Assembly: GCA_026210745.1 (NCBI GenBank)
Contig: CP110630.1
Span: forward strand, 5,270,001-5,334,000
Direction of reading: 5' to 3'
DNA: 64,000 nt
Origin: Exobasidium rhododendri
Lineage: Eukaryota > Basidiomycota > Exobasidiomycetes > Exobasidiales > Exobasidiaceae
The notes below the pieces were generated by a model, which had not been told where the DNA came from, did no database searches, and saw only the letters and a list, made by a program, of their open reading frames with translations. Below are positions 1 through 64,000 of the stretch, piece after piece (within the stretch, counting starts at the first letter, position 1; the number at the start of each line of letters is the position of its first letter). The translations under genes were made by a program, and so were the position numbers.

Positions 1-605
1 GCCGCTTACAATGTAGCCGTTGGGTCCATCAAAGACATCTAAAGCACAGACGTTATCATCATGCCCCAAAAGTGTGTAATTGGGGTGTAAGGCTGTCGTC
101 GTTGCCTTGCTTGAGGAGGCAGGAGGAATCTCGTAAGCATTTATCATCCGATCTTGGCCTCCTGTGAGGGCCAGGGCTACGGACGGAAGTAGACAAAGTG
201 AAGCGAGTCAGCACTTGTACAACTTATTTCCCCGACTTTCTCTTTCGGAGCTCATCAAGAAGGACTCACTTGTGCCTCTCTGCTTGATCCATGCACAGCT
301 ATTGACAAAGCCACCGTGCCCCTCTAGTATGTGCTTGCAGCTCAGCTCTCTCTTGCTCTTTGAACCGCTGGGACGAGACCATATCCTTCCGCTTTCATCC
401 CGGGAAGCAGAAACGATCAGTGAATCGAGCGCATCTCCGACGTGAGTAGCAGCCACACATCGGACCTAAGGGAGTGATAGTCACAACGGAGGTCAGCATC
501 CCTCTGCGACACCTTCTCCGCAACCTTCTCCTACAGCGGTGCACTTACATCTGCAGTATGGCCATCAAGCTGGACCGACAGCCTGAATGGAAGTGACTTT
601 GACAT
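1..605 (-). CDS. DOA1: Doa1/Ufd3/PLAA-type WD40 ubiquitin-binding protein, 5' part only
   Basis: Three exons are readable: 549-605, 270-465 and 1-176, the last running off the left edge. The start is the ATG at 605-603. Introns 466-548 and 177-269 have GT-AG ends and keep phase. The joined N-terminus carries consecutive WD40 blades with motifs LDGHTADVR, SASRDESGRIW, LEGHGGFVNS, GGQDRMINAY and LLGHDDNVCALD. This order and wording match the Doa1/PLAA propeller, which binds ubiquitin and works with the Cdc48/p97 ATPase in ubiquitin recycling and protein quality control. The PFU and PUL domains expected downstream are outside the window. It is transcribed divergently from the Rrn6-like gene with a short shared upstream region. 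Confidence 0.8.
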
Positions 606-862
606 TTTAACGGACAGGAAGAAAGGTAGGCCTTGATGACGCGGTCTTCCAGCCTCGTTCTTCACGTATATCTCATGCGGGCGATGTGATTGATGGTCTG
701 TGCTTACTCACATCACGTTGGGGGCTACTCTAAAATGAGAGACACCACCCAAAAAAAAAAAGATGAAAGTTGGCACAAGACGTCATCAGTGAAATGGTGC
801 CAGTCTTTTTCGAGCTGTGCATAGCCAATCGGTGTAGCACAACAAGGGCAAATTTGACTTGA

Positions 863-3800
863 GACGATCCGGAAGAAGCTGCCAAGACGAGTGCGTTTGC
901 TCAGCTCTCGCTCTCCTCTCGAGGGCCGGTCTGGCTGCAAGATAGCCATGCTGTTCGAGATGAAAGGCGGGGCTGGAATTTCACTCGCGATTGGCAAGAC
1001 GAAGGTGAGTTGCACAAGGGAGCTAGGGAGAGCAGAGCAAGCTCACAGCTTGATTCGCCATCAGGACTTTTGCACGGCCGGACAAAGGCGTACCTCATAA
1101 ATGCGGCAGAATGCCCCGTAACAACATTTGATTCAACATCAAGCTCGACAAATGATCACATCCCACACAAGGTCTACTCCATCCAGACTTTGCGTACACA
1201 AGCAATCGATCTGGCTGCACCTCGACAAACGCTGCAAAATGTGGCTCTTCAATCTGCGAACGAGGAGGCGCTTGACAAAGATGTCATTGGCTCTATTGTC
1301 GATGTTGCATCAATGTCGAGAGGAGGAACAGACATTGAAGATGGAGGAGGCCATGACACTCTTGTCATTCTGCATGTCTCCGGCAGTCGACAAAACGAAT
1401 TGAGTACGTAGTAGATCTGTCATTCTTCGCTCGATCGCACAGCCACTGAGTCTCTCCTCTTACCCCTTCCCATGAGCAGTGGCCAACGTCCTGTCAGCTC
1501 CCCGATATACCCGACATAGAAGCGAGCCCGCCTTCACAGATTACAATTATTACCTCTCCCAGATTGGATCGCAAGAACCGATCACATCGGGAGTGCTCCG
1601 TGAGCATGCTCGATCGAGGGATGAAGAGGCACTTGAGAACAATCAGGAAGACGAGGAGGGCCCGCAGGATGGAGACGAACTTATTATCGATCGCTTTCTA
1701 ATGCACAGTTTTCCCACCAAGATTTGCTCCATCACCTTCAGTCTCTCTTCCTCTTCTTTTGGCCGCGTACACTCTGGTCCCTGGATTTGCATTCGCACTA
1801 TCTCGTCAACCGTCTTCGCCACCGTTGAACGATCATCGAAGCAAGAAAAGTTGCTGGGCTTCCCTTTCTTTCGATTGGTGTTGCTTTTGGAGATTCTTCA
1901 CGGAAACACTGTTCTTTCTTCCGGAGTAACTTCAAAGAGAGTTAAAGGAACTCAGCATCTAAGCGAGCATGACAAAGTGCTCAAAAGTCGATTTCCAATC
2001 GTCGACGTCCGCTTTCATCCCGATCGATGCACCACAGCATTAACTGTCGATACAAAGGGAAACGTTGGAAGTTTTGAATGCGATGCACTTTCTGTCAAGG
2101 AGGCTTCCTGGCAAAAGGGAGTATCTTGGCACGTACGGTATTCAACGCTGTCTGGCAGAGAGCAAGAAACACGCTGGATGCTCGAATGGACAGAGAATGA
2201 CGAGGTCATCATACTAGCTTCTCCCGATGAGATACAATCGCTCTGCTTGCAGCGCGGCGATCGAAAGACTCTCTATACCAGTGTTGGTGCCTCCATTGTC
2301 TCTATCAGCTGCTCCTTTTCTCAATCTCCTCTGCTTTGGGTTGCGACGACGACGGAAGTGCTTCTCTTCAGTCGCCGTTTGGAGTTTGAATTCCAGCGAT
2401 TACTCTCTTGGCAGCACCATCGAAGCCATGCAAGCCAGCTGCAAGTGAGCGCCGTACCCAGTGACACAACCAGTGCTGTTGTGCTCTCCAATCGAAAGGA
2501 TCGAATGCTCTCCGTTTACACGGCAACGGTCGATTCCTTCACGAACCGAGCAACGACACTGGGAGAGGCCGGCTTCTTTCCCACGTCTCTGTCAAGTGGC
2601 AATACGTATGCATGTGCCCCGGTGTTTGCTCAGGTGTCTCCTCTAGATCTTTCTTGGCAGAAATGGATCAGACGAAATAGCATAGGTACAAAGACGGCGC
2701 CCTCTCGAGAATGCCTTATGATTGAATTGGGACAAGATCGCAGTGTGTGGATGAAGGTGCTCCACTGGTCTGCCCCAATTTCAGCCCATCCATCGAGAGC
2801 AGACGTTCACACAAGCAGGCAGACGGCCGAATCACTTCCTGCCACCACCACCACCACCAACACCACGTCAGTAATGGATGCGTCAGAACTGAGCGGTGAG
2901 CGCTCATTACACTCCCTGAGCAGTGTATACCGCGTGTTGATGGCTAATTGGACTTCTCAAGAGCAAAGCTTGCATCGGGCAGCAGTACTGACTCTATCTC
3001 AAGCTGGCCGGTGGCTGCAAGAGCAGGACGTAGCCCTGGAGACAATGACGTTGCCGTTGGACATTTTGGCAATGTGTCATGGAGACGGCTCTAGTGACAG
3101 CGCTAGGAGATCTCCTCTAGTACGCTTGCCACTACTTCCGATGTCCTATCCGGTGGAGTCGGACGTGCAACGGCTCTTGGCAAGCTTCATGTCCGCGACG
3201 GAGAGAGATGCGTGGACGATTGATTTGCACAAGTTTATCTCTAGTCAGCTCTGTGCTAGAGTCCCGTCTGCATCTACTTTGGGAGTGTACGACATCGACA
3301 ACCTGAGCGAGAGGATGTTGAAGAAGTACATCCCTCAAGACGTCGGCCATTCTGGACTGACGGCGATAGCATCGAGGAAATTAGCCGAAAAGATGCATGC
3401 ATGTTGCCGAGAAATTCAATGGGACATCCTCCTTTCATCGCGAGTGATCAGCATGAGACCAGTAGTGGTGCAGAGCGGCGCAATCGTATCAGAGCAGAGT
3501 ACTGAGCTGGCAGGAGATGCGCAGACTGGTAAAATCGAGGAAAAGCTTAGAAAGGACTCCCACAAGCCGATTCCACCACCTTTCCAGTTGGCCTTCTTCA
3601 CGCCTCGACCAGCGAAGATCGTACCGTCAAGTCAAGGGACAACAAAGCATGATCGGCCGCATAAGCAGAAGCAAATGATTTCAAGAGCGGCTCGGTATTT
3701 GCTATCAGAATGGCAAGTAGGCACCTCTCCCAATGACTACATCTTTCAGCACCCGTATGAAGAAGATGTAGAGGGGGGCGTGGTCATTGATTCCGACGGT

Positions 3801-4046
3801 GATCGATCTCAATCGGACAATGAGCAAAGAAGACGGCGCAATAATCGCTCCAAAGCCCAACAACAATTTCACTCTGCTGATCAAGATGCAGGCTCACAAA
3901 GGCTTCCACCAATGGTTGCCAGTTCACTTCAAACTTCGATTCCTACTCAAATTGATCGCTTCTCCAGTCTGAACAATATTTCCTCCACCGTCCCTTCATC
4001 CTTTTCACGACCAAGACCTCGAAAGCGCCGAGCTGGCGGCTTCTAG
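863..4046 (+). CDS. Rrn6/TAF1C-like RNA polymerase I initiation factor (N-terminus unresolved)
   Basis: Exons are about 863-1004, 1065-1403 and 1480-4046; the 5' boundary is uncertain because an in-frame stop lies just upstream and no ATG in frame was found. Splicing at 1404-1479 creates an internal Met codon across the junction, so the large third-exon reading frame is not an independent gene. The protein (about 1015 residues visible) has beta-propeller-like stretches (VDVRFHPDRCTTALTVD, LLWVATTTEVLLFSRR), a W.F.R motif near the N-terminus, a helical middle, a Ser-rich C-terminal region and a basic tail ending RPRPRKRRAGGF. This layout resembles fungal Rrn6, the core-factor subunit that recruits RNA polymerase I to rDNA promoters. 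The family call rests on layout and short motifs only. Confidence 0.5.
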
Positions 4047-4276
4047 TATGCATCTCCCAAGCTCTAATTCTTCACAATGTCACAACGTAGCACTTATAAC
4101 TCTCGCACATAATAATGGGTAAAATGACTCAAACCAGATAAGAGTATTTTGAAGAGCACCTAGTGACCTTACTTTTTGGTAAGAAAGAGACTGGCGATTT
4201 GTCGTGCATACATGACATAATACAATGGGTAAAGTGGGTACAAAAAGGGACGAGGTGACACAGCAGCCAAGTCGAT

Positions 4277-5089
4277 TTAGTAGAAGAAGCCGAGAATTTT
4301 ACCACCAGCGTGTTTTCTTCGTGCCTCGTGGTGATCAAGTACACCAGAAGAGGTTGTCCTGTATGTAGAAAGAGGAGAGTCAATCAACAAGCCTCACTGA
4401 AGAACAGAGTGAGAAGAAGTAAGCCATCACTTACAAAACGATGACACCGAACGAACGAGCAGGCAAGAGTTGTTCAACCCAAGTTTCGATTCGTCCGAGG
4501 GGTACGTTGAATCGTGGTGAGATGACACCACACTTGTTGACTCGTCCGAGCAATTGGACAACGACCTTTCCTGATCTGTGGTCGTCAATCTCTTCGAACT
4601 CGCCAATGTATCCTGTTGGGTAAGAGCAAGAAAGAGTGTCTCGAGTTAGCAAGTGAGCGATTCCAACAGTCTAGCACGCCGCTTCAGTTTTAAATATATC
4701 TCCACTCCCGCCCAGCAGATACATCAAGTGGTAGAAGTTTGACTCGCTGTACCCATGAGTGAGCGGAAAGATGAGGAAGGTGCATCTCTCGGACTCTTAA
4801 AGTTGGACGACGGTAGGGCAGTTCCCACCGCCCAATAGTTATAAGCCCGATGGTCGCCAACGTTCTCCTTTCTTCTGCCACCCAGTCACGACCATTCCCA
4901 TCTACTGCACAAACACAGTCAAGTATCACGTCTCGAGAGCAGTATCTGTTACTCACCATGTCTCTGCATGACGCTCAAGAACTTGATGACAACCTTGGAC
5001 GAAGGTCGAATGAGAACTTGTCTCTTTCCCTTTCGCTCTGCATTGACAATGCTACTGAGAGCGTCGTTGAGGACGCTGATTCTAACCAT
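4277..5089 (-). CDS. RPS22: 40S ribosomal protein uS8 (S15A/Rps22)
   Basis: Exons 4957-5089, 4435-4612 and 4277-4358 join to 393 nt (130 residues), the family length. The N-terminus [14 protein letters not shown], the middle [16 protein letters not shown] and [14 protein letters not shown], and the C-terminus [18 protein letters not shown] are diagnostic of eukaryotic uS8, which binds the central domain of 18S rRNA in the small subunit. The first intron in transcription order (4613-4956) is 344 nt, far longer than neighbouring introns; the second (4359-4434) is 76 nt. The gene is head-to-head with the eS17 gene, so the two share an upstream region. Confidence 0.97.
4613..4956 (-). other. Long intron of the uS8 gene
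   Basis: This 344-nt GT-AG intron is three to five times the usual intron size in the window. Introns of ribosomal protein genes often host snoRNAs. On the minus strand there is a TGATGTA-like sequence and a CTGA about 40 nt apart, but the spacing and flanking complementarity are not convincing, so no RNA gene is called. Confidence 0.4.
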
Positions 5090-5675
5090 ATTGTATAGGA
5101 AGACTAAAAGGTGTACTTTCCGGCTGGACGGGTACAGAAGGGCAAAGTCAGCCAGACTGTTCCGACCAGCATGGTTGGCTAGGTTTAGAAGTAGATGAGA
5201 AGAGAGGAGGTCGGCCGCTCAGGGTGAACAGCGGATGAATGTTACTTCACCACCTATCGTAGCTTCCTCTGACCAGCTCGCCGTCCTCATCTCCCCTCAT
5301 CTCGACTAGTGTCCTGTAAACTCACCTTGACGCTGAAGTGTTCGTGAATGGAGTGACGAAAGGCGAAGGTAGCGTCTCAAACTGGAATACGAAGAAGTCA
5401 ATCCAAGCTATACAGTTCTGTGATTCTTACCGCTCTTGCTAGGAAGGAACCAATATTAATGACCACGCGTCGTCTTTGTTATTATTGCTTAGAGAGTTAC
5501 AGTTTTCCACCGCAGCAGAAGCTTTTCACACGTGTCGTCTTCTGTTGTGACACGCCGCTGGGCCTTGCCGTCTATGTGGGCTGGGATTTCTCGGCCTAAT
5601 GACCAGAAGCCTGTCCTAAGAAGCAAGAATCATTCTGCTTGTACATCACTTTTCCTCTTTTCATCAACAGTCAAG
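5090..5675. promoter_or_regulatory. Shared divergent upstream region of the uS8 and eS17 genes
   Basis: 586 bp separate the two start codons. A pyrimidine-rich stretch (about 5648-5667) lies just upstream of the eS17 ATG, as is common for ribosomal protein transcripts. I see no credible coding sequence here. Sharing the region would suit co-regulation of two small-subunit proteins; that is inference. Confidence 0.6.
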
Positions 5676-6366
5676 ATGGGTCGAGTAAGAACTAAAACCA
5701 CCAAGCGTGCTTCGCGAGGTAAGTGATGCTACCGGGGACGTTTCGGCCAGCATGACGTTGGAGGGAGAGAAAGGCATATCGTGTAGCTGGAAGGAAAGGT
5801 CAATGGATGATCAGGATGGAGAAGGGGTCAAGAAGAATTAGCTGTGCTCAAAGTGCAGCCTACTGACGCTGTTCAAATCTGATTACAGTCATCATTGAGC
5901 GATACTACCCTAGGTTATCCGCTACCGACTTCCACACCAACAAGAAGACTATCGATGAGATTGCCATTATCCCCACCAAGCGTCTCCGTAACAAGGTGGG
6001 TTAGCCTGTTGCCTTTTCCTCGTGTAGTAAGAGGAGCGTAGGAGAAGGGGTCTGACTTTTCTCTGTTTGGCTCTACAGATTGCTGGCTACACCACATACC
6101 TAATGAAGAGAATTCAAAAGGGACCTGTTCGTGGTATTTCTTTCAAGCTACAGGAAGAGGAGAGAGAACGAAAGGATCAATATGTTCCTGAAGTCTCTGC
6201 CTTGGACGTGGCTGCCAATGGTGGTCTGGAAGTAGATGCCGACACCAAGGAGATGCTTGCTGCCGTTGGATTCGACAAGTTGCCCGTCAGCGTCACTGGA
6301 CCCGTTTCTGCTTTCCAACAACCCGAGAGACGAGGACGAAACGTTCCTGGTGCCGGTCGTCGTTAA
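5676..6366 (+). CDS. RPS17: 40S ribosomal protein eS17 (Rps17)
   Basis: Exons 5676-5718, 5889-5995 and 6079-6366 give 438 nt, 145 residues. The protein begins [21 protein letters not shown] and contains [20 protein letters not shown] and [20 protein letters not shown], the canonical eS17 core, a component of the 40S head. The first exon codes for only 14 full codons, with the intron (5719-5888, 170 nt) close to the start codon, typical of fungal ribosomal protein genes. The C-terminus is Arg/Gly rich ([12 protein letters not shown]). Head-to-head with uS8. Confidence 0.97.
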
Positions 6367-6649
6367 AGACCATCTTCGGACATCACTCGTCAAAACCAAA
6401 CACACGCGCACATTATCAATCCTGTCTAGTAGTAGGCTTTAGGTGATGCGATGTATGATAGCTTCTATTGTTTCTTTCTTTACATTGGAGAGAATAATTG
6501 ATGAAGTACACTAGCAGCAAGTCTATCTGAAAGTAATGCTCTATGTGATGACGTCTAAGGAAAGGGTATGAACAATGAAAAGAGAATCGTGACGCTGGTT
6601 GAACGGACGAGTCGGGTCACTGGAAGGTACCCCCCACGAGAAGGAGACT

Positions 6650-9328
6650 CTAATGTCCCTGAGCCCAGAGATGCCTGCAAATGGCTATCCAGAATCTTTC
6701 GAGCTCGTTTGCGTCTGACACTTTTTTCTTTTCACTCTTCTGCTCTGGTTTGCTGCTCCAGTCAAACTCACGTTTGTGAGGGTATGGTCGAGGTGGTTTG
6801 GTGTTGTTTTCGTCTGGAGACTCCTTTGCTGCACTGTATCGGTCCCATTCCGTTCGATGCCAAGCCAATTCCCTTCTAAGATCTCTTGCAGCTTGATCAT
6901 GACCCAATTCTTCTTGCCAGGCGACTTCTCTTCTCAGCTTCGACGTCGTCTTGGTCATTTCTAATTTTCGGTCTTCTTCCGTATCCTCTTCTTTCTGCAT
7001 CTTTGTGTCGTCTCCTTTCACCTTCTTATTCTCCTCATCCTCTGATTGCATAATCTTGTCGTCCTGCTTTGAAGAACTTTCGCTTGATGATGCTGGGAAT
7101 GTGTCGCGGCCTGCCTTGCGATCCTGTTCGTCGGCCACCACTTCTGCTTTAGCTCGTCTAGTCTCATCTCCTTCTGGCAATCGATCTGAGATCCAATTCA
7201 CTACTTCATCCAGCATTCCTTGCTCCTCGTTACCTTTCTGGCCGCCGCCCTCCTTTTCTCCTACACCCTTGTCAGCCTTGTCTTCCTTCAGACCTGTTTC
7301 GTTTGCTTGCTTCAGTCCTTCTTCCTTGACCTTCTGTTCTTTATGTTTTGAGCGCACTTTACCTAGCATTGCATTGATATCGATCCAACTTTCACTTTTT
7401 CGCTCTTCTGTCTTTCCTTCCTTGCCTTCCTTGCCTTCCTTGCCTTCTTCACTCTTCTTCACCGTTTCCTCCCAGGGCTTTCCCGTGCTAGGATTCATTT
7501 GACCTCGCCACCTTGGTGCACCACCTCCTCGCAAGTCCCAATGATCGCAATTCTCCATGATACCCAGAAATGTGCCCCATTTAGCACTTTCGACGCTCAC
7601 AAGACCGTCGTTACCTTGCATTTCTCCTCCTAAAGCATCGGCACTACCATCCGCTTCACCTCCGGCGCTTCTACTCTCTGCCGCCGCATCCAAGACCACT
7701 TTGGGTAACCACAGAGGGTGCCAGATGGGGAGACTTCTCTTCCGTGCAGCAACACTGTAGTAGGCTACTTTTGGCGAGTCTGGACAAGTAGGGTTAAAGA
7801 CCTGGGACATATACTTGGTAGAGAGCATCGCATAGGCTGGCTGATCCAAGACACCTAAGATGTACGATGAGAAATTACCGCCGATTGAGGCTAAAGCTTT
7901 GTTGAATACACCCAAATTGAGAATTGACGATGTCTTCTTCTTCTCCTTCTTGCTCTTTTCTGCATGATCATCTGATGAAGAGGACTTTGAACTGCTCGAG
8001 TCGTCCTTGGAGGAGGGAAGAGCAGCAGTCGGAGAAGCTGTAAAGGTAGCACCCTCTTGTGTCACCTTGGCAGCGACTCCCTGAGCTGCTTTCTTGACAG
8101 ATTCAGCGAATCCTTGCTTGTCCTGTTCCTCTTTGCTGCCCTTGCTCGTTGCTGGTCTTACGAACAAAGGGGTCTTGAGGCTGAACGGTAGCTTCTTCTT
8201 GACGTCTGCCTCTGCCAGCTCGGATGCTTCCTTCATGTCGCTGCTCGTAGCTTTGTTCGCACCCATCTTCTTCTTGGCCTCTCGAATTTCTGCTTCAACG
8301 AGGTCATTGCCTGTACCAACATTTGCATTGCACCAATCCATGAATGGACTTCCTTTATGCGGAGTACTGACGGTCGTCAGACTCACTGGAGTGTACTCTT
8401 CAGATGCAGGTTTGATGACACCGATGATATGCCTAGCATCCAAGCCACCCATACTATGACCAATGAAATTGATCTTTCTTCCTTGTATCCCCGCCTCGGG
8501 ACTACGCAAGAAATCATGGAGCTTTGTCGCTCGATCTGCAATTGCTCCTGTTCCCGGCACGCCGCGAACGATGACCTCTGCTCCCACCCTCTTGCGAAGA
8601 ATATCCAGCACGGAAGCCCAATAGTGAATCTCTAGGCCGAAGAAAGGCCCACGCACATCGAAACCGTATAGACCGTGACATAGGACAATTGGGTTCTTGG
8701 GTGCCTTGATGTTCTCGAGTAGCGCTGGGTGTTTCATTAGCTTGTTGATGTCAGTGATGCGATCGATGTCTTCTGCATCAGGCTTCGAATCATGAGCTTC
8801 GAGGTTTGCTGATGACTCCATCAGTGAAGACTGCGAGTCTTCTACTCTTTTCTGCACAGAAGCCTCGGAAGTCCATCTTGAGGTGCTGAAGCCCCTACTA
8901 TCCGCATCAGACCTTCGTGAGAAGAAACTCGTGTGGTGTGCTGGCGATGTATGCAGTAAGAATGATCTATGGCGATACTTCCTCCTCTCGCCATACCAGT
9001 TGTAAGGCCTGTACGATGCAGCATTGTGTCTGGCCTGCTCAGAAGAAGATGACAACGGCTGCTGATTGATTAGGTGAATGCATGACGCAGCAATAGATGT
9101 GAGTATCGCAAGTTGTATTCTGTACCGTTGAAGCGAGGGCGTGACATATTGCTTAATTGTGAGCGCCGGGGCGAGCTTAGACGAAGAGGGAGCACAGCAA
9201 GTGCTAGATGAGACCGGACTATAAGCCGTTGCCAGTACTGCAACATCCCTCGAGGTCATCTTCCCCCAATACGTGATCGACTCGAGCGACACCCGAGGGA
9301 AGAATTGGCCTTCTTCTTCTTGAGACAA
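6650..9328 (-). CDS. Triacylglycerol lipase-like alpha/beta hydrolase with long charged tail
   Basis: A single-exon gene of up to 892 residues. The catalytic core starts near residue 212 (NPIVLCHGLYGFD, oxyanion-hole type) and has the nucleophile elbow GHSMGG with Ser292. Plausible Asp574 (GNDGLV) and His596 (NCDHWD) complete a triad like that of bacterial family I lipases. A Ser/Lys-rich insert (about 345-465) separates core segments. The N-terminus is basic with a hydrophobic stretch (about 70-88) and could be a mitochondrial or membrane-targeting region. After residue 610 the tail is Lys/Glu rich, with a GKE tripeptide repeat encoded by short tandem repeats near 7415-7450. The start may be Met1 or Met24. 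The tail's function is unknown, and it is absent from typical lipases I know. Confidence 0.75.
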   Translation of the reverse strand: MSQEEEGQFFPRVSLESITYWGKMTSRDVAVLATAYSPVSSSTCCAPSSSKLAPALTIKQYVTPSLQRYRIQLAILTSIAASCIHLINQQPLSSSSEQARHNAASYRPYNWYGERRKYRHRSFLLHTSPAHHTSFFSRRSDADSRGFSTSRWTSEASVQKRVEDSQSSLMESSANLEAHDSKPDAEDIDRITDINKLMKHPALLENIKAPKNPIVLCHGLYGFDVRGPFFGLEIHYWASVLDILRKRVGAEVIVRGVPGTGAIADRATKLHDFLRSPEAGIQGRKINFIGHSMGGLDARHIIGVIKPASEEYTPVSLTTVSTPHKGSPFMDWCNANVGTGNDLVEAEIREAKKKMGANKATSSDMKEASELAEADVKKKLPFSLKTPLFVRPATSKGSKEEQDKQGFAESVKKAAQGVAAKVTQEGATFTASPTAALPSSKDDSSSSKSSSSDDHAEKSKKEKKKTSSILNLGVFNKALASIGGNFSSYILGVLDQPAYAMLSTKYMSQVFNPTCPDSPKVAYYSVAARKRSLPIWHPLWLPKVVLDAAAESRSAGGEADGSADALGGEMQGNDGLVSVESAKWGTFLGIMENCDHWDLRGGGAPRWRGQMNPSTGKPWEETVKKSEEGKEGKEGKEGKTEERKSESWIDINAMLGKVRSKHKEQKVKEEGLKQANETGLKEDKADKGVGEKEGGGQKGNEEQGMLDEVVNWISDRLPEGDETRRAKAEVVADEQDRKAGRDTFPASSSESSSKQDDKIMQSEDEENKKVKGDDTKMQKEEDTEEDRKLEMTKTTSKLRREVAWQEELGHDQAARDLRRELAWHRTEWDRYSAAKESPDENNTKPPRPYPHKREFDWSSKPEQKSEKKKVSDANELERFWIAICRHLWAQGH

Positions 9329-9895
9329 ATGGCTGTGTTGGCCTGAATGACTATTTGCAGCTTTCAGCGGTTCCGTTCAACATTCGCGCACTTCTTCCTG
9401 GTCGATCTGCGAAGTGGAGCTGTGCCAAATTCTAGGCCACGTTTCCACAGCGCGTGGAATCGATCTGATCCCACACTCTATCACTTTAGTTACGCCCGCT
9501 ACAACGGCAGCCCCACCCGCCCTTCTGGCAGATTCACTCTCCGCAATACATCGTAGACAAGAGCAAGCCAACTACCATTCATAGATCGTGTTTCCTTAGT
9601 AGCGACGTTTTGCGAGATCTCTGACCTACACTACAGAGATTTGCTTAGCAACGCCGAGCCAAGTTCGACGATAATGACAAAAGAGCGAGCAAGATGTAAG
9701 TGTCCACAGTAGCAAGCAAGAATTAGAGCAACAAAGAAACGCAAGGATGAGCTTCTACGTAGTTGCCAAGAAGATTACTCGGCCGCCCGCTGCTGTAAAC
9801 TACTAGATTAATATCGACATGAAAGGACGGACAAGGAGCGAAGGAGAGAGCGGTGGAGGTCGAGAGCAAAAGGAATAACAGATGTCATCACTGGT
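9329..9895. other. Intergenic region between lipase start and phosphoketolase stop
   Basis: 567 bp. Both flanking genes are on the minus strand, so this holds the phosphoketolase 3' region and the lipase upstream region. Short open frames here lack supporting features. I see nothing specific. Confidence 0.5.
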
Positions 9896-12875
9896 TTAGT
9901 CAAAGCTGGGCACCCTGATGAACTCCTCGGGATCCTCTCCATGCTCGAGGATGTATTCTGCACGACGATGAAGTTGGGTCAGATTTGTGTCCGGCATGAC
10001 TGAGCTTCCTCCACTACCCCTCACTCACTCTCATGGTAGCGCTTTTGATGATCGTATAGTGCTCTTGCCTCAAATGCTTTGTAAGAAACCTTCACGTTTC
10101 CTTCAGCGCTCAGGAGTTTTAAAGCTGATTGAGCGATACTAAATCGATCTACCTGGTTGAGTCGTAGCATGCTCCAGGGTGTTGTAGTACTTCCTTGTTC
10201 TTGATAACCGTGATAGCTTACTAGACGTCTTGGGCCAGTCAACGGGGTGAGCCGATCAGACACCAACGACTTGATCGCACTGGGGTATCCGTGGCTGAAG
10301 AATGGAGAAAGGAGGGAGGGAGGGACGAGGATGAGAACAGTTGCAATCACTGGAGGAGAAGGATTTATGGACAAAACTCACAAGGAGAAGATCAAGGGCT
10401 TGTCTGGCGTCAACAGACTGGCTAGGTCTTCAGCATCCAGAGCATGAGGGTGTGACTTCGATTCTGCCAAAATCATCAGATCAGTGATGTTGACCACTCT
10501 TACCCGAAGATCTTTAAAGTCTTTCTGCAACAAGGCAGACGTTGCAATGATTTCACTCGTCGTTTCCACGCCGATTCCGACTAGGACAACATCGGGGGTC
10601 TTTCCACCGTCGGTCGAGTACTTTTCCCACACGGATGCACCTGCAGTGCAGTGTCTGTCTGCTGTGGCCACGTCAAGCCATTGTCTGGTGGGGTGTTTTG
10701 AGCCGACGATCAAGTTTACGTAGTTCTTGGATCGAAGGCAGTGGCTGAGTGTCGACAGAGTGCAGTTGGCGTCCGGGGGTAAGTAGACACTGTTGCAAAA
10801 TTCAACACGGCGTCAGTTCAAGAGAGAGTTAGAGGAAGAAACGGGTGACTCACCGTGCGACATCATGCGGCAGGTTCAGGAAGCTGTTGATCAAGCCTGG
10901 ATTCTGGTGACTGTATCCGTTGTGCTCCTGCCTCCACAGCGTACTTGTCTCAATGTAATTGAGACTTGGGACCTTGACTCGGAAGGTAGTCTCCTTGCCG
11001 TTCTTGAGGAATTTGGCGTACTGCTCTATCATAGTAGCGACAATACCAAGGAAGCTGTTCAGAGGGGCAATAAATGTGTCAGTCTCGACTCTATCTGCAA
11101 TTTCAGCGATGGACCAGTAGCTCACCTTTCGTACGACGGAAATAGACTTGTCCTGCCCGTCAGACTGTATCCTTGACAGAACCCTTGAAGAGTGTGTTCC
11201 GACAGCATTTCGATGATCCTTCCGCCCTTTCCTGGCTCGGTAAGCATCGTGTCTGGATCGGATTGTAGATTACGATGCCCGATGTCCTTTACTTCCAGGA
11301 CAGCGCCTAGTTTGTTGGACACGAGCTCATCTGGACTGAACATCCGGAACGTGTGGGGGTTCCTCTTGATCGCATCAGCCAGCAACTTTCCACAGGCTTC
11401 CATTGCGGACACGTCATGATCCATGCTGATACCAAAGTCACCCCAGAAGGTCATGTCCAGAGGAGGTGTAACTTCGTAGAGCTCTGGAAGTTGACCCAAG
11501 ACAAGAGAGCGATCCTTGGGAAGAATGTTGGTGATCAGAGGGTTAATCTTCAGGACCGAATCGTCGCCGACTTGGAACCACTTGTGGGGGTTGTAGGAAC
11601 TGTGCGAGAAAAGCGTTCGAGAAGAGATGAGGTCAGTGCAGTTCAACTCCGTCCCGTCGAAAAGAAAGCGACACTCACAGTAGCCAATCGTTCAGGATCT
11701 TGAAGTGTGACTTGTTCGTCTGCATATCCCCCACAGGCACTTGATGACTTCGGTAGGAGCCTTCAATCTTCAGGCCATCGATTACCGGGGGACAACCCCA
11801 TCCCTTTGGGGTTGACATGATAAGCATGGGCCATCTAGGCTTCACAATCGGCTTTCCACCGCCTCTCGCGGCTTTTTGAATCAGATCAATCTCATTGATA
11901 GCCCACTGGATAGCTGCCGCCATAGCTTTGTCCAGTCCTTTGACTGACTCGTCACCAGGTTGTGTGTGGCCTTGAGCAAAGTCTTCATACGCAACAATTC
12001 GAACTTGATACCCGTACCCAGTGAACAAGGCCAGCAGCTCTCTCTTGTCCATCGTACCGAAGATCGTTGTCTCCGAGATCTTAAATCTGTTCAGATGCAG
12101 GATGGGGATTACTGCACCACTCTCGGAAGGGTCGATAAACTTGTGCGCATGCCAAGCAGTGGCAGTGGGACCAGTCTCCGCTTCTCCATCACCAACAACG
12201 ACGGCAGTGATGAGATCTGGCCTGTCCATCACAGAACCGTATGCAACAGCCAGAGCATATCCGAGCTCTGTAGGGGGAGCGAAGGAGGAGGGGGGGAGCG
12301 AAGAGTGTGTGCGTCAGTCAATTGCATCGGCAGAGAGCCCTCATGACAAGGTGAATCAACAAGTCCTACTTACCACCACCTTCGTGAATGGCGCCGGGTG
12401 TGTTTGCGTTTACGTGACTCGGTCGGTCGACACCAGGCCAGCTGAACTTCCTGACAAATTTCTCGATTCCGTCGAGAGTCTGACCTTCCTCGTGGAAGAA
12501 CCTGGAAATGGTGCCCTCCAGGTAGAGACTGGCAAGGGTAGCCGGTGCTCCGTGACCTGGACCAGTCACGAACAAGAATCTGTGCTTGTCACTGTTAAAC
12601 TGGATGGCGGCGGTGACGTGACTGTAAGCGAAGATGAGACCGGGACAAGTTCCCCAGTGACCTAGCAATCGCTTCTTGATGTGCTCAACAGCTAAAGGCT
12701 TGTGGAGGATACCATTAGACGCCAAGTAGATCTGGGCAAGAGCCAGGTAGTTGGCTGCCTTTTGAAAAGCTTGGACGGAGTCAATGTCGATCTTGACCAA
12801 GGAAGTGTCAAGTGGGACCGGCGCGAAGATTTTCTCTACCTCAGTGGGCAGCAGCGAGCTAAGAGGCAGGGACAT
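9896..12875 (-). CDS. XFP: Xylulose-5-phosphate/fructose-6-phosphate phosphoketolase
   Basis: Seven exons: 12374-12875, 11679-12267, 11126-11599, 10854-11054, 10382-10789, 10029-10294 and 9896-9957, all with GT-AG introns and consistent phase, total 2502 nt (833 residues), the usual length. Motifs include LGHWGTCPG and GPGHGAPA, the thiamine-diphosphate site GDGEAETGP (about 193-201), FKISETTIFGT, FPSYESFLG, and the C-terminal HGEDPEEF. Phosphoketolase splits xylulose-5-P or fructose-6-P with phosphate, giving acetyl phosphate plus glyceraldehyde-3-P or erythrose-4-P, in the cytosol. The last intron (9958-10028) was chosen because the alternative acceptor would leave only 29 nt. The gene is head-to-head with acetate kinase, the enzyme that uses its product. 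Confidence 0.96.
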
Positions 12876-13517
12876 GCCGAAGGAAAGATCAACAAAGTAC
12901 CTTTGTGATGAAGATAGTGGTGGTGAGAAGGAAGGAGAGAGAGACAGAGGGCAAGCTCGCTGCCTATGAGTGCGTACGTGGTTATGCCTACTTCGACTGC
13001 GTTCCGGGAAGTGCGGAAGGGGGCAGCCGCAAGCAGAGGCTCTTCACAGAGCAGGCTATGTTCGCCAGACGGGCTATTTTCCCTTAGGGGACTAGGAAAT
13101 AGTGTGTCGCACAGAAGAGCACAGCAGGAAGAAATCACCGGTGGGCCGTGCGAAAGGGCCATAAGTTTCTCTATATTGCATGCATGGTGGCGCACCTTAA
13201 TTGAGCCGAGAAAGCTTATTCCCGATCACTAACAATACCAGATAGCACCCTTTAAATATACTATTGCTGTGCATCTATCTATTGGTACCGTACCTTGATC
13301 TTAATAGAAAAAAAAGGAAGAGCTTGAGGAAGGGTGACGTCGTTGGCTTCCGACCTTTGCAATTGCAAGCTTCGTGCATTAGTCCGTCTTTCTCGGTGTC
13401 CTGCAGCCGGCAAAGTGTTGGGGTGCGAATGATCGCATCGGTACTCGACTGTGGGATCTACACAGATCAACGCGCTTCACACCGCCCAGCATCTCAAGGT
13501 AACTCCTCCTCCAAGAC
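12876..13517. promoter_or_regulatory. Divergent upstream region of phosphoketolase and acetate kinase
   Basis: 642 bp between the two start codons. A TTTAAATATA stretch at 13251-13260 is a candidate TATA element for acetate kinase. No coding sequence is supported. The arrangement suggests joint regulation of the acetyl-phosphate pathway; no known regulator site was recognised. Confidence 0.55.
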
Positions 13518-15158
13518 ATGGTCTCCCAATACTTGCTTTGCCTGAATGCGTTCGTAGCTAGAGAGTAGGCAGACGCGATGTGTGAACCACTGCTAATCCC
13601 CTCCTATTTGCCTTCATGTACTGGTTGACGCAGCGGCTCTTCGTCGCTGAAATTTAAGGTATTCGATCTAGGGAGTGAGAATGGCAAGGATGTAAAGGCA
13701 GACGACTTGCAGATCGTAGCATCAGGGTCAGGGAAACCTCAAGGAGAGAAGAGGACTACACTTACCATCTCGAGTGGCAAGGGAGGGGAGCCGAGAAAGT
13801 GCGACGTAGAGGTGAGTTGTGCAGTGCCTGCTTTCTGCAACGGTCTTCCCCACCCCTGTCTTTCCTGATCAGAGATGCTTACAGCGTGCCGTATGTTATG
13901 TTGCAGGCCGGCTTGACCTCCAACGAGACTGTCAAGAAGCTCCTTGAAGTACTCTCGAATGATATGGACATCCCCTCCGACTCGATCGCACACATCACCC
14001 ACCGAGTAGTCCACGGAGCGCATCTGCCCAACTGTCTCGAGATATCTCCCTCCGATACAAAGAACCTGGAAACGATTGAATTCCTGACAGCCTTTGCACC
14101 TTTACACAATGCCTCGGCGACTTTCATGATCAAGAGTGCCCTCAAAATTCTACCGAAAGCGAAAAATTACGGCTGTTTCGACACGGCTTTCCACGTCGCA
14201 AGCATGGAGCAAGTTCAGTATCGCTACCCAGTCCGAGAAGATGCCGCAGGCAGAGGTCTGCCAGGTGGTATGAGTATGCGCAAATGGGGCTTCCATGGTC
14301 TGAGCTACTCGTCCATCACTCGATCAGTCGCAAAGTATATGAAGAAGGACGTGTCAACGTTGAATCTCATCGTGTGTCACCTTGGTAGTGGAGCTTCCAT
14401 CTGCGCCATCAAAGGCGGAAAATCTTACGACACCTCCATGGGACTGACTCCTCTGGAAGGCCTGCCTGGTTCGACACGTTCCGGTTCAGTCGACCCGACG
14501 TTGTCCCATCACATCCTTCCTCTACCTGATGGCGATGACGACGGTACTTCCAATGTAGACCGTATGAAGCAGAGCAACACGGGTGAAGAAAAGCTCAAAG
14601 TCAAAGTAGGTGATGCTCAGGTGGACTGGGCAGAGTATATGTTGAACAAACACAGCGGCTTCCAAGCGCTAGCCGACACGGGAGACTTTTCCGAAATCGT
14701 CAAGAATCGCCATGAGAATGAAAAGTGCCAATTGGCCTTTGATATTTTCATAGACCGAATCATTGGATTTGTAGGCACCTATGCATTCAAGTTGGCGTCG
14801 CAAGGCGGCGTGGAAGCGCTCGTGTTCAGCGGTGGAATTGGAGAAGCGTCACCGGATTTGCGGAATGCTCTGGCAGAGAAGCTGCAAAATACAAGTTTGT
14901 CTATGGTGCCTGCAAAGGAGGCTGCAAGAGAATCTGATGTTGTTACAAGGATGACGGATGAAGGTGGCCAGCTGCACGGCAAAGGTGTCATTCCATGGCT
15001 TGTTTGCAAGGTGAGTCTGTTCTTTAAGCTACCTGAGAAGAACGCCACAAGCAGCTGATTGTTCTTGATCATAATTCCTATCTCTTCACTTCCGTGAATA
15101 GACTAACGAAGAAGAAGAGTGTGCAAGGCAGGTCCTAGAGCACCTCCAGTCAAAGTGA
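13518..15158 (+). CDS. ACK1: Acetate kinase
   Basis: Exons 13518-13549, 13634-13811, 13907-15010 and 15102-15158 total 1371 nt (456 residues). The first 32-nt exon joins to give LCLNAGSSSLKFKVFD, the conserved N-terminal phosphate-binding motif. Further family motifs are THRVVHG, FAPLHN, FDTAFH, KWGFHGLSY (catalytic His), HLGSGASICAIKGGKS, GLPGSTRSGSVDP (catalytic Arg) and FSGGIGE. Acetate kinase interconverts acetyl phosphate plus ADP and acetate plus ATP. A charged insert (LPDGDDDG and following, encoded around 14520-14620) lengthens it compared with bacterial enzymes. The first intron has a GTTCGT donor, less common than GTGAGT but phase-consistent. Its partner phosphoketolase is divergently transcribed next door. 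Confidence 0.96.
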
Positions 15159-15175
15159 TGTTGAATGCCTAGACT

Positions 15176-16381
15176 TTAGCTCCGTAAAGCTCCCATGGCA
15201 GCGAGTATACCAGCTCCAATAGCAAATCCAAGGCCTCCAGCCAAGGCCAACTCCTTTCTCTTATCCTCGACGGAACGGAAGGAGGCGGGCGCTGGTACTA
15301 CCACTACTACTGTCTCATCGTCTTCAGCTTTGCCGTCTTCCTCTCCGCCTTGCACATGTATTCCCGCCTTTGTAAGAAGCAATTGGATAGCCCCGTTCAC
15401 TTCTTCACCTTGTTCGTGCATCGAACCTACTTGCTTTTCGAAGTCTTTGACCACGGATGCGAGGATGGCCGTATTTTGCTCTTCTCCTAGGAGTAATCTC
15501 GCTTCAAAGGTCTGAGCAAGCTTCTTCCTCTTGTATGGCTCCACGAGGAGAAAGGCCACGGTGAAGAGAAAGACTGCAGAGGTGGAATCGCAAGACTGCA
15601 GTCAGTGGTGAAGCCAAGTCTTTTTCTTCTCGTCCTCATCCCAAGGGCACCCACCATTCAAGCCTGCAACGATGAGGCCTCCGTACGTGCTACCAGCGCG
15701 AACTCGATCGCTCCACACCTGCTCTAAGTGATATCTCTCCAAGGTCTTCTTCACCACATCGTCCCACGCTGTGTTGACCTTTCTTTCAATCGTCTCGTAT
15801 TGCTCTCCGGCTTCTCTTTCTGATCTCGCCTCGGAATGCTCAGAACGAAGCAACTGGGTATATGTTGAGATGTCCGCTTCAGACCAATTTGACCTTCTCG
15901 AAAGCAGGTCATTGAGGGTCTTTTGCGATGACGACCTCGCTTGGATTGCTCCCATGTAATTTTCGCGAACCGTGCTTTGCTGATCCCTCAATTGTTTCAA
16001 GTGCAATTCGGCCTCTAGAGTTTGTGCCTTCGCATCTAATACTTCCTCATATCCCGAGTACTCATTCCACCTTTTTCCTAGATCTTCCAGTCTCTTCTTG
16101 ACGACCGGCTCTAGTTCCGTCCTCTTTTGGCTCAGGGATTTGCGCAGCTGTGCTACAACATTTGCTCTCTCCTGCTTTTCGGCAATGACGGATTGCTCCT
16201 GCGACGTATCAGTAGCAGAAGAGCTTAAATGGTGTTGTTTCTGTCTCGCCTCATCTTGATGGAGTATCTTCGCCGAAGTGTGGAGATAAGTTCTTCCTAT
16301 GGACATTCGTATACATACTTGCTGGGTGACAGTGGGTCTGCTGAAGGAGTGCACTGCTCTCAAGCCTAATGAAAAGCTCAT
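15176..16381 (-). CDS. SHE9: She9/Mdm33 mitochondrial inner-membrane protein
   Basis: Exons 15655-16381 and 15176-15573 (intron 15574-15654) give 374 residues. The N-terminus is Arg/Ser rich, without acidic residues over the first 40, and fits a mitochondrial presequence. A long coiled-coil region follows (about 65-225). Then comes the family signature RYHLEQVWSDRVRAGSTYGG leading into a membrane segment (LIVAGLNVFLFTVAFLLVEP) that spans the splice junction, and a second hydrophobic segment at the C-terminus (LAGGLGFAIGAGILAAMGAL). Mdm33/She9 family proteins affect inner-membrane fission and cristae shape. The stop codon lies only 17 bp from that of acetate kinase on the other strand, so the 3' untranslated regions must overlap. 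Confidence 0.9.
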
Positions 16382-16610
16382 CTCATCGCAGACCTCAACA
16401 AAGTCGATCGTCAGAAAGCCCAGTGAGAAGGTTAGTACAGAATAATTGAAGCTCTCCCAGGCAGGCCTTCCTTCTCGGGACCTCTTGGAGCGCCGAGAAC
16501 AACACCACGTGAAGAACCTTTTTTTTTGATGGACTTGAATTTTTATAGTTTCATCCTGTGCTTTGTGAGTAAAGGAATTGCATTCTTCCTACGATAGACT
16601 CTGGCCGAGG

Positions 16611-19596
16611 ATGCCCAAATCTCGCTTCAATGCCGTCCGTGAGCGAGCCCGAGCAACTCGGCACAATCCTGTCGGTCGTAAGGGTGCCTCCATCACTGAC
16701 ACCTCAGAGCAAGAAGTCACCACCTCTACAAATCTAACGCCTTCGAGCGATGATGTCCTCCCAATTCTCAAGTCACTGCCGTTGGACGACTCTGCCGCCT
16801 CTAAAGCAATCGAGCCGACCGAGATCCTGTGGGCTCTGACGTCTCTGACTAGCTTCCTGTCGAACAAGTCATCAAGGACGCTGCTACTCGCACCGCAGCA
16901 TAGTCTCATCTCTCGTATACTACTACAGCTCGATAGCCGCAATCACGTTCAAATTCGAGATGCAGCGAGTGGATGCTTGAGGAATTTGTGTATTGAGGCC
17001 GGTGGCAAGATCAGAAAGACACTGGAGGCTAAAGGCTGTGTGGATCTCTGTATAAGCGAAATCGAGCTCACCGCAAAAGAGCTTGGTTTTATCGAAGGTC
17101 CAGCTCGAGCACACGAGGCAGGCCAAAGTAGTGGCTTCAGGAAAACTGCCCTCACTACTACCAAGCCGGTGGAGGAAATGAATAGAAAGGAAAAGAGGCT
17201 CGCTGCAAAAGCTAATACAACAGCTACGAAGAAGATTGGCGGCACTATGGAAGACGTCGAGAGCAATGTCGCAGAGAAAACAAACGGCGACGCAGGCGAT
17301 TCAAAAGCCAGTGATGAGCATACACTTCTTTGCTGCAGTCACTTGACAAATTTGATTGCCACGATTTGGTGCATGGCAGAAGTATCAACTTATACGACGA
17401 CGCTGTGCCTTCGATCAGCCTTCATGCTATCTAGAGTATTCAGTGCTTCGATCGAAAGTGCTGTCAAGTCTATCGAGTCGCTCTTATCCATCAAGGGTGT
17501 GATTGCCATTGATGTTGACAGTAGTGCTAATAAGAAGGTCGATATAGGAAAAAAAGATCGACTGGCAAAAGACAAAGCAATGATACAGATGGCCTCGACG
17601 ACATTGAATGCTCTGCTTACGCTGACCGATTCGGATCAGGAGTTTTCGGCTGCCTTTGTAGGAGTAAGCAAGCCCGAGCTACACACCATGCTCAAGGGAA
17701 AGAGTAAGAAGAGTTTCGTCATTGAGGACGAAAATGATACTGCCTCTGAGATCAAGGATCAAGGACTTACAAATTTGGCTAGCCTCAGTCGTGCCCTGTT
17801 CTCTTTTGAGTCTCTGCCAATCGTTGGTGAGGATGAAGAGGAGAAGCGTTCACTACATCGTCAAGTCACTTCATTAGCTCTTCTTTCAATGGCTACTATA
17901 AGGAACATCCAGTCGTCGATACCTGGTCAAGTCAGAGAGATCTTGCAGGTGCCAGTGCAGAAAAAAGGTAGCGAAGATGTAGTCTTGATGCCGATAGACG
18001 AATTCGAGCTAGAGATCAGTCTTTCCTGCTTGATTAGAATTTTGACCGCTGCCAATGATCAAGGAATTGGAAGCCTCTTACAAGGACTACAGAGTCAGAT
18101 GAAAGGCGAGGAAGGTCAAGATGAACTGTCAAAGAAGGAAAAGCAAGCGGAGGAAGACCTAAACAACATCAACTTGGCACTGGAGATCCTGGCAGAGTTG
18201 GCCGGAGATAGAAAGGGATGGAATGTGCAGATCAGCAAACGTAAAGAGGTAGACGAATCGATTACAGTAGATGATCAGGGTGACGAGAGTATGGCAGAGA
18301 ATGGCGAAGAGGACGAGGATGGAGGACAGGACGACGCTGGTAGCCAGATCTCACTCGACTCGCAAGATGAGGAAATGTTCTTGGACGAAACAGAACAGGA
18401 GATGCAAGAAAGTCACTTTGCAGACACTCGAATCGCTAAGTTCTTCAACGCCGACGTGATCAAAGTGCTACTAGCTCTGAGTGTCACCAATCAGGAAAAT
18501 TTTCCTCAGCTGAGAAGCGAGGGCGAGACAGCTGCGAGTACGACTGCTTCCCTGCGGTCTATCTCCATTCGAGCCTTGTCTGTGTTAAACAACATGTATC
18601 TTGTCTTGGCGTCGTTTGCACAACCTCCCCCTTCGCAACCTGCGAAACAAGAGGAGACGATCAAAAGTTTCCACATCTGGCTGAGACTAGGCAACATCAA
18701 AGAGCAGATGGCTTTGATGTGGAGATGGCAGTTCGAAAATGCCAGTCGAATTGCTGCTTTGCCTTGCTTGGTGAACGCAGACGATCAGAAGAGCGAAGCA
18801 CAAGACGGAAGGAAAGTGGTGGAGATTGCTCTTTGCATTATGTGGAGTCTGAGTCGATGCTACGAGGGTGTGGACACAGGAAGCAACGAGGTGCTGTTGA
18901 TGGACGCTGGTACATTTGTCATTGATGACTACTGTCGCGTGGCACAATCAAGTCTGGGCGTCTTGGACTCTCTCATTGCAGCATACAAGAGCAGCAAAGT
19001 GGCGACTACAACGGGCAAGATGCTACCACCGGCGAGTGAAGCAGCAGAGGCAGGCACATCCTTTCAAATAGCGCCCTCAGTGGACGGGATACGGATACAT
19101 TCCATCGGGACTCTGTCTACCGTGGTACGTCAGCCTTTTGTATCTACAGAAAGCAAAGCGAGCATCATCACTCTTCTTGCCGACACGCTCGATCTGCTTC
19201 CCAACAGTGCTGGGCTGGCTTCTCGCATGAACACGCTGCAAATCGCAGACTCAAGCAGTATGGACACCATGATTGTCGCCGTCAATGGGGTCATTGACAC
19301 TTTCGCTGACGAGACGAGTCCATGGGATATTTTGTACGGACAATTGAGGCTTCAGTCAAGGCTCAAAAGGGCGTCAGTGGACGTCAGAAATGCAGTGAGT
19401 CACGAAGAGACAGTGGGTATGTGGCACGCTGGCAACTAAGTGATGCTCTCCCCCTCCTCTCTTCTCTTCTCCCCTCCAACAGGCTCGCACAATTGACAAG
19501 CGAAAACAGCCGGCCCTTCGCTTGGCTGCCGACGAAGCCTGGAACAATCTGATAGCTTTCCTGCAATACAGGGACAGTCTCGTTCCTTCTGTGTAG
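16611..19596 (+). CDS. SYO1: Syo1/HEATR3-type ribosomal protein symportin
   Basis: Exons 16611-19394 and 19483-19596 join to 965 residues. The start is the ATG of MPKSRFNAVRERARATRHNP, a basic N-terminus typical of Syo1. Armadillo/HEAT-like helical repeats follow (e.g. IRDAASGCLRNLCIEAGGKI). Two low-complexity segments are visible: a Lys/Ala/Thr-rich one near 200-240 and a strongly acidic one near 560-605 (GEEDEDGGQDD, DEEMFLDETEQEM). In the family, Syo1 imports uL18 and uL5 together, and an acidic loop helps bind uL5. The short last exon restores the conserved C-terminus (WNNLIAFLQYRDSL). The stop is close to the FBP1 3' end on the opposite strand. Confidence 0.8.
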
Positions 19597-19775
19597 TTCT
19601 TCCTCTACAATAAAGTTGAACTGTTCGATGGGAAAGACAGGTTTGGTACAACTACTTCTTGTAGAACGAGAGTCTGCATTGGGAGTCGTTGCGGAGAGAG
19701 GAGGTGCATGTGGTGTTTTTTTAGTCTGTGTTGCCCTTCCCACCGTCCTCGTACCCCCGTTCTACTGCAGCACAC

Positions 19776-20977
19776 TCACAGATCATTTACGTCATCCTTT
19801 GAGCCGAGGAATACGGGGCATCGCTCGTGGATCGACTTTGGCTGCACGTCTAGGATTCTCATTGTACCGGTGGTGGCCACGCCTCCCGCTTGTTCGGTAA
19901 GGAAGGCCATGGGGAAAGCTTCGTAGAGTAGTCTCAACTTTCCACTTTTGCTCTTCTTGTCCTCTGGGTATCCAAAGATACCTCCATACAGTAGCGTACG
20001 ATGAACATCGGCCACCATACTACCGATGTATCGAGCAGAGTAAGGTTTCTTGTCGCCCTTGGGGAACTTGACACTCTCCAAGTACTGCAGAACGGGCTCA
20101 TGATAATAGCAACTGTTTCCTTCGTTGATACTGTAAATCTTGCCTCGATCAGGTAAAGTGATGTTGGGATGGGTGAGGATGAACTCTCCGATCGCATTGT
20201 CAAGGGTGTACCCGTTCACTCCATTACCCGTCGTCAAGACCATGTTTGCCGAACTTCCATACATGCAGTATCCTGCTGCAACCATTTCCTTTCCCGGTCG
20301 TAGAACATCCTCGACCGTTCCTTTTGATCCGTCTCGCACAAGGTAAATTCCGAAAATCGTTCCAATGTTTACACCTGCATCAATGTTACTGCTGCCATCC
20401 AGAGGATCAAAGACGACACAGTATTTTCCCTTGTTTGACTTTCCAGAAGCTTGACTCTCACCCACAAAGATGGCATCATCGTTCTCTTCTGAGACCAGCA
20501 CTGCCGCTTTACCACTAGCCCGGAGTGCGTTGATCATGATTTCGTTAGAAAGGACATCGAGTTTCTTTTGGTCTTCTCCTTGAACGTTGGTTTGTCCGGC
20601 TGCTCCGATGCTGTCGAGAGAGAAAGAGAGAGATCCGGTGGTTCAGTCAAGGCGAGGTTCTCATTCGCATGCCCACACGACCCCTTCACGCCAACTCACA
20701 GATTGATCAAGCTGGCCTTTCGGACGTAACTCTCGATGAACTTGCTGCAATCAGGGAACGGATAGGAAGAAAAGTCAGCGATAGGAAACCCTCAGCAGGA
20801 TAGACGCCCCCACTTCCACCTCATCGCTCCTCACCAAGTCGTTTGTAAGCTGGTCAACAAGATCGTCAAGTCACCACTAGCGGCGCTGCTCTGTGCGCGT
20901 TGAAAACCTTCCGTGAGGACGTGACGAGTCAGGGTGATGAGGTCTGTGGAGGGGGGGCTGTATTCGTTTGTCGCCAT
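19776..20977 (-). CDS. FBP1: Fructose-1,6-bisphosphatase
   Basis: Exons 20835-20977, 20700-20744 and 19776-20610 give 1023 nt (340 residues), normal for class I FBPase. Motifs include LTRHVLTEGFQRA at the N-terminus, LIGAAGQTNVQGE, VSEENDDAI, the metal-binding DPLDGSSNID, GYCMYGSSANMV, and YIGSMVADVHRTLLYGGIF. The enzyme hydrolyses fructose-1,6-bisphosphate in gluconeogenesis. The C-terminus may instead splice: a GTGAGT directly after codon NDL (near 19780) could join an acceptor at about 19617-19619 and add STLL before a stop at 19605-19607. I give the unspliced end. A TATAAA on the minus strand at 21261-21266 is a candidate promoter element. Confidence 0.96.
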
Positions 20978-21798
20978 CTTCGGATGATGCTGAAGGTGGA
21001 AATTTAGATGTAAGGGGAGGGAGCAAGGTAGTAGTGAAGAAAGGGAGGGGGACTATCGACGACGACGTTCTGCCCTTGCTCCACTACTCCGATGCTGGAC
21101 TTGCCCCGGACTTTCCTTTTCCAACACTTCTCGAGATAATTAACACTCCATTCGGCCCACCCTACTTCCACAAGTTCCGGGCAAGGTGGGCAGGAAGAAA
21201 AGCGCACGCGAGGACTACCGAGCTGCTCCGCTTGTGTCTTAGCAGTCGGACATGCCGGGCTTTATATTCCATACGGCCCCTTTTTCAGATCTTGACTTGA
21301 TCGGTTAGAGAAAAGAACACGCGCGCGCTCGCAAAGTGAAAGAGTAAAAGGAAGCCAAAGTGTTGGTCCGGCATTTTGGCCGCTAGCAAACGAAAAGGCA
21401 AGCAATGTCATCGTCCGCATTGTAAGGAGAGAAGGGAAGTGGTGGGCGAGGAGGCCAGTGCGTTGTCTTAGAATGCTGGCTGGAATGGTGTGAAGCTGGC
21501 TCTGCGTGTACGGCAATGTGTCGGTCAGTGGGAAAGTGGGTTGTCAATGTTTACGATCGAGCGCACGCGGGCATATAGAGACCTGAATCTGAAGAGTTGT
21601 GTCAGGGTCCTCATCGGGTAGATATCAAGAGATTCCGTCAAATGACGGAAGACTGAGAGAGCAGACGATCTCATTTCCTGAAGCGGGTACGAGGGAGTCT
21701 GACTCTTCCTTCATCCCTTTATCTTGGATCGGCATTGGGCGCTTACAATCTTTCCAGCTCTCTCTGCTCCCACTTATCGTATCCCGCGCTCGATTGCA
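20978..21798. promoter_or_regulatory. Divergent upstream region of FBP1 and the two-domain unknown gene
   Basis: 821 bp. On the minus strand TATAAA (21261-21266) lies 284 bp upstream of the FBP1 start. Short open frames on both strands look like chance. No coding sequence is supported. Confidence 0.5.
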
Positions 21799-22908
21799 AT
21801 GATACCGTCCAGTCCACACCCTCCGAAACGTCACTGGAGGAAACAGGTGAGCACAGCATTCATGGCGTAGTCTAGGCGCCAAATCGAGAGAATCGCTGAA
21901 TATCTCATGGTTTGGCAAGTACGCCTACGGAGAGTCGACTCATCAGGCACACAGATACAGATCGTCTACGACAGTAGATTATGAGCCCAAAGAATATCAT
22001 CGAGACTACTCTGCTCGTCGTCCGTTAGCCGAGCGTGAAGCTAACATGTACGGCAGCCGAAGAAAAGCACTTCACCGCTCTAGGTATTCTCCCGGTAGCT
22101 GTCCGAGCATCAAGCTCGAACAAGGAAGGCGACACTCTCGCGAGATTCGAGAATCGACACAATACACGCCCTATCCGGCGAGGAGACATCCCGCAATCGC
22201 CAGTACCAGCCATCGCTCCTTAGACGTACTGCAAGATGGCCTGACAAGCCACTTTGATGGAGTGCGACACGATCAACAGGGTGAGATCATGTATCAGAGG
22301 TCGATACAATCACTTCGTCGGATGAGGGAAACAAAGTACACTCGCGATCGTTTCATTCCACTCTGTCGTGCCATTAAAGCAAGCATGAGCAAGCTAGGAC
22401 ATGCCCTTGGCAGCAACGTCGAAAGCGAATTGCTCAGGACATACAAGAACCTTTTCCATTGGCTTCAGCTCGACTCTTTTCAGCAGTACGTCTTCGACGC
22501 CGTCAAGAGTGGAGTGGCGATCGCATACACACTCAATGTAGATGGCAAGGTTGCCAAGTTGTACTTTTGCTTGACCATCGACATGGTGCGAGACGAACGG
22601 AACACGTTGGATTCGATTGACAGGAGAGGCTGCCACGGTCCTCTTTTGCACAGCCGCTACATGCCGCTGTACCGAGCACTGCGCAAGAGTGTGACAGAGC
22701 AAGGATACGCTCTGGGATGCGACGTGGAGAATGAACTCGTAGCGGAAGACATCAACGTATATGGCAAGATTCACTTGGATGGATTTTTTCAGTACATCAA
22801 CGAGGCAATGGGCAACAAGGCGCCTATCAACGCAAACATCGAGGTAGATTACGTTGAGAAGATCTGGTTCTGCCCGACAGACGGCATGGTACGTGACAGT
22901 GCAGTGGA

Positions 22909-22996
<88 letters not shown>

Positions 22997-23933
22997 CGAT
23001 GCTGATCTTTGTGGAATGTTTCTCTACAGCTTCCCAGTCCCTTCGACGGCGTCCAGTGGCTTTGCAGCTCTGAAGGACACGACACTTTGACGAACAGCGC
23101 TCGTGCAGCAGATCGTAGTGAGAGTGAAAGTCAGAGCAAAGTACAGATCCAGGAAGGTTTCTGTGTGTATGCGGATGACGAGCTAGACGATAAAGGTGCA
23201 CTCCAAAGAAGTATACGTGAAGCAAGTAGGGGACCTGCTGAAGGGAGCAGAGGAGGAGTGGCGAATGACTGCTCTGGTGGACTGGGGGAGCAATTTACCC
23301 AGCCCGAGACAGCCCTCACCGAAAGGACTAGAGCGAGCAGTCCATTCTGTACGCCTCCCCCTCGTGGTCCAATTGTGGCGAGGAACACCGTCGATTTTGC
23401 TCACGTCGTGGTCAAGGTGGAAGGGGAGGAGCGGCCAGTGCAACAAACACCTTTAATTGCCACGACGGTATCAGTGAAGAGAGAAGAAGCCGTCAATGAA
23501 GCCCCGCCGTTCGTCGTGCAAGAGAACAGCATCAAGCAAGAAATCATCGTCAAGACAGAAGAGGAAGATGTCAAGCCAGATCTAAGCTTGATCATGAGCC
23601 AGGAGAGTCGGGATCTTTACGCACTTCTCTGCCTCTTTCTTGACATCGGCCTCGACAGCATCACCGCTTCTACTGTGGCCGAGCGATTGCAGTACACAGT
23701 CGCTTATGTCAGAACAATAGTCGAAAGCAGCAAGAAATATCCTGCACAGGAGCTGAAGCTGAAGTGGCGGGAATACATCGATGGGACAGACTCGTTGATC
23801 ACAGTCCTCTGGTGAGTGTCTCATAGGCGCTGGAGAAGGAGTGATGTAGAGCCGACTAGCTTTGCTCATGATGTGGCCATCTTTCTGCAGCATGTACAAG
23901 AACAAAGCGTACTTACGGCAGCTCCTGGCGTGA
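21799..23933 (+). CDS. Unrecognised protein with two tandem ~80-residue domains and SUMO-site cluster
   Basis: Exons 21799-21846, 21947-22888, 23030-23811 and 23891-23933 join in phase to 604 residues. I do not recognise the family. Two related blocks are visible, encoded about 22345-22590 and 22655-22890. They share the pattern R-aromatic-hydrophobic-PL.RA, then G.ALG..VE.EL, LD.F.QY, and an ending of K-hydrophobic-aromatic-FC.T..MV. They could be winged-helix-like units, but that is a guess. The C-terminal third has four psi-K-x-E motifs (VKVE, VKRE, IKQE, VKTE) and ends in a helical region. Intron 22889-23029 consists largely of a GA microsatellite. The first exon was chosen because MIPSSPHPPKRHWRKQ splices in phase through a 100-nt intron; ATG 22046 is the alternative start. 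Confidence 0.6.
22912..22988 (+). repeat. (GA)n microsatellite inside an intron
   Basis: About 77 nt of uninterrupted GA dinucleotides (roughly 38 units) within the 141-nt intron 22889-23029. It creates false open frames (Arg-Glu on plus, Ser-Leu on minus). It is likely length-variable between strains. Confidence 0.97.
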
Positions 23934-24299
23934 ACGTCTCCGCAATCACTTCCCCTTGCAATTGCCGCTTCCGAGTTTATCTTTTCTGTCTAGCCGTCAT
24001 TGTACCCTTTTATCAACCTACACCTCCATTTTGCATTACCGTGTCCTCATTCCTGAATGACCATGCAATTCGTGACTGGAGAGGTGTCGTGGCACACGTG
24101 GGACGACGCGTTCCGTGTGATCCAAGTCAGAATCGTCCACTCTTTAGTCATTCTGAGATCGAGGATTCAAAGGTTAGGGGAGCGACTTGATCCCTTGCTC
24201 TCGCCGAAAGCAACACCGTACTCTTTTCTCTCACGCTTGCCCGCCCCACACAAGAGGTACTTGATGGACCGGAGGTTGGCGAGGTAAGCCTATTCCATT
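23934..24299. other. Intergenic region before SLX1
   Basis: 366 bp between same-strand genes. A 76-codon open frame (24057-24287) overlaps most of it but shows no recognisable motif or neighbouring splice partner. I treat the stretch as the SLX1 upstream region. Confidence 0.45.
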
Positions 24300-26266
24300 A
24301 TGGTCACCTCGGTCGAGTCCCATGCCGTTCCTAGCTTCTACGCATGCTACCTGATGCGGTCGTACGCTACGACGTCCTCCAGTCGAACGTACATTGGGTC
24401 CACACCTGATCCCATTCGAAGAAAGAAGCAACACAACGGAGTCCTGACGCAAGGTGCACACAAAACACAAAGAGGAAGACCGTGGGAGACACAATTCATC
24501 GTTTGGGGGTTTCCTAGCAAGATTGCAGCTCTCCAGGTGAGTGACGGACAGAACGACTGTAGTTGATCGAGTGGAGGACTCACGTTCTTTTTCCTCTTCC
24601 TCTTTCTTCCATTAAGTTTGAATGGGCATGGCAGAAGCCACATCTTTCTCGTCATCTGCGAACGCACGTCGATCACGACGGATCCTCATCCTCACAGCAT
24701 GTCCCTCTCCCACTGTTCACCGACACACCCATGAATCAGGTTCCGACTTCAGCAGACGGATGCAAAGCACTGTCATGCACGTCTGTCCAATCGTGCCTGT
24801 TGGTTGCCCGTGCTTTGCTGAGGAGTGAACCTTTTAGTGCTTGGAATCTGCGTATCACCTTTTTTGAAGAATACTGTTGGGCAGCATGGGTTCGACTGGA
24901 AGACGATTTGTCGCGCGAGATTAGCAGAGATTCGAATCTAGACGCCTTCAAAGTGGTCGGCCTCAAGAACCAGAAGAGTAGACTAGGCCGGGCTCTGGCA
25001 CCCAAGCACCTCACACCGGCACCCATCTGCGACTTTCAAGGTGTGGACGGCAGTAGGAAGAGCTTACTGCAGTTGAGTGAGACAGAGAGGAGCGCTCTGA
25101 AGCTAGAGGCAAAAGCTTCAAAGTCGGTTCAAGTAGGAAAATCGCCGGGTCAGTGGCCGGAGAAGTTGCCGAAAACGTTGACTGTGCGAGCGATGGGAGG
25201 CACATGGAACCTTCTCCAGAAGGCTCCTTTGCCACCGTATCCCGTCGGCTGCGCAAATAGTGTGGAAGGTCAGGTACCAAAGATGCGGCTGAATGACGAT
25301 GCACAGATGGAGCTGTCTTGGCAGAGGTATAAGAGCGTCTTGAAGGGGAGGTCCCTCTCACTGGAGACGATCAAGTCGACGACTTCGAGCGAGGCACTTC
25401 TACAAGACTGTGCGCTCTGCCGTTCGAGCATCTCACTGCAGGACCATCTCACCTACACGACTTGTCCAGCACCTTTTCACGAACTGCGACCTAGAGCAGC
25501 AATGCAAGAAGATACTCGCAAACTTACGCAGTTTGGCTTCACCTACGATCATCAAGGTCTCGACCGGCCAGAATCCCCCTCCTCTCCTTCTTCCCACTGC
25601 CACAGTTTCTTCCATATCGCCTGCCTTGCCAAGCACTTCTCAATACAACAACGAAGAGGGCCCACTGACTTTGTGCTACCTACACATGGACGTTGCCCTT
25701 CGTGTGGTGTGCAGGGCAAGGAGGAGGATGCGAATACGTGGGTGGAAGTTATACGAGCAGTATACCGTAGAACAGAAAGGCTGGAGACCGAAATCGCAAA
25801 CGAAAGGAAGGCAGCACTGCAGGAAGAAAAGGTCAGAGCGAGAAATGCAGCGAAGAAGACGACCAACACGATGAAGGCAACGAGACCACACAAGGTGACA
25901 CCCCCACCGGAAGAGAGATCTAGCGAAGACGGGACTCCTTCTGGTTCTCTCCTCGATGCCCTGGACGAGATTCAAAGGAGGCCCAGGGGAAAGAGGAGTT
26001 TCCGACCAGTATCGACGTTGTTGCGTGATCCGATTCAACCGTCTTCGACATCTTCTCATTCTGCTTCTTTCACTGCCCCTCCATCAACGCCGACTCCTTC
26101 CATGAGCACCGCTAAGCGATCTTCGCTTCTGTGCAATCTCGACAGCGTTCTCAATGCTGCCGCCTGCAATACAACCTCGGCTACGACTCGATTCGATCCA
26201 AAAAGGGTCAGATCGACGTTTGCAACAGCGACATCCCCATCTAACGAGGTGATCGATCTGACGTGA
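24300..26266 (+). CDS. SLX1: Slx1 structure-specific endonuclease catalytic subunit (GIY-YIG plus RING)
   Basis: Exons 24300-24536 and 24617-26266 join to 628 residues. The GIY-YIG nuclease domain opens the protein: FYACYL (13-18), TYIGST (30-35), Arg40, QHNG and RPWE with Glu63, followed by [15 protein letters not shown] across the splice junction, all diagnostic of Slx1. A RING-type zinc-binding module begins at Cys344 (CALC...CPAPFHE...[10 protein letters not shown]...CPSCG). The C-terminus is disordered and basic and ends in VIDLT, a consensus SUMO-interacting motif. Slx1 with Slx4 cuts branched DNA such as Holliday junctions and 5' flaps in the nucleus. It is longer than yeast Slx1 (304 residues), mainly through the C-terminal tail and a central linker. 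Confidence 0.93.
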
Positions 26267-26394
26267 TAGGCCTCATCTCGCATTCGTTCAAACATCCCCA
26301 TCGTCATCGTCTTCATCTTTACTTTATCCTATGGCATGCGTCGCTACAATTGTATTCTATTTATCACAAGCGGAAAGATCATATATGTCACCTT

Positions 26395-27779
26395 CTACAC
26401 TTTGGGTTTGCGGACAGATTCGATAGGGATCTCCCCCGACACAATCTGAAGAAGGGGACATCACCAAAGGGCGGTTGCTCGGGTTGCTCAGTGTCTTGGC
26501 GTCACTACGGTACGGCACAAACTCGTACTCACCTTTTCTACCATGGCCTTGACGACGGTCCAGTCTTTGAAAAGAGTGTACTTGATCTTGTGCTTGTCAC
26601 AGTATGTTTTGAGGTCTTTGAAGAAAACAATAAAAACGATGGTTGAGAGAGATGGATCCTACTGGCGTGCACCACCTGTCGTGCTCTACTCACCGTTGTC
26701 CTTTCGATCCTTGACAAAGAGAACATCGGCATGACTAGCAGCAGACATGTCAGAGCTGCAAAGGAGACGTAGTGCAGCCGTGTGAGAGATTTGACCGGAT
26801 TGCCTGCCCACAGTCCGGCTCATTGGATGTGTGACTCACATTCCATCACCGGCAAAGAAGAGCAGAGGTGGGTTTGGCAGGTCGCGGTAGGGCAGGATAC
26901 TCAAGCTCTTGTCGTGTCCAAAGTGGCTAGAGACATGGTGTACGCGTGAGATCTGATGAAAAGGCAAAAACTTTTCCTCCCTTCTTGCCAACGCTCACCT
27001 GTCGGGATGTCTGTAGACCAGTTCCCACGTCTTTCCCTCCTTTTCTGGGTCGGTAAATTTGACATCGTTGGCTACCACGTCAATCTTATTGGCTTCTTCT
27101 TCTCCAATCAAGTTAGAGAAGATGCTTCGAATGATGGGCACCATTCCACTGGAGACGACAATGATCGGGATGTCGTGTGCCTTGGCGTAGGTGTGGAACT
27201 CTTTGAATCCAGGGTCCAACGGGACATCTGTGATGAGCGAGAAGAGGAAGACGAGGAGAAAAGAGTGGGAGGGGGGAGGGGAGAGGAAGGATTAGAGTGC
27301 TGTGTGTAATGTATCACTCCCAAACGCTCCAACACACACCCCTGCGAACAAGTGCTTCCATCTCGGCAAAGGGTCGGTGTACGCTCTCTACCATTGTTCT
27401 GAAACCATCACGATATGAGATCTGTTCATGAATGATCTTTTCGTTGATCTTTCGTCGTTCAGTGTAGCCCATTCCGACAGAGTCGACCATGTGATCATTG
27501 GAGTCGACCTCGGTGATGGTACCTGTATCGAGAAAAAGGCAGAGAGAGAGAGTGAATTCAGAGAAGAGAACACAAGAAAGCAGTATGGAGAGACCAGCTC
27601 AATGGATGTGCAGCTACGTACCATCGAAATCAGTGAGGAAGACGTACTTTGCGTCGGCGTACTAGAAGAGAAGATTAGATTGCGAGGAGCAAGGTCAATG
27701 TCCAAAAAATCGCCCTTCCTTCATGTACAGCCCTCTCGCTTGTGCCCTTCATCTCGCTCACCTTTGGTTGGGAAGACAT
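26395..27779 (-). CDS. HAD-family phosphatase of the yeast YNL010W type
   Basis: Eight exons: 27762-27779, 27622-27661, 27340-27522, 26999-27227, 26840-26926, 26694-26755, 26533-26615 and 26395-26445, total 753 nt (250 residues). The first exon is only 18 nt (MSSQPK). HAD motif I is FLTDFDGTIT (nucleophile Asp17, acid Asp19), motif II is VVSSGM and motif IV is FAGDGISDMSAA. Order and length match the fungal phosphoserine-phosphatase-like group that includes S. cerevisiae YNL010W; the substrate is unknown. Every intron is 72-112 nt with GT-AG ends. At eight exons for 250 residues it is the most intron-dense gene here. Convergent with SLX1. Confidence 0.85.
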
Positions 27780-28261
27780 GATTCTGCAGATATGGACCGG
27801 GTAGACACTTGCAGCTGCTGTAGAGTTTCCTTTTTGCTCTTCTCAATCAAGTCAGAAGATCGACGGAGTTGAGAAACGTGTTGGGTTTCGGTGTGCGTTG
27901 AGCATCTTTGCCAGATGAGGTGGTGCCAGGGGATAGGCCACGTGGGAGACATGGCTCAAAGCTTTTTTTTTCCAGCCCTGAACGTATCTCGATACGGTGT
28001 TCGTTGTATCTCACCCCTTCTCCCTACCTGCCATCCCTGTCTCCCTACCATTATGCATGCCATGGGCAGGTCGAATTGATCGGCAAAAGATTGCAATCAT
28101 AATATGAAGATATTGTACATACAAAGACAGGGAAAAGGGGTATATAGCATAGTGGAGCGCGCAATGCAGAATTTTGCACTACTTCTCCTTCTGACGGTTG
28201 GAATCTTTACCGGCCATGCTTCATCCTCTTCGATGGCGGCCGGTTTCTTCTCCACTTTTCT
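27780..28261. other. Intergenic region upstream of the HAD phosphatase
   Basis: 482 bp between two minus-strand genes. Small open frames overlap but none is convincing. It should contain the HAD gene promoter and the 3' region of the 1368-residue gene. Confidence 0.5.
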
Positions 28262-31200
28262 TTAGCTGCCCGGCGACATTTCTTCACCATCTGCGTTCAA
28301 AATCAAGCTAGCAGCAAAACTGGAAAGTCTCGCTCTAGGCTTCGGCCTCCTCTTGCCTCCTTCTTCTTCCTCCTCCTCCTTCCCCGCTTCTTCCTCGTCT
28401 TCACTGGACGCATCTCCACCATCGTTACCGCGATATCCTTGTTGAATCACCGGCCTTCTATGGTCTATCCTGCCTAGTTTCACTGCCTCTTCTCGAAGTT
28501 GTGGACTCGTCAGATAGACATCCGTGGTGCTCTCATTCCAGGCTGCTTCGACGAATCCTCCTGGCATCGCCCTTTCGGGCTTTTCGAGATAGCTGCCGAC
28601 TAACTTTTCCACATCTTCTGAGTTGCGCCTGTCTTTCAAGGACATCTGATAGGCACTGTCGTTGCTCATACTCTGTGGGCCTTGCAACGTCTCACCTGCA
28701 ACCTTTCGGTTCTTGTTCTTGGTCGGTGTCGCCGTCGTTGCTTCTGACTCTGATCGACTCGTGTCTGTCTCATCTCTCAAAGACGAACCAATCACCATCG
28801 CTTGACCTAGTCGACTACTCGACATGACAGGAGGCTTGAAGAACAGACCACTGAATGCCTCTTCTTCATGCTCGTCTGTGTTCCACAGCTCTCTCGCTGC
28901 TATACTCCTTGGCGAGTAATTGCTGTCGTCGGAACTGGAAGAAGACGGCTGCACGAAGCTGCCCTTGAACCCCCTACCTCTTGCATCCCCTCTACTCTGC
29001 CTGAATGACCCCGTCAAGCGTTCCTCTATACCGATGCTCCTATCGACCCTCGGAAGGATGTTCGCCTCTGATCCGGGTGATAGTAGCCGGTCCTGTATTC
29101 GATCGCCATCGGACACTCTCAATCGATTCAGGGTGGGCAAGATCATAGCATCCGAAGAGGTAGCAAAGCCTTCCATGGCAACGAAGGGGATGTTCGAGAG
29201 GGAAGGCGAAGGAGGCTGCAATCCAGAAGAGGATGTCTCGTCTGTTGATTCACTTGTAGAGTTCGCTCGAATGCTCCTCTGTCGACGAGGTGGAACGGGC
29301 AGTGATCTTTGCTGCTCCATGACTTCACTTACGGGAGACTGTGTGGACGTCTCCATCTGCCTGTGGTTCTCGTCAATCTTCGGTGTGCCTCGATTTGGTC
29401 CGAGGCTACTGCTTCGCACGGATAGTCTCCTTCCTGACTCAAAGTCACGGGGTGCCATGATGACCGGACTAGAAGACTTTGCAAGGCTCCTCTCCTCTTG
29501 GCCTCGTGTGCTCGTGGGAGTAGAGGAGAGCATAGAACGTAGGTCGTCACTCCCTGTTGGGTGATGATACCCAATCTTTGTCGCATGTCTGCCTGCGAAA
29601 AAGGTGGGATCTTTGGGGACGGTCTGACCGATATCAGGTCTAGGGGCGGAAAAGGCGATTCCATACGCATTGGACTGGGGTGAGGAGTCTACTTGCTTTC
29701 GGGCATTGACAGCTTGTGAGTTGGCGATAGAGAGAGGTGATCCGCCACGATCGACTTCCCCCTTCTCCCTCTTCCTTTCAGACGGCATTGACAGACGACT
29801 GATGACCACGGGCGTATCCGACACTACATGTGATTGAGTGGAGGAGGAGCGGTTCCTTCTGTAGTGGTGATCTACATCCAATCTATCCTGCGACATTCTT
29901 CTCGATGCGCTCTCATCCACGGCCGTCATGGTTTGAGAGCGTTGACGTCGAATAGAAGGAAAGCACGAGTCGACGTGAAAGAGACTACGTATAGACTCTT
30001 GACTCTTTGATCGTCTGCGCTGATGGCCTCGAGACGATAGCAGGGAAGGAAAGGGAATGCATGCCGTCGAGCTCTTCCCCCTCCTCTCTCCTCCTTCTTC
30101 AAGTAGACCTTTCTCTGTGCCACGTCGGGTGTTAGACGTACCGCCAGTCTGCGACAGTAAATCAGACTTTCCAGCGACGTTTTTATCTGCGTACTTGTGG
30201 AATGTCTTGAGATCAGGAAGCGGTTCTCGATAGTGAACTCTCTTCGCCTTGACGCCGTCTCCACCGCTCTTTGAAGATGAGGCTGCTGCCCGTATCATGT
30301 CATGGGACTTGCTCTTTCCTATGCTCTTCCGATGTTGTTCTCTCCACTTCTCTCTCTCTTCATCTAGTGCTCTGCCTTGAGCCAATACGGTTGCCAAATC
30401 GTCCTCTTCGTCACTTCCATCTGACAGCAGATGTGAATTGAGGGCAGGTATGGAAGACGGAGTAGGCGTCGTGCCGTTCAATCGTTTCGAGCGAGAAGAA
30501 CGACGAACTGGTATCGTGACAGGAGCCAAAGTTGCACCTTGGTTCATCTCGGGAGTAGGAGGGGGCATTCGATGGTGGAAGAGTCCTCCGCTCTCGCCCT
30601 TCTCATGAGAACGTCGGAACCTGCTGCCCAGCATCTCTTGCGCTTTGGCCGAATCAGACAATTGAGGATTACTCTGCGTTTGAAGTCGTCGATGTCGTTC
30701 AAAGGCAACTGCGCTACTGTTTGACTTCTCTTTCAAATCGTCCTTGCCGAGCAGAGGTCGAGGCATCAAGACCCTCTCGCAGCCGTTCTTGGTGTCCCAC
30801 CAGCCAGCGATGTCCGTCGAGTGAGTTTTCAGCTCGTCAAAGTGCATTTGTTGCAGCGATTTGTAGTTTTCGTTTGCTTCGATCATGCGAGACATCCTCT
30901 TCTCTTGTCCTTTGCCTAGAAAGCTTACTTCGTAATCAGAGGGGGGACCATGCTGATGTCCCGGCGTCGATGCAGAAATAGGCGAAAGTGTCCTATTTGC
31001 TGCCAAGTTGCCCAGTGGGTACTTTACTGGCAGATCCAACGAAGACATCTCTGATTTGGTCCAAGCTGATTCAGGAGATACGATCAGATCGCGCTTCTTC
31101 TCTTCAACGAAGTCTCTCGCGGTGACAGAGGGGTCAGGAAAGGACGCCTCCTGCTCCTCCATCTTCTCCTTTCCCTTCCTGGCAGTCTGCGAAGATGCGG

Positions 31201-32368
31201 TGTAGGCTCTTGGTCTAGTCGTCGAAGGCTTACTCGAAGCTAATTCTTGAGACGGACGACGTTTCCCGTGGAAGGAGGGGTAGTCTCTCAAGCTTGTCAT
31301 GCTTGTCGATGCACTTCCATTGAATATCAGAGAGGAGTCATGTCCATCTGACGAGTTGACTGATCCAGCCACGCCTCGATAGTGTGCGTCTGCCATTTCA
31401 ATCTGCTTCATAAGAGTCGGGAATTTCATAGCCGGACTGCCGCCAACGCTCGATGCCTTTGGAAGGGAGGTCGAAGCAGTTTTTGGAAGCACATCGATGC
31501 CTTGAGCGGGGTGGACAACCTCCCTCGTCCGAGTCGGCGCATTTTGTCCTACGGATTCTCGATCGAATCGTAGTAATGACGGAAGGTAGGATTGGTTGGC
31601 GACTGAACGAAGGGGCACACTTGAATCAGCTATCGGTACATTCCCACCATGTGTGTAAGCTGAAGGTAGACCAGATCCCAGTAGTGACCGCTTCGTTCTG
31701 CCCTCTACATCGGACGAAGATCCAGTCTCTTTCCTACTACTGCCACTCTGACCCATGCCTAGACCTAAGCCGAGCAGGTCAGGCTCAATGTCCTCGTAGC
31801 GAGGCACCTTGACCCGCTTGTTTCGATTTCCTCTTTCCGCCCATCCAGCACCACTGTCATCACGCAAGAAAGAAGAACGGCCTTCCACTTGAGGTCGTGC
31901 TTGGTATTGTCGTTCAGGATCCAAGAACCACCTTTCATTCGAAGGTCCTGCCACGTCCTGCCTTCTGTCAGAGAGATGGTCGGAGAGATTATTAAGCGAA
32001 GGTGGAGAGATCGGTCCCCGGTATGGTATGAAGTCCTCGCTATTCCCTTGGAAGCTACTTTTGCTCCTCGCCCCACTCTCGGCTAAAGCGCGGCTCACTC
32101 TTGTTCTATTTGATGAGAAGCCAAAAGTTGCAGGGGGGGTGTAAGAAACGGCAGACGAGCGTTGGCCAAATTGATTCTGAGCATCGTTTGGGCTTGCAGT
32201 GATATCTAACGGCGCACTCGAATAGCTTGCAAAATCTGACCTCTGGCGCAAGTCTCGAGTGGATGACGGCCTTCGAAGTGGATTGAGCAGGTGCTTCAGT
32301 CGATTGGCGGGGTTTCGAGAGCTTGACGCAATATGGTGAGGAGAGGGTTGAGCTGCTACTGAGTCCAT
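28262..32368 (-). CDS. Large Ser-rich, predicted disordered protein, function unknown
   Basis: One uninterrupted frame of 1368 residues, striking in a region where most genes have introns. Composition is rich in Ser, Arg, Pro and Asp throughout, with many RxxS-like sites (RRPSS, RRSSR, RRRSKS), no membrane segment and no domain I can name. A short more ordered stretch lies near residues 480-540 (RMIEANENYKSLQQMHFDEL, GWWDTKNG), and the region after it (RPLLGKDDLKEK) may be conserved. The C-terminus has an acidic run (EDEEEAGKEEEEEE) followed by basic residues and RLSSFAASLILNADG. It may be a scaffold or cell-cycle/polarity substrate of kinases; this is inference from composition only. Confidence 0.75.
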   Translation of the reverse strand: MDSVAAQPSPHHIASSSRNPANRLKHLLNPLRRPSSTRDLRQRSDFASYSSAPLDITASPNDAQNQFGQRSSAVSYTPPATFGFSSNRTRVSRALAESGARSKSSFQGNSEDFIPYRGPISPPSLNNLSDHLSDRRQDVAGPSNERWFLDPERQYQARPQVEGRSSFLRDDSGAGWAERGNRNKRVKVPRYEDIEPDLLGLGLGMGQSGSSRKETGSSSDVEGRTKRSLLGSGLPSAYTHGGNVPIADSSVPLRSVANQSYLPSLLRFDRESVGQNAPTRTREVVHPAQGIDVLPKTASTSLPKASSVGGSPAMKFPTLMKQIEMADAHYRGVAGSVNSSDGHDSSLIFNGSASTSMTSLRDYPSFHGKRRPSQELASSKPSTTRPRAYTASSQTARKGKEKMEEQEASFPDPSVTARDFVEEKKRDLIVSPESAWTKSEMSSLDLPVKYPLGNLAANRTLSPISASTPGHQHGPPSDYEVSFLGKGQEKRMSRMIEANENYKSLQQMHFDELKTHSTDIAGWWDTKNGCERVLMPRPLLGKDDLKEKSNSSAVAFERHRRLQTQSNPQLSDSAKAQEMLGSRFRRSHEKGESGGLFHHRMPPPTPEMNQGATLAPVTIPVRRSSRSKRLNGTTPTPSSIPALNSHLLSDGSDEEDDLATVLAQGRALDEEREKWREQHRKSIGKSKSHDMIRAAASSSKSGGDGVKAKRVHYREPLPDLKTFHKYADKNVAGKSDLLSQTGGTSNTRRGTEKGLLEEGGERRGKSSTACIPFPSLLSSRGHQRRRSKSQESIRSLFHVDSCFPSIRRQRSQTMTAVDESASRRMSQDRLDVDHHYRRNRSSSTQSHVVSDTPVVISRLSMPSERKREKGEVDRGGSPLSIANSQAVNARKQVDSSPQSNAYGIAFSAPRPDIGQTVPKDPTFFAGRHATKIGYHHPTGSDDLRSMLSSTPTSTRGQEERSLAKSSSPVIMAPRDFESGRRLSVRSSSLGPNRGTPKIDENHRQMETSTQSPVSEVMEQQRSLPVPPRRQRSIRANSTSESTDETSSSGLQPPSPSLSNIPFVAMEGFATSSDAMILPTLNRLRVSDGDRIQDRLLSPGSEANILPRVDRSIGIEERLTGSFRQSRGDARGRGFKGSFVQPSSSSSDDSNYSPRSIAARELWNTDEHEEEAFSGLFFKPPVMSSSRLGQAMVIGSSLRDETDTSRSESEATTATPTKNKNRKVAGETLQGPQSMSNDSAYQMSLKDRRNSEDVEKLVGSYLEKPERAMPGGFVEAAWNESTTDVYLTSPQLREEAVKLGRIDHRRPVIQQGYRGNDGGDASSEDEEEAGKEEEEEEGGKRRPKPRARLSSFAASLILNADGEEMSPGS

Positions 32369-33715
32369 CTTGAGGTTGTCGCTGTAGCAGGAGATGCGAT
32401 ACTACGGGCGTTAAGCGCTGCTTCTATTGCAAAACCATGATGAAGACAGTGTACACTGAGTTCGAATAAGGCGCTCCAGACTAGAGCGACGCCGACTGAG
32501 TATTGGCTGTACGTATAATTTACTGGAGGAGAGAGATGGTGTTGCTGTGGGGGATGGGATCGACAGGGGCAAAGAGTCAGTAAACTCCGCTGCCTTGGCG
32601 AATGTCAACATCACCGTGCCCGCATGCATGTCTTCTCCTCTACCTTGCAGGAAGCAAGCATGAGCTGACCCGACCACTTTCTTCCTTCCACACTCACCCT
32701 CTTCTCTTAGGTCTGAGTGCAGGCGCGAAATCTAAGACAGCGCTTTTGGAGTCTTTTCTATCACGATCGACACTCTTTCTTTGCCTGCCTTCTCTCATAC
32801 AATGATGACAAGGTCGACGAAAGGGAGAGATTGGGTATACAGTGTGGATGTAGAATGTTCTCTTGCGAGATTTGAAAGGAGGTGAAAGGGAAGGGTAGGG
32901 GGAAAATTAAAAGTAATAGCACGTAGGCGGCACACGGATGGAAGACCCAGACGCGCACTACCAGACACCTCCTTTTTTTCCTCCTGTACTCTAGTCTAGA
33001 TCCTTCTCATCTAGACTGGGAGGCAATTGACGCGATTCAATATGCCGACTTTGCTTAGCGTTGCAATACATATTCGCGTTTTGACGTGATGAGAAGTAAA
33101 ATTACTGTAAGAGGGGAGACAATTTTTAATTATCACACTGTTCACTTGTTCCTGTCGCTAGCTAAAAACAATGTGAGATTTCCCAAGACACATCTGCCGT
33201 TTTAAAAACTAGTGATCAACTAATTTAAAGTCGCCTATCGAAAGATGTTTGAGATGCAAATTGAACAAACAGATCTTCCCTCAAGCGTATTTAGATCACT
33301 TACGTACGCAGCGCGGGACAGTAGTCGCACTGTACAGTACTGTATCTAGTGGACTAAATCAGACAGAGCTAAGGGGAATACAAAAAAGTACAGAGCAGAT
33401 ACGATAGCATCGTCTTGCTCAGGTAAGAGTAGCGGCGACGGTTTCTAAAGAATCTTCTCGAGATAATGAGGCAACAATGGACTAGTGTGATTGTGATTGT
33501 GGTAAACTGCAATGGAGATCATTGTTTACACACAGACTTATCTTCGAGAGAGGCGGAAATGCCGGATGTTGAGGAAAGAAAGCGCAGACCTCTGCGTGGG
33601 AGAGCCTCCTCATTCTCTTCCTTCCACGAGATGCTTTACAGTGGGCTGCGATGACACTTTATTGGTAGAGCGATTGCCATAGCTGTGATGGATTGCCAGA
33701 ACAGCAATATGCGCT
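32369..33715. other. 1.35-kb intergenic region, partly AT-rich
   Basis: It lies between the start of the 1368-residue gene and the stop of polyprotein gene B, both on the minus strand. It holds the promoter of the former and the 3' region of the latter. About 33040-33330 is clearly more AT-rich than the surroundings. A perfect 12-bp palindrome TACAGTACTGTA is at 33333-33344. No gene or known structured RNA was recognised. Confidence 0.55.
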
Positions 33716-36700
33716 TCACTCGGCAATCTCACTTTTGCCACCCTTGCCACCCATAATTGCAGTCAAGCCGATGAAGCCAGCAGTTGCACTCAGAGTTGAG
33801 AAGCCTGCCACAATGACCGTCTCTACCTTTCCTCCTGCCCTCGGTGGCTTCATTCGCTTGAATAGCGTTGCAGATGAAGGGCGAGTCCTTTCGACGTACT
33901 CTGCCTCGTGTGCAGTATCAGGCTGCCAGGATACTGCATAGAGTGAGAAGGATGTGATCGACATGAGTGACGTTGTTAATGGGAGGAGAATGGCTGAACG
34001 TCGATGTCGCATTGTCGGTGAAAGATAGTCACCTCCTCCTTTCTCGAAAAGAGAGGCCTTCCTCAGTCCTGGCGAATGTTCGTGACACCCGTCGATTTTG
34101 CTAAGCTGCCTGAGTAGAAACATTGTGAGCCACAGTGATCCCAGGGTCAGTGAGACGAGAAGAGAGAAAAGAGGGACAAGAAGTGGTGTCACTTGCGTAC
34201 GACTATTACCCGTACCGATCGATGTGACCAATTGGACATCACTGGAGTGACTACTTCGGGCACTAACTCCACTCAGATTTGCTCCGGAATGTATGTCTCT
34301 CCTTTCACCTTCTATGGTGTCCTCTTGAAAAGAGTCATGTTCAGAAAGAATTGGCATTCTGCGACTGATTATCTTGTTGTGAGCATTCGAGTTGACAATT
34401 TCAGAGAATAACGAAGAGGTAGGTGCGGATTTGATGGAAGGCTCGGAGCTGGTGGGCAGGTTGCAGGCGAGATCGGAAGTAGCTCTACCATCGCCAGAAG
34501 GTCGAGGATGTCTCTTCGCCATGATCATTTCGTCGTCACGATCATGTGCCGATAAGGCTCTCTCTTGTGGATTCCCTTGTTCATGATGACTCGGCAGGGG
34601 AGGGAAAGTGACGGTACCAGTACCACCTCCGATCGGTTTGATGCTGTCCTATCGAAGCAAGGAATGTACGAGAAATGTGACATTGAGTACATGTATAAAG
34701 TAGAGCTACATAGTGTGACTTACATTGTCTGGTAATGTAGCTCGCAGAAGACTACGGTCAGCTAGTCTAAATCCCAGACCACACTGAGGATGAGCACAAC
34801 CATCAAGACTACTCATCTCTTGATTATCGAGAAAGAGATCAGACCTGCCACTGAGAGCACTTGTACCGTTGTGATCGTGATCGCTTTCTCGACCAGAGGT
34901 GTCCAACGACATTCCTCTTCTTACGAGGTGCATCGATTCTTGACCTCTCGGTGCTGTCCTACCGGTAGCCTTTTCATTCTTTGCAAGATTGGGCTCACGC
35001 GAATCGACTTTTTGACTTGACGACCCTCCATGAACATATGTCGAGGTGCCTTCACGGTGATGATTTGGCAAAGTTCTCATCAGATCAGCGACGCTTGAGG
35101 TTGCCATGTTTCTTTCAGCTCTTTCTCTACTCCTCTCAGCTCTTACATCTGCATCCAACTTAATTTTGCAGGCGAGAATGCAGGGGAGCATGAGCAGACC
35201 TCCTCCCACAACCCCTCCACCTATCGCCAAGGTCTTTCCAGTACTCCAATTGTCATGCTGCTTGCTTCTGGGACTGTATTGCTTCGCCCCACTGGGAGTA
35301 TCGGGAGTTTGAGACGCTTCGGATGATTCATCTGGAGCGGAAAGTAGCTTTCTAGCCTGCTGATGTCTTGTCTTCTTCTTGTGAAGTTTTTTGCGGCTTG
35401 CGGCATCGACACTCACATCCACATTCCAGAATTCTGCAGCTGACGATTGCTTTTGCAGAGAGGTTTGAAAATCTTTTCCTTGCTTCAGAGCTTGTCTCTG
35501 CCGTTCCCTTACGACTCTCATGTCTGGCTTCTCGTGCAGACCTTCCACTCGTATCCTGTCGAGAGGTGCACTTCCGCCATCAGCTGCTAGGCCAAGAGCC
35601 TTCATTGCTGCCGTTGCCAGTACCGATGCGTCTTGGTCCTTCACCTGTCCCGCTGGAATGATCGAGCGCTTCACCAGACTAGGCCCTTTCACGGTGATGG
35701 TGTGCTGTGGTTCTCCTGGATTATTGTTGACCTGCTTCAGCTTCATTCCTCGTGCCTTCCTCTGACTTTGATCGCTCCCACCGAGATACGACATTGTTTC
35801 CTTGCGAGGGAAGCCACTCTCTATCGACTTCTTTCCTTTCCTCTCGGTCAAAGAGCCATCACTTGACTCGTCGGTCATGGCAGCGCTTTCTCTTGCTTTT
35901 CCTGCCATGACAGCCCTGTACGTTGCTGCAGCACCAAGACCCAACAGACCACTTGCTCCAGCTGCAAGACCGGCAATGGCGCCACCGCTGATCTTGTTGC
36001 GTGATGAATGCTCGCGTGGAAAGGATGTGATGACGCGGAAGCCGTCTTGATCGTTGTCGCTAGACGATGGTGCGAAAGATCTTGCGCTTGAATTTGGGGG
36101 AAGGTAAGCAGAAGACAACGGGTGATCCTTAGGTATTTGTGTCACGAAATGCGTTGCGTCGTCCAGCTCTGACGTGGATGTAGAGAAAGGAGCAACTGCA
36201 GCCACTCGTCCCCTTTCTAGTCTATCTGGCGTGAGTCTCCTCGCCCTTCCCGCCTTTCCCCCTTTTCTTTCCTTCTTTGTACTCTCGCTCTGTGCAATCA
36301 TCTTTGCACTTTTCTCGATCCGATTATCATCAACGTTATGCGGAATATTGAACTGCTCTCGTACTGCCGCTTCATCTGCCTTTGTAAAGTGGTAAATTTC
36401 TTGTCGAGGAAATCTATGCTGAAGAGCAGTACTTCCATAGCTCACCATGGGTATGTTGCTGATCGGGGTTGCTGCTATACCTTGATGGTAAATTTCTGGC
36501 ACGGTGGGAGCTCGCTTGACCAAACGACGCGGAAGCATCTCTTCGTTCGACTCGCCTCTCTTGACAGGGCTGAAGAATTCATCGTCACTCTCCCCTGGAT
36601 GACTGTTCTGCTCCATTAAAAGTAGCGGCTGCGATTTCATTCCAATCCCTCTTGCCTGTTCGTGTCTCAAAGGGTCGGCCTTGCTGGAGGATCGATTCCA

Positions 36701-39700
36701 AGCGTGTTTGACTGCATACGTGAGAGAGCCAAGAAGAGATGATATGCCTGTGAATCGCATTGCTCGCTTCAACGTCACATGATGCCATTCAAGAGGTGTG
36801 TCTTGCATGTAAACTTGAGTGACGAAGTGGTGATCTGCTACGCCTTGATTGCTGCTTCGAGTGGGTCGGTGTGAAGGAGTACCTTCGGTGTTGTCATGGT
36901 CTCGTGTCAGTGACACATAAGAAGGGACTAACGCATTTCCCATTGTGAAAGGAACTTCCACTTTCACAAAGGATGAGAGACGTTCTTGTAGGGCTTCGTG
37001 GTAGCTTGGAATAGCTATGACGCCTTGTCCATAGGAAAAAGTGTTCTTGAGCGGGGATGCTGGCACAAACTCGACCGGGTCCTGAAAAGCCAGGCCACGC
37101 TTCTTCAGCTTCAATCCTCTCCGCACTAATTCTTCCGGAGCCGAAAGAGGTTCTTGCCTCTTGAAGGCAGGCGGCACTTGTCCACCGGCTCGGCGAATCT
37201 CTGGCATCTGAACACCTGCCCCTCTTGGAAGTATTCTGACGCCTCGACATCGCTCATAGATCTTGCGAGCGCCCATAGCTGCTCCGGATAAAGCAAAGGC
37301 GCTCCCAAGACCAATTCCTAGCATTTTCGCAAACTTCTTGTCCGCCTTCCTCTCGGCTGCGAGCCTCTTTTTGTCGATTCGACGCCACTGACGCTGACGA
37401 CGAGGCTCATCACTTTCTGGCTCATCATGTTGCAAAACGTTGATGCCGTGCGCTTCTGCATTGTATCGCTGTGCGCTGTGCTCAGCTTGATATTCGAGGA
37501 ACTTTCTGTTCATCGTTGCTTCCTGTTGGCGGTAAAAGTGTGAATCGGGCTGGTGATAGAGACCCTCTACTGTGACTCTCTGCCCGTGACGTGCATTGGC
37601 TACAGCTGATATCAGCGATAGAGGGCTCGGTCTGGCTGATCCTGCTTCCTGTTGGACAATCAGCCCTGTCCCTGGTGCTCGTTTGACTAGACGGTGCACT
37701 GTCTCTTCGTTCGTGCACGCATCGAGGGGAGTAGCACATACAAGAAATGTGACGAAGACAGCCAACACCAAATGCCACAGCGAAAACCTGGAGGGACGCA
37801 AAGTGCCTGAAGATGAATTGGCGAATCCTCCTCCTGTGTCATCGTTGTTGTCTTCATCCGTTAGAGATGTGGGAGGCTGTACATCAAGAGATGATATCTG
37901 CTGCTGCTGCTGCTGCTGCTTGCCGGAGAAAATCATGAGGTCTTCTATAACAATACACAAGATAATAATAGAAAAAGATAATGCATCAGTGAAACCTATC
38001 CTTTTTCAGTCTGAAGTAGACTCGACACAAGCTCACCACTCTGTGAATTGAGTCGACCGGTATCCTCGCGAAGCTCTTCGAGTTGCTTCCAAAGACGCTC
38101 TTCGTTGCGATGTAAGGCATAGTCGACTATCTTGCTCGAATCGGTGTATAGCTGTTGCTTTACATCATCAGACGGCGCTGTGGTCAGAGTGTGAGGTGGG
38201 AAAGGACGAGCAGCCCCGCTGGGAGGGTAGAGGAGGTCACTGGAGCCATCTCGTCGCCGTAAGATAGCAGCACTTTCGTCGTCATAGTGTATTGAGTCGC
38301 GACGCTTCGCCATTGGCCGGTCTACATGTGGATCGGCAACAGGGTGCATGGCATGCTGTATCAGCCATGCCAGCAGCATCGCACCACCCACGCTTGCAGA
38401 TGCCTTTCCGGCCGACATCGTGCCCGTCTTTGCCCTCTTGTGCAGGAAGACGTCGTCAAAGTCATCATCAGTGCTTCTCTTTGCCTCATGTGAGTCTAAG
38501 TTGGACTTTGTTTCAGTCTCTTGCTCTGTGTGAGATGACAAGTCGACGTTGTTTGCAGACCTTTTCCTGTACGGCTGCTCTTGCTGAACCGGAGCACGGT
38601 TGACGAAGGTAGCTGCAAACCAAGTAGCGAGTGCAGCGATACCCGTTGCTTTAGCTACATCAGAAGACTTGAATCGTTTAGGTACTTTGCCTCGTTTGCT
38701 GAAAGTTGGTGCGATATCTTCCTCGCTTTTCTCATTTCCGGTCTGCGTCGACGGTGGTGACCCTACGAGGACTAGGTCCCTCTCCTTATTTTGATGAAGG
38801 CGCTGAACAGACTCTCCGAGCCTGGTCGGTGTGAGGCGATCCGAAGGTGGCGACAGTGAGGGATCGAGTTCATGCACCGATTCAGGAACAAGATCGAGCC
38901 GATTCGCATCATCGAAGAGAGCCCGCTTGACAAGATGTGAGGTAGTATTGACTTCTCTATCTCCTCTCTTTGCGGCGTCCATGTCTTCGTCGTCCTTACT
39001 GTCACCGACCATCTTGACGTCCTTCTTCTCCTTTTCGACCATCTTGACGTCCTTCTTCTCCTTTTCGACCATCTTGACAGCCTCTTTGTCCTCTTCCGCC
39101 TTCTTGACTACTTCATACACCCTGGCAACTTCCTTGTCTGTTGCACGATTCACCGCTGAATTCATCCACTTATTCGAGTGAGGATCACGGAACCCTAGCC
39201 AGGTGCGCACATTTTGAGGTATCATTGGGAGATGGACAGCTTGACGAATGAACGCAGACGACGCAGCTACTGCACTTGCAAATATCGTCAGAGCCAGAGC
39301 ATTTCGGGTCTTCTTGTGCCTCCCTAGGAATGATTTTGGCTCCTTGATTCCGTCCTTGTGTAGCTTCTTTCCTCGTCGCTTTCTGGAAGGCCATCTGACA
39401 ACTGACGGAGGAGGAGGGCCAGGCGTGTCCAGCATGGGTGGTTCGTATGGAGGGAGTTCCCCGATACTGTTGCCGTCTGGAGCACGCTTCAAGATGCTTT
39501 CTTCCGCATACACGAAGTCTGGGGATGTCCTTGCAGAAGCCCCCTTCCCGTGAGTGTTCGCCTCCAGCGGTACGAAATCGAAGCCGTATTCCAGTGGAGC
39601 AGGCGAAGTTTGAGTATCGACGCCAAACACATTGTCCTGAGACAATGAAGACCACTTGTGAGTTATGTATTGCGCTTGCAGCTCGCACATCCTCCTCTTA

Positions 39701-39822
39701 CTTACCTTCCTTTGACTGTGACCGCTGAAGTGGGAAGCCTGGGTTCCTTCGACAAAGAGCAGTGCACATAGGAAGAGCGTTCTAGCGTAGCAGGAGCCAT
39801 CCTTGTCGAGAGAAAGGCGCAT
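33716..39822 (-). CDS. Kex2-type polyprotein B (1956 residues, 4 exons)
   Basis: Exons 39706-39822, 38037-39636, 34724-37944 and 33716-34648 sum to 5871 nt, exactly 1957 codons. The N-terminus is a signal peptide (basic start, then LFLCALLFVEGTQA). Dibasic sites recur: ILKR (87-90), KR 262-263, LVKR (274-277), KR near 425 and 440, LVKR (658-661), and further LVKR or LVRR copies, many followed by A, G or S. A second strongly hydrophobic segment (LWHLVLAVFVTFLVC, about 628-642) stands just before LVKR 658-661, so the protein looks like two precursors joined. VEGL plus downstream R/K-rich helices (698 on, and a second copy) match the core module of gene A. Further Gly/Ala-rich hydrophobic segments occur, and exon 4 has three. 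A polyQ run follows the third acceptor. Role unknown; secretory-pathway processing is inferred. Confidence 0.7.
37899..37919 (-). repeat. CTG/CAG trinucleotide run coding polyglutamine
   Basis: Seven or so CAG codons (minus strand) just inside exon 3 of polyprotein B, giving the Q run after FSGK. Such runs are prone to length change. Confidence 0.9.
39007..39079 (-). repeat. 30-bp tandem repeat coding VKMVEKEKKD
   Basis: Two perfect 30-bp units (39007-39036 and 39037-39066) plus a partial third inside exon 2 of polyprotein B. They encode a Lys/Glu-rich decapeptide repeat (residues about 226-250) just before a KR-bounded acidic peptide. Confidence 0.95.
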
Positions 39823-40795
39823 GGCTTGACACCTCGACTTGGGCTTGCGCAGAAGTCAAAGCCAAGTCAGAAGCAATTAGAGCGACTGTCGAATGGAATG
39901 ACGATCAAAAAAGATCAATACCCAAGTTGAGAAGCAGACCAGCTGCTGTGATTGAGGGGGAGAAAGGAAGAAAAGCAAGAGCGCTCGTCGAAGCGTCACA
40001 GAAGAGTTTCCACTATAAGCCTGCGACTGAGAAGGGCGCTTGGGCGTAACAAACGGCGCGCCGCCCATTGTCGAGGTGGCAGGCAGATTGTTCGATGAGG
40101 AGGCCAGACAATCGATTGTGTGTCTCTCTGAAACACGCTGGAGCAGTCCCACAGTACGCCGCCAAGGGCGAGAGATACATGCCCTTCTGCGCATTCAGTG
40201 AGAAGCGGCCAGCGACCGAAGTGCTTTCAATCGTTGACTGATATCACGGACGAGGACGATAGAGCCATTTAAATCAAGGCTGCCTGACAGCGCAAAGTAG
40301 CCTCAATCATCAAGAAAGCAACTTGGATCAACCCTGTGTCGCTCTCCGACACATCCACGACCAGCCTGTTTGCCATTTGATGCTATATGTGCACCGACTG
40401 TCTTCTGACACCCTGGCTGGCGGCCATAGGCCCTGCAAGTAGAGGCATTTATAGGCTTGCCTTCGCGCTGCTGCTCGGGCGTCTTTCGGGATGACGAGAA
40501 GGGCGACAAGGGGCTTAATTGATGCCCCAGAATTGAAATTGTAACAAGTAAGAATGTATACATATCTGACACGCGACGCGACCATGATGAGGGAAGAAGA
40601 GAAGAGAGGAGGGACACTCTTTCATGCGTATCTCATACACGGTAGATCACACTGCCTCCAGTGCATCGTACTTCTCAATGTGAGGGATCCCATTGCCTCA
40701 ACGAGAAAGACGGAGGAGTGGACATGAAGTATGTCAAGTCAAGAAGGAACGTGGGAGAGTCTTGCTAAGTAAATTTTCCTCCCTCGACACACTAC
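39823..40795. promoter_or_regulatory. Upstream region of polyprotein B
   Basis: 973 bp between two minus-strand polyprotein genes. It carries the 13-base element shared with gene A. Short open frames on the minus strand lack support. No other feature is recognised. Confidence 0.55.
39935..39947 (-). promoter_or_regulatory. 13-base element shared by polyprotein genes (copy B)
   Basis: CAGACCAGCTGCT on the plus strand (AGCAGCTGGTCTG on the coding strand), containing the E-box palindrome CAGCTG. Its near edge lies 113 bp upstream of the gene B ATG. The identical 13-mer sits 118 bp upstream of gene A's ATG. Confidence 0.6.
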
Positions 40796-43700
40796 CTAGA
40801 CCTCTTTTCGACCTTGAGACTTGTTAGGCGTAATAAGACTGCGTCCGAAAAGTGCAGTAGACGCTTCATCTTCTATCAACTCCCTCTTATTGAGTGCAGG
40901 ATTGCTGCACTCTCCTCTGCAATTGTTGCGACAGTAAAGACATGCAGCAGCTAATGTGCTAAGGGCAAATACTCCTGCCACGGTTCCAGTCACGATTGCT
41001 GCTTCCTTTTTCGATGTTTGGCCTACAGTGCCTGCATCACCACCTCCGCCTGCTCCTCTGTTCATGCCAGACGAAGCATCAATGCCATCATCGTCAGCAG
41101 AGACTCCATTACCCCTACTACCGCTGGCACCGCCAAAACCACGGCTGCCGCTACGACTACCACCGCCACTACGACTGCCACCGCCGCCGCCGCCGCCACT
41201 ACGACCTCCTCCACCACCGCCACCGCCTCCTTTCAAGAAGCGTCGATGCTCCTTCTTCTTCTCCCGATGAGCCTTCTTATCCTCTTTGACGAAATCTACA
41301 TCGTATGGAGGCAGGGGTGCATATGTCTGCTGATATCGAGCGTAGTACGTTTCCGGCTCTACCCTAGCAGGAGGCAAATGAAAGCCAGAAAACGATGGAG
41401 GGGGTGCGTAAGATTCAGCTTGATGATTCCATAACGGCGTGAGGCCCCTCTTCGTAAGTCTTGCGTCGGCAATGTCGTCACGATGCTTGAGTGAGCCTTG
41501 CTTCGAAGCGATCGCTGATAGGATAGAAGTTCGACCTGAGGGCGAGAGAAGCATGTCCTTTCCTACTTTGACGTCGTTGTCGACTATCATGTCATCTTCG
41601 TCATCGTAGTCAAAGTCAGCCTTGTTATTACCCTTGCGAGCCGCTCGATCCCCTCCAAAAAGCGCACTCCTGCCCTTCGAGACGCACTCTTCCTCGTGAC
41701 GTGCTAGGTCATCCTCTGGTAGCGCCCTCTTGTGCAACGGACGGCTGCTCAAGCAATCGAACTGTGCGGCGTCTCTAATTTTGTGGTTGGGAAATACATT
41801 GTACCGCTCAGAAGATCGGTAGTGAGGCCAGTCGTATGCGTCATGTCGACTCTCTCTCCGCAATGCTTCCGGTCGAGTCCATCCTAGCGGAGGATTGTCG
41901 TTGTAGGGATCGTCTTGAAACCGAGCAACTTGGGGCAATGCGTCCTGTCGACGCTCGGCGCGAGCTGCCGCTGTCTCTGATGTCGACGTAAAGGGCGACT
42001 TCACTTTCATCTTATCGAGTACCCCTTTGATGGCGTTCTTCGCAGACGATAGAGAGCCTTGACTTCGATATCTGAGATCCTCTACACCAGACTTGATCTT
42101 TCGAAGGGTTCTAGGGGTGTAATAGCATCCGGCAAGAGTAGAGGCACACATTGCCCCGATCATGGTTCCTTTCACTATCCTTTGCCCGGCATTGCCCTTG
42201 TTGGGATTCATTGCTCTCCCAGCACCATGCCATCCTCCCAAAGGCGGTGTCGTTCTCTCCTTTTCCTCCTTTTCCTTCTCCTTCTCATGGTCGCCACCAT
42301 AACCATAGCCGTAATACGTGGGAGTGTAATGCCACGGGGTTCTTGGCGTGTCACCGCTGGAGGTCGGCGTGGAACTCTTGGGAGAAGCGTTACTCTTCGA
42401 CTTTCGGTACTTCAACTCTCGCCGTGTCTCCGCACCGGCCTTCGAGCGCGCTATGCTCTTCTGCTCTTCACTGCTACTACCTTCGACGTGAGCTTGAGCC
42501 ATGGTGGACGTGGACGAGACGGTTGGTGGAGACGACATCTTCAGCTTCCTTGATTGTACACCTCTGCGACCGCCCTTCTTGTTTTCCTTCTTTGAGGCTG
42601 ATCCAATCGTATCATCTGCCTCATAGTCAAGTGGCGACGATGAACGAGGGGCAGGTGGACTGAAGCGAGTGTATTCATTGTGCCATTGCGTCATGAAATT
42701 CTGATGGTCAATCGTCGAGCCGAATGATGCCAGTCCAGCAAGAGGAGCGGAAGGGGGCCCAGAAGGATGCGCTGTGAGAGCCAAGGCCCTCTTAGCAAGG
42801 CGCTCTTCAAGACTTGTCTCACTCAACTCATTACCCTAATAGAGCAGTGGAAAGAACACAAAGGTCACACAGTCGTTTCAGCAGGTAATCTTATTAAAGG
42901 CAATCAAATATGCCCACTTACATTCTTGTTCAGCAGAGATGGGGTAGCATGACGTGAGGGTTCCTTACCGTCCTCCTCGACGAATAGACTGCAACGGCCA
43001 CTGGCAGCACAATTTTCTCTATAAGAAGCCTCTTGCTGTTCGAGTTTTGCCGAAGAATCGTGGGTCCTCATGACGGACGTCCGATCGTTCGCAACGGCAG
43101 AAGTGAAGGCAGAGGAGGAGCCAATCTCCGCCTCAGGAAGTACATGTACCGCTCTCCTGACTAGCACGCGATTGTCATCTTCTTCGATTTCTCTTTTCGT
43201 TCGATTCCTATTGAACAAGTTCCGAAGATTCTTCCTGCAAGCGATGCCAAGACCGGCAGTGGCTACGGCCGCACCAGTCGCAGCAGCACCCATGATGATG
43301 ATCTTTTTCTTTCCGGCGGGATCAGAATGCACGTTTGTGTTGTCGTTATTGCCAAAGCCAGCAGCACCATAGACAGTACCAGGAGCGTTGCCAGAAGTCA
43401 CAGTAGGATAAGCACCGGACACGGCGCCAGGAACATTGCCAGGATCAGTCGGGACTCCTTGAGGAAGAGGAGTAGAGCGTCCTTGTTGCGGGTCCATGTC
43501 GCTGGGCTGGTAGTTCTCCATGAAGTTGACATTATCGAATGCACTGGAAGCGCTGTCGGGGTGATCAGAACGCCACTTCTTTCGGTACTTCTTGCCCGCC
43601 CCCTTCATCATCTTGCGGTGCTCCTTGTACTCTTGTGGACCAGAGTCAGAGATAGGACGCATTCCCTTCACTCGGCCCCAGTGATCGTTGAAGGCCATGT

Positions 43701-46197
43701 TGCTTGTGAGGGGACCACTTGCGGACATTGGCGTCTGTGCCTCGATCCACGATTCAACTGGCGCTCGCTTGACTAGGGCGTGGTCACCACCTTCGCTTGT
43801 CGCCTCAAGAAGGACTTCTCTCTTAGAATGTGAGGCACCATGCGAGCGCGGTGGATGCGAGTCCGTTTGTGAATGTCTGAAGCACCTATGAGCGCGTGTA
43901 CAATAGGCACAAGAGGCCACAGCAAACACGGCACTCGCGGCAATAGCTCCTATCTCCAAGTTATTCCTGAACGCCTTCTCCTTGCGCAGATCGGCATCGT
44001 CCCTTGCAGCATTGTCATATCCCGTCCCCGTAACAGTGCCAGCAGCAGCCACTACGTCAGGAACGTTGCCAGGGCCTACAGCAGGATTGTTACTGACACC
44101 GGGAACAGTGCCGGTACCAGTGTACGGGTTGGAGCCCTGCTGAGGATTCATGTCGCTCGGTTGGTAATTCTCCATAAAGTTGACGCTGCCGAACGTACTG
44201 GAGGCGCTGCCAGAGTAATCGTCACGCCACTTCTTTCGATACGCTTTTCCCGCTCCTTTTGCCATCTTTCGATGCTCCCTGTATTCTTGAGCGCTAAAGT
44301 CAGAGACAGGGTGGAGACCCTGAACATGTGTAATACGGTGATTGAAGGAAGTCGCACCAGTGACAGGAGCACTCGAAGCTGGGAAAGCCTCTTTAATGGC
44401 TGGTACGACTGGCGCTCGCTTGACAAGGTGACTCTTGCTGTCCGTTTCAAAAAGAGGAGGAGATCGCCTCTTAAAGTGCGCCATCTCAGTCTCTTTGCCC
44501 TTGAAGATGTTGCCGATCTTCTTGACCTCGTCGATGGCGGTGCTTTCTCGTCTGCAGCAGCGAACGACACCGAGCACGGTACAGAGGGCAGCGCAAGAAC
44601 CAACGGCGATGCCTGCGATGGCGGGAGTCGAAAGAGAAGAAGAGTTGCCCTCTCCTTGCGATTCGACGCTGTACGGATTCGGATCGTATGGCTGGGTAGA
44701 GTCCATGAGCTCGGCAGAAGAGACTGTAGACGCTGAAGCACCCTTTGCCTGCTCCTTTGATTGTATGGACTTCTCGAAAGCGGCCCCCTCCCTCAACCAT
44801 CTCTCCCGTTGACGAACATTTTCCCGTGAATTGTGATCGTAGAGATGGTGGATACCTTTTACTTGAGCTCTGCCACCGTGCGAAGATGGAGCAAAGGTGG
44901 GAGAAGAGCTATACCCAGAAGAAGGTGCCACTACCTCAAGCAAAGCTTCCCCTACTGGTGCTCGTTTGACAAGACTGTGATCAGCACCGTTGCCTGGGTC
45001 TGGAGATAATTCTTCCCTTTTGACCCTTCTGATTCTTGCTCTCAATCCAGCATTCTGCTGTCGTAGACCGTCCTTCTCGCTCTTGTTCACGACGCACCAA
45101 CCTACACCGCAGATCGTGCCGGCAAGAACTCCAGCAGCCCCCACAGCACCACCGATCTTGGCGCCCGTTGGGAGATTTGAGAACCAGCCTCCTTGAGAAG
45201 CTTCAGAGACGTCAGTTGATTGCGGATTGGTGTTGAAGGACTGATCGTCGCCGTCGAGTAACATGGCATTGGAGGCGGTAGCAGAGGAGCTTTCAGGGTG
45301 CTCGGCGTACCACTTCTCCTTGTAGGCCTTTCGCTCTCCCTTCAACGCTTTACGATGGTCACGGAACTGAGGCGATCGAGGATCGAAAACGGGTGGCATA
45401 CCTTCCACTTGAGCTTGGGGTTCCTTGAATGCAGTTGCGCTGTGAAAGGCACTACTAGCTGAGGGGGTCACTGCTTCCATGCTAGTGCCTGCCGGTGCTC
45501 GCTTGACTAACTTGTGAACTCTTCCATCACGAACATCCGACGCAGACAAATGTCTCTTTGTCATTCTGCCTTGAATCATTTCAATATTTCGATCCTCTTC
45601 ACGTTTAGCTCTAATGCAGTCCACGATGTTCTTGCAATTTAGGGCCACACCAAGGAGAACAGCGCCGCCCAAAGTACCTGCTGCTACGCCCTCTACTATA
45701 GTCTTCGTGCTCAACGTGTTGCTCGTCGGGTCTCCAGTAGTATCAGTGCCAGCTTCGGTGAAAGGGACCGCGTCAGAGCCAGTGACGGTGCTGCCAGAGC
45801 CTTGTTGTGAGGACGAGTCTCTTGGTTGATTGTAATCCATCAGCTTGACATCGTTGTAGAACTCAGAGGCTCTACCTGGGTGTCTTGCGTGCCAGTCTTC
45901 TCGATAAGCCTTTCCTGAATTTTGCATCAACTTCCGATGTTTACGGTACGTTGGCGATTGAGCATCGACAACGGGGTGAATACCTTCCACTTGAGCTTTG
46001 GGAACGAAAATGGTAGTAGGGCCTGATGATGACAGTGGAGCTATCACGTCAAATTGCCCTCCAGTGGGTGCTCGCTTGACCAGATGACCTGCACGATTTC
46101 CCTCACCGCTGGCATTCACGACGTAACAGCTGATGAAAAGGACAGCCATGATACCTTTACGCATGGCGGACTCGAATGGCTTGCTTCGAAGAGTCAT
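40796..46197 (-). CDS. Kex2-type polyprotein A (1771 residues, 2 exons, five repeat units)
   Basis: Exons 42922-46197 (1092 codons) and 40796-42835 join in phase 0 through an 86-nt intron. The first ATG (46197) leads into a signal peptide (MAVLFISCYVVNA, residues 17-29). LVKR occurs at 39-42, 230-233, 409-412, 591-594 and 808-811, and LVRR at 1012-1015, spaced 179-217 residues and mostly followed by AP. Each unit has a V(E/K/Q)G motif, a D, a YR.HRK..K..K.YR.KW helix (degenerate in unit 3), in most units an SA.S.F..V.FM..YQP.D.NPQ region, a Gly/Ala hydrophobic segment followed or overlapped by Cys, then a second dibasic site. Exon 2 adds KR sites (LAKRA, LHKRA, LTKRG, NKREL), a Gly-rich tract and a hydrophobic segment near the C-terminus. 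Kex2/furin-type processing in the Golgi is inferred; the family is not one I know. Confidence 0.75.
41127..41235 (-). repeat. Gly-rich (GGC/GGT) coding tract
   Basis: Low-complexity sequence in exon 2 of polyprotein A encoding runs of Gly broken by RSGG and GSRSGG. It precedes the last hydrophobic segment of the protein. Confidence 0.9.
43153..46071 (-). repeat. Five tandem polyprotein units between dibasic sites
   Basis: Unit bounds, each starting just after LVKR: 45499-46071, 44962-45498, 44416-44961, 43765-44415 and 43153-43764. Units 4 and 5 are closest: both contain KGAGK.YRKKW, SASS.F, VNFMENYQPSDM and PQQG. Unit 3 is the most diverged in the central helix. A remnant sixth unit begins after LVRR. 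Confidence 0.85.
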
Positions 46198-47208
46198 GAC
46201 GACCGCAAACAAAGACCAAGTATGGCCCTTTATGTACTTGACGAAGCAGACAACAGACTTGGAAGAAGACGAGGATAGAACCGAAGGAAGAGGAGGAGGA
46301 CACCTTTCACTGAACAGACCAGCTGCTATAAAAGGAGTGAAGATGGAGTGAGGGAATAATCTCTAGATATGGTCGAGAGAGCTGCTTATAACTGTTTTCT
46401 CTGCCTGCAGAATCTGTAGATTCTCTTCTGAATACTACAAGGCGATGCAGCGCCAGTCTTTGCTATGAAGCACTGCTACACGACGGCGAGCCCAGTGTAT
46501 GTTCACTTGCGTATCGCTTCAAGCAACGCCAAGGCCTTTCTTCGCATCACGTTAAATGCGACATGAAATGCCAAGAAGATCAGCCGATGCACGTCCTGTG
46601 TAGATTGCAATCATGCTGTGTCGATTGCTGCCCTGGGAGTGCGACGCATAACGGGCGGCGGCATCATCAGGGCCAGACCCTTAATTTTCCTTAAAGGAGA
46701 CTTGCTCTCACTAGCATCTCACTCTCTTGACCTGCCCTAGTCCACAATCACTATTCTCTGCGCTCAAACGGCTAGTAATCGGCATTCCTCTGTTCTCGCT
46801 GCTTTGCTCGGTCTTTTAGGGCGTTGCACCTGGCGCCAAAGGCAAGTAGAGGACTGGTTGATTGGGCCGATGGGCGGCCCCCCCCCTTCCTTCCAAAGAT
46901 CAACACTCTCGCACTCGCACTCGCAATAAAGAGTCTCACCTTTACGCACGAAGCGAGGGCTTCGTGTCATCGACAGGCAGTGATCACGGGCAAAGGATGG
47001 AGGACAGCGTCTCATCTTCTAACGACCCACTCACCTCAACTTCAAGGACCGGTGAAGCGCGATGGATTCTCACGCGAGGGGCGGCGCACGAGCCCATTCT
47101 CGATTTTAGCTCTGCACTGAGCCACCTCGGCTTCCTCCACCCCTTCGCCCTATCCAGACGTTGACTCCGTTTTGGCTACTTAGCTTCACACCTGCTCCTC
47201 GGTCAACG
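46198..47208. promoter_or_regulatory. Divergent region between polyprotein A and GYP2
   Basis: 1011 bp. It holds the shared 13-base element and a CTATAAAAGG at 46325-46334. The remainder has short unsupported open frames and a C-run near 46879-46888. No RNA gene was recognised. Confidence 0.55.
46315..46327 (-). promoter_or_regulatory. 13-base element shared by polyprotein genes (copy A)
   Basis: CAGACCAGCTGCT on the plus strand, with its near edge 118 bp upstream of the gene A ATG. It is followed immediately on the plus strand by ATAAAAGG, so a TATA-like sequence overlaps. Confidence 0.6.
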
Positions 47209-49937
47209 ATGTCGACGATAGCACACTCCCTACGAGACTTCAGGGAGCCGACTAAAGCACAACAAGTCATCCAATCGTTTGGCCTTCCATCGACTGAGGT
47301 TTCGCTTGATGAGATCCCAGCCGTCTTATCTATCTCAAATTCGTCCAACAATGCCAGCGGATCTGAAGCTGTCGATCAATCGGAACATGAAGACCAGGTG
47401 TACTCCGGCCGCCTCACACTCACAAATGCATTCCTATGCTTCGTCAGCCTAGACAGGAGAAGCTGCCGAGTGAGCTTGCCGTTGTACTGCGTTCGAAGGG
47501 TAGAAAGATTGAATACAATTAGAGGGGGTGTATTCACTCTTGCCATAGTGGTTTGGCATGGGATGAAGATTGTAAGTGCCAAGAATAGATGAGCAGGATC
47601 TCAATGAAGCAGTGCTGATGCACAGATTGAGACTTTCAGATACTGCAATTGAATGCACTTCGACCACAGTGTGAATCCTTCTGTAGCCAGCTGCGAGACA
47701 ATCTGCGGGGTCAGTTGAGCCACATGAAGACGCTCAAGAGCTTTGCTGGAGGTTGCTATAGCGAAGTGCTGCTTCAGGAAGCCTTGAATGATGACAAGCT
47801 AGGAGTTTCGGTGGTAGGGGAAGGTTCGACGCCAGGGGAGAGAGAAAAGGAAGCAGCAGATATCGGAGCAATGGAGCCTCAAGATCTTGTAGACGCTTTG
47901 CCCCCTGCTCCCCCTTATCATGCTGGCCTAGGCGCACGTTTCAAGTTCCCGGGTGATCCTCGAAAGCTAAGAGAGAAGTCAAAGGTGAAACTATGGAAGG
48001 ACTACCTGAGAGGTGAGTGATGATGAGTCGTGTCCTTTTCTGCTCCTCAAGTGACGCTCATGATTACCCTATAGTCCACGGTCGTAATTTGACCCTGGTG
48101 CGATATCCTCAATTCCTACGACTCGTTCAGGTTGGCCTTCCCAATCGAATCAGAGGCGAGATCTGGGAATTGACGTCTGGTAGTATCTACATGCGCTTTG
48201 CTAACCAGGGTGCGTATCAAGCCATATTGAAGGAAAATGATGGAAAGGTCAGCACGAGCACGGAGGAGATTGAGAAGGATCTGAACAGAAGTCTGCCGGA
48301 GTATGCAGGGTATCAGTCGCCCGAGGGTATAGAGGTGAGCTGTGCAGGCTGTATGATGTAAGCTTGGTGTGGGTGGGGAAGTTGTATTGAAAGTATCTTT
48401 CTCCTCCTGGAACGCAGACACTTCGGAGGGTGTTGACAGCATACAGTTGGAAGAATCCGGAGCTGGGGTACTGTCAAGCTATGAATATAGTCGTGGCAGC
48501 GCTGCTCATGTGAGGCGTGCGAAGTCGTCCAGTGATGTGCTCCATGATCTCACTTACTAAACTCCCCTTCTCTCTTGCTAGATACACATCCGAAGAGCAA
48601 TGCTTCTGGCTGCTGGACATGCTCTGCGATCGTCTGCTGCCCGGCTACTATACGTGCGTGTACGGATGAGGCTCCCTTTGTGATCAGGCCAGGGCTTACG
48701 CTGCTCCCTTCCACTCTGTGCAGCCAATCCATGTCCGGCACAATCCTCGATCAGAAGGTCTTTGAGCACCTCGTTCAGCGATCTTTGCCGATGATCCACG
48801 ACCACTTTGTGCAGACCGACATTCAGTTGTCAGTTGCGTCGTTGCCATGGTTCTTATCGCTCTACATCAACTCGATGCCGATGGTGTTTGCATTCCGGAT
48901 CGTAGACTGCTTCATGGCCATGGGACCCAAGGTACTCTTTCAAGTCGGTCTTGCCATCCTCAAGATCAACGGGGAAGAGTTGCTGTCCGGTCGTATCACT
49001 GATGACGGGGCGTTCATCAATATGATCAAGGCATACTTCAGAACATTGGGAGACTCTGCTCATCCGGAAAGCCGCAATCCTCGTCATCGACAGATCACGA
49101 ATTTCCAGGAGCTCCTGGTCGTCGCTTTTCGAGAGTTTGGCGTGGTGAGCGAAGAGACGATTGCAAGTGAGAGGCGACGATTCAGACAGGAGATAGTGCA
49201 AGAGATTGAGCTATTTGCAAAGAGGAGCGCTGTCAGGAATCTCTCGAACCTGGGTCGCTTTAGCAAAGAACAAGCCGGACTGATCTATGATCAGGTAGTG
49301 GAGGCCATCTATCGAACTCGGCATGCCCCAGGTCAGACAGACGTCAATGCCTCGATGATAAAGGAGAAAGGCGGTGTCGATGCTACCGTGATGGACACGC
49401 AGGACTACAAGGAGATGCGCATCAACTTGGCCACCTTTCGCTACTTTATGGCCGAAGTGGCTACATGGGCAAGGGATGAATTCGTCGTTTCTAACGGCTT
49501 TCAAGAAAGGATCGAGAGAAAGGTGCCCGAGAATGAAGTCACTACTCGAATCTTCCACCATTGGGATGTGGAGAAGAGGGACACGCTGAGTCTGCAAGAC
49601 ATCGTGACTGGCTTGGATGGTATCATCTTTGCTCGAGACGATGTCATGGCGAGCATTGAATGGTTCTTTAAGTTGCACTCGGGCGGGAGAGAGTCTCTGA
49701 CAAAGGACGAAGTGTTGCGCTTGAGTGAATCACTCCTTTTCAGTGAGTGTGCAGTGTGCAGATCTCCTTTAAGGGGGGGGGGAAGGCTTTCGTCTCCATG
49801 TCTGACTCTGACCGTGATCCAATGTCTACCCTACAGTGTTCAGGAACGAGAATAGCGATGGTCACCTCGGGGCTGTCAGCCAGCTCATCAGTCAATCGTT
49901 TGGAGGTACCGAGGGGATGACGGCCAAAGGCAATTGA
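47209..49937 (+). CDS. GYP2: Gyp2/Mdr1-type Rab GTPase-activating protein (GRAM plus TBC)
   Basis: Seven exons: 47209-47571, 47640-48012, 48075-48334, 48418-48509, 48582-48653, 48724-49742 and 49837-49937, total 2280 nt (759 residues). A GRAM domain lies near 45-125 ([17 protein letters not shown]). The TBC domain starts near 266 ([16 protein letters not shown]). It has the catalytic arginine finger in IEKDLNR (Arg317) and the glutamine finger in YCQAMN (Gln352). The motif [12 protein letters not shown] and an EF-hand-like C-terminal region ([27 protein letters not shown]) match Gyp2/Mdr1. These proteins stimulate GTP hydrolysis by Rab GTPases such as Ypt6 in Golgi and recycling traffic. Divergent from polyprotein A. 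Confidence 0.93.
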
Positions 49938-50201
49938 GAGTTTTCGTCTTGCCGTGTACGATAAAATTTCTCCTTTCTCCTTCCCTTCATCCACGTTTGT
50001 TCACAATTCTAATCGAGTTCAGCATTTCGTGAGCGTTGATGGACCCCCTTTGGTATAGATATAGATACGATGGCAACCAGCTCTGCTAAATCGAGGCTGG
50101 CCCGTGCAGCCGTGCTCTTTCTAGTTGAATCTCTTGCGAATGGGCTAAGGGCGACACAGGACGACGATTCGTGGGGGTAGCGATTCCTCTCAACCGAAGC
50201 C

Positions 50202-51092
50202 ATGGCCTGGAGATGCTCGGGGCACACGAATCAAGAGCTGCTTGGCAAGATGCGCTCGGCGGATCTGATCAAGTCGTCCCTTGTCTTCCAAGCGATGAAT
50301 CGAGTTGATCGAGCGAATTATGTAATGCCCTCGTCTCGACCGGAAGCTTACAGCGACTCACCACAATCTATTGGGTTTGGAGCGACAATCAGTGCCCCTC
50401 ACATGCATGCTCTTGCAGCAGAAGCACTTCTCTCATTTCTCAAGCCTGGTCATAAGGTACTAGATGTAGGCTCAGGTTCAGGTTACACAATGGCCATATT
50501 TTTCCACCTCGTCCAGAAAGGTGCTAGCGGCGAGGGCAACAACAAGAAGCAAGTCATCGGTGTTGATCACATCCCACAGCTGGTCAAGATGGCAGATGAC
50601 AACTTGCGAAAGGATGGGCTGGGAGAGTTTCTAGATCAGGGTAAGATACAGGTCGTTCTCGGTGACGGCAGGCTTGGTCAGTGAGGTAGCAGTAGCAGAC
50701 AGACCCTCCTCAACGAAGCAATGTTTGATGGAAGTGCTCGCTCTCCTACTGCAGGCTTTGCGCAGGGCGGTCCATACGACGCCATTCACGTCGGAGCAGC
50801 TGCGTCTACCATACCTGAAGCCCTTGTTGAACAGCTCGCCAAGCCGGGAAGGATGTTCATACCTGTGACTGATCCTTCCGGTCAAGGCCAGTGAGTCAAA
50901 AAGTCGGCTGATAAGGCCCAGAAGGCCCAGCGAAGCAGCAGCAGCACCCATGCATGCTGACCCTTTAATACCACCAGGAGCATCTGGCATGTCGAGAAGG
51001 ACAGGGATGGCATAGTCACAAAGGAGATGCAATTTGGTGTCAGATACGTCCCTTTGACAGATCAGCAGTCGCAGTGGCCATCGGGAGATTGA
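50202..51092 (+). CDS. PCM1: Protein-L-isoaspartate O-methyltransferase
   Basis: Exons 50202-50676, 50755-50890 and 50978-51092 give 726 nt (241 residues). Key motifs are [14 protein letters not shown] at the N-terminus, the conserved [14 protein letters not shown], the SAM-binding [13 protein letters not shown] (86-98), VVLGDGR, the [10 protein letters not shown] post-motif, and the C-terminal [10 protein letters not shown]. The enzyme methylates isoaspartyl residues in damaged proteins to start their repair. All three exons are needed to restore the family sequence, which supports the splice calls. The upstream gap from GYP2 is 264 bp. Confidence 0.95.
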
Positions 51093-52236
51093 AGAATTCC
51101 GTATCAATAGATATTACTGATACATCTACCAAATACTTACTTTACTACGACTACAGTACTGCTTGCCTCTCTCTACTCTTGGCGAGTTCTACCAGAAGCG
51201 TTATAGAACCCGCATGTAAGGAAGCCCCAATGGAAGCTGAGCTGCCGGAACGTATTGGCGGGACTCACCGCGCGCGTTTTTGTATTGCATTTCAATGACA
51301 AAGGGAAAAGGAGGCCCAATCGTTGACTCTGCTCATGTGAGCAATAGAAAAGTGTAATGGGCCTGAGCTTGGCATACCACTCGAAAAAAAAGCAGGAGCA
51401 GTAAGCATTCTTAGGGCGACTTGCATCTTTGTATTGGTAATCTTTTTGTATAGAATTCCTTGTCGACTACAGTCCTGCAGTCCTCTGACTCTAGCCAGAC
51501 TCGTCATGCAATTTTAAATTGTTTTTGTTTCCTGATTCGAGGCGTTGCACCACGGGTCTGATCTAGCCGTCGTTCATCTTCGAACTTGGTTGCAGTCACC
51601 ATCTATTTCAATTCTTACACTTCACTATTGTCGTCAGCCCATTCTGTCAGAAGACAGCTAGCAGAGGCCAAGTTCGGCTGGGATCGAGTGAAAACATTGC
51701 AACTCTTGTCCAATTGTTACGAGATACGTTCAGCCGCCCATCGATCCTCGCACAAGCACCACCATCTTCGGAAGGAGAATAAAGTAAATACCCCTGGAAG
51801 TGTTCCGACTTTTTGGTAAAATTTTAAAATAACAGGGAATCGCCTGTCCACTCTTTCCTCTTACCACTCTCTCATCCGATTCCTTCTTTCGTCTTTCGTT
51901 CCTCCACGGACATCGACAATACCATCGAGCCAGAAACGCCACACTTTTAGGGTCTCGCCAATCCTCTACCGCCCTCGCTCACTCAGCCTTATCCTGCACT
52001 GCTTTGCTTCTATGCTCTGCTTCTGATCGCGCAATCTGCAAGTTTGACTCCAGCTGCACCTGTCCAGTATTTGCACTCACACCTGCCCACACCAGCATTC
52101 TGCCCTTTCCCGATAACAACTTAGCAGCATACATTCCCTCACGAGATATCCGGGCCAATCTCTCCTAGGCTATAGTGGATTAATCTCTCATTGCCCTTCA
52201 AGATTACAACGTAATTGAAGAGTCCAAAATACAGCG
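51093..52236. promoter_or_regulatory. Upstream region of the P4-ATPase
   Basis: 1144 bp with long pyrimidine-rich stretches (about 51840-52200), consistent with a long 5' untranslated region. TACAGTACT is at 51152-51160, just past the methyltransferase stop. No gene is supported. Confidence 0.5.
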
Positions 52237-55200
52237 ATGGGCGACCTGAAAAGGACCAACACCTCCTTGAGCAAGAAGCGTGCGGCAAGAAAGAGAAAGA
52301 TTCAAGCTGAGAATGCGACAGGATGGTGGACGAATTTTACTAAAAAGATGGGCAAGCTCGACATCGACAAGCTACTCTTTGAGAGGAGGAGGCCGACTCC
52401 TGCACCAAGATCAGTATATTTCAATGAGCCATTGCCAGCTGAAGCATTTGACAAGAAAGGGAAACCTCACAAACAATGGCAGTTTGCGACCAATCAGGTA
52501 TGTTGGCGTGGCCGGGAGCAGAGCGATCAGAGACGATTTGCTGACACATTTTATCGCGTTCAGCTCTTGACTGCTCGGTACACAGTCTACAACTTTGTCT
52601 TCAAGGTGAGAGCGTTGTGTGGTGTCTGATGGACGTGTGCTGCTTCTTCGACTCACAAAGTGCCTCCTCACTTCCTTCCACTACAGAATCTGTACGAGCA
52701 ATACCACCGAGTAGCGAACATGTTCTTCACCCTCATTGTCGTGTTGCAATTCTTCCCAGAATTCTCCACCATCTCGCCTGGTATATCCATGTTGCCTTTG
52801 CTCTTGGTCTTGGCTGTCACTATGGTCAAGGACGGCTACGAAGATTGGAGGAGACACATTAGTGATCGCAGCATCAACAACGCGAAAGTGCGTGTCATGG
52901 TAGGAGGTGGCTGGATCAATCCAAATGTCAATGAGGCAAAGCAACGATCCTTCCAATCTGCCTTTACTTCCTTCAAAGATCAAATGCTCGGCGGAAAGAA
53001 GCGTCAACAGAAGAAGGTCCTTGAGCACGAAAAGATCTTGGAAGCTTCGAGAGGTGCGATTGTTCAGGATGAGCCCTTAGAGACGACCGTGGCTGCACCA
53101 GGAGGAGGCACTCACACTCACGTAACTTCGGGAGAGGACGATTCAGGACTTTTGCATCGCACGAGAACTTCATTCAGCTCGATGAGGTCAGGCAACTTGC
53201 AAAGAAGATTGTCCTCAGTGAACGGCAATCCATCTTATGAGCACCTTCCCGATGGTCGTGTCAGATACCATGGAAAGCTTTTGACACCGGAAGACGAGCA
53301 AAAGTACTGGGCTGCCAAAGCACCACGATGGAGGAAGCAAAGTTGGGACGAGTTACGAGTAGGTGAATACGTCTTGTTGAAAAACAACGAGGCCATCCCC
53401 GCCGATGTGGTCGTTTGTGCGACATCGGAAGACGAAGATTGCTGTTACATCGAGACGAAGAACTTGGACGGAGAGACGAATCTCAAGGTTCGCAGTGCCG
53501 TTCCTGAGCTGGCTCAAACAATCCGCTCGGCAAGTGATGCAGCACAAGCTCTGCTGCGAGTGGATGCCGAACCTCAAGACACGAACATGTACCGACTGAA
53601 TGCCAGCGTCGTGCTCGGTGATCGCTTTGATCGAGATGGTCAACCTCTGCGATGTCCAGTCACGATCAACAATATCCTGTTGCGTGGTTGCAACATCCGG
53701 AACACCAAGTGGGTCATTGGACTCGTTCTCATGACGGGAGTAGACACGAAGATCATCGCCAATTCGGGAAATACACCGACCAAGCGTGGAAAGGTGGAGA
53801 AGCTGATGAACCCGATGGTGTACGTCAACTTGATCATTCTTGCCATCATGGCGACCGCTTGTGCTATTGCCGACTCGCTCATTGAAGTTCACTTCTTTAA
53901 CTTGACGGCCTACTGGGAGTATCTTGCCATCTTCAGTGATGACAATCCGCACATCAATGGCTTGGTGACGTTTGGGAATTCACTCATCACCTTTCAGAAC
54001 ATTGTGCCAATTTCGCTGTACATTTCGATTGAGGTTGTGCGAACCATCCAAGCTTACCTCATCTTTGATGACTACGACATCTACTACGAAAAGACGAACA
54101 GACGAACGATTGCTCGATCCTGGAATTTGGCAGATGACCTTGGCCAGATCCAGTACGTCTTCTCCGACAAGACGGGTACCTTGACGCAGAATCTCATGAT
54201 CTTTCGAGAGTTCGTTGTGGGGGGTGTAGTCTACCAAGGCGACGATGAATTTGGACAGAAGTCTCGCCAGTCGTTTGACCATCAGAGTCCTTTTGAAAAA
54301 GGCGTGTTGTCCAAGGACAGTGTATCTGATTCATCCAAATCCAACGAAGACCAGGGAAGGATCCGTGTCAAACCGGCCAATGGAGAAGTCCCACCCTTTA
54401 CCGATCGTAGACTGACGGAAGCACTTCGAAATGGGCCATTAGATCAAGCAGGAAGACTCGGCTGGTTCTGGAGAACACTTGCCCTATGTCACACTGTCGT
54501 CACCGGAACCGATGAAGAAACGGGTCTGCTAGAGTTCAAGGCACAAAGTCCAGACGAGCAGGCGCTGGTACAAGCTGCTGCTGATGTCGGATTCACGTTT
54601 GTGGGAAAGGACCGCAGTACGCTGAACCTTCAGGCACCTGCTTCCATCGAACTTGAAAAGTATGAATTGCTGACCGTCCTTGAATTCTCATCGGCAAGAA
54701 AGAGAATGAGCGTCATTATTCGACGTCATTCCGATGATCAGATCATTGTCATGTCAAAGGGAGCCGACAGCGCCATCTTTGAGCGAAGCGCGCGTGGTCA
54801 AGACGAACTTAAGAGGACGACCGATGAAGCGCTAGAGGGCTTTGCCAACAAGGGCCTCCGAACGCTCTGTCTAGCGTACAAAGAGATCAGCACTCAGGAG
54901 TACGAGATTTGGGCTAAGCAATACCACGAAGCCACAGTTTCATTGGAGTTCCGAGACGAGAAGATGGAGGAGCTGGCGGATGCGATGGAAAGAAATCTTG
55001 TGCTGTTGGGTGCTACGGGTATTGAAGATCGACTGCAAGACGGTGTACCGGAGACGATTGCGGATCTGAAGCGTGCCGGAATCAATGTCTGGGTTGCTAC
55101 CGGTGACAAGTTGGAGACCGCCATTGCGATTGGTTACAGTACGATGTTGCTTTCAAAGGACATGAACCTGATCGTCGTTCGCGGAGGTGAATATGGGCAG

Positions 55201-57018
55201 TCTAACTCCGCGTACAATCAATTACGAAAAGCGGTAGAGCAGTTCTTTGGTGGACAGTCAGCGTTGGATCAGATGGTCAATCAGCCTCCTCAATTCGAAA
55301 CAGAAGGAGAAGACACTGAAAGGGCAAGAGAGAGGAGAAAGAGCACCAACAGTGTCGCTTCCTTGATTGGAGAGAACAACGGTCAACGTGCAGGTGGGTA
55401 TGCTTTAGTGATTGACGGTGTGGCATTGGGCCATGCTTTAAGCGAGGAATGGAGTCGTGAATTACTGCTGGACATTTCTACGCAATGCAAAGCTGTCATC
55501 TGTTGTCGAGTATCACCGTTGCAAAAGGCGCTCATTGTGCGATTGATCAGGGATGGTCTTGGTGTCATGACGTTGGCAATTGGGGATGGTGCAAACGACG
55601 TTTCGATGATTCAAGCAGCTCATGTCGGTATCGGTATCGCGGGTGAAGAAGGACTGCAGGCAGTAAACAGCTCAGACTACGCCATCGCTCAATTCCGATA
55701 CCTCAAACGTTTGCTACTCGTTCATGGTCATTGGAGCTATCACCGAAACGGTACCATGATCACGAACTTCTTCTACAAGAATTGGATCAATATCTTCACC
55801 TTGTTCTGGTTCCAAATCTACTGCGGCTGGTCAAGTACACAAGGAATGGCCTACATCTTCATCTTGCTATGGAACTCCATCTGGACTGTCGCTCCGGTCA
55901 TTGGTCTTGGTATCTTTGATCGCATCTTACCTGATCACGTCCTCATGGCCGTTCCTGAGCTGTATGAAAGAAGTCGCACAGGTTCTTACTTCAGTGTCGG
56001 ACTCTTTATGATCTATCTTCTCGACTCGCTCTGGCAATCGGCGGTTCTCTACTTCATCATCCAGTACTCGTACGTGGTTACCGCTTCTAGTGACAGTGGC
56101 TACAGTGTCAGTCTTTGGGAGTGGTCTACCACGCTTGTCATTGCCAGTGCGCTTGTTGCCAACATCTACATTGGACTCGATTGCAGATCTTGGAATTGGT
56201 GGATCTTTGGTTGCATTTGGGCCGGACCTTTCCTCATCTTCATCTTTGCACCAATCTATGCCGCTTTCCCGCCCAGCTTAATCTGGTCTTTTGTTTACGG
56301 AAACAATCACGATCTCTATCGAAGTGCGTTATTCTGGTTCAGTGGAACGCTCTGCTTCTTTATTGCCTTGATGCCGAAGTTCATCTGGAGATTTATTCGC
56401 TCGACATACTATCCGAATGACATCGAAATCGTTCGACAGATTCTCAAGATCGACCCCAATCATGACTTCTACCGAGATCCAGGCATGCCAGGTCTACGAG
56501 CAGCTAAGGAGTACGGTGTGGAAATTCCTCTCGACTCTCCAAGGCCCACAAACGATTCCACCTATCCGATCGTTCATGAACAGCAACAGTACGCCATGCA
56601 CAACCTCCAGCCAGTAGCGAGTCGAGCAAGCAGTATTCAACACGACATGCTGACAGGTCAACAGACTCCCACCAGAGGTTTCTCGTTCAGTGCAGAAGAT
56701 GAACCTGGAAAAATAGGTCCCAAGAGAAGAGGTTCGTTGAAGAATAAATTGCTACCTGGATCGATTCGAAGAACCTTACAGAAGAGGAGCTTAAACCGAA
56801 GACTTTCTGCCATTCGTAACAGTGATGCACTGGAAGATGAAGCCGCAGAGGGAAACACTGGAGCAAGGGAGGGCGAAACATCCACAGCGAATGACTTTGG
56901 AAATTTCCCTCGTCGAAGTATGGACCCCGGACCAGAAGAGATCGACGAAGAAGAGGAAGTGGATGAACAGGCAGTTAGAATTGGTCAGATGAACGGGCCG
57001 ATGAGCTCGAATCAGTAG
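52237..57018 (+). CDS. DNF1: Dnf1/2-type P4-ATPase (phospholipid flippase)
   Basis: Exons 52237-52497, 52564-52605 and 52687-57018 join to 1544 residues. The 42-nt middle exon encodes LLTARYTVYNFVFK. Hallmarks are YFNEPLP and QFATNQ at the N-terminus, ETKNLDGETNLK in the actuator domain, PISLY (542-546) in TM4, the phosphorylation site SDKTGTLTQ with Asp595, ATGDKLETAI and GDGANDVSM (about 1067). P4-ATPases flip phospholipids from the outer or luminal leaflet to the cytosolic leaflet and usually need a Cdc50/Lem3 partner. The long N-terminal region and overall size fit Dnf1/Dnf2 (plasma membrane and endosomes) better than Drs2. The C-terminal cytosolic tail is basic, then acidic. Confidence 0.95.
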
Positions 57019-57896
57019 GCAAAGTAAGACAGCCTCACAGTCTCTTCTCCTCCCTCCCACGCTGCACACACCCATGCACACATACACACACACCCTCTCT
57101 CTCGTGTACCATCTCGACCTCGTCATACTAGCAGACTTGCACAGTCGCACCTTTATATACACGCATGCACACACCTACCATTCGTGCATCACTCTTTTCT
57201 TTGTTATCGGTTTGTTCCCATCTCTTATTTTCTACTGCAAATACCATTGCCATTAGCATGACGTTGGGGTTAAGGCCATGATAATAGTAGTTTCGGACGC
57301 GCATCTTGCACAGTTAAGTCTGTGATGCCGCTTACTATTCTTAGATGAATTGTTTGGAATGTAGAATACAGTACTACAGTACTTTAGATTCATCTCGACA
57401 TAAAGTATTCATACAGTATTATTATCCTCCCCTTTTTTGTAAATGCCGACATGGTATTGCCATGAGCGTTGCCGAAAAAATGTTTGTATTCAAATGGCTT
57501 ACTAGGGAGGCACCCGGCGGAGGAGAATGCGCGCAGGTTCATATGAAACTTTCTTGCACCGGCAGTGTCGAGGAATTGAAGTGACTTGTCAAAGGGCGCA
57601 ACAGAAACAATAATAGATTGTCGCTCTTCCCCCCTTGATCAGCAAGAACAGACCCCTTTTCTTCGGGTACAAATTTCTCTCCTGTGAGTTGTAATCACAT
57701 ACAGGATTACAACCTTAACCCTTTTTCCTCACCATCTCTCTCTCTCTCTCTCTCTCTCTCTATTCTACTACGCACTTGCTAGTCCGCCCTTCCTGTTATT
57801 CGCTCATTGCTCCATCCTTTCCGACGCTGTGACGACAAGAGGAAAGACATCGGAACCAGCCACACCAGCGTCTCTTCCTGTATAGCAATAAAGGCG
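57019..57896. promoter_or_regulatory. Intergenic region between P4-ATPase and hydrolase
   Basis: 878 bp. It contains two overlapping copies of TACAGTACT (57367-57383) and a CT microsatellite (57735-57761) 135 bp before the hydrolase ATG. No gene is supported. Confidence 0.55.
57735..57761 (+). repeat. (CT)n microsatellite
   Basis: About 27 nt of CT dinucleotides upstream of the alpha/beta hydrolase, probably in its promoter or 5' leader. Confidence 0.95.
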
Positions 57897-59926
57897 ATGA
57901 GAAGCTCACTTGCTCTACTCGCCTTGCTAAGCTCATTGAGCAGCTGCTTGGTACAGGCTTCCTCGAACTCCATCCCAGTCCCGGTATGGTCTCGGAGAGC
58001 ATCAGCTCGTGAACTCATCTCTGCCGATTTCCAGCTGGATGAAGACGTTCTTCAGAGGAGAGACTTGGACTACATCACCGATCTATCGTCTACCGACCCC
58101 ATTCAAGCTGCAAAAGACGTTCAACAGATTCCATACCTTGCCAACAATGTTTGTATTCACCACATGCATACCGATAGATAGAACCCTCCGAGACTTGATC
58201 ACTGACCTTTGCATTCTCATCTCCCCATCAGGCGTCTGGTATTACAGACACGGCTGATCAAATTGTGCAGGGCGACTCTGATGAAGCACAACTATACTGG
58301 AATGCTGACGTGCCGTTCATTCAAAGCGCTGCCACTAACATCACGACTGCATCAGGATGGGAAGAATTGCCTCAAGTTGAAGGGTTCAACCTCAATCGAT
58401 CGTGGGAAGTCGTTCCAGGCGCCGTCATGCCTTTCTACAGTACTGCCAACTTGGATCCGGCTCAAATTAAGCGAGCTGTCATTACTTGGCCAGGAAAGTG
58501 AGTCGGAGCAATCCTAAACAAGGAAGGTCGCCGTCAGTGCGCTAGGATGCTGACACGTTCTTCTTGCTCTTGTCTCTTCTTCTTCTCTTGTTCCACACGA
58601 TCAGACCGCGAGATGCTTGGAAGTATGCAAATCTGTATCGAAATGCACTGTCAATAGTGTACCAAAATTCGACGTACAATGTGGCCAATGACTCCATTCT
58701 CATCATTTCACCTGGTGAGTGCAAAGGTCTTTCCAATTTTGGGAATTCGAGAGAGACAGCGCGCATTACTGATCGATCTTGTCTGCCTCTTCTCGTTTAC
58801 TTTTAGTGTGGATGAACGAGCTGGATCAACAAGGTGGTGCAGTGCAAGGCAATGAAATTTACTTCCACGGCAGTGAATGGGAGGCCGGAGGAAACTCCGT
58901 AGGGCCAAATTTGACGAAATCCTACCCTGGTTATTCTGTCGTTGATAATTTCACCGACATGCTTTTCGACAAGGCGCAATATCCAAATATGAATCAAGTC
59001 GTCATTGCAGGTCACTCTATGGGTGGGCAAGCTACGCATCGTTACGCAGTTCTCAAGAAGCAAAAGACATACGACGACAATATGTCTTATTGGGTCGGTA
59101 ATCCTGGGTGAGTGAGCGTGTTGCGAATAAGGCATAGATGATCGTATGCTGACCTCGAATCCCTTCACTTTCCCCCCGTCTCAGTTCGTGGACATACCTC
59201 TCCACTGACCGACCGTACAGCAATGCTTCCTGCACGACTACCTTTGACAACTGGCATTACGGTATAGGAGGAAACACGACAAAGGTGGACAAGTATGCTC
59301 GTGCCGATGTGGTTGCTAACAAGACGGCAATCATCCAACGATACCTGAACAGAAAGGTGCACATGGCACTGGGCCTACTCGATAACGGTGCCGGTGACAC
59401 GCATTGTGAAGCCAGAGACCAAGGGGGTAACCATTTGGACCGTGGCTCTCAGTATGTCTTGCACTTGGCCAGCGTCAACAATGGAGTATTCCCCGCAGCT
59501 CAGACCGTCGACTTTATTGGAAACACGAGTCATCAAGATTTCGCCATGATATCTGCCAACAAGACCCTGAACTGGATATTTGTCAACGACTACAGCACGT
59601 CATACCCTGCTATTATCGCCTCCAATCCTGGTGACAACGTAACCAAGGCCACCCATACAGCAAAGGCAAAGGCCTATGCCACGCACGGAAACATTGCCCT
59701 GGCGTCTGGTCTGCTTGGCGGGTCGGTGCTTCTCATCATTGCTGTCTTTTCCATGTTGCCCTTTGCTTTTCGATCCAACTTCGTCGACGAAGAACACGAA
59801 AAGACGGCACTTCTACAACAGAAACATCAACACAACTTTGCAGACTCTACGGCTGGCACGTTTAGTACTCTCGGTGGATCCGCCTTTGACACAAAACAGA
59901 TGAACGACAGATCAGGTCGACGCTGA
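57897..59926 (+). CDS. Secreted, C-terminally anchored alpha/beta hydrolase
   Basis: Five exons: 57897-58148, 58232-58497, 58605-58714, 58807-59107 and 59185-59926, total 1671 nt (556 residues). The start ATG opens a signal peptide (SSLALLALLSSLSSCLVQA). The nucleophile elbow is GHSMGG with Ser280, next to QVVIAGHSMGGQATHRYAV. The domain contains many N-x-S/T sites, consistent with an extracellular enzyme. A single membrane segment (about 478-505, GLLGGSVLLIIAVFSMLPFAF) is followed by a 50-residue tail beginning RSNFVDEE, so the enzyme is probably anchored with the catalytic domain outside. A dibasic RR at residue 34 may be a propeptide site. The substrate is unknown. Confidence 0.8.
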
Positions 59927-60416
59927 GCGATCCCTTTTTGCATGCTCGGTCTTCTACATGAAGCGTCTTTGCGCTTTCTGCACTCCACCTTCCCACTCCA
60001 TGGACCTTGTTTTTTGTCTTTCCCAGGATCGCAACCCCCCCCCCCTATTTTTCCTCTCTCTCTCTCCTCCCCCCCTCTCTTTTCTACTAGTAGACTGGAC
60101 TCCAATCTTGAACCTCTCGACACATGTAATTATAAGTACAGTAGTACATTTCGTTTCAGTTGTAACTCCTCTCGCCCAATTGCCATTGCAGTTACACCGA
60201 ATACCCAGCTGCCCTCGAGGAGGCTGTCTCCGCCGTCACTGCCCAGAGACACCCTTCGGGGTCGTTCGCGCTAGTAGTATACTACAAAGCGTGTGTGTCC
60301 AGATTCAAAAGCTGCAGATGAAGAAGCTAAAGTGCCGCTCTGCCCTACTACGTCCCCGTCTCCCTCGCGCACTGCTCCCAATCCACCCGAGACCGCACCC
60401 CACAATCAGTGTGATC
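59927..60416. promoter_or_regulatory. Region before the TPMT-family gene
   Basis: 490 bp with C-runs near 60036-60048. An in-frame upstream ATG at 60318 would add a basic, mitochondrial-like leader to the next protein, so part of this may be coding. Confidence 0.4.
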
Positions 60417-61532
60417 ATGTCGTCGAGCAGTCAAGCCGAGGTATTTCAGGTCGTGCCGGGAAAGAGCGAAACAGTTGCTCACCTTCGTCAAGTCATGAAG
60501 ACACAGGGAAATCAGCCCGGTTGGGATCAAGCCTGGATCGCAGGCGTGACACCTTGGGAGAATGCCGACTTTCAGCCGCAAGTAGCGCTCATCTCGACAT
60601 TGGAAGAGGATGAAAACACGATACGCTTCATTCCGAAAGGTGGAAGAGCTATCGTGCCAGGATGCGGAAGAGGGCAAGACGTGGAGTATCTAGCAAAGAG
60701 AGGTTTCACAAGCACAGGTATCGACATAAGTCAGAAAGCTGTAGAGAAAGCGCACGAAGTACGTCTCCATCATCACTCCTTGGTGCTCGTCGTGACGCCA
60801 AAGTCACTTCCTTTGAGGTTGTTGTTGTTGACCAAGTCTCACTTCTTATCTGATCTGCAGTGGCTGAAAAGCCGTCCTACAGACGAGTGTCACGATCGAG
60901 TAGGCTTCCTTCAAGCCGACTACTTTGCTTCTGCTGGCCATCATCCCCAGATACAGAATGTCGATCTCGTCTATGACTATACGTGCGCCAAGAATCACTG
61001 ACCTGTAGAAGAGGAGAATAATGTCGCGCTCAAACACTCTCTTACTCGCCTTCCTTTCCTCAGATTCTTCTGCGCAATTCCACCTGATCTCCATGAGTGA
61101 GTCGGACTGCGTCATTGTGTCACATTGTCGAGTGTAGTGGGCACAAGAGAAAGTAGATCATAGGCTGATGCACAACGTCTTGACAACACTCCCTCTTTGC
61201 AATACACAATAAAAAAGGAAATGGGCAGCTGCACATGCCGCCGCCCTCAAGCCCGGTGGTATTCTGCTAACCGTCGTCTTTCCCATTCGCCCTCAAGGCA
61301 ACGACAGCAAGGATGGGCCGCCAGTGAGTTGGCTCTAGACGGTAGCAAGAATTCTAACCAGACGGCGTCCCTCTGAATTGGGTTTTCCTCTCCCATACAG
61401 TACTTTGTCACAATCGACCGGTACAAAGCGCTGTTGAGCGATCACTTTTTATTGGAGCATTCAGACCTGCCAAAAAGGCAATCACCGGGCAGAGTAGGAC
61501 TGGAAAGTATCATGATCTGGCGCCGAAAGTAG
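60417..61532 (+). CDS. TPMT-family S-adenosylmethionine methyltransferase
   Basis: Five exons: 60417-60758, 60861-60982, 61064-61096, 61218-61323 and 61401-61532, total 735 nt (244 residues). Motifs are GWDQAWIAGVTPWENAD, the SAM-binding RAIVPGCGRGQDVEYLAKRG, TGIDIS, YDYTFFCAIPPDLH and EKWAAAHAAALKPGG. These define the thiopurine S-methyltransferase / thiol methyltransferase family, some of whose members methylate thiols or halides. The fourth exon's acceptor is AAAAAAG, which lacks a pyrimidine tract directly upstream but restores the family sequence exactly. The start may be extended 33 codons upstream (ATG 60318), adding an Arg/Leu-rich leader that would suit mitochondrial targeting. The substrate cannot be told from sequence. 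Confidence 0.88.
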
Positions 61533-63320
61533 TGATACCGTGGCGATCGGCATACAATAATCCTTTTCTGAAGGGGGGGATGCCTGCAAGATCCTTCTCT
61601 GCCACTTTCTCCCTATACGTCCTCTCAGTGCGTCCACAGGGAGCGACAATCTTCCCATACAATGTAACAATGATGAACACACAGATCAAACGACTACTTC
61701 GATCATCGCAGCACACACCGAGTGAGCGTACGTTGAGGCTACGAATGACGAGATCGTGAAGCTTCCCATCCCACTGCCCTTCTCCACTTTCCTTGTTCAG
61801 GAACGATAAGGGGAGCTGATCAGTCAAGCACGTGGCTTGGCGTGGCATGGCGACCAGCCTCCTGACAAAACGGATTTGATAGGAGGGAAAGCAAAAAGGG
61901 ACACGCTAGAGGCCGCTTGCGCACCTCGGACTCCGAGAGCTCCGCGAAGAATGTGACAAATCCGTGGAACCAAAGAGCTTAGATAAGTTCGCGATGGAAA
62001 CATTTTGTATCTGTACCGTCGTTCGAGCCGCCCCTTTTTAGTGTGGAAGATCGGGACTAGGTGTCTCACCTTCACGCTGTGCATCCCATTCAGATCCAGG
62101 CGGCTGATAGCGTAAGATTGAAGAAAGTCCTGCATGTGGGTGGCTCTCTATATGTAGGTCATCATTGCATAGCCACACTCGAGCATAGGCCAAATGAGAA
62201 GAGCCTCATTTTTCTTGTTCCGCCTCTGCAGCTCCATCGGCAGGCCGTCTCTGCAGTAGAGGAGGGTCGACAATGAATGCGTACAGAGGCCCTCGGTCAG
62301 TACGTATCTAGCGTAGCGTATCAAAGGACGTAACGAGCGGACCACATGCTACTTTACACTAATCCTCGACAGTACCCTGTGCTAGTGACGCAACGACATG
62401 ACTTGCACGATTAATTTTAATCTTCATTCAATTTCCCGCTGCTCGATTTTTCAAAACTCCGCACCGCTTTCTAATTCTGTACCGAAAGGAAACGTTCATA
62501 TCTCGTAGGCGCAAGTCTTGCTGCAGCGATCTCAGGTAGTGACTTTTGAGATGGGGAAGGAGATAGCAAGCAGATCACATCAGGGAAAGTCTGGACTGGG
62601 TTGCTAAAACATACGTTTTTCCCGTTTCCATTTCCTCCTTTGTCGCTTGCAATCGTCAAAAGAAGGGTGGGTGAGACGCAGACCATTAAAAGTCCGCAAC
62701 TTTGCATGGGACTTGGTTGCACCCTGCCAGTGACAAAGAGCGGGCGGAGGGAAGGGCTTGAGTATTGGCAGTGAAGAGGGTTTAGTGACTAAGCGCAGAA
62801 CGCGGACAGCGCCAAGCCAGGAAGGGGCGACTGTAGCCTTTTTAAGAGAATTAGGGTCGCAAATAGCAAGCTTTCGTTCTAGTCCGAAGCGATTGTGCAT
62901 TTGAAAGAGCAAGCCAGTGAGCAGCTTCTTCCATTGGGAAATGCAATCTACCTCGCAGCAGCAGCAGCAGCAGCAGCAAGGGCAACAAGGGGGAGGCACA
63001 GAGAGTAATATCTGTGAAAAGATGAAAAGGGAGAAAAAGGTTTAGCAGGGCGGGGCGGCGTTTGCTTTGGAATAGAAGAAATAAGTTTATGGTACCGACC
63101 TGCGATGAAATTAAAAATTTTCTGTCCAATCGTAAATTGTAATTCCCTACCAGATTTGAGAGGCCGAAAAGAGGGGTGCCCCAAAGCAAGAAGAGTTCCT
63201 CCCCCCCCCGTCTCCGTCCCCTTTCGCCCCTGGCTCTGCAGAGAAGCCAAGTGAAACTGGTTTAAGTGAAATTGCTTACCTATAGATGAAGAGGGCAATA
63301 AGCAAAGGCGGGTCAAGAAG

Positions 63321-63361
63321 CGGCGTCGGCGTCGGCGTCGGTATCGGTATCGGTATCGGTA
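63321..63361 (+). repeat. Compound hexanucleotide repeat (GGCGTC)3(GGTATC)3
   Basis: Three units of GGCGTC run directly into three units of GGTATC, upstream of the right-edge gene. Confidence 0.95.
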
Positions 63362-63763
63362 GGTGTCGAATTCAGTATCATTTATTTGTACGGTGATTTC
63401 CCTCTCTGTATCGAATCTTACCTACGTTGAAACATTAGCTGTTTCTATCATGCACAGCCGGCATCTTACCACATGCTGCAGTGGGGAAGTGAAGGAGTGG
63501 AAGGGAGCCTTGTTCATCTACCGTAAGATGCGAAAGAGACAGACTGGGCAATAGTCTAAATTCGAGACAGGTTATAGATATTAGTCTGGGAGGAGTGGGT
63601 AAGGCTGCTGCTGAACCAATCTACTGCTTCTCACTTCTTCTCCCCGTGATACTCTTGATGGACTGCAGCTCCTTCTCGTCATATTGTCGCTCACGCTCTC
63701 TGCAATCACCGCTGATCACTTCTATGGAGCAAGATTCGGGGAAAAGGTCCTTGTCCTGACAGC

Positions 63764-63769
63764 TATATA
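63764..63769 (+). promoter_or_regulatory. Candidate TATA element of the right-edge gene
   Basis: TATATA 62 bp before the ATG at 63831. The spacing would allow a short 5' leader. Confidence 0.45.
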
Positions 63770-63830
63770 CATTCGACTCTCATTCGTTCCTTTACTGCGT
63801 CTGAAGGAGAAGAGGTGGGTTTCGACCAGC

Positions 63831-64000
63831 ATGGGGGACATTAGCGCATCCTCCTTCGATCGCAGCTTCCAACATGCGACAGCGACGAGCAGTAATCCAC
63901 TAGCAGTCTACAACCTGACCTCACCCAGCACTTCGTCCGCACCACCGCTTGGCGGATCAAAAGACGCAAGAGATCCTCGAGATGCTCCCGGCAGATCTGC
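63831..64000 (+). CDS. 5' end of an unrecognised gene, truncated by the window
   Basis: An open frame begins MGDISASSFDRSFQHATATS and stays open to the edge (56 complete codons plus two bases). It is Ser/Thr/Pro/Ala rich, as in the disordered N-termini of many fungal regulators. It has a TATATA element upstream and is preceded by 2.3 kb of non-coding DNA. No family can be assigned from this fragment. Confidence 0.5.
   Translation, partial: MGDISASSFDRSFQHATATSSNPLAVYNLTSPSTSSAPPLGGSKDARDPRDAPGRS

Follow-up and report, generated by a model that had tools for sequence, protein, structure and literature searches.

We report a gene of the basidiomycete Exobasidium rhododendri, gene A (40796..46197, minus strand), which encodes a putative Kex2-processed polyprotein of 1771 amino acids in two exons, assembled by an in-frame join over one intron. 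It lies in the analyzed window, a 64,000-nucleotide stretch of contig CP110630.1. Its best reading is that of a variant of the Kex2-processed repeat proteins (KEPs) with surface- or membrane-active products. Specifically, we posit, with a probability of about 0.55, that gene A codes for a secreted pre-pro-polyprotein that would pass through the lumen and be processed by Kex2 into products attaching to membranes or to the cell surface. A preliminary description of this region had arrived at a Kex2 precursor and had placed it correctly, except that the strand is now set as minus; the architecture, with a signal-like N-terminus, LVKR followed by AP, paired KR around short linkers and a kexin gene in the genome, bears out that reading, the cleavage itself being a prediction.

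Frame and repeat architecture of gene A

Gene A starts with the ATG at 46197; exon 1 (46197-42922) comprises 1092 codons and exon 2 runs from 42835 to 40796. The 86-nt intron (42836..42921, GTAAGT...TAG) is predicted from the frame join and, if retained, would bring in a stop at its sixth codon. Two introns of a P4-ATPase gene, also located in the window, have the ends GTATGT..CAG and GTGAGA..CAG, with lengths of ~66 and ~81 nt as counted by eye. The codon usage of gene A correlates with that of four housekeeping-type ORFs at r 0.57 for exon 1 and r 0.50 for exon 2, as against r 0.23-0.37 when exon 1 is read in other frames or antisense. Between units 4 and 5 (see below) dN is 0.49 and dS 1.51, which suggests that the protein is maintained by selection.

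The N-terminal signal-like peptide (46111..46197; core from Met12, cleavage site placed by eye) has its hydrophobic peak at residues 11-29 and is followed by a short stretch closing with HLVKR. This is the first of six LV[KR]R motifs, at residues 39, 230, 409, 591, 808 and 1012, spaced by 191, 179, 182, 217 and 204 residues; 2000 shuffles of the protein averaged 0.05 and peaked at 2, far below the six motifs in exon 1 noticed earlier, at 179-217-residue spacing behind a signal-like N-terminus. The dipeptide AP directly follows five of the six motifs, and a KR precedes five of them by 8-15 residues, a pairing reached by none of 2000 shuffles in which the LV[KR]R sites were held fixed. The total of KR and RR, 23, shows no clear enrichment: 16.4 would be expected, and 2000 shuffles gave values of up to 31.

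The LV[KR]R motifs delimit five homologous units of 179-217 residues (LV[KR]R to LV[KR]R) with pairwise identities of 23-47%. BLASTP among 13 fragments with composition correction off linked nine of the ten unit pairs (E 1e-41 to 1.5e-4), the pair of units 2 and 3 yielding no match up to E 10. The predicted products, all on the minus strand, are those of unit 1 (residues 43-199, AP...AKR; 45601..46071), unit 2 (residues 234-394; 45016..45498), unit 3 (residues 413-577; 44467..44961), unit 4 (residues 595-793; 43819..44415) and unit 5 (residues 812-1002; 43192..43764). Behind each of them lies a linker: linker 1 (45499..45600) has 34 aa, contains an additional TKR and closes with KLVKR, whereas the other four consist of a short stretch followed by LVKR or LVRR, namely linker 2 (44962..45015; 14 aa of net charge -4, then LVKR), linker 3 (44416..44466; 13 aa of net charge 0, then LVKR), linker 4 (43765..43818; 14 aa of net charge -4, then LVKR) and linker 5 (43153..43191; 9 aa of net charge -4, then LVRR). 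Counted from the nearest KR to LV[KR]R, the five stretches measure 14, 14, 13, 14 and 9 residues, with net charges of +1, -4, 0, -4 and -4; thus, three of these five linkers of 9-14 residues are acidic.

Within the units, the motif V[EKQ]G[LMI] occurs 27-33 residues past LVKR in 5/5 cases (0.16 expected in the whole protein), matching the VEG-type motif that had been assigned to every unit. The charged helix likewise assigned to each unit, and called degenerate in unit 3, stands only in part: a basic segment is present throughout, though weak in unit 3, and its amphipathicity exceeds that of most shuffles in units 1, 4 and 5 (11, 7 and 23 of 1000 shuffles reaching the observed value), is borderline in unit 2 (56/1000), and does not stand out in unit 3 (213/1000).

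Beyond the fifth unit follow piece 6 (93 aa; 42788..43152, spanning the intron), which is without a hydrophobic segment (best dG +6.27) and closes with LAKR; the diverged unit 7 (residues 1109-1462; 41726..42787), closing with LHKR 130 residues behind its segment; the acidic piece 8 (93 aa; 41447..41725), again without a hydrophobic segment (best dG +5.54) and closing with LTKR; and the Gly-rich unit 9 (residues 1556-1743; 40883..41446), closing with NKR. All four are on the minus strand. The whole-unit profile scores weakly against exon 2 (5.5 bits; 200 shuffles at most 3.3), and a shorter module gave values reached by 31 and 25 of 1000 shuffles for units 7 and 9 and by 66 of 1000 for piece 6.

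Hydrophobic segments and topology

Each of units 1-5 carries one Gly/Ala-rich hydrophobic segment with nearby Cys. The five segments reported earlier are thereby confirmed, and with the two in the diverged units of exon 2 the actual count is seven. By dG values that depend on the parameter table used, and are to be read in that light, the segments, all on the minus strand, score +1.32 (unit 1; 45631..45687), +0.95 (unit 2; 45088..45156), +0.13 (unit 3; 44554..44622), +0.95 (unit 4; 43891..43959), +1.14 (unit 5; 43234..43302), +1.67 (unit 7; 42116..42178) and -0.49 (unit 9; 40928..40996), the last being the strongest. Control ORFs in which no membrane spans are expected contain segments of +0.77 and +1.63 (a TBC/EF-hand ORF) and +1.73 (a SYO1-like ORF). 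The membrane-like segment ascribed to each unit is present: for every one of the seven, no more than 0-4 of 200 shuffles of the same unit do as well. Its dG, from +1.67 to -0.49, is marginal rather than that of a strong span. The Cys noted near the segments are also borne out: 18 of the 22 outside the signal peptide lie within segments or at most 7 residues behind them.

These segments could be those of a true multi-pass membrane protein, with units alternating between lumen and cytosol, such that Kex2 would reach only every second LVKR and release two-unit hairpins. The seven non-random segments, and the overlap of their dG range with the P4-ATPase segments of the same window, speak for such an arrangement. 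However, all six LV[KR]R sites are retained, whether the unit is odd- or even-numbered, complete with the trailing AP and the preceding KR in five of six cases each, the charge behind the segment equals or exceeds that ahead of it in 7/7 without alternation along the protein, and the segments are only marginal. As these observations fit a one-compartment topology, we regard the multi-pass alternative as improbable, though the best placed of the rivals. From the marginal hydrophobicity and the retention of every LV[KR]R site we infer a wholly lumenal precursor. With their dG of +0.13 and -0.49, the segments of units 3 and 9 could well be real membrane spans.

Predicted processing and products

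We propose that the signal peptide would direct the gene A chain into the ER, where the Gly/Ala-rich segments would not be hydrophobic enough to serve as dependable stop-transfer signals, and the chain would consequently come to lie in the lumen. Kexin of the late Golgi would then cut past LVKR and past the KR behind each segment, the short linkers would be removed, and a Ste13-type dipeptidase may trim AP from the product N-termini. The outcome would be five related products, ~157-199 residues long, together with two or three that have diverged. In the five, a polar part of 113-154 residues, bearing V[EKQ]G and the basic segment, would be joined to a hydrophobic helix that carries Cys and leads into a basic C-terminal tail. 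Via this helix, the products would bind to membranes or form assemblies at the cell surface. The genome search found one P-domain protein, for which the top PDB matches bear the name Kexin (E 8e-107), and one DPPIV_N protein. If the products are real, a single gene supplies equal amounts of several related membrane-type proteins, and the question arises by what means a chain containing one hydrophobic segment after another is carried intact across the ER membrane.

The second KR that had been attributed to each unit is found 10-29 residues behind the segment in all of units 1-5; taken over the seven hydrophobic units, six have such a KR with a basic tail, and in five Glu directly follows the segment-trailing KR. 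This arrangement would also suit a soluble precursor of membrane-attacking peptides in the manner of Ece1/candidalysin, in which segment plus basic tail would be the active part and the rest a pro-domain, as would the parasitic habit described for the genus and the weaker dibasic pair KK just ahead of the segments in units 5 and 9 (2/7). Against this stand the lack, in units 1-5, of any KR or RR on the way from the opening LVKR to the segment, the distance of ~80 residues to the nearest RR ahead of the segment in units 7 and 9, and the placement of 9 of the 12 invariant columns of the unit alignment inside the polar part. We hold membrane-attacking peptides to be unlikely, and a somewhat poorer account than a multi-pass protein.

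The near-chance overall dibasic content would be compatible with a cell-surface or wall protein left uncut in vivo, the LVKR and KR being kept in the repeat for other reasons. Nevertheless, the sites depart strongly from chance in where they lie, how they pair and how they are spaced, and sites coding for LVKRAP are nearly confined to gene A and its diverged neighbor CB (7 of 8 genome-wide; control pattern 0); hence, we consider an uncut protein unlikely. The eighth site, in L015, appears by eye to be out of frame with a reductase-like ORF. LVRRAP was discarded as a genome marker, its 9 matches being attributable to chance in view of the 14 obtained with the backward control.

Comparison with known precursors

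The yeast alpha-factor precursor has KR sites, acidic spacers and dipeptides for Ste13, all of which recur in gene A; its product is a 13-residue soluble pheromone, whereas those predicted for gene A measure ~160-200 residues.

Among the three KEP screens compared here, the rule of Le Marquer 2019 (PMC6339444) asks for a signal peptide by SignalP, a minimum of three similar fragments flanked by KR/RR and no TMHMM membrane call, that of Umemura 2020 (PMC7329392) for repeats of 8-100 aa between Kex2 sites, and an Agaricomycete screen (PMC9769878) for a precursor of at most 800 aa; KEP repeats as long as 352 aa have been recorded. Gene A resembles the KEPs of these studies in its signal-like N-terminus, its three or more similar units between dibasic sites and the XP dipeptide past the cut, a Ste13 signature. 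It differs in that its units are only 23-47% identical, 179-217 aa long and provided with a hydrophobic segment each. Its five homologous units (9 of 10 pairs, by BLASTP rather than FIMO) exceed the three fragments of the first rule, under which it may nonetheless be dropped, as segments of dG +1.67 to -0.49 may be flagged by TMHMM; its units are too long for the second rule, and the 1771-aa protein is too long for the third. Thus, these screens have a blind spot: two of the three exclude proteins of this type, and the third does so if TMHMM flags them.

The preliminary description knew of no fungal Kex2-processed repeat precursor in which every unit has a membrane-like segment. This calls for qualification in view of the long KEP repeats just mentioned and of Ece1 of Candida albicans (PMC5784256), a 271-aa protein with several KR sites, cut by Kex2 and then Kex1 to free a 31-aa lytic peptide. 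Gene A is likewise a single precursor with several KR sites and a proposed membrane-active product. However, candidalysin is a short peptide with KR on both sides, whereas no KR or RR lies shortly ahead of any of the seven segments of gene A, each of which would form the C-terminal part of a ~160-200-residue product. What looks new, relative to the sources consulted, is that repeated products of that size should each hold a membrane-type segment.

Rep1 of Ustilago maydis, as portrayed in PMC6339444 and PMC7329392, is a Kex2-cut repeat precursor of 37-aa amphipathic, surface-active peptides, and gene A shares with it the subphylum Ustilaginomycotina and a repeat precursor for which Kex2 cutting and surface activity are putative; those descriptions mention no hydrophobic segment per unit. 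A precursor of Rep1-like surface-active repellents, a narrower form of the secreted, Kex2-processed polyprotein that we favor, is very unlikely, the same subphylum and the amphipathic products of a Kex2-cut precursor being outweighed by the distinct hydrophobic segment of the gene A products and by their length, which is four to five times that of the Rep1 peptides. As Exobasidium is described as a biotrophic plant-parasitic genus, surface products of gene A may bear on host contact.

Homology searches and the putative neighboring polyprotein CB

A length- and word-limited search of a 5.8-billion protein set with exon 1 returned no relative. Pfam gave no family over the cut-off for either exon or for ORFs B, C and D (best below the cut-off: exon 1, E 0.14; ORF D, E 0.024; none for exon 2, B and C), NCBIfam gave none for four ORFs, and the best PDB match of the unit profile had E 0.55. 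The genome was searched for further repeats with exon 1, ORF B and units 4-5 as queries; this search, in which few candidates pass the first filter, recovered only the genes themselves. A viral polyprotein was also considered and rejected: an IMG/VR scan with one peptide pattern gave 27 matches, 0 of them confirmed by tblastn.

Next to gene A, an in-silico in-frame join of the next two ORFs yields a diverged polyprotein, CB (34706..39822, minus strand), of 1674 aa if joined, with exon 1 at 39822-38037, a predicted 92-nt intron at 38036-37945 and exon 2 at 37944-34706. We suggest, as a tentative extension to which we give less than even odds, that the two neighboring diverged genes share one plan and represent a class of precursors delivering several single-helix membrane or surface proteins per chain, the segments of which would slip through the translocon and become membrane-active once freed by Kex2 in the Golgi. 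Such a class would have escaped notice, as proteins that look membrane-like, have long repeats or are themselves long are filtered out in KEP searches.

CB has six LV[KR]R sites. The whole-unit profile scores weakly against it (4.6 bits; 200 CB shuffles at most 2.3), and the shorter module matches two of the six CB units tested, B1 and B4 (2 and 3 of 1000 shuffles), the values for the others being 218 (C2), 460 (C1) and 893 (B3), with B2 giving no score; overall, two of nine units match when piece 6 and units 7 and 9 of gene A are counted in. As to hydrophobic segments, five of the eight CB pieces stand at 0-3 of 200 shuffles, one of these being the signal peptide, and the remaining three at 11, 21 and 108.

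Architecture of gene A

Gene A, which codes for a putative Kex2-processed polyprotein, lies on the minus strand as two exons (46197-42922 and 42835-40796) that join in frame to give 1771 codons over a predicted 86-nt intron (GTAAGT...TAG). By eye, comparison of the window's P4-type ATPase gene with its annotated protein reveals two introns with similar ends and sizes. Codon usage correlates with that of four housekeeping-type ORFs at r 0.57 for exon 1 and 0.50 for exon 2; the wrong frames and the antisense strand of exon 1 give 0.23-0.37.

The sixfold recurrence of LVKR or LVRR noted in the preliminary description holds up well against shuffled sequences, in which the mean count of LV[KR]R is 0.05. 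The five stretches between these sites are 23-47% identical to one another, and BLASTP links nine of the ten pairs of units, the exception being units 2 and 3; units 4 and 5 are the closest pair (dN 0.49, dS 1.51), while the remaining nine show dS of at least 1.9 or none computable. All five units follow one plan: LVKR and AP, then a polar stretch of 113 to 154 residues that carries V[EKQ]G at positions 27-33 as well as a basic segment, a hydrophobic run of 19 to 23 residues, a further 10 to 29 residues to KR, a linker, and the next LV[KR]R. This agrees with the earlier claim of a VEG-type motif, a hydrophobic segment and a second KR in each unit. Unit 1 has two KR ahead of the next LVKR. The last KR-to-LV[KR]R stretches span 14, 14, 13, 14, and 9 residues, with net charges of +1, -4, 0, -4, and -4, in unit order. 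KR and RR pooled are not enriched in gene A beyond shuffles (23 versus 16.4, shuffle maximum 31); hence, the case for cleavage sites rests on position rather than number. A KR stands 8-15 residues before LV[KR]R at 5/6 sites in gene A (reached by 0/2000 shuffles) and at 3/6 in CB, the second, diverged putative polyprotein (2/2000). The repeat architecture of gene A is real and far from chance.

Hydrophobic segments and predicted topology

A scan for computed insertion values (dG, all approximate) found a hydrophobic segment in seven of the nine pieces of gene A (+1.67 to -0.49; +1.53 to -0.87 with more window lengths) and none in the other two. Each of the seven is matched by only 0-4 of 200 shuffles. 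Among control ORFs the best values were +2.41 (acetate kinase), +2.65 (FBPase), +1.73 (SYO1-like), +0.77 and also +1.63 (TBC/EF-hand), and +1.54 (lipase-like); the ORF at 28262 had no segment under 3, and the ATPase had 13 under 3, the lowest at -2.0. Hence, the gene A segments differ clearly from other proteins as a set, but not each segment by itself. Gly, Ala, and Ser make up 33-52% of the segments. Of the 22 Cys outside the signal peptide, 18 fall in the segments or in the 7 residues after them, together 11.7% of the protein; this clustering may reflect lipid attachment or cross-linking.

Were all segments membrane-spanning, every second LVKR would be cytosolic, beyond the reach of Kex2 and free to drift. 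None of the six sites has been lost: AP follows five of them and a paired KR precedes five, and the flanking charges do not alternate, the C-side being at least the N-side at 7/7 segments. From this we infer that the precursor is entirely lumenal, and the hydrophobic segments would act only once cleavage has happened. In the E. rhododendri genome one P-domain protein was found, whose frame has chains named Kexin as its best PDB matches (E 8e-107), and one DPPIV_N protein, which could serve as Ste13, a dipeptidase that may trim the AP.

Relation to known precursors

Gene A is best read as a new variant within the KEX2-processed repeat protein (KEP) kind, and the predicted mechanism is plausible. 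Three KEP screens discarded TMHMM-predicted membrane proteins (PMC6339444), left out repeats over 100 aa (PMC7329392) or left out precursors over 800 aa (PMC9769878); KEP motifs as long as 352 aa are on record (PMC6339444). Ece1, a Kex2-cut precursor of Candida albicans, is the nearest working analogue (PMC5784256). In the open-access literature we found no paper combining Kex2, polyprotein and transmembrane in a fungus, and none on a KEX2-processed repeat precursor in Exobasidi-; by title or abstract start, none among the matches listed concerned Kex2-processed units with their own membrane segment. According to PMC13010171, Exobasidium species have a yeast-like stage and a parasitic stage on Ericales, and the congener E. 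phylloplanum has a 17.7 Mb genome, with E. rhododendri CBS101457 also named.

Protein database searches scoring 8000 candidates recovered no relatives of whole exon 1 at E up to 0.001 or of units 4-5 at E up to 10, which is not proof of absence, as hits required shared 5-residue words and lengths of ~600-1911 aa, and, of gene A and CB, only exon 1 of gene A supplied queries. Ten clusters of ATPases 73-81% identical to the P4-type ATPase suggest that nearer relatives are present in that database. Over a searched stretch of 501 residues, this ATPase is a 100% match to the E. rhododendri protein with locus tag CBS101457_002222, whereas the same queries (exon 1 and units 4-5) found no annotated protein of gene A itself; gene A is either unannotated or annotated at another length, and public annotation may therefore lack or mis-size it.

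CB and other neighbors

CB (minus strand, ORFs 39822-37996 and 37960-34706) runs in frame over a predicted 92-nt GT...AG intron (38036-37945) to 1674 aa with six LV[KR]R. Of nine diverged units or pieces compared with a module, a shorter stretch of the gene A unit, B1 and B4 of CB match (2 and 3 out of 1000 shuffles do as well), with no clear match by this test in B2, B3, C1, and C2 of CB or the later gene A pieces A6, A7, and A9. Across the genome (17.65 Mb, 4 contigs), seven of the eight LVKRAP-coding sites fall in gene A and CB, and the backward control gave 0.

An internal signal-like segment of CB (dG -1.17) directly precedes one LVKRAP site; it could be a gene-fusion relic or serve as an internal signal, or a separate gene may in truth begin there. 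Directly behind CB, ORF D (33716-34528, minus strand; 270 aa) has three hydrophobic segments and one LFKR, and may be a third member. A short candidate motif around G-R-S/C-x-L-F or A-L-F-G-R is common to gene A residues 1067, 1480, and 1754 and CB residue 1628, close to acidic stretches at piece ends. Elsewhere, a plus-strand ORF (22046-23005) appears by eye to be internally duplicated and contains a string of Arg-Glu dipeptides.
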